A DNA stretch of 33,314 nt, from positions 1 through 33,314 of IMG/VR virus record IMGVR_UViG_3300030117_004633, one strand, 5' to 3'. Position 1 is the first letter of the stretch. Every line of letters begins with the position of its first letter. Made by a program: the position numbers and the translations under genes. Below, piece by piece: positions 1 through 33,314 of the stretch. The DNA is from a virus. Below the pieces are notes generated by a model that had not been told where the DNA came from, made no database searches, and saw only the letters and a program-made list of their open reading frames with translations.

Positions 1-39
1 TATATCGGCGACTTTGCCAAATTACAACAGACGCAATAA
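1..39 (+). CDS. Possible 3' end of a rightward gene cut by the left edge
   Basis: The first 12 codons of frame 1 read YIGDFAKLQQTQ and end at a TAA, and a hairpin followed by a short T tract lies 16 bases later. That is what the end of a transcribed gene would look like. Twelve codons are too few to identify a family or even to be sure this is coding, so this is inference from the terminator position. If it is real, transcription enters the window from the left and stops before the non-coding region. Confidence 0.3.
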   Translation, partial: YIGDFAKLQQTQ

Positions 40-55
40 TCCGAAGTAATTGATT

Positions 56-76
56 AAGGTCTTTGAGACCTTTTAA
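56..76 (+). terminator. Short Rho-independent-type hairpin
   Basis: AAGGTCT (56-62) and AGACCTT (66-72) form a perfect 7-bp stem with a 3-nt TTG loop, followed by TT and an AT-rich stretch. The T tract is short. The structure is symmetric, but the T tract is better for rightward transcription; it could also end the leftward transcript predicted from 244. Confidence 0.45.
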
Positions 77-243
77 GTATAAAATCGTCGTGATTTAGTT
101 GGTCTGTTTATTTGCCAAAAGTATATTAATAGTAATTTCTCGACTACTTCGAGCATCTCTCCTGAGGGAGAGCTACTCTCGTGTCTCGAAACATTAATTT
201 AATTAATTGTTGGTTGGCGGTGTCACTCTCTAGATTTAGTATA

Positions 244-272
244 ATTATACCATATTTTTCGACACAAATCAA
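244..272 (-). promoter_or_regulatory. Leftward sigma-70-type promoter
   Basis: Read on the minus strand, TTGATT (272-267) is followed by exactly 17 bp and a perfect TATAAT (249-244). The predicted start is near 237. Nothing downstream is clearly coding, so the product may be a short untranslated RNA running to the hairpin at 56-72. The spacer also contains a TTTGTGT box found again at 373-396 and 11432-11456. Confidence 0.55.
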
Positions 273-372
273 ACAATATTTTTGACCAGGTCGATGTGTA
301 AGGGATTCCTGATGCTTTCTTCTAACAAAAATAAAGTGCATTTTTGCTTATCTAAAAATTTTTTGACTTGAT

Positions 373-396
373 ATTATAGGGTAAATCGAACACAAA
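373..396 (-). promoter_or_regulatory. Possible activator-type leftward promoter (TTTGTGT box plus TATAAT)
   Basis: On the minus strand a TTTGTGT box is followed 11 bp later by TATAAT (378-373), but the normal -35 position has no consensus match. The same box lies 12 bp before the TATAAT at 244. A box 11-13 bp upstream of a -10 element resembles the arrangement of T4 middle promoters, which need the activator MotA. That comparison is by spacing only; the box sequence differs, and no MotA-like gene is recognised here. Confidence 0.25.
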
Positions 397-432
397 TATT
401 TCTTGGTGTCGTAAATGTGTGAGTTGGAGTGG

Positions 433-819
433 TTAAAAAGAAAAGTTAAGACGTAACCCAATTTGATGGTTATTCAATACAGTGTCAATGTATATACCAT
501 TCATGATACCAAGTACCAAAGTCCTCTGGTCGGGGTATCTATCGAGTAGATAGTATGCTGAGACTGTTGTTATGAGTTTAAGTGAAACTACCTCTACTCT
601 TTTTGGTTGTGTACCAAGTAGAGGATTTGTCTCGATAAGATTACACATTGTGTGACATTCTATGAGACGTTGTTTGTCTATAAGGTCAAAAGTCTGACCT
701 GTGTCTATTATATTCAAAGCAATATAAGACTTCCACAAGTTCTTATCTAGAGTATCCCAGTCTTCGTAGGCTCCAAATACTGGAGTCGAAAATAATAGTA
801 GTAGTAATATTCTTACCAT
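433..819 (-). CDS. Secreted or membrane-associated conserved phage protein
   Basis: This is the last gene of the leftward operon, encoding 128 aa. It starts with a clear signal peptide: a basic VR, a leucine-rich core, then a likely cleavage site after TPVFGA around residue 17. The mature part begins with a WDTLDK-type motif, has a central NPLLG motif near residue 67, and two moderately hydrophobic stretches (about residues 77-92 and 100-112). Small phage proteins with the same WDT...NPLLG pattern are common and unnamed. Its ATG overlaps the 3' end of the bS21 gene by 7 bases, suggesting translational coupling. Periplasmic or inner-membrane location is inferred; the function is unknown. Confidence 0.7.
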   Translation of the reverse strand: MVRILLLLLFSTPVFGAYEDWDTLDKNLWKSYIALNIIDTGQTFDLIDKQRLIECHTMCNLIETNPLLGTQPKRVEVVSLKLITTVSAYYLLDRYPDQRTLVLGIMNGIYIDTVLNNHQIGLRLNFSF

Positions 820-1022
820 TTTGGTGGGGGTCCGAGTTGATTTTGTTTTTGTTTTTTGAGTGCACGAGCGCGTCCTGCTGCTTTCTTGCGATTGCGTTTT
901 GCAGAAGGTTTTTCAAAGTATTGTTTATCTCTTACAGTTTGTAGCTTACCAGACCGTTCAACTTTGCGTTTGAATTGTCGAAGTGCTCTTTCAAAGTTTC
1001 TATCTACTATTACACTTGTCAA
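813..1022 (-). CDS. rpsU: Ribosomal protein bS21
   Basis: This 69-aa, very basic protein has the bS21 pattern from end to end: a V-x-V-x-R-N-F-E-R-A-L start, F-K-R-K-V-E-R-S-G in the middle, the family hallmark YFEKPSAKR near residues 35-43, and a lysine/arginine-rich tail. Bacterial bS21 is about 55-71 aa and sits on the 30S platform near the anti-Shine-Dalgarno region, where it helps mRNA selection. Phage-encoded bS21 genes are known in pelagiphages and many uncultured marine viruses. The natural expectation is that it replaces or supplements host bS21, biasing initiation during infection. It overlaps both neighbours by a few bases in a four-gene leftward operon. The C-terminal tail GPPPKW is unusual. 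Confidence 0.93.
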   Translation of the reverse strand: MTSVIVDRNFERALRQFKRKVERSGKLQTVRDKQYFEKPSAKRNRKKAAGRARALKKQKQNQLGPPPKW

Positions 1023-1279
1023 CGGAAAGCCTTTGCGTCATTTTCAGTAATCTGTCGCATGAGTCTTCCCAAATCGTTTGCGATACCAAAATGGTTATCG
1101 AGTGTGACTTGTAGAAACTTTACAACCCATGCCATATCAAATTGAAACTGTGGGTCGTTTGTGTCGACTCCGAGTTTTTGCAACTCTTCGATGAGTGATA
1201 CAGAGAGTTCTTCATTTAACTCTATGCTTCTTTTTTGGCGAGTGTAATACTCACCAGTGAATTCTATTACTTTTCCCAT
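1019..1279 (-). CDS. Conserved hypothetical protein upstream of bS21
   Basis: This encodes 86 aa beginning MGKVIEF. An in-frame ATG lies 30 bases further upstream, but the 1279 start has a proper AGGAG site 6 bases before it, so I prefer it. The protein is acidic in the first half, helical throughout, and has no membrane segment or recognisable catalytic motif. The middle contains DTNDPQFQFDMAWVVKFL, a pattern seen in unnamed small phage proteins. Its last codons overlap the bS21 start by 4 bases, so the two are probably translationally coupled. The function is unknown. Confidence 0.7.
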   Translation of the reverse strand: MGKVIEFTGEYYTRQKRSIELNEELSVSLIEELQKLGVDTNDPQFQFDMAWVVKFLQVTLDNHFGIANDLGRLMRQITENDAKAFR

Positions 1280-1281
1280 AT

Positions 1282-1461
1282 TTATCTCCTCGTGGAGTCG
1301 AAACTCCACCCTTTCTTTCTCAGTCTTTTTACCCGACCTCTGATTGCGTTTTCGGTTCTATCTGGAAAGATGTGTAGGAGTTCTTTTAGCTTCATTGAGC
1401 CATAGTATTCTTTTAGAAGTCTATCTTCTTTTTCTGTCCAGTCGGGTGTTTTGCCTCTCAT
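1282..1461 (-). CDS. Small SANT/Myb-like DNA-binding protein
   Basis: This is the first gene of the leftward operon, 59 aa, starting at the ATG at 1461 behind GGAG about 13 bases upstream. Residues 8-52 look like one SANT/Myb-type helix-turn-helix unit: a conserved W8-T-E-x-E-D start, a central KLKELLHIFPDRTENAIRGR segment where the second and third helices should lie, and a basic RVKRLRKKGW end. The same layout appears once in the 10965 protein and repeatedly in the 14240 protein. A sequence-specific regulator or nucleoid-type DNA binder is inferred. Its stop codon lies only 3 bases before the next start, and its last codons contain a UUCG hairpin next to that gene's ribosome-binding site. 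Confidence 0.75.
   Translation of the reverse strand: MRGKTPDWTEKEDRLLKEYYGSMKLKELLHIFPDRTENAIRGRVKRLRKKGWSFDSTRR
1292..1309 (-). promoter_or_regulatory. UUCG-capped mRNA hairpin before a ribosome-binding site
   Basis: On the minus strand, GTGGAGT (1309-1303), TTCG (1302-1299) and ACTCCAC (1298-1292) form a perfect 7-bp stem with a TTCG loop. It lies inside the last codons of the SANT-like gene and ends a base or two before the AGGAG of the gene at 1279. It could slow ribosomes, protect an mRNA end, or tune re-initiation. There is no U tract on the leftward side, so it is not a normal terminator. Confidence 0.5.
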
Positions 1462-1489
1462 ATTTGTTATAAATCTCCTACTTTTCTAT

Positions 1490-1518
1490 ATTATATACTA
1501 TGGGAATATAAAAGTCAA
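1490..1518 (-). promoter_or_regulatory. Leftward sigma-70 promoter of the bS21 operon
   Basis: Read leftward, TTGACT (1518-1513), 17 bp, then TATAAT (1495-1490). The predicted start is near 1483, about 22 bases before the ATG at 1461. It is divergent from the promoter at 1550, with 31 bp between the two -35 boxes. Confidence 0.85.
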
Positions 1519-1549
1519 GAGTTATTTTTAGGTAAGTCGTAAATAAATG

Positions 1550-1578
1550 TTGACTTTAAAGGTTAAATGCTATATAAT
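1550..1578 (+). promoter_or_regulatory. Rightward sigma-70 promoter
   Basis: TTGACT (1550-1555), a 17-bp spacer and TATAAT (1573-1578). The predicted start is near 1585, leaving a short leader containing GGAG before the ATG at 1601. It starts the long rightward gene series. Confidence 0.85.
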
Positions 1579-1600
1579 ATATAAAATTGGAGAAAATACT

Positions 1601-1747
1601 ATGCAGGAATTAGAATTTGTAACGATGATGGTCATAATGATTAGTTGTGCCTATACATCATTTCAACTTGGAAGAAAGGAAGGAATACGTAATGCTATCT
1701 TATACTTTGAAGACGAAGGAATTATTGAACTCGAAGATAAGGACTAA
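1601..1747 (+). CDS. Small single-pass membrane protein
   Basis: This encodes 48 aa beginning MQELEFV. The start is set by GGAG 8 bases upstream; an in-frame ATG at 1547 lies upstream of the promoter's transcription start and cannot be used. Residues about 5-21 form one hydrophobic helix, followed by an FQLGRKEG segment and an acidic C-terminal tail. Its position directly behind a strong promoter suggests early expression. One-helix proteins of this kind are frequent in marine phages and have no assigned role; I cannot tell a holin-like or host-modifying role from sequence. Confidence 0.65.
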   Translation: MQELEFVTMMVIMISCAYTSFQLGRKEGIRNAILYFEDEGIIELEDKD

Positions 1748-1758
1748 AAAAATTTTTC

Positions 1759-1787
1759 TTGACTTTTGATACAAAATTTAGTATAAT
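1759..1787 (+). promoter_or_regulatory. Sigma-70 promoter of hsp20
   Basis: TTGACT (1759-1764), 17 bp, TATAAT (1782-1787). The expected start is at about 1794, at or next to the ATG at 1795, and leaves a leader of roughly 185 nt before the hsp20 ATG at 1981. Confidence 0.85.
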
Positions 1788-1794
1788 AGTAGTA

Positions 1795-1863
1795 ATGAAA
1801 CTTCATCTATTACAGATGGAGTTCTTCAAGTTCCAGCGTCAGCTGGGGGAGGGTTGGATGTAA
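1795..1863 (+). CDS. Possible leaderless 22-codon upstream peptide
   Basis: An ATG sits 7 bases after the -10 element, matching the geometry of the leaderless starts at 6176 and, within one base, 10598-12473. It opens 22 codons, MKLHLLQMEFF and onward, ending in TAA at 1861. The same bases also form RNA stems, so it may be pure leader RNA. If translated, it could act as a leader peptide that changes the folding of the hsp20 leader. There is no homology evidence. Confidence 0.3.
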   Translation: MKLHLLQMEFFKFQRQLGEGWM

Positions 1864-1980
1864 ACTCACTACTTTGCAATGAAGATTAGATTTAGTCAGT
1901 TTATGGGAATTTTTTAATATAACCCGAGATGCCGAAAGGGTCTCACAGAAGTAGCCGAAAGGTACTAATAGGAGAAAGAA
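1795..1980 (+). ncRNA. Structured 5' leader of hsp20, possible cis-regulatory RNA
   Basis: A long leader with several inverted repeats. CTTCAT (1801-1806) pairs with ATGAAG (1879-1884) to enclose about 85 nt. Inside lie CATCT/AGATG (1804-1808 with 1814-1818, which competes with the outer stem) and CCAGC-GTCA-GCTGG (1833-1846). Further on are two hairpins with the same 9-mer GCCGAAAGG at 1931 and 1954: GAGA..CC-GAAA-GG..TCTC (1926-1944) and AGTA.CC-GAAA-GG.TACT (1950-1966). The second ends 3 nt before AGGAG (1970-1974). Because the gene encodes a heat-shock protein, an RNA thermometer or ligand-sensing leader is plausible, but it matches no class I can name. Confidence 0.5.
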
Positions 1981-2403
1981 ATGGTAGTACATACATTACC
2001 GACAATACACGACCTAAACAGGTCATGGATTGGAGCAGATCGTTTTTTCGAAAGGTTCGCTTCAATGCCTACATACGAAGATAATTCGTATCCACGTTTC
2101 AATGTAACAAAAGACGGAGACAACTATCAAATAGAAGTTGCGCTTGCGGGTTACAAGAAAGAGAATATAATCGTAGAAAGAGTAGAAAATATTCTCTCGA
2201 TTCATGGAGAAAAGAGTCTGAAAGATGTGGCAGATGAGTCATATTTACACAGGGGGATTACACGAAAAGCGTTCAAGAGAAGCTTCACCATATCTGACGA
2301 TGTCAGAATTGACCAAGCATCTTTTGTTGACGGCATTCTAACGGTAGACCTTCATGTCGAAATACCAGAGGAGAAAAAACCAAGACAAATTGAAATAATT
2401 TAG
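1981..2403 (+). CDS. hsp20: Small heat-shock protein, Hsp20/IbpA type
   Basis: This encodes 140 aa. An N-terminal segment with DRFFERF is followed by the alpha-crystallin domain at about residues 36-125, including YPRFNVTKDGDNYQIEVALAGYKK-type strands and an IHGEKS strand. The C-terminal tail PRQIEII carries an I-x-I/V-type anchoring motif that in this family packs into a neighbouring subunit. Such proteins hold unfolding proteins without ATP and form oligomers in the cytoplasm. Phage hsp20 genes are well known in cyanophages and T4-like marine phages, where they may protect virion or replication proteins. It has its own promoter at 1759, a long structured leader, and AGGAG 6 bases before the ATG. 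(Motif residues are quoted in short form.). Confidence 0.95.
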   Translation: MVVHTLPTIHDLNRSWIGADRFFERFASMPTYEDNSYPRFNVTKDGDNYQIEVALAGYKKENIIVERVENILSIHGEKSLKDVADESYLHRGITRKAFKRSFTISDDVRIDQASFVDGILTVDLHVEIPEEKKPRQIEII

Positions 2404-2444
2404 GTATTTATACCTTACAATCACAATAAGGAGAATAGACAGTG

Positions 2445-2579
2445 ATGTTAGAGGATTTTCTATTTAGAGGAGAAGATCCTTTGAAAGTACTAAAGGGTTT
2501 AGGGAGTCAGGTGTTAATGTTAACACCCTTCGTATTCATAGTATGGTCAGTGGTAGGATTTTACAACTGGGCAACTTAG
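2445..2579 (+). CDS. Small hydrophobic one-helix protein
   Basis: This encodes 44 aa beginning MLEDFLF, behind AAGGAG 11 bases upstream (a GTG one codon earlier, at 2442, has tighter spacing and is possible). Residues about 23-41 are strongly hydrophobic (LTPFVFIVWSVVGFY), a likely single membrane helix. A 16-bp palindrome (about 2510-2525) falls inside the coding sequence. It sits between hsp20 and the Fe-S carrier gene. The function is unknown; a holin-like or regulatory membrane peptide cannot be excluded. Confidence 0.55.
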   Translation: MLEDFLFRGEDPLKVLKGLGSQVLMLTPFVFIVWSVVGFYNWAT

Positions 2580-2598
2580 TACTAGGTCTTGAGTTAGA

Positions 2599-2901
2599 AT
2601 GATAACAATAACCGAAATAGCAAAGGATAGAATCACAGAGAGGCTGGGGAAGGATTTCCTCCGCCTCTCACTTTCGGGTGGTGGGTGTAATGGCTACCAG
2701 TATTTATGGGACATACACGAAGGAAAGCCCAACAATGATGACTTTGTTATTGAGGACAGAATAGTGATTGATAGTTTTAGTATGCCTTATCTGCATGGAA
2801 CTATCATAGATTGGAAAGAGTCTCTTGTAGAGACAGGATTTGAAATACACAATCCAAATGAGCAAACAGCTTGTGGTTGTGGTGTTTCAGTAGGATTTTA
2901 G
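2599..2901 (+). CDS. A-type iron-sulfur carrier, HesB/IscA/ErpA family
   Basis: This encodes 100 aa covering nearly the whole family domain. The three family cysteines are present: C30 in SGGGCNGYQY, and C92/C94 in the C-terminal ACGCG motif followed by VSVGF. In bacteria these proteins bind Fe-S clusters or iron and pass clusters to client enzymes. Phage copies occur in cyanophages and marine metagenomes and are regarded as auxiliary metabolic genes. Clients could be host photosynthetic or respiratory enzymes, but this window offers no obvious phage Fe-S client. The stop is followed one base later by the lysozyme ATG. The spacing before its own ATG has no strong SD, so it may be coupled to upstream translation. 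Confidence 0.93.
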   Translation: MITITEIAKDRITERLGKDFLRLSLSGGGCNGYQYLWDIHEGKPNNDDFVIEDRIVIDSFSMPYLHGTIIDWKESLVETGFEIHNPNEQTACGCGVSVGF

Positions 2902-2902
2902 A

Positions 2903-3337
2903 ATGAAAGTAAGTCAGGATTGCGTAGAATTAGTAAAGCACTTTGAAGGATTCGAAGATACTGCATACCTATGCCCAGCAAATGTATGGACTATAGGGTA
3001 TGGCAGAACTCGTAATGTAAAAGAAGGGGACAGGATAACAGAACCCCAGGCCGAGAGAGATTTACTTGAAGAACTGGAAGAGTTTAAACACCAAGTATTA
3101 AACTCAGTAAAAGTAGAATTAAAACAAAATGAACTTGATGCATTAACATCATGGACATATAATTTAGGAGTAGGAAACTTAAAAAGTAGTACACTTCTGA
3201 AAAAATTAAATGCTGGAAATAAAAGTGAAGTACCAGCAGAAATGATTAGGTGGAACAAAGCAAACGGAAAAGTATTAGCAGGATTAACGAAGAGAAGAGA
3301 GGCGGAAGCAGAATTATGGGCAAAGGAAGTAGTATAA
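2903..3337 (+). CDS. Endolysin, GH24 lysozyme
   Basis: This encodes 144 aa, a phage lysozyme that cuts the glycan strands of peptidoglycan. The GH24 catalytic pattern is E-8aa-(D/C)-5aa-T: here E15 (in FEGFED), C24 (in YLCPA) and T30 (in WTIGYG). Cysteine replaces the aspartate of T4 lysozyme, as in some other phage endolysins. The family motifs SWTYNLGVGNLKSSTLLKKLN (about residues 74-94, quoted loosely) and GLTKRREAE near the C-terminus are intact. There is no signal or SAR helix, so export should need a holin. Spanins and membrane proteins follow downstream, giving a lysis cassette. The next gene starts inside its last 22 bases. Confidence 0.93.
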   Translation: MKVSQDCVELVKHFEGFEDTAYLCPANVWTIGYGRTRNVKEGDRITEPQAERDLLEELEEFKHQVLNSVKVELKQNELDALTSWTYNLGVGNLKSSTLLKKLNAGNKSEVPAEMIRWNKANGKVLAGLTKRREAEAELWAKEVV

Positions 3338-3492
3338 GACCTTATAACAAAGCAAAGTTTGATAAAAATTGGGATAGGATTTTTAAAGTCCGAAAAGGCA
3401 CAAAAGCCAAACAGACTCAAGTTCACAAGGATAAAAAGAAAGAAGAAAAGAAAAACCCAAGTGAAAGTTGGACATATGAGTTCAGATTATGA
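3316..3492 (+). CDS. Small basic conserved phage protein (MGKGSS family)
   Basis: This encodes 58 aa. It starts MGKGSSIRPYNKAKF and continues DKNWDRIF, a pattern found in many phages next to lysozyme or replication genes and never assigned a function. The second half is lysine-rich (KKKEEKK), probably disordered or nucleic-acid binding. I prefer this ATG because the family start matches; an in-frame ATG upstream lies deep inside the lysozyme gene. It overlaps lysozyme by 22 bases and the following gene by 4. Confidence 0.7.
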   Translation: MGKGSSIRPYNKAKFDKNWDRIFKVRKGTKAKQTQVHKDKKKEEKKNPSESWTYEFRL

Positions 3493-3728
3493 GTAACATA
3501 AAAGAAAAAGCACAGGAATTTTGGTTATGGTTTGTATCAAAACTATTTCCTAGATATAAATTATTTGTAAGTTATAATGCTATCTGGGGCGATGCAGATG
3601 ACCAAGAATACACAGTAAAGAAATTTTTAAGTAAAAAACCAAATTGCTTAAAGTTTATAACCCACGAAGGCGATAAAGTAGAGATAACAGGAGCCGAAGG
3701 GTTAAATTATAGGATAGAACAAATATGA
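3489..3728 (+). CDS. Hypothetical protein in the lysis cassette
   Basis: This encodes 79 aa. An amphipathic to hydrophobic start (EFWLWFVSKLFPRYKLFV, residues about 10-27) is followed by a likely beta-rich acidic domain ending in GLNYRIEQI. It may be membrane-associated through the aromatic N-terminal helix. It overlaps both neighbours in ATGA-type junctions, so it is likely translated with the lysozyme and spanin genes. I do not recognise the family. Confidence 0.6.
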   Translation: MSNIKEKAQEFWLWFVSKLFPRYKLFVSYNAIWGDADDQEYTVKKFLSKKPNCLKFITHEGDKVEITGAEGLNYRIEQI

Positions 3729-4123
3729 ATCAAGTATTTATAGGAATAATAATCGTATTAGGACTCGGAAGTTATTGGTTATATAGTGAGAATGTGACAT
3801 TAAAAGCTAATAACGCTGCATTAGAAGGTGCAGTAGAGGAACAAAAACTAGCGATGGAAAGTTTACAAAATGACTTTGCCACGCAAACCACAGCACTAAA
3901 TGAAATGACTATGAAGAGTCAAGCAGCACAAAGAGAGTTGAATAGATATTCAGATTTTATTCGTAACTATAAATTAACTGCTAAAATTTTAGATAATCCA
4001 GTAGAAATGGAAAGGAAAATAAACAATGGAACAAAACATATATTCGAGGAAATCGAAGAACTTAGTAATGTTGTTGACGACCTCGATGATGGTCTCCAGC
4101 TGCAGTCTAATACCCAAAACTAA
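3725..4123 (+). CDS. Inner-membrane spanin subunit (Rz-like)
   Basis: This encodes 132 aa with the i-spanin layout: one N-terminal membrane helix (residues about 3-20, with little before it), then a long periplasmic region rich in heptads, E/Q/L and alanine (about 22-75), a hinge, and a second helical part. i-spanins bridge to an outer-membrane lipoprotein and fuse the membranes at the last step of lysis. The next gene begins inside this one in a different frame and encodes a lipoprotein, the classic overlapping Rz/Rz1 arrangement. Identification rests on topology and context because spanins share little sequence. Confidence 0.75.
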   Translation: MNQVFIGIIIVLGLGSYWLYSENVTLKANNAALEGAVEEQKLAMESLQNDFATQTTALNEMTMKSQAAQRELNRYSDFIRNYKLTAKILDNPVEMERKINNGTKHIFEEIEELSNVVDDLDDGLQLQSNTQN

Positions 4124-4412
4124 AGAGGTAGAAATAATATCAAAACCACTTGAACGAACTTTCGTTCAGCCTGTTATGCCTAGAGAGATAGACTTAAAAC
4201 AGCCTGCGTGGTTTGTAGTTACACCTGATAACTTCGAAGACTTTAAAGCAAGAATAGTTGACCAAGAAGGGGAATTGGTATTCTTAGCTATGTCAGTACC
4301 TGACTATGAAGTGATGGCATACAATATGCAAGAACTGAAAAGGTACATTACAGAAATGAAAGATGTAGTAGTATATTACAAGACAATTACATCACCCCAA
4401 GAACAAAATTAA
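4026..4412 (+). CDS. Outer-membrane spanin lipoprotein (Rz1-like)
   Basis: This encodes 128 aa starting with a basic-hydrophobic signal and the lipobox-like VSSC, giving lipidated C26. Starts at 4026 (AAAGGA 9 bases upstream) or 4068 (MLLTTSMM) both keep the signal. The mature protein is proline-containing at first, then has a folded acidic domain. It overlaps the i-spanin gene by 98 bases in another frame. It is longer than lambda Rz1 (60 aa), so it resembles the larger separate o-spanins. The role is inferred: outer-membrane anchor that meets the i-spanin C-terminus. A terminator-like riboswitch region follows. Confidence 0.72.
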   Translation: MEQNIYSRKSKNLVMLLTTSMMVSSCSLIPKTKEVEIISKPLERTFVQPVMPREIDLKQPAWFVVTPDNFEDFKARIVDQEGELVFLAMSVPDYEVMAYNMQELKRYITEMKDVVVYYKTITSPQEQN

Positions 4413-4537
4413 ATCGTTCATTCACTCTAAATGTAGCAGTGAACGGAAGTAGGCAGGACGCCGAAGGAACGCATCTTCATTTTAACTAGAAGATGGTTTT
4501 TAAATTTTACATCTTCGCAAAAAGAAAGGAGATGATT
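4413..4537 (+). promoter_or_regulatory. Downstream-peptide (glutamine) riboswitch
   Basis: The bases match the glutamine-binding Downstream-peptide/glnA RNA family. P1 is CGTTC (4415-4419) with GAACG (4467-4471). P2 is TTCACT (4421-4426) with AGTGAA. The conserved CGGAAGTAGG core follows, then P3 GGC/GCC and the hallmark CCGAAGGAACGC. A short YRG-repeat peptide gene follows, as in cyanobacteria and cyanophages. The expression platform carries CATCTTC at 4472 and again at 4510, with GAAGATG between them at 4489. CATCT at 4510 can also pair with AGATG (4530-4534) inside the ribosome-binding site. Glutamine-controlled folding is therefore likely to decide transcription, translation, or both. Confidence 0.88.
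4472..4500 (+). terminator. Terminator-like hairpin in the riboswitch platform
   Basis: CATCTTC (4472-4478) and GAAGATG (4489-4495) form a 7-bp stem with a 10-nt loop, followed by GTTTTTAAATTTT. This looks like an intrinsic terminator directly behind the aptamer, although the stem is AT-rich and modest. GAAGATG can instead pair with the second CATCTTC (4510-4516), which would act as an anti-sequestering structure. Confidence 0.5.
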
Positions 4538-4693
4538 ATGGCAAACTCATATAGAGGTGCTAATAAAGTTAATACCAACAAAGCAGAACTTGTAGAGCAA
4601 GAGTTCATTTATAGAGGTATTAAGTACATTAGTGCAAAACAGCCAACTCAACCACATGATGGAATATATCGTGGTGTAAAAAGAGTTGCGTAA
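4538..4693 (+). CDS. Riboswitch-controlled YRG-repeat peptide (DUF4278-like)
   Basis: This encodes 51 aa with three YRG elements: YRGANKV near the start, YRGIKYI in the middle and YRGVKRVA at the end. Short proteins with YRG-x-x-Y repeats (DUF4278-like) are the typical product behind Downstream-peptide riboswitches. The ATG at 4538 is chosen because AAAGGAG ends 6 bases before it; an ATG at 4532 overlaps the SD. In cyanobacteria, related short peptides under glutamine riboswitches are linked to nitrogen control through glutamine synthetase; whether this phage peptide acts that way is unknown. Confidence 0.8.
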   Translation: MANSYRGANKVNTNKAELVEQEFIYRGIKYISAKQPTQPHDGIYRGVKRVA

Positions 4694-4702
4694 AGGAAAC
4701 TT

Positions 4703-4894
4703 ATGGCAGAGCAGGATTATAAAATAACAATACATCTAAGAGCCGACGTTAGCGAGAAGTCAGTCAGAGACTGGCTTCCGCACGCCTTAGAAGAAGGGGA
4801 ATGGAAAGAAAGAACTATTAAAATTTATGGCACAGATATTAAAGCTATAGATATAGATTCGGCTAAGCATAAATGGATTAAGGATTTTAGATGA
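4703..4894 (+). CDS. Hypothetical protein, possible small alpha/beta domain
   Basis: This encodes 63 aa beginning MAEQDYKITIHLRAD, behind AAAGGAAA 5-6 bases before the ATG. It has strand-like segments (YKITIHLRA, RTIKIYG, IKAIDID) and a helix between them, suggesting a tiny alpha-beta fold. It follows the riboswitch-controlled peptide by 9 bases and may be under the same control. The next ATG overlaps its stop as ATGA. The family is not recognised. Confidence 0.55.
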   Translation: MAEQDYKITIHLRADVSEKSVRDWLPHALEEGEWKERTIKIYGTDIKAIDIDSAKHKWIKDFR

Positions 4895-5052
4895 CACCTA
4901 CTCGACATAATACAGAATTAGCTTTAGCGGGCTTAAAAAAACAACTTGGAGTTACAAAAAATCCAAGTGAGATTTCTCGGATAGAAAGAGAAATCACGGA
5001 GTTGCAAAAGTTACTTACTTTTGGAACTAGAAAGGAGAAAAAATGGAGTTAA
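4891..5052 (+). CDS. Small helical protein
   Basis: This encodes 53 aa. The ATG overlaps the preceding TGA, and the stop lies 10 bases inside the next gene. Most of the protein is predicted helix, with a heptad-like stretch ISRIEREITELQKLL (about residues 28-42) that could form a short coiled coil. A GGAG-containing stretch near its end is the ribosome-binding site of the next gene. The function is unknown. Confidence 0.5.
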   Translation: MTPTRHNTELALAGLKKQLGVTKNPSEISRIEREITELQKLLTFGTRKEKKWS

Positions 5053-5225
5053 TAAAAGGCTGGATAGAATGGGCGAAAGCTCGAGTATCCGAACGAACTT
5101 CATGGGACGGGGCAGTACTAATAGCTTTAGGATTACTAGTAGTACTGATGAATCCACTAGCTAAAATATTAGCATGGGTCGCAATACTTTGGGGAGCATG
5201 GACCATTTATAAGGAAGAAATATAA
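5043..5225 (+). CDS. Two-helix membrane protein near the lysis genes
   Basis: This encodes 60 aa. An amphipathic N-terminus (MELIKGWIEWAKARV) precedes SERTSWDGAVLIALGLLVV and a second hydrophobic helix ending in YKEE, so two membrane segments are likely at about residues 22-37 and 41-55. Small marine phage proteins with the ERTSWDGA motif are widespread and unnamed. The position between spanins and another membrane protein makes a holin or holin partner a fair guess, not a proven one. AGGAG lies 6-7 bases before the ATG. Confidence 0.65.
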   Translation: MELIKGWIEWAKARVSERTSWDGAVLIALGLLVVLMNPLAKILAWVAILWGAWTIYKEEI

Positions 5226-5608
5226 TGTCAATGCCACCTGGACAATTTTCTGGAGATATGGATAGAAATGAGGTCGAAATAGACCTTAATAAATTCATGG
5301 CTCTGTTACAAGAAAAAAGCGAACTTAAAGACAGAATAAGAGAACTAGAAGATATACATAATGTAAACCCTTATCAAAAGCTTATATTTCTTGCTCAAAT
5401 GGTTGATTCATGGAGAATCTTTCCAAGAGCATTTTTAAGTATCTACATGTTTCTTCTTTATTTTGCAACATTTTGGTTTATGGATTTACCAGAACCAAGT
5501 CTCGAACAGTCTGGTTTAATATCAGTACTAGTCGGGGCAGGCGCTGCGTGGTTTGGACTCTACGCAGGTACTCATAAAGCACCAACCGCAGGACAAGATA
5601 AGAAGTGA
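5225..5608 (+). CDS. Holin-like membrane protein
   Basis: This encodes 127 aa. The first 45 residues are charged and helical with a heptad-like part (LQEKSELKDRIRELED). Two membrane helices follow, about residues 74-92 (FLSIYMFLLYFATFWFM) and 98-115 (glycine/alanine-rich, SVLVGAGAAWFGLYAG). A short tail ends in lysines. Similar proteins with the RIFPRAFLS and GAGAAWFGLY motifs occur in many marine phages close to lysis genes, so this is the best holin candidate here. The start is in a TAATG junction with the preceding gene. Confidence 0.6.
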   Translation: MSMPPGQFSGDMDRNEVEIDLNKFMALLQEKSELKDRIRELEDIHNVNPYQKLIFLAQMVDSWRIFPRAFLSIYMFLLYFATFWFMDLPEPSLEQSGLISVLVGAGAAWFGLYAGTHKAPTAGQDKK

Positions 5609-6114
5609 TATACTCGTCACATAAAGCCGTACCAGACAGCCTGTGTGACGTAACGTTAGAGGCACTTAATATTGTTGTCCCGATGGAAGGATATATAGGA
5701 AATGCATTATCTGATAAAGCTTTCCGACAATCACAAGTCCGATGGTTGCGAGATAATGAGTATTGGCATGAGCTTAGTACATTTGTGCATACTGTAGGTA
5801 CTCACTTTGGTATGCAGTATTGGGGTTATGAAGACCTTGTGCTAGAACCATTACAGTTGGCTACTTATTCAGTAGGTGACTTTTATGACTGGCACTTGGA
5901 CTCGCCACCTGAAGGACCAAGAAGACTTAGTCTTACCCTTCAGCTATCCGACAAATCAGAGTATGAAGGAGGTGATCTTGAGTTTAAAGACTACACTCTG
6001 AACGCTGAAGCATACGAAAAAGGTTCAATTACCATGTTTGACTCCTCACACAAACACAGGGTTGCCCCTGTAACTAGAGGAGTCAGACATTCTCTAGTTG
6101 GTTGGTTTAGATAA
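5605..6114 (+). CDS. 2OG-Fe(II) oxygenase, PiuC/prolyl-hydroxylase-like
   Basis: This encodes 169 aa, a double-stranded beta-helix enzyme using 2-oxoglutarate and oxygen. The iron triad is visible: H97-x-D99 in YDWHLD and the distal H151 in SSHKHRV; R161 in the RHSLVGW motif would bind 2-oxoglutarate. The YEGGDLEF motif before the distal histidine is typical of the PKHD-hydroxylase branch. Phages carry many such genes, and their substrates (protein side chain, DNA base or small molecule) are unknown. Translation begins at a GTG overlapping the previous stop as GTGA. A second oxygenase of another subgroup lies at 8267. Confidence 0.88.
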   Translation: MIYSSHKAVPDSLCDVTLEALNIVVPMEGYIGNALSDKAFRQSQVRWLRDNEYWHELSTFVHTVGTHFGMQYWGYEDLVLEPLQLATYSVGDFYDWHLDSPPEGPRRLSLTLQLSDKSEYEGGDLEFKDYTLNAEAYEKGSITMFDSSHKHRVAPVTRGVRHSLVGWFR

Positions 6115-6139
6115 AAACCACCAAACCTCAAAATAAAAC

Positions 6140-6168
6140 TTGACTCACAAGTTGAATTCAACTATAAT
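6140..6168 (+). promoter_or_regulatory. Sigma-70 promoter with palindromic spacer
   Basis: TTGACT (6140-6145), 17 bp, TATAAT (6163-6168). The start is predicted at the A of the ATG at 6176, so the message is probably leaderless. The spacer and first base of the -10 form a perfect 14-bp palindrome, AGTTGAATTCAACT (6150-6163), a possible repressor operator. No long gap precedes it, so the upstream operon ends at 6114 without an obvious terminator. Confidence 0.8.
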
Positions 6169-6175
6169 ATACCCA

Positions 6176-6745
6176 ATGAATATTTTTATACTTGACGAAG
6201 ACATAGATAAGTGTGCAGAATATCACGTAGATAAACACGTTGTGAAGATGATTCTTGAGTCCGCTCAATTATTATGCACAGCACATTGGATAGAGAAATA
6301 CATTGGATACATACCGAGAAAACTTACATCAAAAGAATGGGCAGTCGTCCGAGAACACAAGAAAGTGGAACCTAGACCGTTCCCTTATTTACCCACTATG
6401 CATAACCACCCTTGTAGTGTGTGGGTGCGTAGTAGCTTGGACAATTATGAGTACTTATACGCACTCTCGCTCGCCCTCAACGATGAATATGGATTTAGAT
6501 ATGGAAAATCGCATAAATCAGTGCATGATGTCATACTTAAATTACCAGACATCGACTTACCTAGATGTGGACTTACACCATTTGCGCAGGCTATGCCAGA
6601 TGAACTTAAGGGACCAGATGCTATTGTCGCCTACAGAAAGTTCTACCACAAAGATAAAGCAACCTTCGCAAGTTGGAAAGGAAGAGAGAAACCACACTGG
6701 TGGGTAGAAGAAGAAGCAGATTATGAAAAGAGGATAACAAGATGA
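6176..6745 (+). CDS. Conserved phage protein of unknown function (leaderless mRNA)
   Basis: This encodes 189 aa. Several motifs are shared with a widespread phage family: LDED near the start, then EYHVDKHVVKMILESAQLL, a central NHPCSVWVR, and C-terminal AMPDE, AYRKFYHKDK and PHWW. Family members are sometimes annotated loosely as DNA-repair glycosylases; I see no basis to assert a reaction. Histidines in HVDKHVVK and the invariant NHPC suggest a metal or catalytic site. The ATG lies 7 bases after the -10 element; an upstream in-frame ATG at 6140 lies before the transcription start. (Motifs quoted in short form.). Confidence 0.8.
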   Translation: MNIFILDEDIDKCAEYHVDKHVVKMILESAQLLCTAHWIEKYIGYIPRKLTSKEWAVVREHKKVEPRPFPYLPTMHNHPCSVWVRSSLDNYEYLYALSLALNDEYGFRYGKSHKSVHDVILKLPDIDLPRCGLTPFAQAMPDELKGPDAIVAYRKFYHKDKATFASWKGREKPHWWVEEEADYEKRITR

Positions 6746-6891
6746 GCCTATTAAACAAAAGTAATAAGAAAAAACTAAAAAGAATGGAAAGTGATATTAG
6801 AAGTATAAAACATATACTAGAACTAATAAGAACTATCATACCTGTTTTAGTTCTGTTTCTACAAGTAATTATTTTAATCCACGTAATATGA
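6742..6891 (+). CDS. Small membrane-anchored helical protein
   Basis: This encodes 49 aa. A lysine-rich start (NKSNKKKLKRME), a short helical linker, then one strongly hydrophobic segment of about 17 residues (IIPVLVLFLQVIILIHV) at the C-terminus: a tail-anchored topology with the basic part likely in the cytoplasm. It overlaps both neighbours in ATGA junctions, so translation is coupled. The function is unknown. Confidence 0.55.
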   Translation: MSLLNKSNKKKLKRMESDIRSIKHILELIRTIIPVLVLFLQVIILIHVI

Positions 6892-7064
6892 GAGTATTAG
6901 TAGAAAACTATGGAGACGTAAGAATATTTAAAGATAGACCTTACGGATATAAAAGATTTATAGTAGAGTGGAAAGACGGTGGAACACAGATTTACTCAGG
7001 TATATGGTATAAAGAAGAACAAATAAAAAGAAAAGTGGAGAAAGAAATTGATAAACATAGATGA
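6888..7064 (+). CDS. Small hypothetical protein
   Basis: This encodes 58 aa. The first 40 residues look like a compact beta-strand domain (VRIFKDRPYGYKRFIVEWKD, then TQIYSGIWY), followed by a charged helix rich in K and E. The ATG overlaps the previous stop, and the last 17 bases overlap the following gene. Codon use matches the neighbours. The family is not recognised. Confidence 0.5.
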   Translation: MRVLVENYGDVRIFKDRPYGYKRFIVEWKDGGTQIYSGIWYKEEQIKRKVEKEIDKHR

Positions 7065-7452
7065 TTACGGTAAGTTCGTAAAAAGCACAACTTCAGATGA
7101 AAGTTTAAGAACTGAAGTTATGGCAGACAGATTATTTGGCTTGCAAAGTACTTATAAAGATGTTGAATGGAGCCAGTTAATAACTTGCTCTATGGGTATG
7201 CAAGCAGAGTCAGGTGAGTTTTCAGAGATTATAAAAAAGATAGTATTTCAAGGAAAACACTTTGATGAAGATGTAAAGTTCCATCTAAAAAGAGAACTCG
7301 GAGATGTATTATGGTATTGGGTACAGGGCTGCTTAGCTCTTGGATACACTCCAGAAGAAGTTATGAAAGAAAACATAAATAAACTAGAAAAAAGATACCC
7401 AAATGGTTTTGAGATTCACAGAAGTGAAGAAAGAGAAGAGGGGGATATATAA
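7048..7452 (+). CDS. MazG-like nucleotide pyrophosphohydrolase
   Basis: This encodes 134 aa of the all-alpha NTP-PPase superfamily, which hydrolyses nucleoside triphosphates or signal nucleotides to monophosphates. The metal-binding pattern E-x-x-E ... E-x-x-D is visible as E54/E57 (MQAESGEFSE) and E83/D86 (RELGDVLWYW). Phage MazG-like enzymes are common in marine viruses. Proposed roles are dNTP sanitising or lowering host alarmones; which applies here is unknown. Translation starts at a TTG, supported by GGAG 8 bases before it; the next ATG would remove 24 residues. Confidence 0.85.
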   Translation: MINIDDYGKFVKSTTSDESLRTEVMADRLFGLQSTYKDVEWSQLITCSMGMQAESGEFSEIIKKIVFQGKHFDEDVKFHLKRELGDVLWYWVQGCLALGYTPEEVMKENINKLEKRYPNGFEIHRSEEREEGDI

Positions 7453-7589
7453 TGATAACATTTACTCAATTAAGTAGTGCTGTTGCGACATATCCCAACG
7501 ACCAAGAATTAGGGGCGTTTGTACGAGCATTATATTTATCGGAAAAACGTAGAATAAAAGCTTTAACAAAGGAGAAAAGTAATGGCTAA
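7452..7589 (+). CDS. Small hypothetical protein
   Basis: This encodes 45 aa. The ATG shares its A with the previous TAA. The sequence reads MITFTQLSSAVATYPNDQEL and ends in a basic helix (EKRRIKALTKEK). Its last bases include the GGAG used by the next gene, with which it overlaps by 8 bases. It may exist mainly to couple translation of its neighbours. There is no recognisable domain. Confidence 0.45.
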   Translation: MITFTQLSSAVATYPNDQELGAFVRALYLSEKRRIKALTKEKSNG

Positions 7590-8127
7590 TCATGTGTACT
7601 TTTATATACATTTTAATCAAGTTGATAAAGATGAAGTCTTTAAAATAGACAATCATAGAGGCTGGAAGGAACCAGTTGAAGCCTATCAACAACCTTTTAT
7701 GGCTAATGTTGAAAAAACTTTAGATGATGATGGTTGGTTAGAGGACTCTTATGATTGGCACATTAATAACATAGGAGCCAAATGGGTTACTTTGGACTAT
7801 GCAGACGAGACTGAACTTTCAGGATACTCAGCATGGTCACCCCCAATACAAATGTTAGGACACTTTTCTAAATTTATAGGTCAACCAACAAGAATGACTT
7901 ATGAAGATGAGTTTCGTAACTTTATTGGTGTTGCTTGGGGTGACGTAGATGGCGATGCCTCTTATGAAGAAAACGATGATGTAATACAGTTATTTCTTGA
8001 TAAACTTGGTATGGAAGAGTTACCAGAAAATTATGACTGGCAAGAAGAAATAGAAGTTGATGGGACTAAATATATTGCTACCGAACTGATGGACGAGTTA
8101 GTTTATCAGTGGTTTGAGGAGCAATGA
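7582..8127 (+). CDS. Api92-like ferredoxin-fold protein
   Basis: This encodes 181 aa, strongly acidic (DDDGW, EENDD, EEIEVD). The pattern DWHINNIGAKW followed about 20 residues later by SAWSPP matches the phage family with a ferredoxin-like domain known as Api92-like (previously DUF1281), which has a conserved W-x-x-x-x-G-x-K-W and AWSPP. The start MANHVYFYI also fits. The family's role is unknown; high acidity suggests DNA mimicry, which is speculation. GGAG lies 8 bases before the ATG. Confidence 0.7.
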   Translation: MANHVYFYIHFNQVDKDEVFKIDNHRGWKEPVEAYQQPFMANVEKTLDDDGWLEDSYDWHINNIGAKWVTLDYADETELSGYSAWSPPIQMLGHFSKFIGQPTRMTYEDEFRNFIGVAWGDVDGDASYEENDDVIQLFLDKLGMEELPENYDWQEEIEVDGTKYIATELMDELVYQWFEEQ

Positions 8128-8270
8128 TGTTAGTTGAACTTTTTTTATTTCCTTTCTACGTATTTAAATACTTCTTTTCTTTTATGGCATGGGTATTTTT
8201 AGTATCAGTTTTATTTCAAACTGATTGGTACTATGACTTAAGAGATTGGTTTAACCAGAGGTATAGATGA
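8127..8270 (+). CDS. Small aromatic membrane protein
   Basis: This encodes 47 aa, extremely rich in phenylalanine, with one or two hydrophobic segments from about residue 3 to 31 and a charged C-terminal tail. GAGGAG lies 5 bases before this ATG; a second in-frame ATG directly precedes it at 8124. The stop overlaps the next start as ATGA. The position between two folded cytoplasmic proteins gives no functional clue. Confidence 0.55.
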   Translation: MLVELFLFPFYVFKYFFSFMAWVFLVSVLFQTDWYYDLRDWFNQRYR

Positions 8271-8890
8271 AGTATCAACATTTTAACTGGGGCCCGTTCA
8301 TAATGAAAACGAGTTGCCCAAAGAGAGTCTTGAAACGACTAGATGCTGATGGAAGACAAGCAAAAACTAATTGGAATCATGAATTAGCAGGGCATCTTAA
8401 AAATCAATACAAGTACCCAGAAGTATTTGACCAATGGTTTTATACAGAAATGGGTGAAGTATTTACAGGATATAGACAGGCTCATTGTGCCTATCATGGT
8501 TTTGAGTACATACCTATACAACTTGTATATCAAAGTTTATGGGTAAATTTTATGCAGGCAGGAGACTTTAATCCTCCTCATATTCATAGTGGTGATATCT
8601 CTTTTGTTATATTTGTAGATGTTCCTAAGAAGTTAGAAACTGAAATGAAAGAACATGAAGGAACCACAGCAAAGCCTGGGCAGTTAATTTTTAATTATGG
8701 AGAGAACTCCAAGTTAAGACAATGGGCATCTATAGGACATTTTATAACACCAAAAACAGGAGATATGTATATATTTCCAGCTCAACAACAACATTGGGTA
8801 GCACCTTACAAAACTGATGTTACTAGAATTAGTGTATCAGGTAATCTAAAGTGCATATACCCAGATAATTTACCAAAAGGATATTTTTAA
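8267..8890 (+). CDS. 2OG-Fe(II) oxygenase, second subgroup
   Basis: This encodes 207 aa. The core of the fold is seen in SLWVNFMQAGDF-NPPHIHSGD, then VIFVDVP, a glycine-containing loop and GDMYIFPAQQQHWV. H105/H107 and H176 are the likely iron-region residues, and R187 in DVTRISVSGN would hold 2-oxoglutarate. This subgroup occurs widely in T4-like and marine phages as a putative oxygenase of unknown substrate. It is unrelated in detail to the 5605 enzyme, so they are not a recent duplication. It is flanked by ATGA and TAATG overlaps. Confidence 0.82.
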   Translation: MKYQHFNWGPFIMKTSCPKRVLKRLDADGRQAKTNWNHELAGHLKNQYKYPEVFDQWFYTEMGEVFTGYRQAHCAYHGFEYIPIQLVYQSLWVNFMQAGDFNPPHIHSGDISFVIFVDVPKKLETEMKEHEGTTAKPGQLIFNYGENSKLRQWASIGHFITPKTGDMYIFPAQQQHWVAPYKTDVTRISVSGNLKCIYPDNLPKGYF

Positions 8891-9207
8891 TGGCAGAATT
8901 TAAGTATGAATTCAAAGAAGATGTTATTCTCGAGGACTTAAAAAAGTACATAGATAGTACATACTCGAAACATTATGCTCAGGGAAAGCTGCAAGCCACT
9001 GAGATTATATTTGATGCAGACCATGGAGTAGGATTTTGTATTGGAAACATTATGAAATATGCTCAAAGATATGGAAAAAAGAACGGATTTGATGATAACG
9101 ACTTATACAAGATAGTGCATTATGCTATCATCGTACTAGGGCAAAAACAAAAGGAGGAAGATGAATTTAGAGAATATCAATACCAGCTACAGTTGGATAG
9201 CGACTAG
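8890..9207 (+). CDS. DUF3310-like small phage protein
   Basis: This encodes 105 aa. The core GFCIGNIMKYAQRYGKKNG followed by DLYKIVHYAIIVLG matches the pattern of DUF3310 proteins (F-x-x-G-N-x-x-K-Y-x-x-R-x-x-K, then D-L-x-K-x-x-x-Y), small helical proteins found across phages, often with nucleotide-metabolism genes. The biochemical role is unknown. The C-terminus is charged. The ATG overlaps the previous TAA. Confidence 0.75.
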   Translation: MAEFKYEFKEDVILEDLKKYIDSTYSKHYAQGKLQATEIIFDADHGVGFCIGNIMKYAQRYGKKNGFDDNDLYKIVHYAIIVLGQKQKEEDEFREYQYQLQLDSD

Positions 9208-9215
9208 GAGGATTT

Positions 9216-9929
9216 GTGAGAAGAGGAGTTAGAAAAAGAGAGGGCGAAAATCTAAGCCCAGCGAATATTCGCAGAGTTATACATAGCCTTAATGAAGAAG
9301 GAATAACAAAGAAAGTAGCTTGCGAAATGCTAAATATTAGTTATAATACGACACGATTAAATCGTATTATAGAAGAATTTGAAGAACAGGAAGCCTATGT
9401 TAATAAGAGAAAGTCTCAAAACAAGGGTAAACCTGCTTCGAAAGAAGAAATAAAACAAGTTATTTCTGATTATATCGAAGGAGATAATATCACAGAAATA
9501 GCTAAAAGTATCTATAGGTCGGCAGCCTTTGTAAAGGGCATTATTGATAGAGTGGGAGTACCACAACGACCTGTAGGAGAAGACAAACATGAAGAATCTT
9601 TTCTTCCTGACGCTTGTCTTCGAGATAGTTTTGAGGAAGGTGACGTTGTATGGAGTGCAAGGTATCATATGCCTGCAGTAATACAAAAGGAGTATACAAT
9701 AGAGTATCAAAACTCTATGCCTGGCATCAAGACAAGGGACTATGAAAAGGAGTATGGTTGCAAGCTGTATAGCATTTGGTGTTATGAACTTGTACCATAT
9801 AGTGATGAATACGCTAGACTTGGTTGGTGGAATGGTAGAAAACGATTAGGTTTTTCTGGTCATGCACTTGCCCATAGTCTAGGAAGCCTTGAACATCTAA
9901 AAGAATATGGAGTAAGCTTTGAGGACTAA
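9216..9929 (+). CDS. Helix-turn-helix protein with C-terminal unknown domain
   Basis: This encodes 237 aa. A basic start MRRGVRKREGENLSP is followed by two apparent helix-turn-helix segments: about residues 16-50 (ITKKVACEMLNISYNTTRLNRI) and 75-112 (ITEIAKSIYRSAAFVKGIIDRVG). Both resemble resolvase- or sigma-region-4-like motifs. The second half (about 120-237) is aromatic and acidic with GDVVWSARY and GWWNGRKRLGFSGHALAHSLGSLEHL. A DNA-binding regulator is likely. The GTG start is supported by a strong TAGGAGG 5 bases before it. No known phage sigma or repressor is clearly matched. (Motifs shortened.). Confidence 0.7.
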   Translation: MRRGVRKREGENLSPANIRRVIHSLNEEGITKKVACEMLNISYNTTRLNRIIEEFEEQEAYVNKRKSQNKGKPASKEEIKQVISDYIEGDNITEIAKSIYRSAAFVKGIIDRVGVPQRPVGEDKHEESFLPDACLRDSFEEGDVVWSARYHMPAVIQKEYTIEYQNSMPGIKTRDYEKEYGCKLYSIWCYELVPYSDEYARLGWWNGRKRLGFSGHALAHSLGSLEHLKEYGVSFED

Positions 9930-9940
9930 GGAAATGATAT

Positions 9941-10195
9941 ATGGAAGAATTATATTTTTATTTAGTTTTTGCATTGTCAGGAGCATTGACTAGTATAGTG
10001 TCAATCTGGTATCCAGCATTTCAAGTAGCAAAAAAGCTAGACCCTAATAATGTAGCTGTAAGTATGCCTAAGTTATATTATTTTATGAGCTTTCTTTTCT
10101 CTTTTGTTCTGGCACCAGGATTGATTGTTATATTCATGAACCAAGATGCATTTATAAAGGCTTTTGTACAAAGCCTATTAGGAGACGAAGAATGA
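9941..10195 (+). CDS. Two-helix membrane protein
   Basis: This encodes 84 aa with two clear membrane helices, about residues 4-28 and 46-65, separated by a conserved-looking polar loop with KKLDPNN and MPKLYYF. The C-terminus is short and acidic. AAGGAAATG lies upstream of the ATG. Similar two-helix proteins are common in marine phages and uncharacterised. It is too far from the lysis cassette to call it a holin from context. Confidence 0.6.
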   Translation: MEELYFYLVFALSGALTSIVSIWYPAFQVAKKLDPNNVAVSMPKLYYFMSFLFSFVLAPGLIVIFMNQDAFIKAFVQSLLGDEE

Positions 10196-10341
10196 GTGTA
10201 AAAGTTTATAAACTAAAGAAGGGAGACTTTGATGGCTCGCCCACATTTGTAGGCAGCTACTCTTACATGAAATCAGCTTTTGAAAGAATGAGTGAGTTAG
10301 AGAAAGAAGGCTACCTTACAATGATGGAGACAACTAAATGA
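10192..10341 (+). CDS. Small hypothetical protein
   Basis: This encodes 49 aa beginning MSVKVYKLKKGDFDG, with strand-like start and a charged helix (SAFERMSELEKEG). The layout resembles tiny host-interaction or nucleic-acid-binding proteins but matches nothing I can name. GGAG lies about 10 bases before the ATG, and both ends overlap neighbours in ATGA junctions. Confidence 0.5.
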   Translation: MSVKVYKLKKGDFDGSPTFVGSYSYMKSAFERMSELEKEGYLTMMETTK

Positions 10342-10538
10342 ATGATGACTTAAGAAAAGCATTAAAATTAAAGTATGAAGGTGACCTAGCAGCTGCTAAG
10401 GTTAATATTAAAGTATACTTAAATCGACCTGCAGGTATAGGAGAGCACTCCGATATCGTAGGAGCAATAGATGAAGAAGTAACTAAGGCTACAACAGCAT
10501 TAGAGAAGCTTCAATTTATGAAGGATTTGGAATGGTAG
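10338..10538 (+). CDS. Conserved helical phage protein
   Basis: This encodes 66 aa. The pattern LRKALKxKYE...AKVNIKVYLNRPAGIGEHSDIVGAIDEE...ALEKLQ recurs in many marine podoviruses and other phages as an unnamed protein, apparently a helical hairpin with a conserved P-x-GIGEH turn (about residues 31-37). It is the last gene before a promoter at 10563. No function is known. (Motif given as pattern, not continuous sequence.). Confidence 0.7.
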   Translation: MNDDLRKALKLKYEGDLAAAKVNIKVYLNRPAGIGEHSDIVGAIDEEVTKATTALEKLQFMKDLEW

Positions 10539-10562
10539 ACCTAACCTACCGAAAAATTATTC

Positions 10563-10591
10563 TTGACTTTTGGTTAAGAATTTAGTATAAT
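10563..10591 (+). promoter_or_regulatory. Sigma-70 promoter giving a leaderless mRNA
   Basis: TTGACT (10563-10568), 17 bp, TATAAT (10586-10591), then exactly 6 bases (ATAAAA) before the ATG at 10598. The start of transcription should fall at or next to the A of the start codon. No Shine-Dalgarno sequence can exist. Confidence 0.85.
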
Positions 10592-10597
10592 ATAAAA

Positions 10598-10786
10598 ATG
10601 GATAATGATAGACCTGTAACTCAAGTAGAAGATGATAAGCATGGCTTAGCAAAAAATGCTTATGAGAATACGATACGTGACCTAAACAGGACTATCTACA
10701 ATCTGTACATAAGAATTAACAAGTTGATAGAGGAAAACAATGAACTGTCCGAACTGCGGAAGTCTGAACATAAATCAGAGAGCTGA
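10598..10786 (+). CDS. Small coiled-coil-like protein, leaderless
   Basis: This encodes 62 aa beginning MDNDRPVTQVEDDKHG. Residues about 22-55 have heptad spacing (IRDLNRTIYNLYIRINKLIEENNELSEL, described in short pieces), suggesting a dimeric coiled coil. Its final 47 bases overlap the zinc-ribbon gene in another frame, unusually long for this genome. It is expressed from its own promoter with no leader. The function is unknown. The start of the protein (NDRPV) recurs in the neighbouring zinc ribbon. Confidence 0.6.
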   Translation: MDNDRPVTQVEDDKHGLAKNAYENTIRDLNRTIYNLYIRINKLIEENNELSELRKSEHKSES

Positions 10787-10916
10787 CATTATTCAGTTTG
10801 AGAATAATGACAGACCTGTTGCTATTGTTGCCCCAGTAATGACGTGTCAAGACTGTGGTGAACGATGGACTGATGAGAGAGCAGAGGATTTAAAGTTCAA
10901 TGCAATTCTACCATAA
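10740..10916 (+). CDS. Zinc-ribbon protein
   Basis: This encodes 58 aa with two clear knuckles, C3-x-x-C6 in MNCPNCG and C36-x-x-C39 in CQDCGERW. The spacing and the WTDERAE ending fit a stand-alone zinc ribbon, possibly binding nucleic acid or RNA polymerase. The start is internal to the preceding gene, behind GAGGAA 4-5 bases upstream. Small zinc ribbons of this size are common in phages and occasionally transcription-related; no function can be assigned. Confidence 0.7.
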   Translation: MNCPNCGSLNINQRADIIQFENNDRPVAIVAPVMTCQDCGERWTDERAEDLKFNAILP

Positions 10917-10929
10917 CTTTAAATAATTC

Positions 10930-10958
10930 TTGACTTTTATTCTTATAATCTGTATAAT
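10930..10958 (+). promoter_or_regulatory. Sigma-70 promoter giving a leaderless mRNA
   Basis: TTGACT (10930-10935), 17 bp, TATAAT (10953-10958), then ATAAGA and ATG at 10965. It has the same geometry as 10563, 12094 and 12438. Confidence 0.85.
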
Positions 10959-10964
10959 ATAAGA

Positions 10965-11375
10965 ATGGGAGACAGATTTTATTTTCAACAAAAACAAAGA
11001 AGGAGAAGAGCAGTGGCTTGGACAGACGAATCAAAACAACAAGCAGTTACTCTTTACACAGAACAAGACCCTACTCCAGAAACAAGTATGGAGATAGTAA
11101 AAGAAATAGCTGACGAGTTAGGTGAGAGCCCAAATGGAGTCAGAATGATTTTAACTAGGGCAGGCGTGTATGTGAAGAAGAACCCCTCAAGTGGTAGTTC
11201 TACTTCTAATGGAGGTTCTACTGGTGGAGGTAGAGTTTCTAAAGAGGCAATGCATAATGAGTTGAAATCAGCAATATCTGATGCAGGACAAGATGTCGAT
11301 GATGAAATAATCGGTAGACTATCTGGTAAGGCAGCACAATATTTAGCTGGTGTAATCAACGCAGTTAACGGTTAA
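10965..11375 (+). CDS. DNA-binding protein with one SANT/HTH-like unit and a Gly/Ser linker
   Basis: This encodes 136 aa. A basic start (QKQRRRRAVAW) leads into a unit at about residues 17-71, WTDESKQQAV...EIADELGESPNGVRMILTRAGVYVKK, equivalent to one repeat of the 14240 protein. A low-complexity linker of G, S and T (about 74-89) follows, then a small helical domain ending AAQYLAGVINAVNG. DNA binding is inferred. It is transcribed from its own leaderless promoter and closed by a strong terminator, so it is a one-gene transcription unit, as would suit an abundant structural DNA binder or regulator. (Patterns abbreviated.). Confidence 0.75.
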   Translation: MGDRFYFQQKQRRRRAVAWTDESKQQAVTLYTEQDPTPETSMEIVKEIADELGESPNGVRMILTRAGVYVKKNPSSGSSTSNGGSTGGGRVSKEAMHNELKSAISDAGQDVDDEIIGRLSGKAAQYLAGVINAVNG

Positions 11376-11390
11376 ATCCACCTGAGAAGG

Positions 11391-11421
11391 CAAGAGGTAG
11401 TGAGCTATCTCTTGTCTTTTT
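11391..11421 (+). terminator. Rho-independent terminator
   Basis: CAAGAGGTAG (11391-11400), loop TGAG, CTATCTCTTG (11405-11414): a 10-bp stem with one G-U pair, followed by TCTTTTT. It ends the single-gene unit at 10965. Confidence 0.88.
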
Positions 11422-11501
11422 GTGTTTAAATTTTTTAGCATATTTTTCAACACAAACATATCTACTAGCGTGGTTTCTTATAACCAACACAAGGAACACA
11501 C

Positions 11502-11774
11502 GTGACAAACAAAGAATTTATTAATGCTGTAACGGAGTGCGGTGATGCAGTCATAACATATAGGAGTACAAACTCCAGAAAATTGAAGTACAATGTATGT
11601 ACTTTAGACTTTAACAATAAATATATCCAGAGTAAAAGGAATAGGGCCAGGCCAACAAAAGATACAGTTCTTTTATGGTGCTGGGATACGGACTCGTATC
11701 GCTTATTAAGACCTAAGAATGTGACTTCGATAGTTCCTTTATCCAGAATCTTAAAAAATGAGAGGCGCCGATGA
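11502..11774 (+). CDS. Conserved hypothetical protein
   Basis: This encodes 90 aa starting at a GTG with AAGGAA 6 bases upstream. The sequence DAVITYRSTNSRKLKYNV is followed by a basic middle (SKRNRARPTKD), then LLWCWDTDSYRLLRPKNVTSI. It looks like a small beta-barrel fold with basic loops, plausibly nucleic-acid binding, similar in shape to unnamed proteins next to PC4-like genes in marine phages. No sigma-70 promoter is visible between the terminator at 11421 and this gene, so how it is transcribed is unclear. Confidence 0.65.
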   Translation: MTNKEFINAVTECGDAVITYRSTNSRKLKYNVCTLDFNNKYIQSKRNRARPTKDTVLLWCWDTDSYRLLRPKNVTSIVPLSRILKNERRR

Positions 11775-12073
11775 TAGATTTATTTCAAGAACCAGAATTT
11801 TACTCACGTATTATACACGAAAAAGAAACAGGAGACGAGCAGATTCGTTTAGTTGTAAACTCATTTCGTGGAAAAGAATATTTACACTTTCGTAAGTATT
11901 ACTTAGACTTCGAAGGAGAATGGCAACCATCAAAAGAAGGTATATCAATGCCTCTAGGACTATCAAATAGTAGAGAAATGTTTTCAGCATTAGTTGAAAT
12001 ACTATCGCTAACAGAGAATAAAACAGAAGTGTATAATCACTTTAGTGACCTGATAGAAAATTTATATAATTGA
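11771..12073 (+). CDS. PC4-like ssDNA-binding coactivator protein
   Basis: This encodes 100 aa. Residues about 25-66 have the PC4/Sub1 fold pattern: a strand LVVNSFRGKEYLHFRKYYLD, then a turn with GEWQPSKEGISMPLG and a final helix near 67-83. The PTKKGI-like signature appears as PSKEGIS. PC4 proteins bind single-stranded DNA as dimers and act in transcription or replication; phage and bacterial homologues (YdbC-like) are known. The ATGA junction couples it to the previous gene. Assignment is by pattern, with moderate confidence. (Motif segments kept short.). Confidence 0.75.
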   Translation: MIDLFQEPEFYSRIIHEKETGDEQIRLVVNSFRGKEYLHFRKYYLDFEGEWQPSKEGISMPLGLSNSREMFSALVEILSLTENKTEVYNHFSDLIENLYN

Positions 12074-12093
12074 CGCTAAATCGCAAATACTTC

Positions 12094-12122
12094 TTGACTT
12101 ACAAGTTTACTGCCGTTATAAT
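12094..12122 (+). promoter_or_regulatory. Sigma-70 promoter giving a leaderless mRNA
   Basis: TTGACT (12094-12099), 17 bp, TATAAT (12117-12122), then ATAAAA and ATG at 12129, the same 6-base gap as at 10563. Confidence 0.85.
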
Positions 12123-12128
12123 ATAAAA

Positions 12129-12434
12129 ATGGGAATTATATACAATAGCACAAGATATTCACCTTGTGGAAGAAAAAGAAAGCCACTTCCGAGAAAAACA
12201 AGTCGGAAAGTGAGAGTGAATAACAGCAAACCAAAACCAAATGCTCGACTCGAGGAGATACGAGCGTTCAACGAAAAGTATCCGTCTTTGCAAGCAGACA
12301 AATTAGCACCTTGCACAGTAGAAGATACTTCTTACAAACAAGAAATCTCAAGTAAGTATACGATAGCTCCTGCTTATAACAAGGGAGCCTATCAAGTTAT
12401 CTCTAAAGATTCTGTGAAGGATATTGGTAAATAA
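12129..12434 (+). CDS. Conserved basic phage protein, leaderless
   Basis: This encodes 101 aa. The N-terminal third is very basic and probably disordered (GRKRKPLPRKTSRKVRV). The C-terminal PAYNKGAYQVISKDSVKDIGK is a recurring ending in marine phage proteins of unknown function. The 12438 promoter begins just after its stop, so it forms a one-gene unit ahead of the ligase genes. Nucleic-acid binding is possible but unproven. Confidence 0.65.
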   Translation: MGIIYNSTRYSPCGRKRKPLPRKTSRKVRVNNSKPKPNARLEEIRAFNEKYPSLQADKLAPCTVEDTSYKQEISSKYTIAPAYNKGAYQVISKDSVKDIGK

Positions 12435-12437
12435 ATC

Positions 12438-12466
12438 TTGACTTTTCAAACTATAACCTTTATAAT
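12438..12466 (+). promoter_or_regulatory. Sigma-70 promoter giving a leaderless ligase mRNA
   Basis: TTGACT (12438-12443), 17 bp, TATAAT (12461-12466), then ATAAGA and ATG at 12473. Confidence 0.85.
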
Positions 12467-12472
12467 ATAAGA

Positions 12473-13417
12473 ATGAAAAAATTCTTAGAAAAAAGATTAG
12501 AAAAAGCGAGTGCTGATTACTACTCAGGTAATCCAAGCATGAGTGACGACGAGTTTGATGCTCTTGCGAGAGCAGTAAACTTTAAACAGGTTGGCACTCG
12601 AGAGGGGAGAGTTCCCCATGCATATCAAATGTACTCGCTTCAGAAAATTTTTAAAGGAGAAGAGTGTCCATTCGCATCAGATGATGTCATAGTTACACCA
12701 AAACTCGATGGCTCAGCAATCAGTATATTGTATTTAGAAGGGGAGTTGGAACGAGTTTTAACAAGAGGCGATGGTAAAAGTGGAATTGACATAACGGATA
12801 AGTTCAAAAAGAGCAAGTTAATTCCACAAACCATAGTTATTGGACACGAAATTACGCAAGTTACGGGTGAGATAGTTGCTCCCAAATCCGTACCGAATTC
12901 GAGAAATTATGCCGCAGGTAGTTTAAATCTGAAGGACATAGACGAATTCCTCACTCGTGACCTCTGCTTTGTTGCTTACGGTGTTGAACCCCAGTTTTCA
13001 TCAACTTTTCATGAAGATATGAAAGTTTTGAGCGATACTCTGGGGTTTAATACTGTTACGCAATCAGATTGGGCAGAATTTCCTCATGATGGTACAGTTT
13101 GGCGTCTCAATGATAACGAAAAATTTCGGAGACTGGGATATACGAGCCACCACCCAAGAGGAGCATTTGCATTAAAAGAACAAAAGAAAGGTGTTACCAC
13201 CACATTGCTTGACGTAGAGTGGCAAGTAGGAAAAAGTGGAGTGGTCTCACCAGTAGCAATTCTAGAGCCTTGTGTTATTGGAGAGGCTACAGTAAGCAGA
13301 GCCACTCTACACAACAAGTCATATATCGAAGAACTCGGACTTTACATAGGCTGTGAAGTTGAGGTTATTAGGAGTGGTGAAATTATTCCTAGAATTGTAG
13401 GACTTGCAGAAAAATAA
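12473..13417 (+). CDS. ligA: NAD-dependent DNA ligase, adenylation and OB-fold part
   Basis: This encodes 314 aa, the N-terminal half of a bacterial-type LigA. Domain Ia is present (ADYYSGNPSMSDDEFDAL, about residues 13-30), and the adenylation motif KLDG places the AMP-accepting lysine at K77. VTGEIVAPKSVPNSRNYAAGSL is the motif V-like region, and DVEWQVGKSGVVSPVA plus ATLHN near 270-300 mark the OB fold. It then stops. The zinc finger, HhH and BRCT domains are in the gene at 13477. The enzyme seals nicks using NAD+. The mRNA is leaderless. The two genes together give about 570 aa versus roughly 670 in E. coli. (Motifs abbreviated.). Confidence 0.92.
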   Translation: MKKFLEKRLEKASADYYSGNPSMSDDEFDALARAVNFKQVGTREGRVPHAYQMYSLQKIFKGEECPFASDDVIVTPKLDGSAISILYLEGELERVLTRGDGKSGIDITDKFKKSKLIPQTIVIGHEITQVTGEIVAPKSVPNSRNYAAGSLNLKDIDEFLTRDLCFVAYGVEPQFSSTFHEDMKVLSDTLGFNTVTQSDWAEFPHDGTVWRLNDNEKFRRLGYTSHHPRGAFALKEQKKGVTTTLLDVEWQVGKSGVVSPVAILEPCVIGEATVSRATLHNKSYIEELGLYIGCEVEVIRSGEIIPRIVGLAEK

Positions 13418-13420
13418 TTC

Positions 13421-13449
13421 TTGACATTTGATGTCAGATTATGTATAAT
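13421..13449 (+). promoter_or_regulatory. Sigma-70 promoter between the two ligase genes
   Basis: TTGACA (13421-13426), a perfect -35, 17 bp, TATAAT (13444-13449). Transcription should start near 13456, giving a roughly 20-nt leader with GGGAG before the ATG at 13477. Unlike its neighbours it is not leaderless. Confidence 0.85.
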
Positions 13450-13476
13450 ATAATAATTGATAAATAAAGGGAGTAG

Positions 13477-14253
13477 ATGAAACAAGCGATACAAATTCCA
13501 GATGTCTGCCCATCATGTGGCACATCTTTAGAGTTGGTAAACGACCAGCTCTTTTGCAACAATCCAAGTTGCCCAGCTAAGAATTCGAAAATCGTAGAAG
13601 GTTTCACTAAAACCTTAAGAATCAAGGGTCTCGGACCCAAAACAATAAACAAATTAGATTTAGAGTGTATAGAAGATATATACTCGCTGACCGAAGAATT
13701 TATAGAAGAAAGGCTAGGTTCAGAAAAGATAGCGAAAAAGTTAATACATGAAATTGGAGTAAGTAAGAACGCTAATCTACAAGACCTGTTACCTGCCTTT
13801 GCCATACCACTATTTGGGTCTACAGCTTCTCAGAAATTATGCAATACGATTAATCACATTGATGAGTTAACCGAGAAGAGATGTAGTGAAGCGGGGTTAG
13901 GTCCAAAAGTCACAACTAATATCTGTAGTTGGTATAATGAAGAATACAAGAACAGATATTGTCGGTTACCTTTCACATGGAAAGCTGATGTTTTTGAAGG
14001 CGTTCCAGTAGTAGATATAAACGAAGTAGTTTGCATTACGGGAAGATTAAAGTCTTACCGCACTAAAGCTGACGCCAAAAAAGTCTTAACAGAACATGGC
14101 TACAGAATGAAAGATACCTTGACTAACGACGTAACCATTTTAGTAAATGAAAGTGGGATAGCTAGTTCAAAAACAAAGTCGGCAGAATCGAAAGGAATAA
14201 GAATAGTAACAAACATAAAACAGCTAATTGGAGAAAATAATGGCAGTACCTAA
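13477..14253 (+). CDS. NAD-dependent DNA ligase, zinc-finger/HhH/BRCT part
   Basis: This encodes 258 aa, equivalent to the C-terminal half of LigA. A four-cysteine zinc finger (C11, C14, C27, C32) opens it, followed by helix-hairpin-helix motifs with IKGLGPKTINKL (about residues 49-60) and FGSTASQKL. A BRCT domain spans about residues 178-255 (VVCITGRLKSYRTKADAKK, NDVTILV, ESKGIRIV). These parts grip DNA and are needed for efficient sealing by LigA. Separate ligase subunit genes are known in some Vibrio and marine phages, so this is probably a functional split. It has its own promoter and RBS. Its end overlaps the next start by 14 bases. Confidence 0.9.
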   Translation: MKQAIQIPDVCPSCGTSLELVNDQLFCNNPSCPAKNSKIVEGFTKTLRIKGLGPKTINKLDLECIEDIYSLTEEFIEERLGSEKIAKKLIHEIGVSKNANLQDLLPAFAIPLFGSTASQKLCNTINHIDELTEKRCSEAGLGPKVTTNICSWYNEEYKNRYCRLPFTWKADVFEGVPVVDINEVVCITGRLKSYRTKADAKKVLTEHGYRMKDTLTNDVTILVNESGIASSKTKSAESKGIRIVTNIKQLIGENNGST

Positions 14254-14965
14254 GTGGACAGACGAAAGAACTCAAGAATTAACAGAGTTCGTAGGCGGGG
14301 AATCACCCGTATCTCAAGCTACAGTTGCAGAAGCAGCTGACCAGCTTGAAACTTCTCCTCGTTCAGTTAGTTCTAAGTTAAGAAAAATGGGATTCGAGGT
14401 CGAACTTGCATCTTCAGTTTCTACTAGAACTTTTTCTGAGCAGGAAGAAGCAACATTATCAGCATTTGTAACAGACAACTCTGGAAGTTACACATATGCT
14501 GAGATTGCCTCCGCATTTGAAGGCGGCAAGTATAGTGCAAAATCAATTCAAGGAAAGATTCTTTCTATGGAATTGACAGACCACGTAAAACCAACTGAGA
14601 AACCTGCTTCAGTCAGAACTTATTCTGAATCTGAAGAAGCTACTTTCTTACAGATGGTGGCTGATGGAGCATTCGTAGAAGATATAGCTTCTGCTCTAGA
14701 CAGACCAATAAATAGTATCAGAGGTAAAGCTCTGTCTTTCCTAAGAACAGGTGAGATAGACAAAATCCCTTCGCAGAAAGAAAGCACAGCTGCTTCTAAA
14801 GTAGACGCTTTAACTGCGCTTGGTGACATCTCTGGGCACACAGTTGAACAGATTGCTGATGAAATTGGCAAAACTGTCAGAGGTGTGAAAACTATGTTGA
14901 CCAGAAGAGGTCTAGCTTGTGCCGACTATGACGGTGCAGCAAGAAAAGAAAAAGCATCCAGCTAA
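14240..14965 (+). CDS. DNA-binding protein with tandem SANT/HTH-like repeats
   Basis: This encodes 241 aa from the ATG at 14240, where GGAG lies 6 bases upstream; an in-frame ATG at 14228 lacks this. Four degenerate units of 50-57 residues can be aligned by eye: KWTDERTQELTEF...SVSSKLRKMG; TFSEQEEATLSAF...KSIQGKILSM; TYSESEEATFLQM...NSIRGKALSF; and a last one ending RGVKTMLTRRGL. Each has the W/Y/F-(T/S)-(E/D)-x-E start and an R-x-K-hydrophobic third helix. This implies a multivalent DNA binder. It is followed by a terminator, so the ligase-to-here region is one unit. The 10965 and 1282 proteins are single-unit relatives. (Ellipses mark omitted residues.). Confidence 0.75.
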   Translation: MAVPKWTDERTQELTEFVGGESPVSQATVAEAADQLETSPRSVSSKLRKMGFEVELASSVSTRTFSEQEEATLSAFVTDNSGSYTYAEIASAFEGGKYSAKSIQGKILSMELTDHVKPTEKPASVRTYSESEEATFLQMVADGAFVEDIASALDRPINSIRGKALSFLRTGEIDKIPSQKESTAASKVDALTALGDISGHTVEQIADEIGKTVRGVKTMLTRRGLACADYDGAARKEKASS

Positions 14966-14983
14966 TCTTTTCAATCTCGAGAG

Positions 14984-15017
14984 CGTGGTTAAGGTTTCCT
15001 TGACCACGTTTTCTTTT
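14984..15017 (+). terminator. Rho-independent terminator
   Basis: CGTGGTTAAGG (14984-14994), loop TTT, CCTTGACCACG (14998-15008): an 11-bp stem with one wobble pair, followed by TTTTCTTTT. It separates the ligase/DNA-binding unit from the helicase-primase-polymerase operon. Confidence 0.88.
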
Positions 15018-15037
15018 ACTTTTTATTTGGGAGAATA

Positions 15038-16393
15038 ATGAATATAAGTTCGGCACTAATACATAAGATTATTGACACACAGGATATAGAAGTGTGGGGC
15101 CAACTTGAATCTCATTATTTACCCTCAGAATACCAACCAATCCATCGAGCCGTTGAAAAACACTTTTCGGAGTTTAAGTCTCTACCCACTTTTGATGACT
15201 TAAAACTGAGTCTAAGAGACCAATCTATCAAAGAAAAAATATTTGCGATAGAAACTTTAGATATTGATTCAGAGGCTCATCATCTACTCGAATACTTAAA
15301 GAACGAATATACACATGGCGAACTCTTGAATGAGCTCGAAGGATATGTGGATAACTCTGTGGCTATGTCTAGCGCAGAGGAACATATTACTGCCTTAGAA
15401 GATATTAGTGCAGAAATGAGAAATAAAGTTGAGATTATAGATTCTGAAGAAATAAGTATGCAGAAGATAGACCCGTTAGAAACAACGGAACAGTTACAAA
15501 ACTATGTCCCATTAGGACTCAATACAGAATATGATGCAAAAATGCACTTTGCAAAGACTGATTTAGTCCTAATCGGAGGTAGAAGAGGTAGTGGTAAATC
15601 TCTGGTATGTGCAAACATAGCAGTAAATCAGTTTGCAAGTGAAAAGAGTTCTTTGTTCTTTACAATAGAAATGACCAAAGAACAAACCTTTAGAAGAATG
15701 GCTTCCATAGCGACGGGTATCCCCTTAGAAAGACTAAGGAGTCGTATGCTAACTCACGAAGAGTTTCGGAGACTGGCAGAATGGAACGCTAGTAGATATG
15801 AAGGAAGCGCTTCAATACTGAGTGATTACTACACTCATGGAGATTATGATAAGTTTCAAGAAACTTTAATTAAACTCCCCTTACGATTAGATAGACAAAT
15901 GGATATAATTTATGACCCTGCCCTTACTTTAGCTAAAATTAAAGCAGAGGTAGAGGTCAGAATGAATTATTTGGATATTGGAGTAGTGATTGTAGATTAT
16001 ATAAATCAAGTACGGAGATCGACAATACCAAGCAAGGGTGGTCAGTATGATTGGACAGAACAAATAGAAGTTAGTAAGACTTTGAAACAGTATGCACAAG
16101 AGCATAAATGTTTATATGTTAGTCCATATCAGGTTGACGCTACAGGAGAGGCAAGATTCAGTAAAGGAATACTTGACGCAGCAGACGCTGCTTTTGCTCT
16201 CGAGACTTGGGAAACAGGAGATAATTGTATAACATTTGAATGTAAGAAGATGAGGAATGGCCCCATAGAAGATTTTAGTTCAGAAGTGGACTGGAAAACC
16301 TTAAAGGTTGGCCCTGCCTCGACTTTAACACCAAAACAAAAAGATGCCATGAAAACAGAAATGGCGTCTGGAGAAGATGTACAGGAGTTATAA
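15038..16393 (+). CDS. Replicative DNA helicase, DnaB/gp41-like
   Basis: This encodes 451 aa. A helical N-terminal domain covers about residues 1-120 and a RecA-type ATPase core about 150-420. Walker A is GGRRGSGKS (180-188), Walker B is VVIVD ending at D320, and LFFTIEMTKEQ fits the helicase H1a region; TFECKKMRNGP near 400 is the H4-type motif with a lysine/arginine finger candidate. It should form a hexamer moving 5'-3' on the lagging-strand template. It lacks a primase domain; the separate primase is two genes downstream. GGGAG lies 4-5 bases before the ATG. No promoter is visible between the terminator and this gene. Confidence 0.93.
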   Translation: MNISSALIHKIIDTQDIEVWGQLESHYLPSEYQPIHRAVEKHFSEFKSLPTFDDLKLSLRDQSIKEKIFAIETLDIDSEAHHLLEYLKNEYTHGELLNELEGYVDNSVAMSSAEEHITALEDISAEMRNKVEIIDSEEISMQKIDPLETTEQLQNYVPLGLNTEYDAKMHFAKTDLVLIGGRRGSGKSLVCANIAVNQFASEKSSLFFTIEMTKEQTFRRMASIATGIPLERLRSRMLTHEEFRRLAEWNASRYEGSASILSDYYTHGDYDKFQETLIKLPLRLDRQMDIIYDPALTLAKIKAEVEVRMNYLDIGVVIVDYINQVRRSTIPSKGGQYDWTEQIEVSKTLKQYAQEHKCLYVSPYQVDATGEARFSKGILDAADAAFALETWETGDNCITFECKKMRNGPIEDFSSEVDWKTLKVGPASTLTPKQKDAMKTEMASGEDVQEL

Positions 16394-16536
16394 TGGAAGA
16401 TCCAAACGAACCTACCTCACAAGTAGACAGAGGAATATTAGCCTTTTTAGGAACTTTAACACAGTTAGGATTAGTTGCATTTTTTATAGTACTAATACTA
16501 GGATTTGCAAATATGCTAGCGAATAATATAGTATGA
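16393..16536 (+). CDS. Small membrane protein between helicase and primase
   Basis: This encodes 47 aa. A polar acidic start (MEDPNEPTSQVDRG) is followed by one hydrophobic helix of about 22 residues (about 22-43). It overlaps the helicase stop (TAATG) and the primase start (ATGA). The conserved placement between two replisome genes suggests it could tether replication proteins to the membrane, but that is conjecture. Confidence 0.6.
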   Translation: MEDPNEPTSQVDRGILAFLGTLTQLGLVAFFIVLILGFANMLANNIV

Positions 16537-17369
16537 ACGTAGACGAAGTATTACATAAACACAAAATACCTTTCCGCTCTCAAGGGCAGGACTATGTTGT
16601 TTCGTGTTTAAATCCAGAGCATGATGACAGTAATCCTTCGATGCGTGTTGATAAAGTTACAGGTATATTTCATTGTTTTTCTTGTGGGTTTAAAGGAAAT
16701 ATATTTAAACACTTTGATGCCCCTATAAGTTATTTAGAGGTTAAAAGAAATAAAATTAAAAAGAAGATTGAAGAAGTAAGGGCACAGAATATTGGATTAC
16801 AGTTGCCAAACGACCTAATGCCATACATTGGTAATTTTAGGGATTTAAAACCTAAAACGTTTAAAGAATTTGGTGCATTCACGCACCATGATTCTCAGTT
16901 TATAGGTAGAGTTGTATTCCCAGTAGCAGACATAACAGGCTCAATAAGAGCTTTCATAGGTAGACACATGGATAAAACAGTAGTGCCGAAATACATGATT
17001 TATCCACCTAAATCTAAGTTGCCCTTATTTCCTCATAACGCAACTCCCATATTAGGGAGAGTAATATTGGTGGAAGGTATTTTTGATGCGTTAAACCTTC
17101 ATGATAAAGGATTAACAAACGCAATGTGTTGTTTCGGCACACAAAATATAGACCTATATAAACTAGGTATGTTAAAATTTACAGGTGTACGACAAGTAGA
17201 TATTCTATTTGATGGAGACACCGCAGGAAGAGAAGCTGCAGAGAAAGTTGCAGATTTATGTGAACAAGTAGAACTACTAGCAAATATAGTAAAGATGCCT
17301 GATGGAGTTGACCCAGGTGACTTGCCGCTAGATAGAGTAAGAAAATTAAGGGAGTTTTTATATGACTAA
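16533..17369 (+). CDS. DNA primase with zinc-binding and TOPRIM domains
   Basis: This encodes 278 aa. A zinc-binding CHC2-type domain has ligands C25, H30, C48 and C51 (SCLNPEH, FHCFSCGFKGN). A linker follows, then a TOPRIM domain with LVEGIFDALN (E181) and LFDGDTAGREAA (D227, D229) for metal binding. It is shorter than bacterial DnaG, resembling the primase half of T7 gp4 without the helicase. It makes RNA primers for the lagging strand and presumably works with the helicase at 15038. It overlaps the polymerase start by 8 bases, indicating coupled expression. Confidence 0.92.
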   Translation: MNVDEVLHKHKIPFRSQGQDYVVSCLNPEHDDSNPSMRVDKVTGIFHCFSCGFKGNIFKHFDAPISYLEVKRNKIKKKIEEVRAQNIGLQLPNDLMPYIGNFRDLKPKTFKEFGAFTHHDSQFIGRVVFPVADITGSIRAFIGRHMDKTVVPKYMIYPPKSKLPLFPHNATPILGRVILVEGIFDALNLHDKGLTNAMCCFGTQNIDLYKLGMLKFTGVRQVDILFDGDTAGREAAEKVADLCEQVELLANIVKMPDGVDPGDLPLDRVRKLREFLYD

Positions 17370-19626
17370 AGTAGCTTTGATAGATAAAGCACCAAACAGA
17401 ACAGACTACGTTATGCATTTTAATAATGAGTTTGAGTTTGACCACTACCATTTATGTAGTGAACAAAAGAAAAAGATTTTAAAAAGAGATGTTGATATTG
17501 ACATTGACTTAGATGCCTATGACTGGATTATTTTAGTCGGAAGTGAGGCATTACAGAATTTTACAAGAGAAAAATCAATCACAGAGTATAGCGGGAAACT
17601 TCTCGACGATAAATTTCTCCCAATTATCAATCCCGCTATGCTCGCTTTTAAGCCCGAAGCTAGAAGGACTTGGGACGAGTCTTTAGAACAAGTGATGGGA
17701 TATATTAAAGGGGAGATACAGCCCACAGAAATTACGCATGAAGATTTCTATGGCATTGATAACAAGGAGGAAGCAGTTGAATGGATAAACAAAGCGCTAA
17801 ACGCTCCAACAGAGTATATAGCATGCGATACCGAAACCTCAGGACTTTTCCCAAGAGATGGGCACATACTAGGTTTAAGTCTCGCTTACTGCAGAGATCA
17901 TGCAGTATACATTTTAACAGACGTGGTAGACGAGGAAGTGGAGGAACTACTCCAGAAGCTCTTTACCAAAAAAATCACTGTGTTCCACAACGCTAAGTTT
18001 GATATGGCTATGTTAGAGTATCACTTTGGATTTGAGTTCCCTAGAATAGAAGATACAATGTTAATACATTATACTTTGAACGAAAATCCTGGTACTCATG
18101 GCTTAAAACAACTAGCAGTTAGACATACTAAGTATGGAAACTATGAAAGGGAACTTGAAGATTTTATCGCAGGATATTGTAAACGTAATGGAGTACTAAA
18201 ATCACAGTTTACTTGGGAGTCGATTCCTTTTGATGTGATGCAGTTTTACGCAGCAATGGACGCAGCAGTTACATTTGAACTCTATGAGTTAATGAATGAA
18301 GCTATGCACAAAAATCTACGATTAGTTAAAGTATACAAAGAAATACTTATTCCAGGTATGCTATTTCTGAAAGACTGTCAAGATGCAGGAGTGCCTTTTG
18401 ATAGAAGAAGATTAGAAGTAGCCCAAAACTTAATGGAAAAAGAAATACAAGACGCTATTGATGAGTTATATACTTATCCAGAAGTTAAAATGTTTGAAAA
18501 AGCACAAGGAAAAGACTTTAATCCAAATAGTACAGTACAATTACGTAGCTTACTATTTGATGCAATAGGTATGACACCAACAGGTAAAATGACTGGGACA
18601 GGACAACATTCTACTGATGCAGAAGTATTAGGGAAGTTAGCTGACCAACACCCAGTACCTAATCTAATTTTAGATATTCGTCAAAAATCTAAAATTAAAA
18701 ATACTTATTTAGATAAGATTATTCCTCAACTTGACAGAGATAGTAGATTAAGAACAAACTTTAATTTACATAGTACAACTTCTGGCAGATTATCAAGTAG
18801 TGGTAAACTGAATATGCAACAAATACCTAGAGATAATCCTATTGTAAAAGGTTGTATTCGAGCAAAAGAAGGTAATAAAATAGTTGCAATGGACTTAACT
18901 ACAGCAGAGGTATATGTTGCAGCAGCTTTATCTGGAGATAAAAACTTATGTGATGTATTCAAATCAGGCGGTAACTTTCACAGTTCTATTGCGAAGTTAG
19001 TTTTTAGATTACCTTGTGAGATAGATGAGGTTGCTGACCTTTATACATTCGAAAGACAGGCAGCAAAAGCTGTTACTTTTGGTATTATGTATGGAGCAGG
19101 CCCTCAGAAGATATCACAACAAGTTACAAAAGACTCAGGATCTCACTTTTCAATACAAGATGCACAAGGAGTAATAAGTCAATACTTTAGTCAGTTTAGT
19201 AGACTAAGAAATTGGTTAGATGAGCAAAAAGAGTTTATTGAAGCTAATGCTTTCTTATACTCGACATTTGGTAGAAAAAGAAGATTAGAGAATGTAAAAA
19301 GTGATGATAAAGGTATTGCAAGTCATGAAGTAAGAAGTGGAATCAACTTTCTAGTTCAATCTGTTGCATCTGATATTAACTTACTTGGTGGTATAGATAT
19401 GAACAATTATATTCGAAAAAATGGAATGAAAAGTAGAATATTTGCACTTGTTCACGACTCTATTTTAGCAGAGTGTCCAGAGCATGAGATAGACGCTTAT
19501 AGTGCTAAACTGAAAGAGTTTATACAGAAAGATAGAGGAGTATACATAAACGGAGCTCCTGTAGGTTGTGACTTTGAGATAGGTGATGACTATAGCATGG
19601 GTAAGTTTGAAAAGATGTATGCTTGA
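17362..19626 (+). CDS. polA: DNA polymerase, family A
   Basis: This encodes 754 aa. The 3'-5' exonuclease domain shows D156-T-E158 (ExoI), VFHNAKFD near 208-214 (ExoII) and YAAMD with D300 (ExoIII). The polymerase domain shows motif A around D511 (MDLTTAEVYVAA), motif B R565-x3-K569-x3-F573-x3-Y577, and motif C VHD with D699. There is no N-terminal 5' nuclease; that activity is a separate gene at 27334. Position 573 equals E. coli F762. In motif A, the E-x-R of most relatives is E516-V-Y518. AGGGAG precedes the ATG. It replicates the phage genome with helicase, primase and SSB. Confidence 0.96.
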   Translation: MTKVALIDKAPNRTDYVMHFNNEFEFDHYHLCSEQKKKILKRDVDIDIDLDAYDWIILVGSEALQNFTREKSITEYSGKLLDDKFLPIINPAMLAFKPEARRTWDESLEQVMGYIKGEIQPTEITHEDFYGIDNKEEAVEWINKALNAPTEYIACDTETSGLFPRDGHILGLSLAYCRDHAVYILTDVVDEEVEELLQKLFTKKITVFHNAKFDMAMLEYHFGFEFPRIEDTMLIHYTLNENPGTHGLKQLAVRHTKYGNYERELEDFIAGYCKRNGVLKSQFTWESIPFDVMQFYAAMDAAVTFELYELMNEAMHKNLRLVKVYKEILIPGMLFLKDCQDAGVPFDRRRLEVAQNLMEKEIQDAIDELYTYPEVKMFEKAQGKDFNPNSTVQLRSLLFDAIGMTPTGKMTGTGQHSTDAEVLGKLADQHPVPNLILDIRQKSKIKNTYLDKIIPQLDRDSRLRTNFNLHSTTSGRLSSSGKLNMQQIPRDNPIVKGCIRAKEGNKIVAMDLTTAEVYVAAALSGDKNLCDVFKSGGNFHSSIAKLVFRLPCEIDEVADLYTFERQAAKAVTFGIMYGAGPQKISQQVTKDSGSHFSIQDAQGVISQYFSQFSRLRNWLDEQKEFIEANAFLYSTFGRKRRLENVKSDDKGIASHEVRSGINFLVQSVASDINLLGGIDMNNYIRKNGMKSRIFALVHDSILAECPEHEIDAYSAKLKEFIQKDRGVYINGAPVGCDFEIGDDYSMGKFEKMYA

Positions 19627-20098
19627 CCTAAAAATCAAGTTTCCAATATGGGTAATAAACTCTGATAATATATGGGAACAAGATGGTATAGTTTTTATTG
19701 ATGAAAAAGTTTTAGATGACAGAAATCAAAAAGGTGATACCATAGGAAAGCGAAGGTTACAAACACCTTTAAAAAATTTGTTCAATTTGAAATTTCAAAT
19801 TGATGACTATATAGGATTAATTAAACACAGAGGAAAAAATTATATAGATTCAAGTGGTAGACATATTTATTATGAAAAAACTAAATATACTGAATTAAAA
19901 TGCCACAAGATTTTAAGAGTAGAGGATCATTTAATGTCCTCTACAGTTTGGCTAAAAGATATAACATTTTCTTTTCAAGTCAAACGCCCACCGAATAGTA
20001 AGAAATCGTGGGCACAAGTACTATATCTAAACGGCTTGCCGTGGCTGATATATGAGTTTTTAGAACAACGAGTAGAAGATACAAGAAGAAAGATATGA
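19619..20098 (+). CDS. Conserved protein linked to phage polymerase genes
   Basis: This encodes 159 aa beginning MLDLKIKFPIWVINSDN; its ATG overlaps the polymerase end by 8 bases. The C-terminal motif VKRPPNSKKSWAQVLYLNG followed by LPWLIYEFLEQ recurs in unnamed proteins adjacent to replication genes in marine phages. Predicted beta-rich with many charged residues; no catalytic motif is obvious. Its position between polymerase and a helicase block suggests a replication accessory role, but no activity is known. I chose this ATG because the one 36 bases upstream lies inside the polymerase catalytic tail. (Motif shortened.). Confidence 0.7.
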   Translation: MLDLKIKFPIWVINSDNIWEQDGIVFIDEKVLDDRNQKGDTIGKRRLQTPLKNLFNLKFQIDDYIGLIKHRGKNYIDSSGRHIYYEKTKYTELKCHKILRVEDHLMSSTVWLKDITFSFQVKRPPNSKKSWAQVLYLNGLPWLIYEFLEQRVEDTRRKI

Positions 20099-20397
20099 AA
20101 AAATTAATTAATTGGATAATCTATAGCTGGAGGTCAGTTATGGATAGTAGATATAATCCGCTTAGACATATACTAGACCCGTCTATACAAGCGTACTTTA
20201 CATTAGCACTATTTATAATGTGGAGTGCATACTTTGCTATAGTTGCATGGACTTATATAGGTTGGGAAAGTTATAGTATTGTTTGGTCTATTTGGATTCA
20301 TTTAGGAGTAGTAATACCAATAATAATTACTAATCAAGTATTTAGAGATGCTGAAAGAAATGGTGCAAAGTGGTATAAAGATTGGAATGATAAATGA
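20095..20397 (+). CDS. Two-helix membrane protein
   Basis: This encodes 100 aa. After an amphipathic start with SRYNPLRHILDPSIQAYF, two membrane helices occupy about residues 33-53 and 62-81, then a hydrophilic tail with RDAERNGAKWYKDW. The ATG overlaps the previous TGA. Similar two-helix proteins sit beside replication genes in marine phages. It could anchor replication at the membrane; this is only a guess. Confidence 0.65.
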   Translation: MKKLINWIIYSWRSVMDSRYNPLRHILDPSIQAYFTLALFIMWSAYFAIVAWTYIGWESYSIVWSIWIHLGVVIPIIITNQVFRDAERNGAKWYKDWNDK

Positions 20398-20711
20398 AAT
20401 TCGAAAAGAAACACTATAGACCTCTATTAGAAGGATTAACAATACAAAAAAGCGCAATAAATGGACTAGGTTTACATGCACAAGTAGACTGGAAAGCAGG
20501 TGTGTTGTTAGGGGAAAGTCATGTATGGAATGATAGAGTAGAGGACTGGATAAGAACACCTTTAGGAGGATTTATAAACCATAGTGAAAATCCTAACTGT
20601 TTTATCTTAACAAATTTACATGATAGACAATTATATACAATAAAACCTATAAAAGAAGGACAGGAGTTAACAGTATATTATACCATAGGGTATGATGATC
20701 TTATACAATGA
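20394..20711 (+). CDS. SET-domain protein (protein-lysine methyltransferase-like)
   Basis: This encodes 105 aa, a compact SET domain. GLGLHAQVDWKAGVLLGE matches the first SET motif, RTPLGGFINHSENPNC (about residues 58-73) the core N-H-S/C motif that binds S-adenosylmethionine, and TIKPIKEGQELTVYYT (about 82-97) the G-E-E-L-x-x-x-Y motif with the catalytic tyrosine region. Classical SET domains are about 130 aa, so this is a minimal one. Phage SET genes occur in cyanophages and others, with unknown targets. Substrate prediction (host ribosomal proteins, polymerase or DNA-binding proteins) would be speculation. It overlaps both neighbours by 4 bases. Confidence 0.85.
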   Translation: MKFEKKHYRPLLEGLTIQKSAINGLGLHAQVDWKAGVLLGESHVWNDRVEDWIRTPLGGFINHSENPNCFILTNLHDRQLYTIKPIKEGQELTVYYTIGYDDLIQ

Positions 20712-21988
20712 AAGCCGTTTTAAGTAATAGAATTTACTTATCAGTAGATTCAACGCATCAAGAATATGTAGACAAGGAACTCACATATAGTATTCCTAGT
20801 CACGATCCTCGAGATCCACCTATAACTATTAAAAATATGGGAATAGTTCGAAAAGGTTTAGTAACAATACCAAGTGGTAGAGAAGACCTAATACCGAAAG
20901 ACTATGAGATAGTTGAAAAGCGAATAAAAAACTCTGTAGACTTTCCAGAATTTAAGTTCGAATTACGACCAAGTCAGCAAGCCGTTTATGACGTGTTAGA
21001 TGACAGTTGTATAATAAACGCTTGGGTAAGTTGGGGCAAAACATTTACTGCGTTAGCAATCGCAAGTAAACTTAAACAGAAAACATTAGTAGTAGTTCAT
21101 ACTTTAGCTCTACTAAAACAATGGGAAACAGAAGTACAAAAAGTATTTGGAATACAAGCTGGAATTATTGGTAGTGGAAAATTTAATATTGATAGTCCTA
21201 TCGTAATCGGAAGTGTTCAGTCTTTATACCGTAGGATTGGTGCTATTTCTGATAAATTTGGAACACTAATACTTGATGAAATGCATCATGTAAGTAGTCC
21301 AACTTTTGCAAGAATAGTAGACAAAAATAAAGCTAGATATAAGATTGGCCTATCAGGAACAATAGAAAGAAAAGATGGTAAGCATGTAGTGTTTAGAGAT
21401 TACTTTGGACAAACAGTACATAAACCACCAAAAGAGAATTATATGACACCTAGTATAGATGTGATATATTCTGACGTAAGATTTATGGATGGACAGAACA
21501 TTCCGTGGGCTAATAAAGTAACACACTTAGCTTATCAAGAGGAATATATACATTCTGTCTCTATGATAGCTAGCAGTTACGCAGCTAGAGGTCACAAAGT
21601 TTTAGTTGTCTCTGATAGAGTAGAGTTTCTAAAAACTTGTGCTAGACTAAGTGGTGATGAAGCAATTTGTATAACAGGAGATATACCACACAATGAAAGA
21701 CCTGCCATGATGAAACAAATATGGAAAGATAAAGATATTTTGTATGGAACTCAGTCTATCTTTTCTGAAGGTATTTCACTAGATTGCTTAAGCTGTTTAG
21801 TTCTTGGAACTCCAGTTAATAATGAGCCTTTACTCACTCAGTTAATTGGTAGAATAATAAGAGTACAAAAAGATAAAAAACAGCCTGTTGTTGTAGATAT
21901 TAACCTACAAGGGAAAACAGCAAGACGACAAGCTAACAATAGGAAAGGATATTACATGAAGCAAGGCTACGAGGTAAACCACCTATGA
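20708..21988 (+). CDS. SF2 DNA helicase, UvsW/RecG-like
   Basis: This encodes 426 aa. Domain 1 shows the Q-motif-like LRPSQQAVYDVL (about residues 86-97), motif I NAWVSWGKTFTA (K111, T112), motif Ia VHTLALLKQW and motif II LILDEMHH (D190-H193). LSGTIER is motif III. Domain 2 has VVSDRVEFLK, a FSEGISLDCLSC motif V and QLIGRIIR motif VI. The arrangement fits the T4 UvsW helicase, which remodels branched DNA and R-loops and helps the shift from origin-dependent to recombination-dependent replication. The P-loop contains W106 and W109 where most relatives have small residues. The ATG overlaps the previous TGA. Confidence 0.88.
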   Translation: MKAVLSNRIYLSVDSTHQEYVDKELTYSIPSHDPRDPPITIKNMGIVRKGLVTIPSGREDLIPKDYEIVEKRIKNSVDFPEFKFELRPSQQAVYDVLDDSCIINAWVSWGKTFTALAIASKLKQKTLVVVHTLALLKQWETEVQKVFGIQAGIIGSGKFNIDSPIVIGSVQSLYRRIGAISDKFGTLILDEMHHVSSPTFARIVDKNKARYKIGLSGTIERKDGKHVVFRDYFGQTVHKPPKENYMTPSIDVIYSDVRFMDGQNIPWANKVTHLAYQEEYIHSVSMIASSYAARGHKVLVVSDRVEFLKTCARLSGDEAICITGDIPHNERPAMMKQIWKDKDILYGTQSIFSEGISLDCLSCLVLGTPVNNEPLLTQLIGRIIRVQKDKKQPVVVDINLQGKTARRQANNRKGYYMKQGYEVNHL

Positions 21989-21999
21989 AAAAATACTTC

Positions 22000-22028
22000 T
22001 TGACAACAGGTGAAATTTTTAGTATAAT
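22000..22028 (+). promoter_or_regulatory. Sigma-70 promoter with an ATG unusually close
   Basis: TTGACA (22000-22005), 17 bp, TATAAT (22023-22028). The next ATG is only 2 bases further on (22031), so the expected transcription start (about 22034-22036) falls after that ATG. The promoter therefore fits the downstream SSB gene better than the nearest ATG, unless initiation uses another codon. Confidence 0.75.
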
Positions 22029-22030
22029 AT

Positions 22031-22432
22031 ATGATACGATATAATTGGAATAAAATACTCAAAGAAAGTAAGAATAAGGTATCAGACATCTTATTGGTAA
22101 CATGGTATATAACCTATAATTATCCACCTACAAGTAAGAGAGATAGATTATTCAAGTTTTATGGAAAGGATTACACAGGAGATAGTTTTCTAGTAAATCC
22201 TGAAGCCATATACAAATATCGAAAGACTGCATCAGATTCGGAATGGGCAGCATATATTGGAGTAGCTTCTTTTAGAAGTTATAATGAGTATATAATAAAT
22301 AATAAATTAACAATTGAGGTAGAACGAGTACCGAAACGACTTCAGCCTATAATAAAAAAGAACAGACTACTTAAAATTGAAGATGGACACATTCATTTTC
22401 GTTATGAGAAGTCACAAACGGAGAAAAAATAA
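22031..22432 (+). CDS. Conserved hypothetical protein upstream of SSB
   Basis: This encodes 133 aa, basic overall (pI likely above 9), rich in Y, K and R. It begins MIRYNWNKILKESKNK; a central AYIGVASFRSYNEYI and a VERVPKRLQPIIKKN segment suggest a nucleic-acid-binding fold. It is the neighbour of SSB in marine phages, but I do not recognise a domain. The listed ATG is the only one near, yet it lies upstream of the predicted transcript start from 22000; it would need read-through from the helicase gene or a different start such as the ATA at codon 2 or TTG near codon 22. Confidence 0.6.
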   Translation: MIRYNWNKILKESKNKVSDILLVTWYITYNYPPTSKRDRLFKFYGKDYTGDSFLVNPEAIYKYRKTASDSEWAAYIGVASFRSYNEYIINNKLTIEVERVPKRLQPIIKKNRLLKIEDGHIHFRYEKSQTEKK

Positions 22433-22433
22433 A

Positions 22434-23078
22434 ATGGCATTAAAATTTGCACAATTAGAAGGGAAGGCTAAGAAGTCTTCCATAAATCAATATCAATATC
22501 AAGATGGAGACAATGTTGTCAGAATGGTAGGTGACATACTTCCAAGATATGTATATTGGATAAAAGGTGAGAACGCAAAGAATATTCCTATGGAATGTTT
22601 ATCCTTCAATCGTTCTACAGAAACCTTTGATAACAAAGAGAAGGATTATGTAAAAGAGTACTACCCCGAAATGAAATGTGGGTGGTCTTATGCAATACAA
22701 TGTATTGACCCAAAAGATGGACAAGTTAAAGTTCTAAATCTAAAGAAGAAGTTGCTTGAGCAAATCATGTTAGCAGCTGAAGACTTAGGTGATCCTACTG
22801 ACCCTGAAACTGGTTGGGACGTTCACTTTAAAAGAGTTAAAACTGGTCCAATGGCATTTAATGTCGAGTATCAATTACAAGTACTTAGATGCAAAACTAG
22901 AGCATTAACAGACGAAGAAAAAGGTAAAATCGAAGACCTCAAGTCAATGGACGAAGTTCTTCCTAGGCCAAGTTCTGATGCTCAAAAAGAATTGCTAGAC
23001 AGAGTTAGAGCAGGCTCAAGCGACGCCCCTGCCGATGTCGAAGCAGAGTTTAAAACTGAAAGCGAAGGAGAGTGGTAA
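22434..23078 (+). CDS. Single-stranded DNA-binding protein, gp32-like
   Basis: This encodes 214 aa starting MALKFAQLEGKAKK, behind GGAG about 10 bases upstream. The middle (residues about 15-165) is a beta-rich OB-type region with NVVRMVGDILPRYVYWIKG and conserved aromatic residues. The pattern CLSFNR...YPEMKCGWSYAIQCID resembles the phage gp32/ssDNA-binding family found in marine phages. The last 20 residues are acidic with ESEGEW, typical of an SSB tail that recruits polymerase and helicase. Binding and protecting single strands during replication and recombination is expected. The gene is next to the gp46/47-like pair. Confidence 0.82.
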   Translation: MALKFAQLEGKAKKSSINQYQYQDGDNVVRMVGDILPRYVYWIKGENAKNIPMECLSFNRSTETFDNKEKDYVKEYYPEMKCGWSYAIQCIDPKDGQVKVLNLKKKLLEQIMLAAEDLGDPTDPETGWDVHFKRVKTGPMAFNVEYQLQVLRCKTRALTDEEKGKIEDLKSMDEVLPRPSSDAQKELLDRVRAGSSDAPADVEAEFKTESEGEW

Positions 23079-23590
23079 TGGTTGGAGTTGGCGAAAGGTT
23101 CCCTGATGGGTTCCTGCTTAATGGGGTAGATAAAAATAATACTATGGTTACATTTGATAGCGATAGTCTTTATGGCAATTGGTCAGTAATATATTTTTAC
23201 CCAAAAGACTTCACCTTTATATGCCCTACAGAGATAGCGGCATTTGATAAATTAGTTCCTCACTGTAACGTAGTTGGTATCAGTGGTGACAATGAGTTTT
23301 GTAAATTAGCTTGGAAACAAGATAATAAACTTATACAAAATATTCAGCATACTCTCGTAGCAGATTGTGGTTTAACATTATCAGATGAACTAGAGATAGT
23401 TGATAGAGAGGAAGGAGTCTGTTATAGGGCTACTTACATACTTGATGATGATGCTATAATACAGCACATATCTGTTAATGCATTAGACACAGGAAGAAAT
23501 GCAGAAGAAATCTTACGAACATTACAGGCACTTAAAGCTGGTGGACTTACTGGCTGTGACTGGCAACCTGGAGACGACTTCGTAGCATGA
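23078..23590 (+). CDS. Peroxiredoxin, 2-Cys AhpC/TSA type
   Basis: This encodes 170 aa. The peroxidatic motif YFYPKDFTFICPTE puts C49 in the standard PxxxT/SxxC pattern. A C-terminal GCDWQPGDDFV provides C160, the resolving cysteine of typical 2-Cys enzymes; VCYRATYILD supplies the catalytic arginine region. It reduces hydrogen peroxide and alkyl peroxides using a thioredoxin-like donor. The ATG at 23078 is set by AAGGAG 7 bases upstream and overlaps the SSB stop (TAATG). No thioredoxin or AhpF gene is in the window, so it probably uses host reductants. A full peroxiredoxin inside a phage replication operon is uncommon. Confidence 0.93.
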   Translation: MVGVGERFPDGFLLNGVDKNNTMVTFDSDSLYGNWSVIYFYPKDFTFICPTEIAAFDKLVPHCNVVGISGDNEFCKLAWKQDNKLIQNIQHTLVADCGLTLSDELEIVDREEGVCYRATYILDDDAIIQHISVNALDTGRNAEEILRTLQALKAGGLTGCDWQPGDDFVA

Positions 23591-24540
23591 TCCTATTTAC
23601 AGCAGATTGGCACTTGAAGCTTGGGCAGAAAAATGTGCCTGTAGAATGGGCTCGTAATAGATATTATGAGTTTTTTAATCAAGTCAAAGAACTTGAAAGT
23701 CAAGTCGATTTGCATATCATTGGGGGAGACTTATTTGATAGACTCCCTTCAATGCCAGAGTTAGAGTTATACTTTGACTTTATAAGTGGAGTACAAGTTC
23801 CAACAATAATCTTTGATGGAAACCATGAAGCAACTAAAAAGAATAAAACATTCTTTACACAGTTAAAAAATGCAAGTACGAAACTTAATCCTCTTGTAGA
23901 AATAGTGGATTACACAGACAAAAGGGATAATTTTAGTATTCTTCCCTATTGTGACTTACATAAAAACTGGAAGCCTATTGTCGATTTAGACATTAGAAAG
24001 CCACTATTTACACATGTAAGAGGTTCAATACCACCCCACGTGACTCCAGAGATAGACTTGGCAAGGTTATCTCAGTTTCCTGTAGTATTTGCAGGAGACT
24101 TACATAGTCACTCTAATACACAGTTAAATATAGTATACCCGGGCAGTCCTATGAGTACACAATTTCATAGAACTGAAGTTAAAACTGGGTACTTACTCAT
24201 CGACGACGATTGGAGTTGGGAATGGAAAGAATTTAACTTGCCACAACTGATTAGGAAGACGGTGACAGACCCAGTAGACATGATCCCAACTACTTATAAC
24301 CATACGATCTATGAGCTCGAAGGCGATGTCGCCGATCTTTCTGGCGTTAAAAATTCAGAACTGCTTGATAAAAAAGTAGTAAAAAGAAAAACAGAGGCTA
24401 CTCTTTTATTAGATAATGATATGTCTATAGAAGAAGAGCTAGCAGAATATCTTAGTTATATTCTGGAGTTAAAGGAAGGAACAGTAAAACAAATAATAGG
24501 AATTTTTCATGATTATTCTAAAGAAGCTGAAGTGGGATAA
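23587..24540 (+). CDS. SbcD/gp47-like recombination nuclease subunit
   Basis: This encodes 317 aa of the calcineurin-like metallophosphatase family. Metal-binding motifs appear in order: ADWHLK (D and H near residues 6-8), GGDLFDRL (near 46-53), GNHEATKK (near 79-86), and FAGDLHSHS near 170, with H-x-H. With the gp46-like partner it forms an Mre11-Rad50-type complex that resects DNA ends and repairs or starts recombination-dependent replication. The last 32 bases overlap the gp46-like gene, so stoichiometric coupled translation is likely. Length fits T4 gp47 (339 aa). Confidence 0.92.
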   Translation: MILFTADWHLKLGQKNVPVEWARNRYYEFFNQVKELESQVDLHIIGGDLFDRLPSMPELELYFDFISGVQVPTIIFDGNHEATKKNKTFFTQLKNASTKLNPLVEIVDYTDKRDNFSILPYCDLHKNWKPIVDLDIRKPLFTHVRGSIPPHVTPEIDLARLSQFPVVFAGDLHSHSNTQLNIVYPGSPMSTQFHRTEVKTGYLLIDDDWSWEWKEFNLPQLIRKTVTDPVDMIPTTYNHTIYELEGDVADLSGVKNSELLDKKVVKRKTEATLLLDNDMSIEEELAEYLSYILELKEGTVKQIIGIFHDYSKEAEVG

Positions 24541-26305
24541 CTGTTTTAGCTATGGTAAAGAAAATAGCCTTGACCTTGATAATAGTACTCTCACTCAACT
24601 GGTGGGTACCAATGGTACAGGTAAGTCTTCCCTACCACTTATTATCGAAGAAGTACTCTACAACAAAAATAGTAAAGGAATAAAGAAAGCTGATATTCAG
24701 AATCGTTTTCAAAACGCTGGATATAGTATAAACTTGACCTTTTCTGTTGATGATAAAGAGTATGAAATTGATGTAAATAGAAGTAGAGGAAGTATAAAAG
24801 TAAAGTTATATGAAGATGGCGACGATATTAGTAGCCATACTGCAACGAATACGTATAAAACAGTACAAGAAATCTTAGGACTCGATTTTAAAACATTCAC
24901 GCAGTTAGTATATCAAAACACAAATGCATCTTTGCAGTTTTTGACTGCGACTGATGCAAACAGAAAAAAGTTTCTAATTGAATTATTAAATTTAGAAGAT
25001 TATGTGCAATACTATGATGTATTTCGTGAGCTTTCCCGACAATTAGGGCAGGAGATATCTGCGCTGGACGGAAAAGAAAAAACTATTGTAAAATGGTTAA
25101 ATGACAATAAATTAGATGATACAACCATAGCACCCCTTAAAAAATTGCCCGAATATTCGGAAAAAGATGAGAAAGAATTACGTTCTTTATCGATAAATTT
25201 TGAAAATATCGCAGAAAAAAATCAAAAAATTAATGAAAATAATACATATAAGCAGTTATTTTCCCAGATAGATATGAAGTTACTACAAAGTAAACTAGAA
25301 GAGCCCAAACCGTATCATAATTTGATTTCTGAATTAGGAAGAAAAGAAGAGAATGCAGCACAGTGGAAAGGTAAGTTAGAGCAATACAAGTATTTAGAAG
25401 GAACTTGTCCTACTTGTGAACAACCTGTAGCTGCAGATTTTGTAGAAAGACTTATATTTGATGCGCAAGACCAAGCAGAGACACATACACTACAAGCAAA
25501 TCGGTTAAAAACTGAGATAGAAACTAAAAGACAAGAGGAGGCACAGTATAAAACCTATATAAGAGCAAAAAGAGAGTTCGAAGATTTACATTCACGAATA
25601 GATAATGACCTTCCAACTGAAACTCTTGATGCAGGGGAACTATCAGATAAGATTAATGAACTGAAAACAAAAATTACTGACGCTAAATCGCAGATACAAA
25701 AGATAGCAGATGAAAATGAAGAAACAACAAGAAAAAACACAAGGATACAAGTTATCCTCGAACAAACAAAAGAATTTGAAGATGAACTTGAAGGAGTTAC
25801 GAGCAAGTTATCTGAAATCGAAGAGAAATCGGGGCATATCGAAGTCCTGAAGAAAGCTTTTTCCACGAATGGGTTGATTGCATATAAGATAGAAAATATG
25901 GTAAAAGACCTCGAGGATTTAGCCAATGATTATCTAGGAGAGTTGAGCGACGGACGGTTTAGCATCAATTTCGTAGTGACTAATGACAAGTTAAATGTTG
26001 AAGTCACAGATAATGGAAAAATAATCGATATTACAGCTTTGAGTAGTGGTGAACTTACTCGAGTTAATACAGCGACTTTAGTAGCAATACGAAAACTGAT
26101 GAGTAGTATTTCGAAGAGTCGTATAAACGTTTTATTCCTTGACGAGGTCATAAATGTTTTAGACGAACAAGGAAGGGAGAAACTTGTTGAAGTTTTACTT
26201 CAAGAAGAAGGATTAAATACATATATCGTTTCTCATGGTTGGACACACCCATTGTTAGAAAAGATAGAAGTGATAAAAGAAGATAATATTAGTAGATTAG
26301 AATAA
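24509..26305 (+). CDS. SbcC/gp46-like ATPase subunit
   Basis: This encodes 598 aa, an SMC-family ATPase. Walker A is GTNGTGKSS (about residues 33-41), followed by a Q-loop region TQLVYQNTN. Two long coiled-coil arms flank a zinc hook CPTC near residue 299-302. The ABC signature is ALSSGEL (near 509-515), Walker B is NVLFLDEVI (near 541-549), and SHGW follows at the H-loop. It binds the gp47-like nuclease and loads it onto DNA ends. Length is close to T4 gp46 (560 aa). It overlaps the nuclease gene. Confidence 0.94.
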   Translation: MIILKKLKWDNCFSYGKENSLDLDNSTLTQLVGTNGTGKSSLPLIIEEVLYNKNSKGIKKADIQNRFQNAGYSINLTFSVDDKEYEIDVNRSRGSIKVKLYEDGDDISSHTATNTYKTVQEILGLDFKTFTQLVYQNTNASLQFLTATDANRKKFLIELLNLEDYVQYYDVFRELSRQLGQEISALDGKEKTIVKWLNDNKLDDTTIAPLKKLPEYSEKDEKELRSLSINFENIAEKNQKINENNTYKQLFSQIDMKLLQSKLEEPKPYHNLISELGRKEENAAQWKGKLEQYKYLEGTCPTCEQPVAADFVERLIFDAQDQAETHTLQANRLKTEIETKRQEEAQYKTYIRAKREFEDLHSRIDNDLPTETLDAGELSDKINELKTKITDAKSQIQKIADENEETTRKNTRIQVILEQTKEFEDELEGVTSKLSEIEEKSGHIEVLKKAFSTNGLIAYKIENMVKDLEDLANDYLGELSDGRFSINFVVTNDKLNVEVTDNGKIIDITALSSGELTRVNTATLVAIRKLMSSISKSRINVLFLDEVINVLDEQGREKLVEVLLQEEGLNTYIVSHGWTHPLLEKIEVIKEDNISRLE

Positions 26306-26577
26306 TGAAAGAAAAAACAATTAATGATATAATCCAAAAAGAAAAAGTATTTCAAGGTAAGATTTGGAATAGGTATTTGAAAGATTTTCAAGAATGGGAC
26401 GAGCAGAAAGAATGGTACAAGCGTTTACAATCTTTTTGCAATCGTATGTATCTCGATTATTCAGATGAAACTTCCAGTCCACATGCGACAAGGTTGAGTC
26501 AACACGAATACGAAAGAACTTACGAAGATTGGTTGGTTAAAAAATTTTTGGAGACTGAGAAGAATGGCACAAGCTAG
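26305..26577 (+). CDS. Hypothetical protein after gp46
   Basis: This encodes 90 aa, helical and charged, rich in K, E, W and Y (KVFQGKIWNRYLKDFQEW, then WYKRLQSFCNRMYLDY). The start overlaps the previous stop (TAATG) and its end overlaps the GroES-like gene by 14 bases. There is no metal or catalytic signature. A small structural or DNA-associated protein is possible; I recognise no family. Confidence 0.55.
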   Translation: MKEKTINDIIQKEKVFQGKIWNRYLKDFQEWDEQKEWYKRLQSFCNRMYLDYSDETSSPHATRLSQHEYERTYEDWLVKKFLETEKNGTS

Positions 26578-26905
26578 AAGTGATTATATTGAAGTACAAC
26601 AGGTTCCACGCCCTGTAGGAAACTATATCCTAATAAAGCGTGGAGAAGTAGAGGATTCTACGACTGCTGGCGGGATTATCTTGCCCGACACCTCGCGGAG
26701 ACTTGATAATAGTGGCGAGGTTATTGCTTTAGGAGAGCAAAGTAGAATTACGAAAAAAGGGTATAAAGTTCCTTATGAAGTAAAAGTTGGAGACTATGTT
26801 TACTTTGAATGGCATAGTGCAACTCGAAAACTGAAAGTAAAAGATGAATTTTATATATTATTAACAGAACAAGAAATACTACTCGTAGAGGAAGAAGATG
26901 GTTGA
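26564..26905 (+). CDS. GroES-like co-chaperonin
   Basis: This encodes 113 aa. The GroES fold pattern is present: a first strand RPVGNYILIKRGE, the flexible mobile loop carrying TAGGIILPDTS (about residues 34-45), then SGEVIALGEQ, a KVGDYVYFE strand and an EILLVE ending. The mobile loop is the part that docks on GroEL, with the GGII hydrophobic patch as in bacterial GroES. T4 encodes gp31, a functional GroES substitute, and other phages carry GroES-like genes. It would cap host GroEL to fold phage proteins. No GroEL gene is visible here. Confidence 0.88.
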   Translation: MAQARSDYIEVQQVPRPVGNYILIKRGEVEDSTTAGGIILPDTSRRLDNSGEVIALGEQSRITKKGYKVPYEVKVGDYVYFEWHSATRKLKVKDEFYILLTEQEILLVEEEDG

Positions 26906-27341
26906 CCCAAGAGCAAAAGGAGCTGAAGGAGAAAGGCAAGTAAGAGATTTACTGAGAAAACATACAGAACTAGAGTTTCAAAGAGTACCAATGTCAGGTG
27001 CACTTGATTTTATGAAAGGAGATATATTCTTACCGAATATGCACAATAATTATTGTATCGAAGTTAAATTCTATAAAGATAGTCATTTTAGCGATAAGGT
27101 ACTTACAGCAAAGAAATCAAATGTATTTATACAATGGTGGAATCAAACAATAGAACAAGCAAAGAAAGCAGGAGCAAAACCTGCATTATTCTTTAAATAT
27201 AATCGTTCTAAGATATTTGTAGCACAGAAAGATAAACCAGAGAATGGACTTGATTATATGTATGTCAGCTTCTTAGGTTGTTACGTTAGCCTTGCACAAG
27301 ATTGGTTAATTCTTGAAAAACCGAGTTTTACAAATGGCTAA
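26898..27341 (+). CDS. PD-(D/E)XK nuclease-like protein
   Basis: This encodes 147 aa. The restriction-nuclease-like fold appears as E11 in KGAEGERQVRDLL, D42 in MKGDIFLP and E55-x-K57 in YCIEVKFYK, i.e. the D...ExK pattern with an early helix glutamate. Similar phage proteins are described as Holliday-junction-resolvase-like or VRR-type nucleases. It lies directly before the 5'-3' exonuclease and after the GroES gene; DNA repair or genome processing is plausible. Its stop lies 8 bases into the following gene. Confidence 0.8.
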   Translation: MVDPRAKGAEGERQVRDLLRKHTELEFQRVPMSGALDFMKGDIFLPNMHNNYCIEVKFYKDSHFSDKVLTAKKSNVFIQWWNQTIEQAKKAGAKPALFFKYNRSKIFVAQKDKPENGLDYMYVSFLGCYVSLAQDWLILEKPSFTNG

Positions 27342-28176
27342 GAATTTTATGGAAATGGGGAGTGAGGCTCCTCGTAATAGAACACTAATAATTGATGCAT
27401 TAAATCTAGGATTTAGATGGAAGCATCAAGGCAGAACGGATTTTGCTGAGGATTACATGAAAACTGTAGAGTCCTTAGCAAACTCATATAACTGTGGCAG
27501 TATAGTTATTGCTGCAGATAAAGGAAGTAGTTCTTATAGAAAAGGTATCTATCCAGACTACAAAGCTGATAGAGAAGAAAGATATAAGGATCAAACAGAG
27601 GCAGAAAGACTTGCTTTTGAAAACTTCATAAAAGAAATGGAACGCACAATGGATTTAATGGATAAAAAGTGGTGTGTTCTAAGATTTGACCGTGTAGAAG
27701 CTGATGATATAGCGGCTTACATAGTACAAAATCGAGAACAGTACAATATTGACCATATTTGGTTGATAAGTACAGATAGAGATTGGGATTTATTAATTAG
27801 TCCCAATGTTTCTAGATTTTCATACATAAATAGAAAAGAAACAACATATGAAAACTGGAAGACTACACATAATTACAGTATAGAAGACTATATCACAATA
27901 AAGTGTCTAATGGGAGACTCTGGAGATAACATTCCAGGTATACCTCAGATTGGGCCAAAGAGAGCGGAAGGATTAGTTAAGGAGTTTGGTAGTGCATTCG
28001 ATATTTATGATGCAGCACCATTTAGTAGTAAATATAAATATATACAGTCCTTAAACGAACATATTGATAGATTACTAATAAATTATGAACTCATGGACTT
28101 ACTAGCATATTGCGAAGAAGCCATTGGAGGAGATAATACAGTACAAATCGACAGTACAATGTCGACATATATATAA
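27334..28176 (+). CDS. 5'-3' exonuclease/FEN-like, T4 RNase H-type
   Basis: This encodes 280 aa. Acidic metal ligands appear as D21 (LIIDALNLG), then the VEADDIAAY and STDRDWDLL motifs, and the helix-3-turn-helix element MGDSGDNIPGIPQIGPKRAEGL (pieces given) typical of flap endonucleases. It removes RNA primers and flaps during lagging-strand maturation, filling the activity absent from the phage PolA. The 27334 ATG gives the shortest overlap with the previous gene; an ATG at 27349 has no better site. The archway region is compact. Followed by the RNR genes. Confidence 0.88.
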   Translation: MAKNFMEMGSEAPRNRTLIIDALNLGFRWKHQGRTDFAEDYMKTVESLANSYNCGSIVIAADKGSSSYRKGIYPDYKADREERYKDQTEAERLAFENFIKEMERTMDLMDKKWCVLRFDRVEADDIAAYIVQNREQYNIDHIWLISTDRDWDLLISPNVSRFSYINRKETTYENWKTTHNYSIEDYITIKCLMGDSGDNIPGIPQIGPKRAEGLVKEFGSAFDIYDAAPFSSKYKYIQSLNEHIDRLLINYELMDLLAYCEEAIGGDNTVQIDSTMSTYI

Positions 28177-28184
28177 GGAAAAGA

Positions 28185-29954
28185 ATGGCATTACAAATAG
28201 ATTATAGCAGGGATAGTTTACTTCCCGACTTCAGTATAAAAACGCTGGAGGACAGATATATGGTAGAAGGAGAAAAGTCACCTCAAGACGCATTTGCTCG
28301 AGCAGCACTAACGTTTTCAGATGATGAAGCTATGGCACAGAGAATCTATGATTACGCAAGTAATCTATGGTTTATGTTTGCTACTCCTGTTCTATCAAAT
28401 GGTGGAACAACTAGAGGATTACCTATTAGTTGTTTCTTAAATTATATACCCGATAGTCGTGGTGGAATTACTGACCACTACACAGAAAATGCTTGGTTAT
28501 CCTCTGCAGGAGGAGGAATCGGAGGCTATTGGGGAGCATTAAGAAGTGTTGGTTCTAAGACATCTCATGGAAGTGAGAGTACAGGAGTGATACCTTTTAT
28601 GAAAGTAGTAGACGCTGAGATGTTAGCATTTAGTCAAGGCGTTACAAGGAGAGGCAGTTATGCTGCATATTTGGACATTAGTCACCCAGAGATTGAGGAG
28701 TTTCTTGATGTGCGTAAGCCTACAGGCGGCGACATTAACAGAAAATCTATTAATTTGCATCATGCTATTATTATACCTGACGCTTTCATGGAGCTTATAG
28801 ACAAAGCTACTAGAGAAGAAGGATTTAATGATGATTGGGATTTAATAGACCCTCATAGTGGAGAAGTGAAGAAAACAGTCTCTGCAAAAACATTATGGGT
28901 TAAGTTAATTCAAAATAGAGTAGAAACAGGAGAACCTTACATTATGTTTGGTGATGCTGTAAATAGAAAATTACCAGAGTTTCAAAAACAGTTGGGATTA
29001 AAGGTAAATCAAAGTAATCTTTGTTCTGAAATAACTTTACCTACTAATGACGATAGAACAGCAGTATGTTGTCTATCAAGTGTAAACCTAGAAAAGTTTG
29101 ATGAGTGGGAAAATGATGAAAATTTTATTGCTGATTTAGTAAGATTTTTAGATAATGTATTACAGCATTTTATAGATAATGCGCCTGATTCACTAGCTAA
29201 GGCTAAATATAGTGCTACACAAGAGCGCAGTATTGGATTAGGTGCAATGGGATTTCATGCTTACTTACAGAAGAAAAATTTACCATTTGAATCACCTATG
29301 GCAAAAGGGTTTAACCTTCGTGCTTTTAATAATATTAAAAGTAAAGCATTTAAGGCTACCCAACAGTTGGCGGAAGAAAGGGGCGAGTGCCCTGATGGAA
29401 AAGGATTCGGAGTTCGTAATGCTCACTTATTAGCTGTGGCTCCTAATGCTAGTAGTGGTATTATTTGTGGTAATACAAGTCCTAGTATTGAGCCATATAG
29501 AGCTAATGCTTTTACTCAAAAAACTAAAACAGGTAGTTCACTACTTAAAAATAAATTTCTAGAAGAGAAGCTAGAAGAATATGGTGAAAACACCGAAGAG
29601 GTGTGGAAAAGTATTATAACTAAAAATGGAAGTGTACAACATTTAGACTTCCTTACTGATTGGGAGAAAAATGTATTTAAAACTGCAGTAGAGCTTGATC
29701 AGAGATGGGTAATAGACCATGCGGCTGATAGACAGGAGCATATATGTCAGGCCCAAAGTTGTAACTTATTCTTCCCTTCAAATGTTTCGAAACAAGAATT
29801 ACACAATGTACATATGCGTGCATGGAAAAATGGTGTAAAAACACTTTATTATTTAAGAAGTGAAGCAATAAAAAGAGCGGATGTAGTCTCGGATAAAGTG
29901 CTCAGAGAATACATCTTTGATTATGAAGATGAGTGCTTGGCGTGTGAGGGATAA
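28185..29954 (+). CDS. nrdA: Ribonucleotide reductase alpha subunit, class I
   Basis: This encodes 589 aa, compared with 761 in E. coli NrdA. Conserved cysteine C83 (ISCFLN) is the active-site disulfide partner of C295 or C296 (VCCLSS). N278-L-C280-S-E282 is the N-x-C-x-E catalytic centre that carries the thiyl radical. Y555-Y556 (LYYLRSE) forms the radical-transfer pair, and the C-terminal C584-x-x-C587 (CLACEG) is the redox shuttle. The N-terminal ATP-cone seems absent, so overall allosteric inhibition by dATP is expected to be lost. It supplies dNTPs for phage DNA. AAGGAA precedes the ATG. Confidence 0.95.
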   Translation: MALQIDYSRDSLLPDFSIKTLEDRYMVEGEKSPQDAFARAALTFSDDEAMAQRIYDYASNLWFMFATPVLSNGGTTRGLPISCFLNYIPDSRGGITDHYTENAWLSSAGGGIGGYWGALRSVGSKTSHGSESTGVIPFMKVVDAEMLAFSQGVTRRGSYAAYLDISHPEIEEFLDVRKPTGGDINRKSINLHHAIIIPDAFMELIDKATREEGFNDDWDLIDPHSGEVKKTVSAKTLWVKLIQNRVETGEPYIMFGDAVNRKLPEFQKQLGLKVNQSNLCSEITLPTNDDRTAVCCLSSVNLEKFDEWENDENFIADLVRFLDNVLQHFIDNAPDSLAKAKYSATQERSIGLGAMGFHAYLQKKNLPFESPMAKGFNLRAFNNIKSKAFKATQQLAEERGECPDGKGFGVRNAHLLAVAPNASSGIICGNTSPSIEPYRANAFTQKTKTGSSLLKNKFLEEKLEEYGENTEEVWKSIITKNGSVQHLDFLTDWEKNVFKTAVELDQRWVIDHAADRQEHICQAQSCNLFFPSNVSKQELHNVHMRAWKNGVKTLYYLRSEAIKRADVVSDKVLREYIFDYEDECLACEG

Positions 29955-29955
29955 A

Positions 29956-30918
29956 ATGAGTTTATTACTACAAGAAAGAGAATTTTATAAGCCATTCAAT
30001 TATGCTTGGGCTTATGAAGCATATAAAACACAGAATCAAATGCATTGGATTCCAGATGAAGTGAATCTTGCTGATGATTTGAAAGATTTTCGTGAAAATC
30101 TAAGTGAGGATAATAGATTACTATTAACTAATATCTTTAGATTTTTTACGCAAGCAGATGTTGATGTCGCAGGTGGTTATGCAAATCACTATCTACCGAC
30201 ATTCAAGCAACCTGAAGTAAGAATGATGTTATCATCATTTGCAAATATGGAAGCTGTACATCAAGACGCATACTCTTTGTTACTTGAAACACTAGGGTAC
30301 TCTGATGAAGAGTATCAGTTGTTTCATGAAATACAAGCTATGCAAGAAAAACATGAGTATCTAAGTAACTTTAATGTAGATACTCCACATGATATGGCAA
30401 AAACAATGGCTGTATATAGTGCCTTTACAGAAGGTGTTCAGTTATTTAGTAGTTTTGCTATACTACTAAACTATCCAAGACATAACTTGATGAAAGGTAT
30501 GGGACAGATAGTTACGTGGAGTGTGCGAGATGAAACACTTCATGTAGAAAGTATGTGTAGACTTTTTAAAGAGTTTATACGAGAAAATCCAGAACTATGG
30601 ACAGATGAATTAAAGTATGATATCTACTGTGCTGCAGAAAAAGTAGTAGAGTTAGAAGATGCTTTTATTGATACTTGTTTTGCAAATGCAAAAATACCTG
30701 ACTTAACATCAAGTGATGTAAAAGAATATATTAGGTATATTGCAGATAGAAGATTACTAAGTATTGGTATGAAGTCTATATTTCATGCAAGAACTAATCC
30801 TTTGCCTTGGCTGGATTATATTTTAAATGGTGTTGAGCATACCAACTTTTTTGAGAATCGTGCTACTGAGTATGCTAAAGCTAGTACGACTGGAAATTGG
30901 CAGGATATATTTAAATGA
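29956..30918 (+). CDS. nrdB: Ribonucleotide reductase beta subunit, class I
   Basis: This encodes 320 aa beginning MSLLLQEREF, behind GAGGG 6-7 bases upstream; an in-frame ATG 39 bases earlier lies inside nrdA. Metal and radical residues: D68, E99, H102 and Y106 (MEAVHQDAY), then E159 (FTEG), E193 and H196 (DETLHVE). The presence of Y106 fits a tyrosyl-radical R2, unlike variants with phenylalanine. It pairs with NrdA in a one-base-gap operon. Length is normal for this phage group (E. coli 376 aa). Confidence 0.95.
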   Translation: MSLLLQEREFYKPFNYAWAYEAYKTQNQMHWIPDEVNLADDLKDFRENLSEDNRLLLTNIFRFFTQADVDVAGGYANHYLPTFKQPEVRMMLSSFANMEAVHQDAYSLLLETLGYSDEEYQLFHEIQAMQEKHEYLSNFNVDTPHDMAKTMAVYSAFTEGVQLFSSFAILLNYPRHNLMKGMGQIVTWSVRDETLHVESMCRLFKEFIRENPELWTDELKYDIYCAAEKVVELEDAFIDTCFANAKIPDLTSSDVKEYIRYIADRRLLSIGMKSIFHARTNPLPWLDYILNGVEHTNFFENRATEYAKASTTGNWQDIFK

Positions 30919-31169
30919 CACAAATATCACAGCAACCAGCAACTCTTACTTTTAATGGAAAAGATTATGTAATTCAAGAGCTACCCCCTGAAGCACAATC
31001 CTGTTTAGTTTATATGCAAGAAATAGATGAAGAAATAAAGCAACTAAATAGACAGTTGCTAAAACAACAACTTGCTAGACAGGGATTTGAAGGGCTTTTG
31101 GGAGAATATATTAAAGCTCAGGAAGATGCCGTTAAAGAACAAGAGGACAACAAAAAACCCGCTAATTAG
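30915..31169 (+). CDS. Small helical protein, DUF6447-like
   Basis: This encodes 84 aa. A start with TLTFNGKDYVIQELPPEAQ and then two charged helices (IDEEIKQLNRQLL, QEDAVKEQED) match the pattern of a short phage family (DUF6447-like: I-x-G-K-x-Y-x-x-x-x-L-x-x-x-A). The start overlaps the nrdB stop. The stop codon lies inside the left arm and loop of the convergent terminator. The function is unknown. Confidence 0.65.
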   Translation: MTQISQQPATLTFNGKDYVIQELPPEAQSCLVYMQEIDEEIKQLNRQLLKQQLARQGFEGLLGEYIKAQEDAVKEQEDNKKPAN

Positions 31170-31179
31170 CGGGTTTTTT
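31152..31179. terminator. Bidirectional convergent terminator
   Basis: AAAAAACCCGCT (31152-31163) and AGCGGGTTTTTT (31168-31179) form a perfect 12-bp stem with loop AATT and run into a U tract in both directions. It stops the long rightward early/middle operon and the leftward tail-fibre genes. It also holds the stop codon of the gene at 30915. Confidence 0.95.
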
Positions 31180-31199
31180 ATAATCTATTTTACTTACAT

Positions 31200-31436
31200 C
31201 TACGTTAGTTCTTTTACTACGTTAAGATCATATGCTTGTTGTACTTGGGCCTCTTCTCCAGTAGCCAAAGCTATACTATTTGCGTTGCAATGAGCCATGT
31301 TCAAGGACAATATTTCTTCCTTTGCTATTCTTGCTCTATTCGTTGCTGCATTGGTTATCCATTCATCTATGTCAACGCAAATGTATTTCATTGCCTTAAC
31401 TTCTGTATCTGTAAGTGTAATTGTGTAATCTGCCAT
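31200..31436 (-). CDS. Conserved hypothetical protein near tail-fibre genes
   Basis: This encodes 78 aa beginning MADYTITLTDTEVKAM. AGGAG lies 7 bases before the ATG. The order of residues (ITLTDTEVKAM, IDEWITNAATNRAR, HCNANSIALATGEEAQ) recurs in many marine myoviruses beside tail-fibre genes, without assigned function. It may be a small chaperone or a structural protein. It is the last gene of the leftward series before the convergent terminator. Confidence 0.75.
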   Translation of the reverse strand: MADYTITLTDTEVKAMKYICVDIDEWITNAATNRARIAKEEILSLNMAHCNANSIALATGEEAQVQQAYDLNVVKELT

Positions 31437-31449
31437 TTTTTTCTCCTAT

Positions 31450-32583
31450 TTATCCTATTAAAAATCCAGTAAAATAATTGTACTCATGTGCTGAACCTTG
31501 CCAACCACTAGAAGTTCCTGAGTCACCAACATAGGTGTATACGTAATCATTAGCTGATAAGGTGAGAACTAAACCTGCTTGAACAGGCGTGTGATAAGCA
31601 CCTACTTTGTGCGCTCTAGCTATAAATGCGCTTCCACTATTTTTCTTTAACGTAACCTCTGCCTGTACTACTCCACCTGAGTCATGTGTAAAAATACGAA
31701 AAGCTATAAAATACTTACCATCAACTGGTGCTGTAAATCTGCCGTTTGAAGTATTGTAATGACTACCTACATTCGTTCTAGCGTAATCTTGTATGAAGTT
31801 TTGGTCATCTGTCACATACCCTGCGTTTCTCCCTGCATCAAACATAGGAGTAGTAGGTAAACTAAGTCCTGCAGTTGTTGTTGTAGCTTGAACAACATTA
31901 TCATGATATATGTCTACAGCACCATTTTTAGTAGCTTTTAACATAAGTTCGCCATCAGAAAAAGTACCTAGTGAAATATAATTGTCTGATTGAAGGACTA
32001 AAGCAGGTGTACTTCGTAATACACTTACTGAACCTCCAATGTGATATAACTCTAAATCACCTGTAGAATCACCAAGTTTAATGACATCATCATCACCTAA
32101 CACTATATCGTGATTAAATATAGCTGTTCCTGCATCTGACATATCAAGGGTAAGTGCAGTAACGGCTGAACCATTGTCATTGCCTACAAACTTTATATCT
32201 TTGTCTTGGACTTTAGATTCTATTTGAAAATCTGAACTAGAGTTTTCAAATACTCCAATTTCTGTAGAACCATCTTCAAAAGCTATTTGACCACCATCTG
32301 CGTTTAGTTTAATACTTGCAGGTGAATCTAGTGTTATGTTTCCTGAAGAAGTGCCTATTGTTACTGCCGCATCACCAGTAGAAATGTCATCTGCCGCAGA
32401 AGATGTATTGATTGCCGCTATAGCTGTCGTTACAAAGGCAGTTGTTGCTACTCTAGTAGTGTTGTTTCCTGCTGATTGAGTAGTGGTCGTAGGATTGCCA
32501 CCTAATGCTACGTCATCAGCTATCTTTGCTGTAGTAATAGCATCATCTGCTATTACATTCGTTGTTATTTTTGTGTTAGCCAT
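31450..32583 (-). CDS. Tail-fibre-like protein with C1q-type C-terminal head
   Basis: This encodes 377 aa. The N-terminal part is rich in T, A and N with TTAKIADDV and TTTQSAGNN repeats like tail-fibre shafts. The middle has repeated strands with ITLDSPASIKLNADG and similar beta-structure patterns. The C-terminal 120 residues (about 258-377) carry GRFTAPVDGKYFIAFR, PVQAGLVLTLSANDYVYTYVG and FTGFLIG, matching the C1q/TNF-like jelly-roll found at phage fibre tips. AAAGGG lies upstream of the ATG. Host receptor binding by this trimeric head is the likely role. (Motifs shortened.). Confidence 0.82.
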   Translation of the reverse strand: MANTKITTNVIADDAITTAKIADDVALGGNPTTTTQSAGNNTTRVATTAFVTTAIAAINTSSAADDISTGDAAVTIGTSSGNITLDSPASIKLNADGGQIAFEDGSTEIGVFENSSSDFQIESKVQDKDIKFVGNDNGSAVTALTLDMSDAGTAIFNHDIVLGDDDVIKLGDSTGDLELYHIGGSVSVLRSTPALVLQSDNYISLGTFSDGELMLKATKNGAVDIYHDNVVQATTTTAGLSLPTTPMFDAGRNAGYVTDDQNFIQDYARTNVGSHYNTSNGRFTAPVDGKYFIAFRIFTHDSGGVVQAEVTLKKNSGSAFIARAHKVGAYHTPVQAGLVLTLSANDYVYTYVGDSGTSSGWQGSAHEYNYFTGFLIG

Positions 32584-32584
32584 A

Positions 32585-33314
32585 TTATCCCTTTAATGCT
32601 GCTACTTCAGCTTCTAGTACCTCTATTCTTGCCATTGCCTCTTGTAAAGCGGCTATAGACCTTCTTTGTATGTCACCACTTCTTACCGTAAGATATTCTT
32701 CATCTTCTTTTCCTTCATTAATATCTTCTAGAGTTTGCGGTATCTTTTCTACAAACTCAGGATATTTTGTTTTTGTATCTTGTGCTACCCACCCATAAGA
32801 GTAAGATTCTCCATTTCTTCTGTCTTTCCATTTAAACCTTTGTAGAGGTAGATCTTTAATTAAAGACCATTGAGAAGGACAGTCTGTAATTTCCTCCTTT
32901 AATCTCTCATCAGAATCAATGTCGTGTACGTTTCCATCAGAAGTGTAAAGGACTCCAGAAAAATCCCAACGTCCTCTATATGTACCAGTTGATGAATTTA
33001 AAACCGCCCAAGCATAATTACCTGATCCTCTAGCGTATGCACCGTAATCAGAACTCACACAATCTATAAAAAGAGCCCAATAACTTCCTCCAGAATTTTC
33101 AATTTGTAAAGAGTGCGCAGGACTTGTAAGTCCTATACCTACTTTGCCACCGTTTAAGTAAGAATCTCCATTTGAGTTGAGTGCTATAGCAGCTGAACCA
33201 CCGTTTTCAATTTGGAAATATCCAGTATCTACACCTGTGCCACTACTGGCAGCGGCACCCATAAATATCAGTCTTTCATCATTACTATGTATTGCTACAC
33301 CATTTGTAGAACCT
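32585..33314 (-). CDS. Tail-fibre protein with S74-type self-cleaving chaperone domain (5' partial)
   Basis: The frame stays open to the window edge, so the N-terminus is missing; the ATG at 33262 is internal. The visible part (about 243 codons) starts with beta-strand repeats rich in GG, YLNGGKVGIG and TSPAHSL. The C-terminal half shows the intramolecular chaperone autoprocessing motif: SDERLKEEITDC (about 110 residues from the end), GWVAQDTKTKYPE and a final coiled-coil (ALQEAMARIEVLEAEVAALKG). S74 domains assemble fibre trimers and then cut themselves off at the serine before D-E-R. It is transcribed leftward, followed 1 base later by the C1q-type fibre gene. Confidence 0.88.
   Translation of the reverse strand, partial: GSTNGVAIHSNDERLIFMGAAASSGTGVDTGYFQIENGGSAAIALNSNGDSYLNGGKVGIGLTSPAHSLQIENSGGSYWALFIDCVSSDYGAYARGSGNYAWAVLNSSTGTYRGRWDFSGVLYTSDGNVHDIDSDERLKEEITDCPSQWSLIKDLPLQRFKWKDRRNGESYSYGWVAQDTKTKYPEFVEKIPQTLEDINEGKEDEEYLTVRSGDIQRRSIAALQEAMARIEVLEAEVAALKG

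Follow-up and report, generated by a model that had tools for sequence, protein, structure and literature searches.

The small heat shock protein (sHsp) IbpA of E. coli binds its own 5′ untranslated region (5′UTR) and represses its own translation (PMC10474464). Within IbpA, residue R93 of the β6–β7 loop is essential, with R93K abolishing repression, which also requires that position 34 be aromatic (Y34; PMC10474464). The ROSE_3 element (RF02523) of Pseudomonas ibpA, a ROSE-like RNA thermometer, places two hairpins directly before the sHsp start codon (PMC3669281).

We analysed a phage hsp20 gene that likewise has two hairpins directly before its start codon. The window, by which we mean the whole stretch of DNA under study, is a 33,314-base viral contig (IMG/VR record IMGVR_UViG_3300030117_004633), and a DNA similarity search of it against phage isolates gave no match. 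Like ibpA, its hsp20 is an sHsp mRNA with a structured 5′UTR, which we take to be about 185 nt long because of the sigma70-like promoter upstream (Table 1). A preliminary description of this leader had reported twin GAAA hairpins; our analysis confirms the observation, extends it beyond what was supposed, and supports its interpretation in part. The shared 9-mer, GCCGAAAGG, indeed occurs exactly twice in the window (0.05 occurrences expected), at 1931-1939 and, 23 bases on, at 1954-1962, and the second hairpin ends at 1966, with the Shine-Dalgarno (SD) sequence AGGAG starting three bases on, at 1970. The leader has no match in Rfam, in agreement with the earlier view that it belongs to no known riboswitch class; the sole riboswitch covariance-model match in the window (Rfam 15) is a glutamine riboswitch further downstream. 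Beyond what had been described, both hairpins (H1 and H2) carry a single bulged G two pairs beneath the tetraloop, the pair is specific to hsp20 in marine phages of many groups, and H1 resembles hairpin I of ROSE-type leaders.

Table 1. Features of the hsp20 locus and its surroundings, in window coordinates.
Feature	Coordinates	Strand	Details and basis
Sigma70-like promoter	1759-1787	+	TTGACT 1759-1764, 17-base spacer, TATAAT 1782-1787; from sequence, kept in aligned relatives
P1 hairpin	1800-1822	+	9 bp; paired in 100% of cells across 14 leaders, with 4 doubly changed pairs
J1	1823-1827	+	UCUUC; can pair with GGAGA (1971-1975) at the SD; minimum free energy (MFE) fold and partition function
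P2 hairpin	1831-1848	+	Stem retained by eye across relatives although the sequence varies
P3	1860-1904	+	Conserved C.C mismatch, UU bulge, side loop, P4 as cap; 5 compensated pairs
P4	1872-1884	+	Loop GCAAU; caps P3
H1	1926-1944	+	GAGAU-[G1931]-CC-GAAA-GG-GUCUC; covariation in twins and relatives
H2	1950-1966	+	AGUA-[G1954]-CC-GAAA-GG-UACU; covariation in twins
SD	1970-1974	+	AGGAG; from sequence
hsp20 (PF00011)	1981-2403	+	140 aa; R39 codon 2095-2097 and K96 codon 2266-2268, E. coli IbpA positions 36 and 93
Putative membrane peptide	1601-1747		48 aa; neighbour of hsp20
A-type Fe-S carrier (PF01521)	2599-2901		Neighbour of hsp20
Phage lysozyme (PF00959)	2903-3337		Neighbour of hsp20
Glutamine riboswitch (RF01739)	4413-4475		59.6 bits; precedes the 51-aa peptide gene
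YRG-repeat peptide	4538-4690		51 aa; DUF4278-like, 23.1 bits, just below the Pfam cut-off

The module consists of a stem, one bulged purine, two base pairs, a GNRA loop and the returning stem, present twice and followed by the SD and AUG. We scanned 2.9 million viral contigs in IMG/VR, without regard to genes, for GCCGAAAGG, a gap, CCGAAAGG, a gap and AGGAG; of the 61 places returned, 52 lie directly 5′ of an hsp20 open reading frame, in many unrelated phages. The remaining nine are not next to hsp20 and by appearance are mostly GC-rich coding repeats or hairpins without the bulge. Scanning with a relaxed pattern gave 39 of 91 new places among the matches listed, a figure not to be read as a rate. 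Across 80 distinct twin hsp20 leaders, the two cores are 21-24 nt apart, the second core stands 4-11 nt from GGAG, and GGAG stands 6-9 nt from the start codon; the bulged base is usually A or G, and the loops, mostly GNRA, are GAAA, GAGA, GUAA or GCAA.

Base pairing in the module is strongly conserved. In 51 distinct twins, 98.2% of cells were paired, the covariation score was 0.824 (0.192 when shuffled) and 206 cells were changed on both sides (50 when shuffled), while sliding one partner by a single base brought pairing below 50%. The upper stem covaries too, occurring as CC/GG, UC/GA and CU/AG. Compensatory changes in the stems of the GAAA hairpins, whose absence the preliminary description had named as grounds for dropping its proposal, are thus present, both in the twins and in the close relatives of the window.

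We also considered the module as a bacterial feature and rejected this, since among 59 stretches with the same pattern in the cellular genomes of 84,980 species, hsp20 lay downstream of only one. That lone match is on a contig of a metagenome-assembled genome, and its leader matches a phage contig (L041). In some phages, L041 among them, the pair directly follows an upstream stop codon, which suggests action on translation rather than transcription. In one further group of loci (L546 with L515, L510, L528 and L535), a gene for a small exported-looking protein lies between the twin pair and hsp20, and the element may there drive a two-gene operon.

In most of the other phage hsp20 leaders the design is ROSE-like, with a bulged-G hairpin followed by a U(U/C)GCU hairpin that holds the SD. 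More precisely, in the ROSE-type phage leaders a hairpin with a bulged G then C is followed by an anti-SD hairpin, CUC/CUU-[G]-CU...AG-GAG, that contains the SD. Leaders of this type occur in T4-like cyanophages, pelagiphages and methylophages. In T4-like marine phages they are found widely ahead of hsp20 (L361-L374 and other sampled loci), for which we found no report in the literature searched, and those of the T4-like marine phages that we scanned scored below the Rfam threshold. With the ROSE_3 model (threshold 43 bits), the Pseudomonas-type leader of Y7 scored 69 bits, and those of Melnitz and L198 scored 34 bits. Hairpin I has a one-base 5′ bulge in 58 of 61 phage ROSE-type leaders, compared with 32% of shuffles, and in 44 of the 61 this is a bulged G then C, compared with 0.7%.

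The window leader shares one half of this design. Window H1, GAGAU[G]CC...GGGUCUC, differs little in its letters from hairpin I of ROSE_3, GGGAU[G]CC...GGGUCCC, and the two have in common a bulged G followed by CC paired with GG, which is the ROSE_3 consensus. Unlike in ROSE_3, the position of hairpin II is taken by a second bulged-purine GNRA hairpin that lacks U(U/C)GCU and leaves the SD outside, and a search for ROSE elements found no match in the window at the gathering threshold, nor up to E = 5 within 1480-2100. Judged from sequence and predicted folding, the twin leader looks like a relative of ROSE in which hairpin I was duplicated and its second copy took the place of the SD hairpin; the likeness of H1 to ROSE_3 hairpin I could reflect either descent or convergence. 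The 155 sampled loci split cleanly into 80 twin, 72 ROSE-type and 3 other leaders, proportions that are not frequencies as most twins were sampled by leader pattern, and two of the 72, L036 and L063, turned out to be twin leaders whose start codon had been misplaced. One ROSE-class leader with an R93 protein, that of S-SRM01 (L369), has a GAAA loop on hairpin I and is a possible intermediate between the two types.

The encoded proteins divide in the same way. Residues are numbered on an IbpA sequence that places Y34, R83, R93, R97 and K98 as published. Position 93 is lysine in 82 of 82 proteins with twin leaders and arginine in 69 of 70 with ROSE-type leaders, the sole exception being that of phage C48C1 (L365), a K93 Hsp20 behind a ROSE-type leader. 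Among 137 columns, with sequences thinned at 80% identity, those that best separate the classes are 93 and 36, the latter arginine in twins and proline in ROSE-type proteins; both fall in the mapped RNA-contact patch of IbpA. Four T4-like members combine K93 with A or F at position 36. The window protein (predicted structure model, mean pLDDT 73.7) matches IbpA in its aromatic residue 34 and basic residue 97 (Y37 and R100) and differs in having K96 for R93 and R39 for P36; it is a candidate RNA binder.

Starting instead from the protein, a search with Hsp20s of the twin class led to 63 distinct leaders, each belonging to an R36/K93 protein, one of the two search patterns itself containing the K93 lysine. 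The strict pair was found in 54 of these, and inspection by eye adds three more if a mismatch or one relaxed hairpin is allowed. In another five, namely L546 and four L515-type loci with a looser pair judged by eye, it precedes the inserted gene for a small secreted-like protein, and the last is on a contig that ends early. None of 63 ROSE-type leaders contains the twin pair. The association between leader type and residues is near perfect and rests on few events: on the tree, leader type needs only two changes, and a topology that places all twins in one clade passes the AU test (p-AU 0.469). As leader type changed maybe only once or twice, the link to K93/R36 may reflect one event followed by ancestry.

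Upstream of the twin hairpins, the window carries a second structured domain. The whole leader is common to a group of 20 IMG/VR contigs with Hsp20s 81-100% identical, comprising 14 distinct leaders including that of the window, after two near-identical ones were merged. The 13 others keep the structure, in line with the earlier proposal of a real structured leader, while the window leader itself folds only mildly better than shuffles (z = -2.06). In the 14 leaders, P1, P3, P4 and H1 have 100% of cells paired and 11 doubly changed pairs (5.5 when shuffled), including an A-U/U-A swap across the UU bulge (alignment columns 88 and 108); P2 was left out of these counts because MAFFT shifts it. Unpaired positions of P3/P4 are 93% identical, compared with 75% at fourfold-degenerate hsp20 sites in the group. 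An exact pattern found no relatives of P3/P4 elsewhere, nor did a full-leader model in the fetched loci outside the group, where matches to the model rest on the twin hairpins. The P1-P4 domain (1800-1904), which includes a conserved GCAAU loop, a G-rich run and the C.C mismatch, was seen in no other phage group and is a group-specific addition. An upstream open reading frame within P3/P4, ATGAAGATT..., was rejected, as it has no SD, its stop codon is not conserved and its changes suit base pairs better than third codon positions. An intrinsic attenuator formed by P3 and a U-run was also rejected, the stem being AU-rich and the U-run, by eye, not conserved in relatives. Four other loci (L083, L094, L091 and L027) have a different long conserved structured domain upstream of the twin hairpins, which in L083 has no Rfam match.

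We propose that H1 and H2 form a translational operator of the phage hsp20 mRNA, related to ROSE hairpin I and most likely read by Hsp20 itself, a reading to which we give a probability of about 0.5. Excess Hsp20, in dimeric units, would bind both hairpins and block the ribosome adjoining H2; clients or aggregates would titrate it off the RNA, and translation would rise. As with IbpA, the result would be a negative feedback, lifted while clients occupy Hsp20. Since R93K inactivates E. coli IbpA (PMC10474464), the phage protein would need a changed interface.

The reader of the hairpins could also be any other conserved protein. A host or phage protein that regulates or protects the hsp20 mRNA, with the match at residues 36 and 93 left over from ancestry, is in our view unlikely. 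A bulged purine two base pairs below a tetraloop is a common geometry for protein recognition: the R17/MS2 coat protein operator has a lower stem, a bulged purine, two base pairs and a tetraloop next to a start site. The twins differ from it in their GNRA loop, their two copies and the absence of a coat protein, so the likeness is one of design only. That leader type changed few independent times also speaks for such a protein. A shared host ligand, however, should serve other genes too, and the element is almost exclusive to hsp20; moreover, the two most discriminating columns lie in the RNA-contact patch. Of the two uses that the preliminary description had offered for the GNRA loops, protein recognition is the better idea; docking of the two tetraloops on each other was set aside, as no receptor was found by eye and no evidence supports it. 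Stable hairpins close to the start might instead protect the mRNA from nucleases or provide a ribosome standby site with no specific ligand, and a transcript-stabilizing effect has been suggested for hairpin I of Pseudomonas ibpA (PMC3669281). Such a role would not explain why the bulged purine is conserved, why GNRA loops are preferred, why there are two copies at near-fixed spacing or why the module is restricted to hsp20, and we hold it to be improbable.

An RNA thermometer, with the SD hidden in the cold and opened by heat, is only slightly less improbable. The related leaders are ROSE-like, and in the window J1 can hide the SD. The enclosing stem reported earlier is present in the MFE structure, where, contrary to the claim that it leaves the SD free, 1823-1827 pairs with 1971-1975; this long-range pairing is predicted in about half of the group. 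Computed at 20 °C, the SD is 2% unpaired in the window and similarly closed in several relatives. However, mean openness in the 14 relatives is 0.36, compared with 0.39 when the upstream sequence is shuffled, leading us to reject conserved long-range sequestration. On the last 70 nt of the leader plus 20 nt of coding sequence, also at 20 °C, the SD of 75 twin leaders is 60% unpaired (57% when shuffled), in contrast to 19% in ROSE-type leaders (37% when shuffled), and the U(U/C)GCU anti-SD motif is absent from the twins. As the SD is no less open than in shuffles, the predictions do not support temperature sensing through release of the SD as the common function of twin leaders. That P3/P4 form a metabolite aptamer, making the leader a new riboswitch, is very improbable: its unpaired positions are highly conserved and its stems covary, yet it occurs in one phage group, before one gene and in only 14 distinct leaders, the twin module exists in other phages without it, and Rfam has no match.

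If the twin hairpins are read by Hsp20, the protein and its leader may form a co-evolved pair, an idea that we advance tentatively and consider somewhat short of an even chance. In one large marine phage group, an R93/P36 sHsp with a ROSE-type leader would have become a K93/R36 protein. Its mRNA would have exchanged the thermosensing SD hairpin for a second hairpin I, so that a leader which had responded to temperature became a twin operator read by protein.

What the 5′ hairpins of ROSE elements do has been described as not fully understood (PMC3669281), and the target of IbpA in its own 5′UTR is only roughly defined, thermometers and similar structured RNAs being the description given (PMC10474464). 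By keeping and doubling hairpin I while dispensing with the SD hairpin, a natural variant of this kind pulls the two functions of ROSE apart. The twin leaders name a recognition motif (bulged purine, two base pairs, GNRA loop) and two candidate specificity residues, making both the role of the ROSE 5′ hairpin and recognition by IbpA testable with small reporters.
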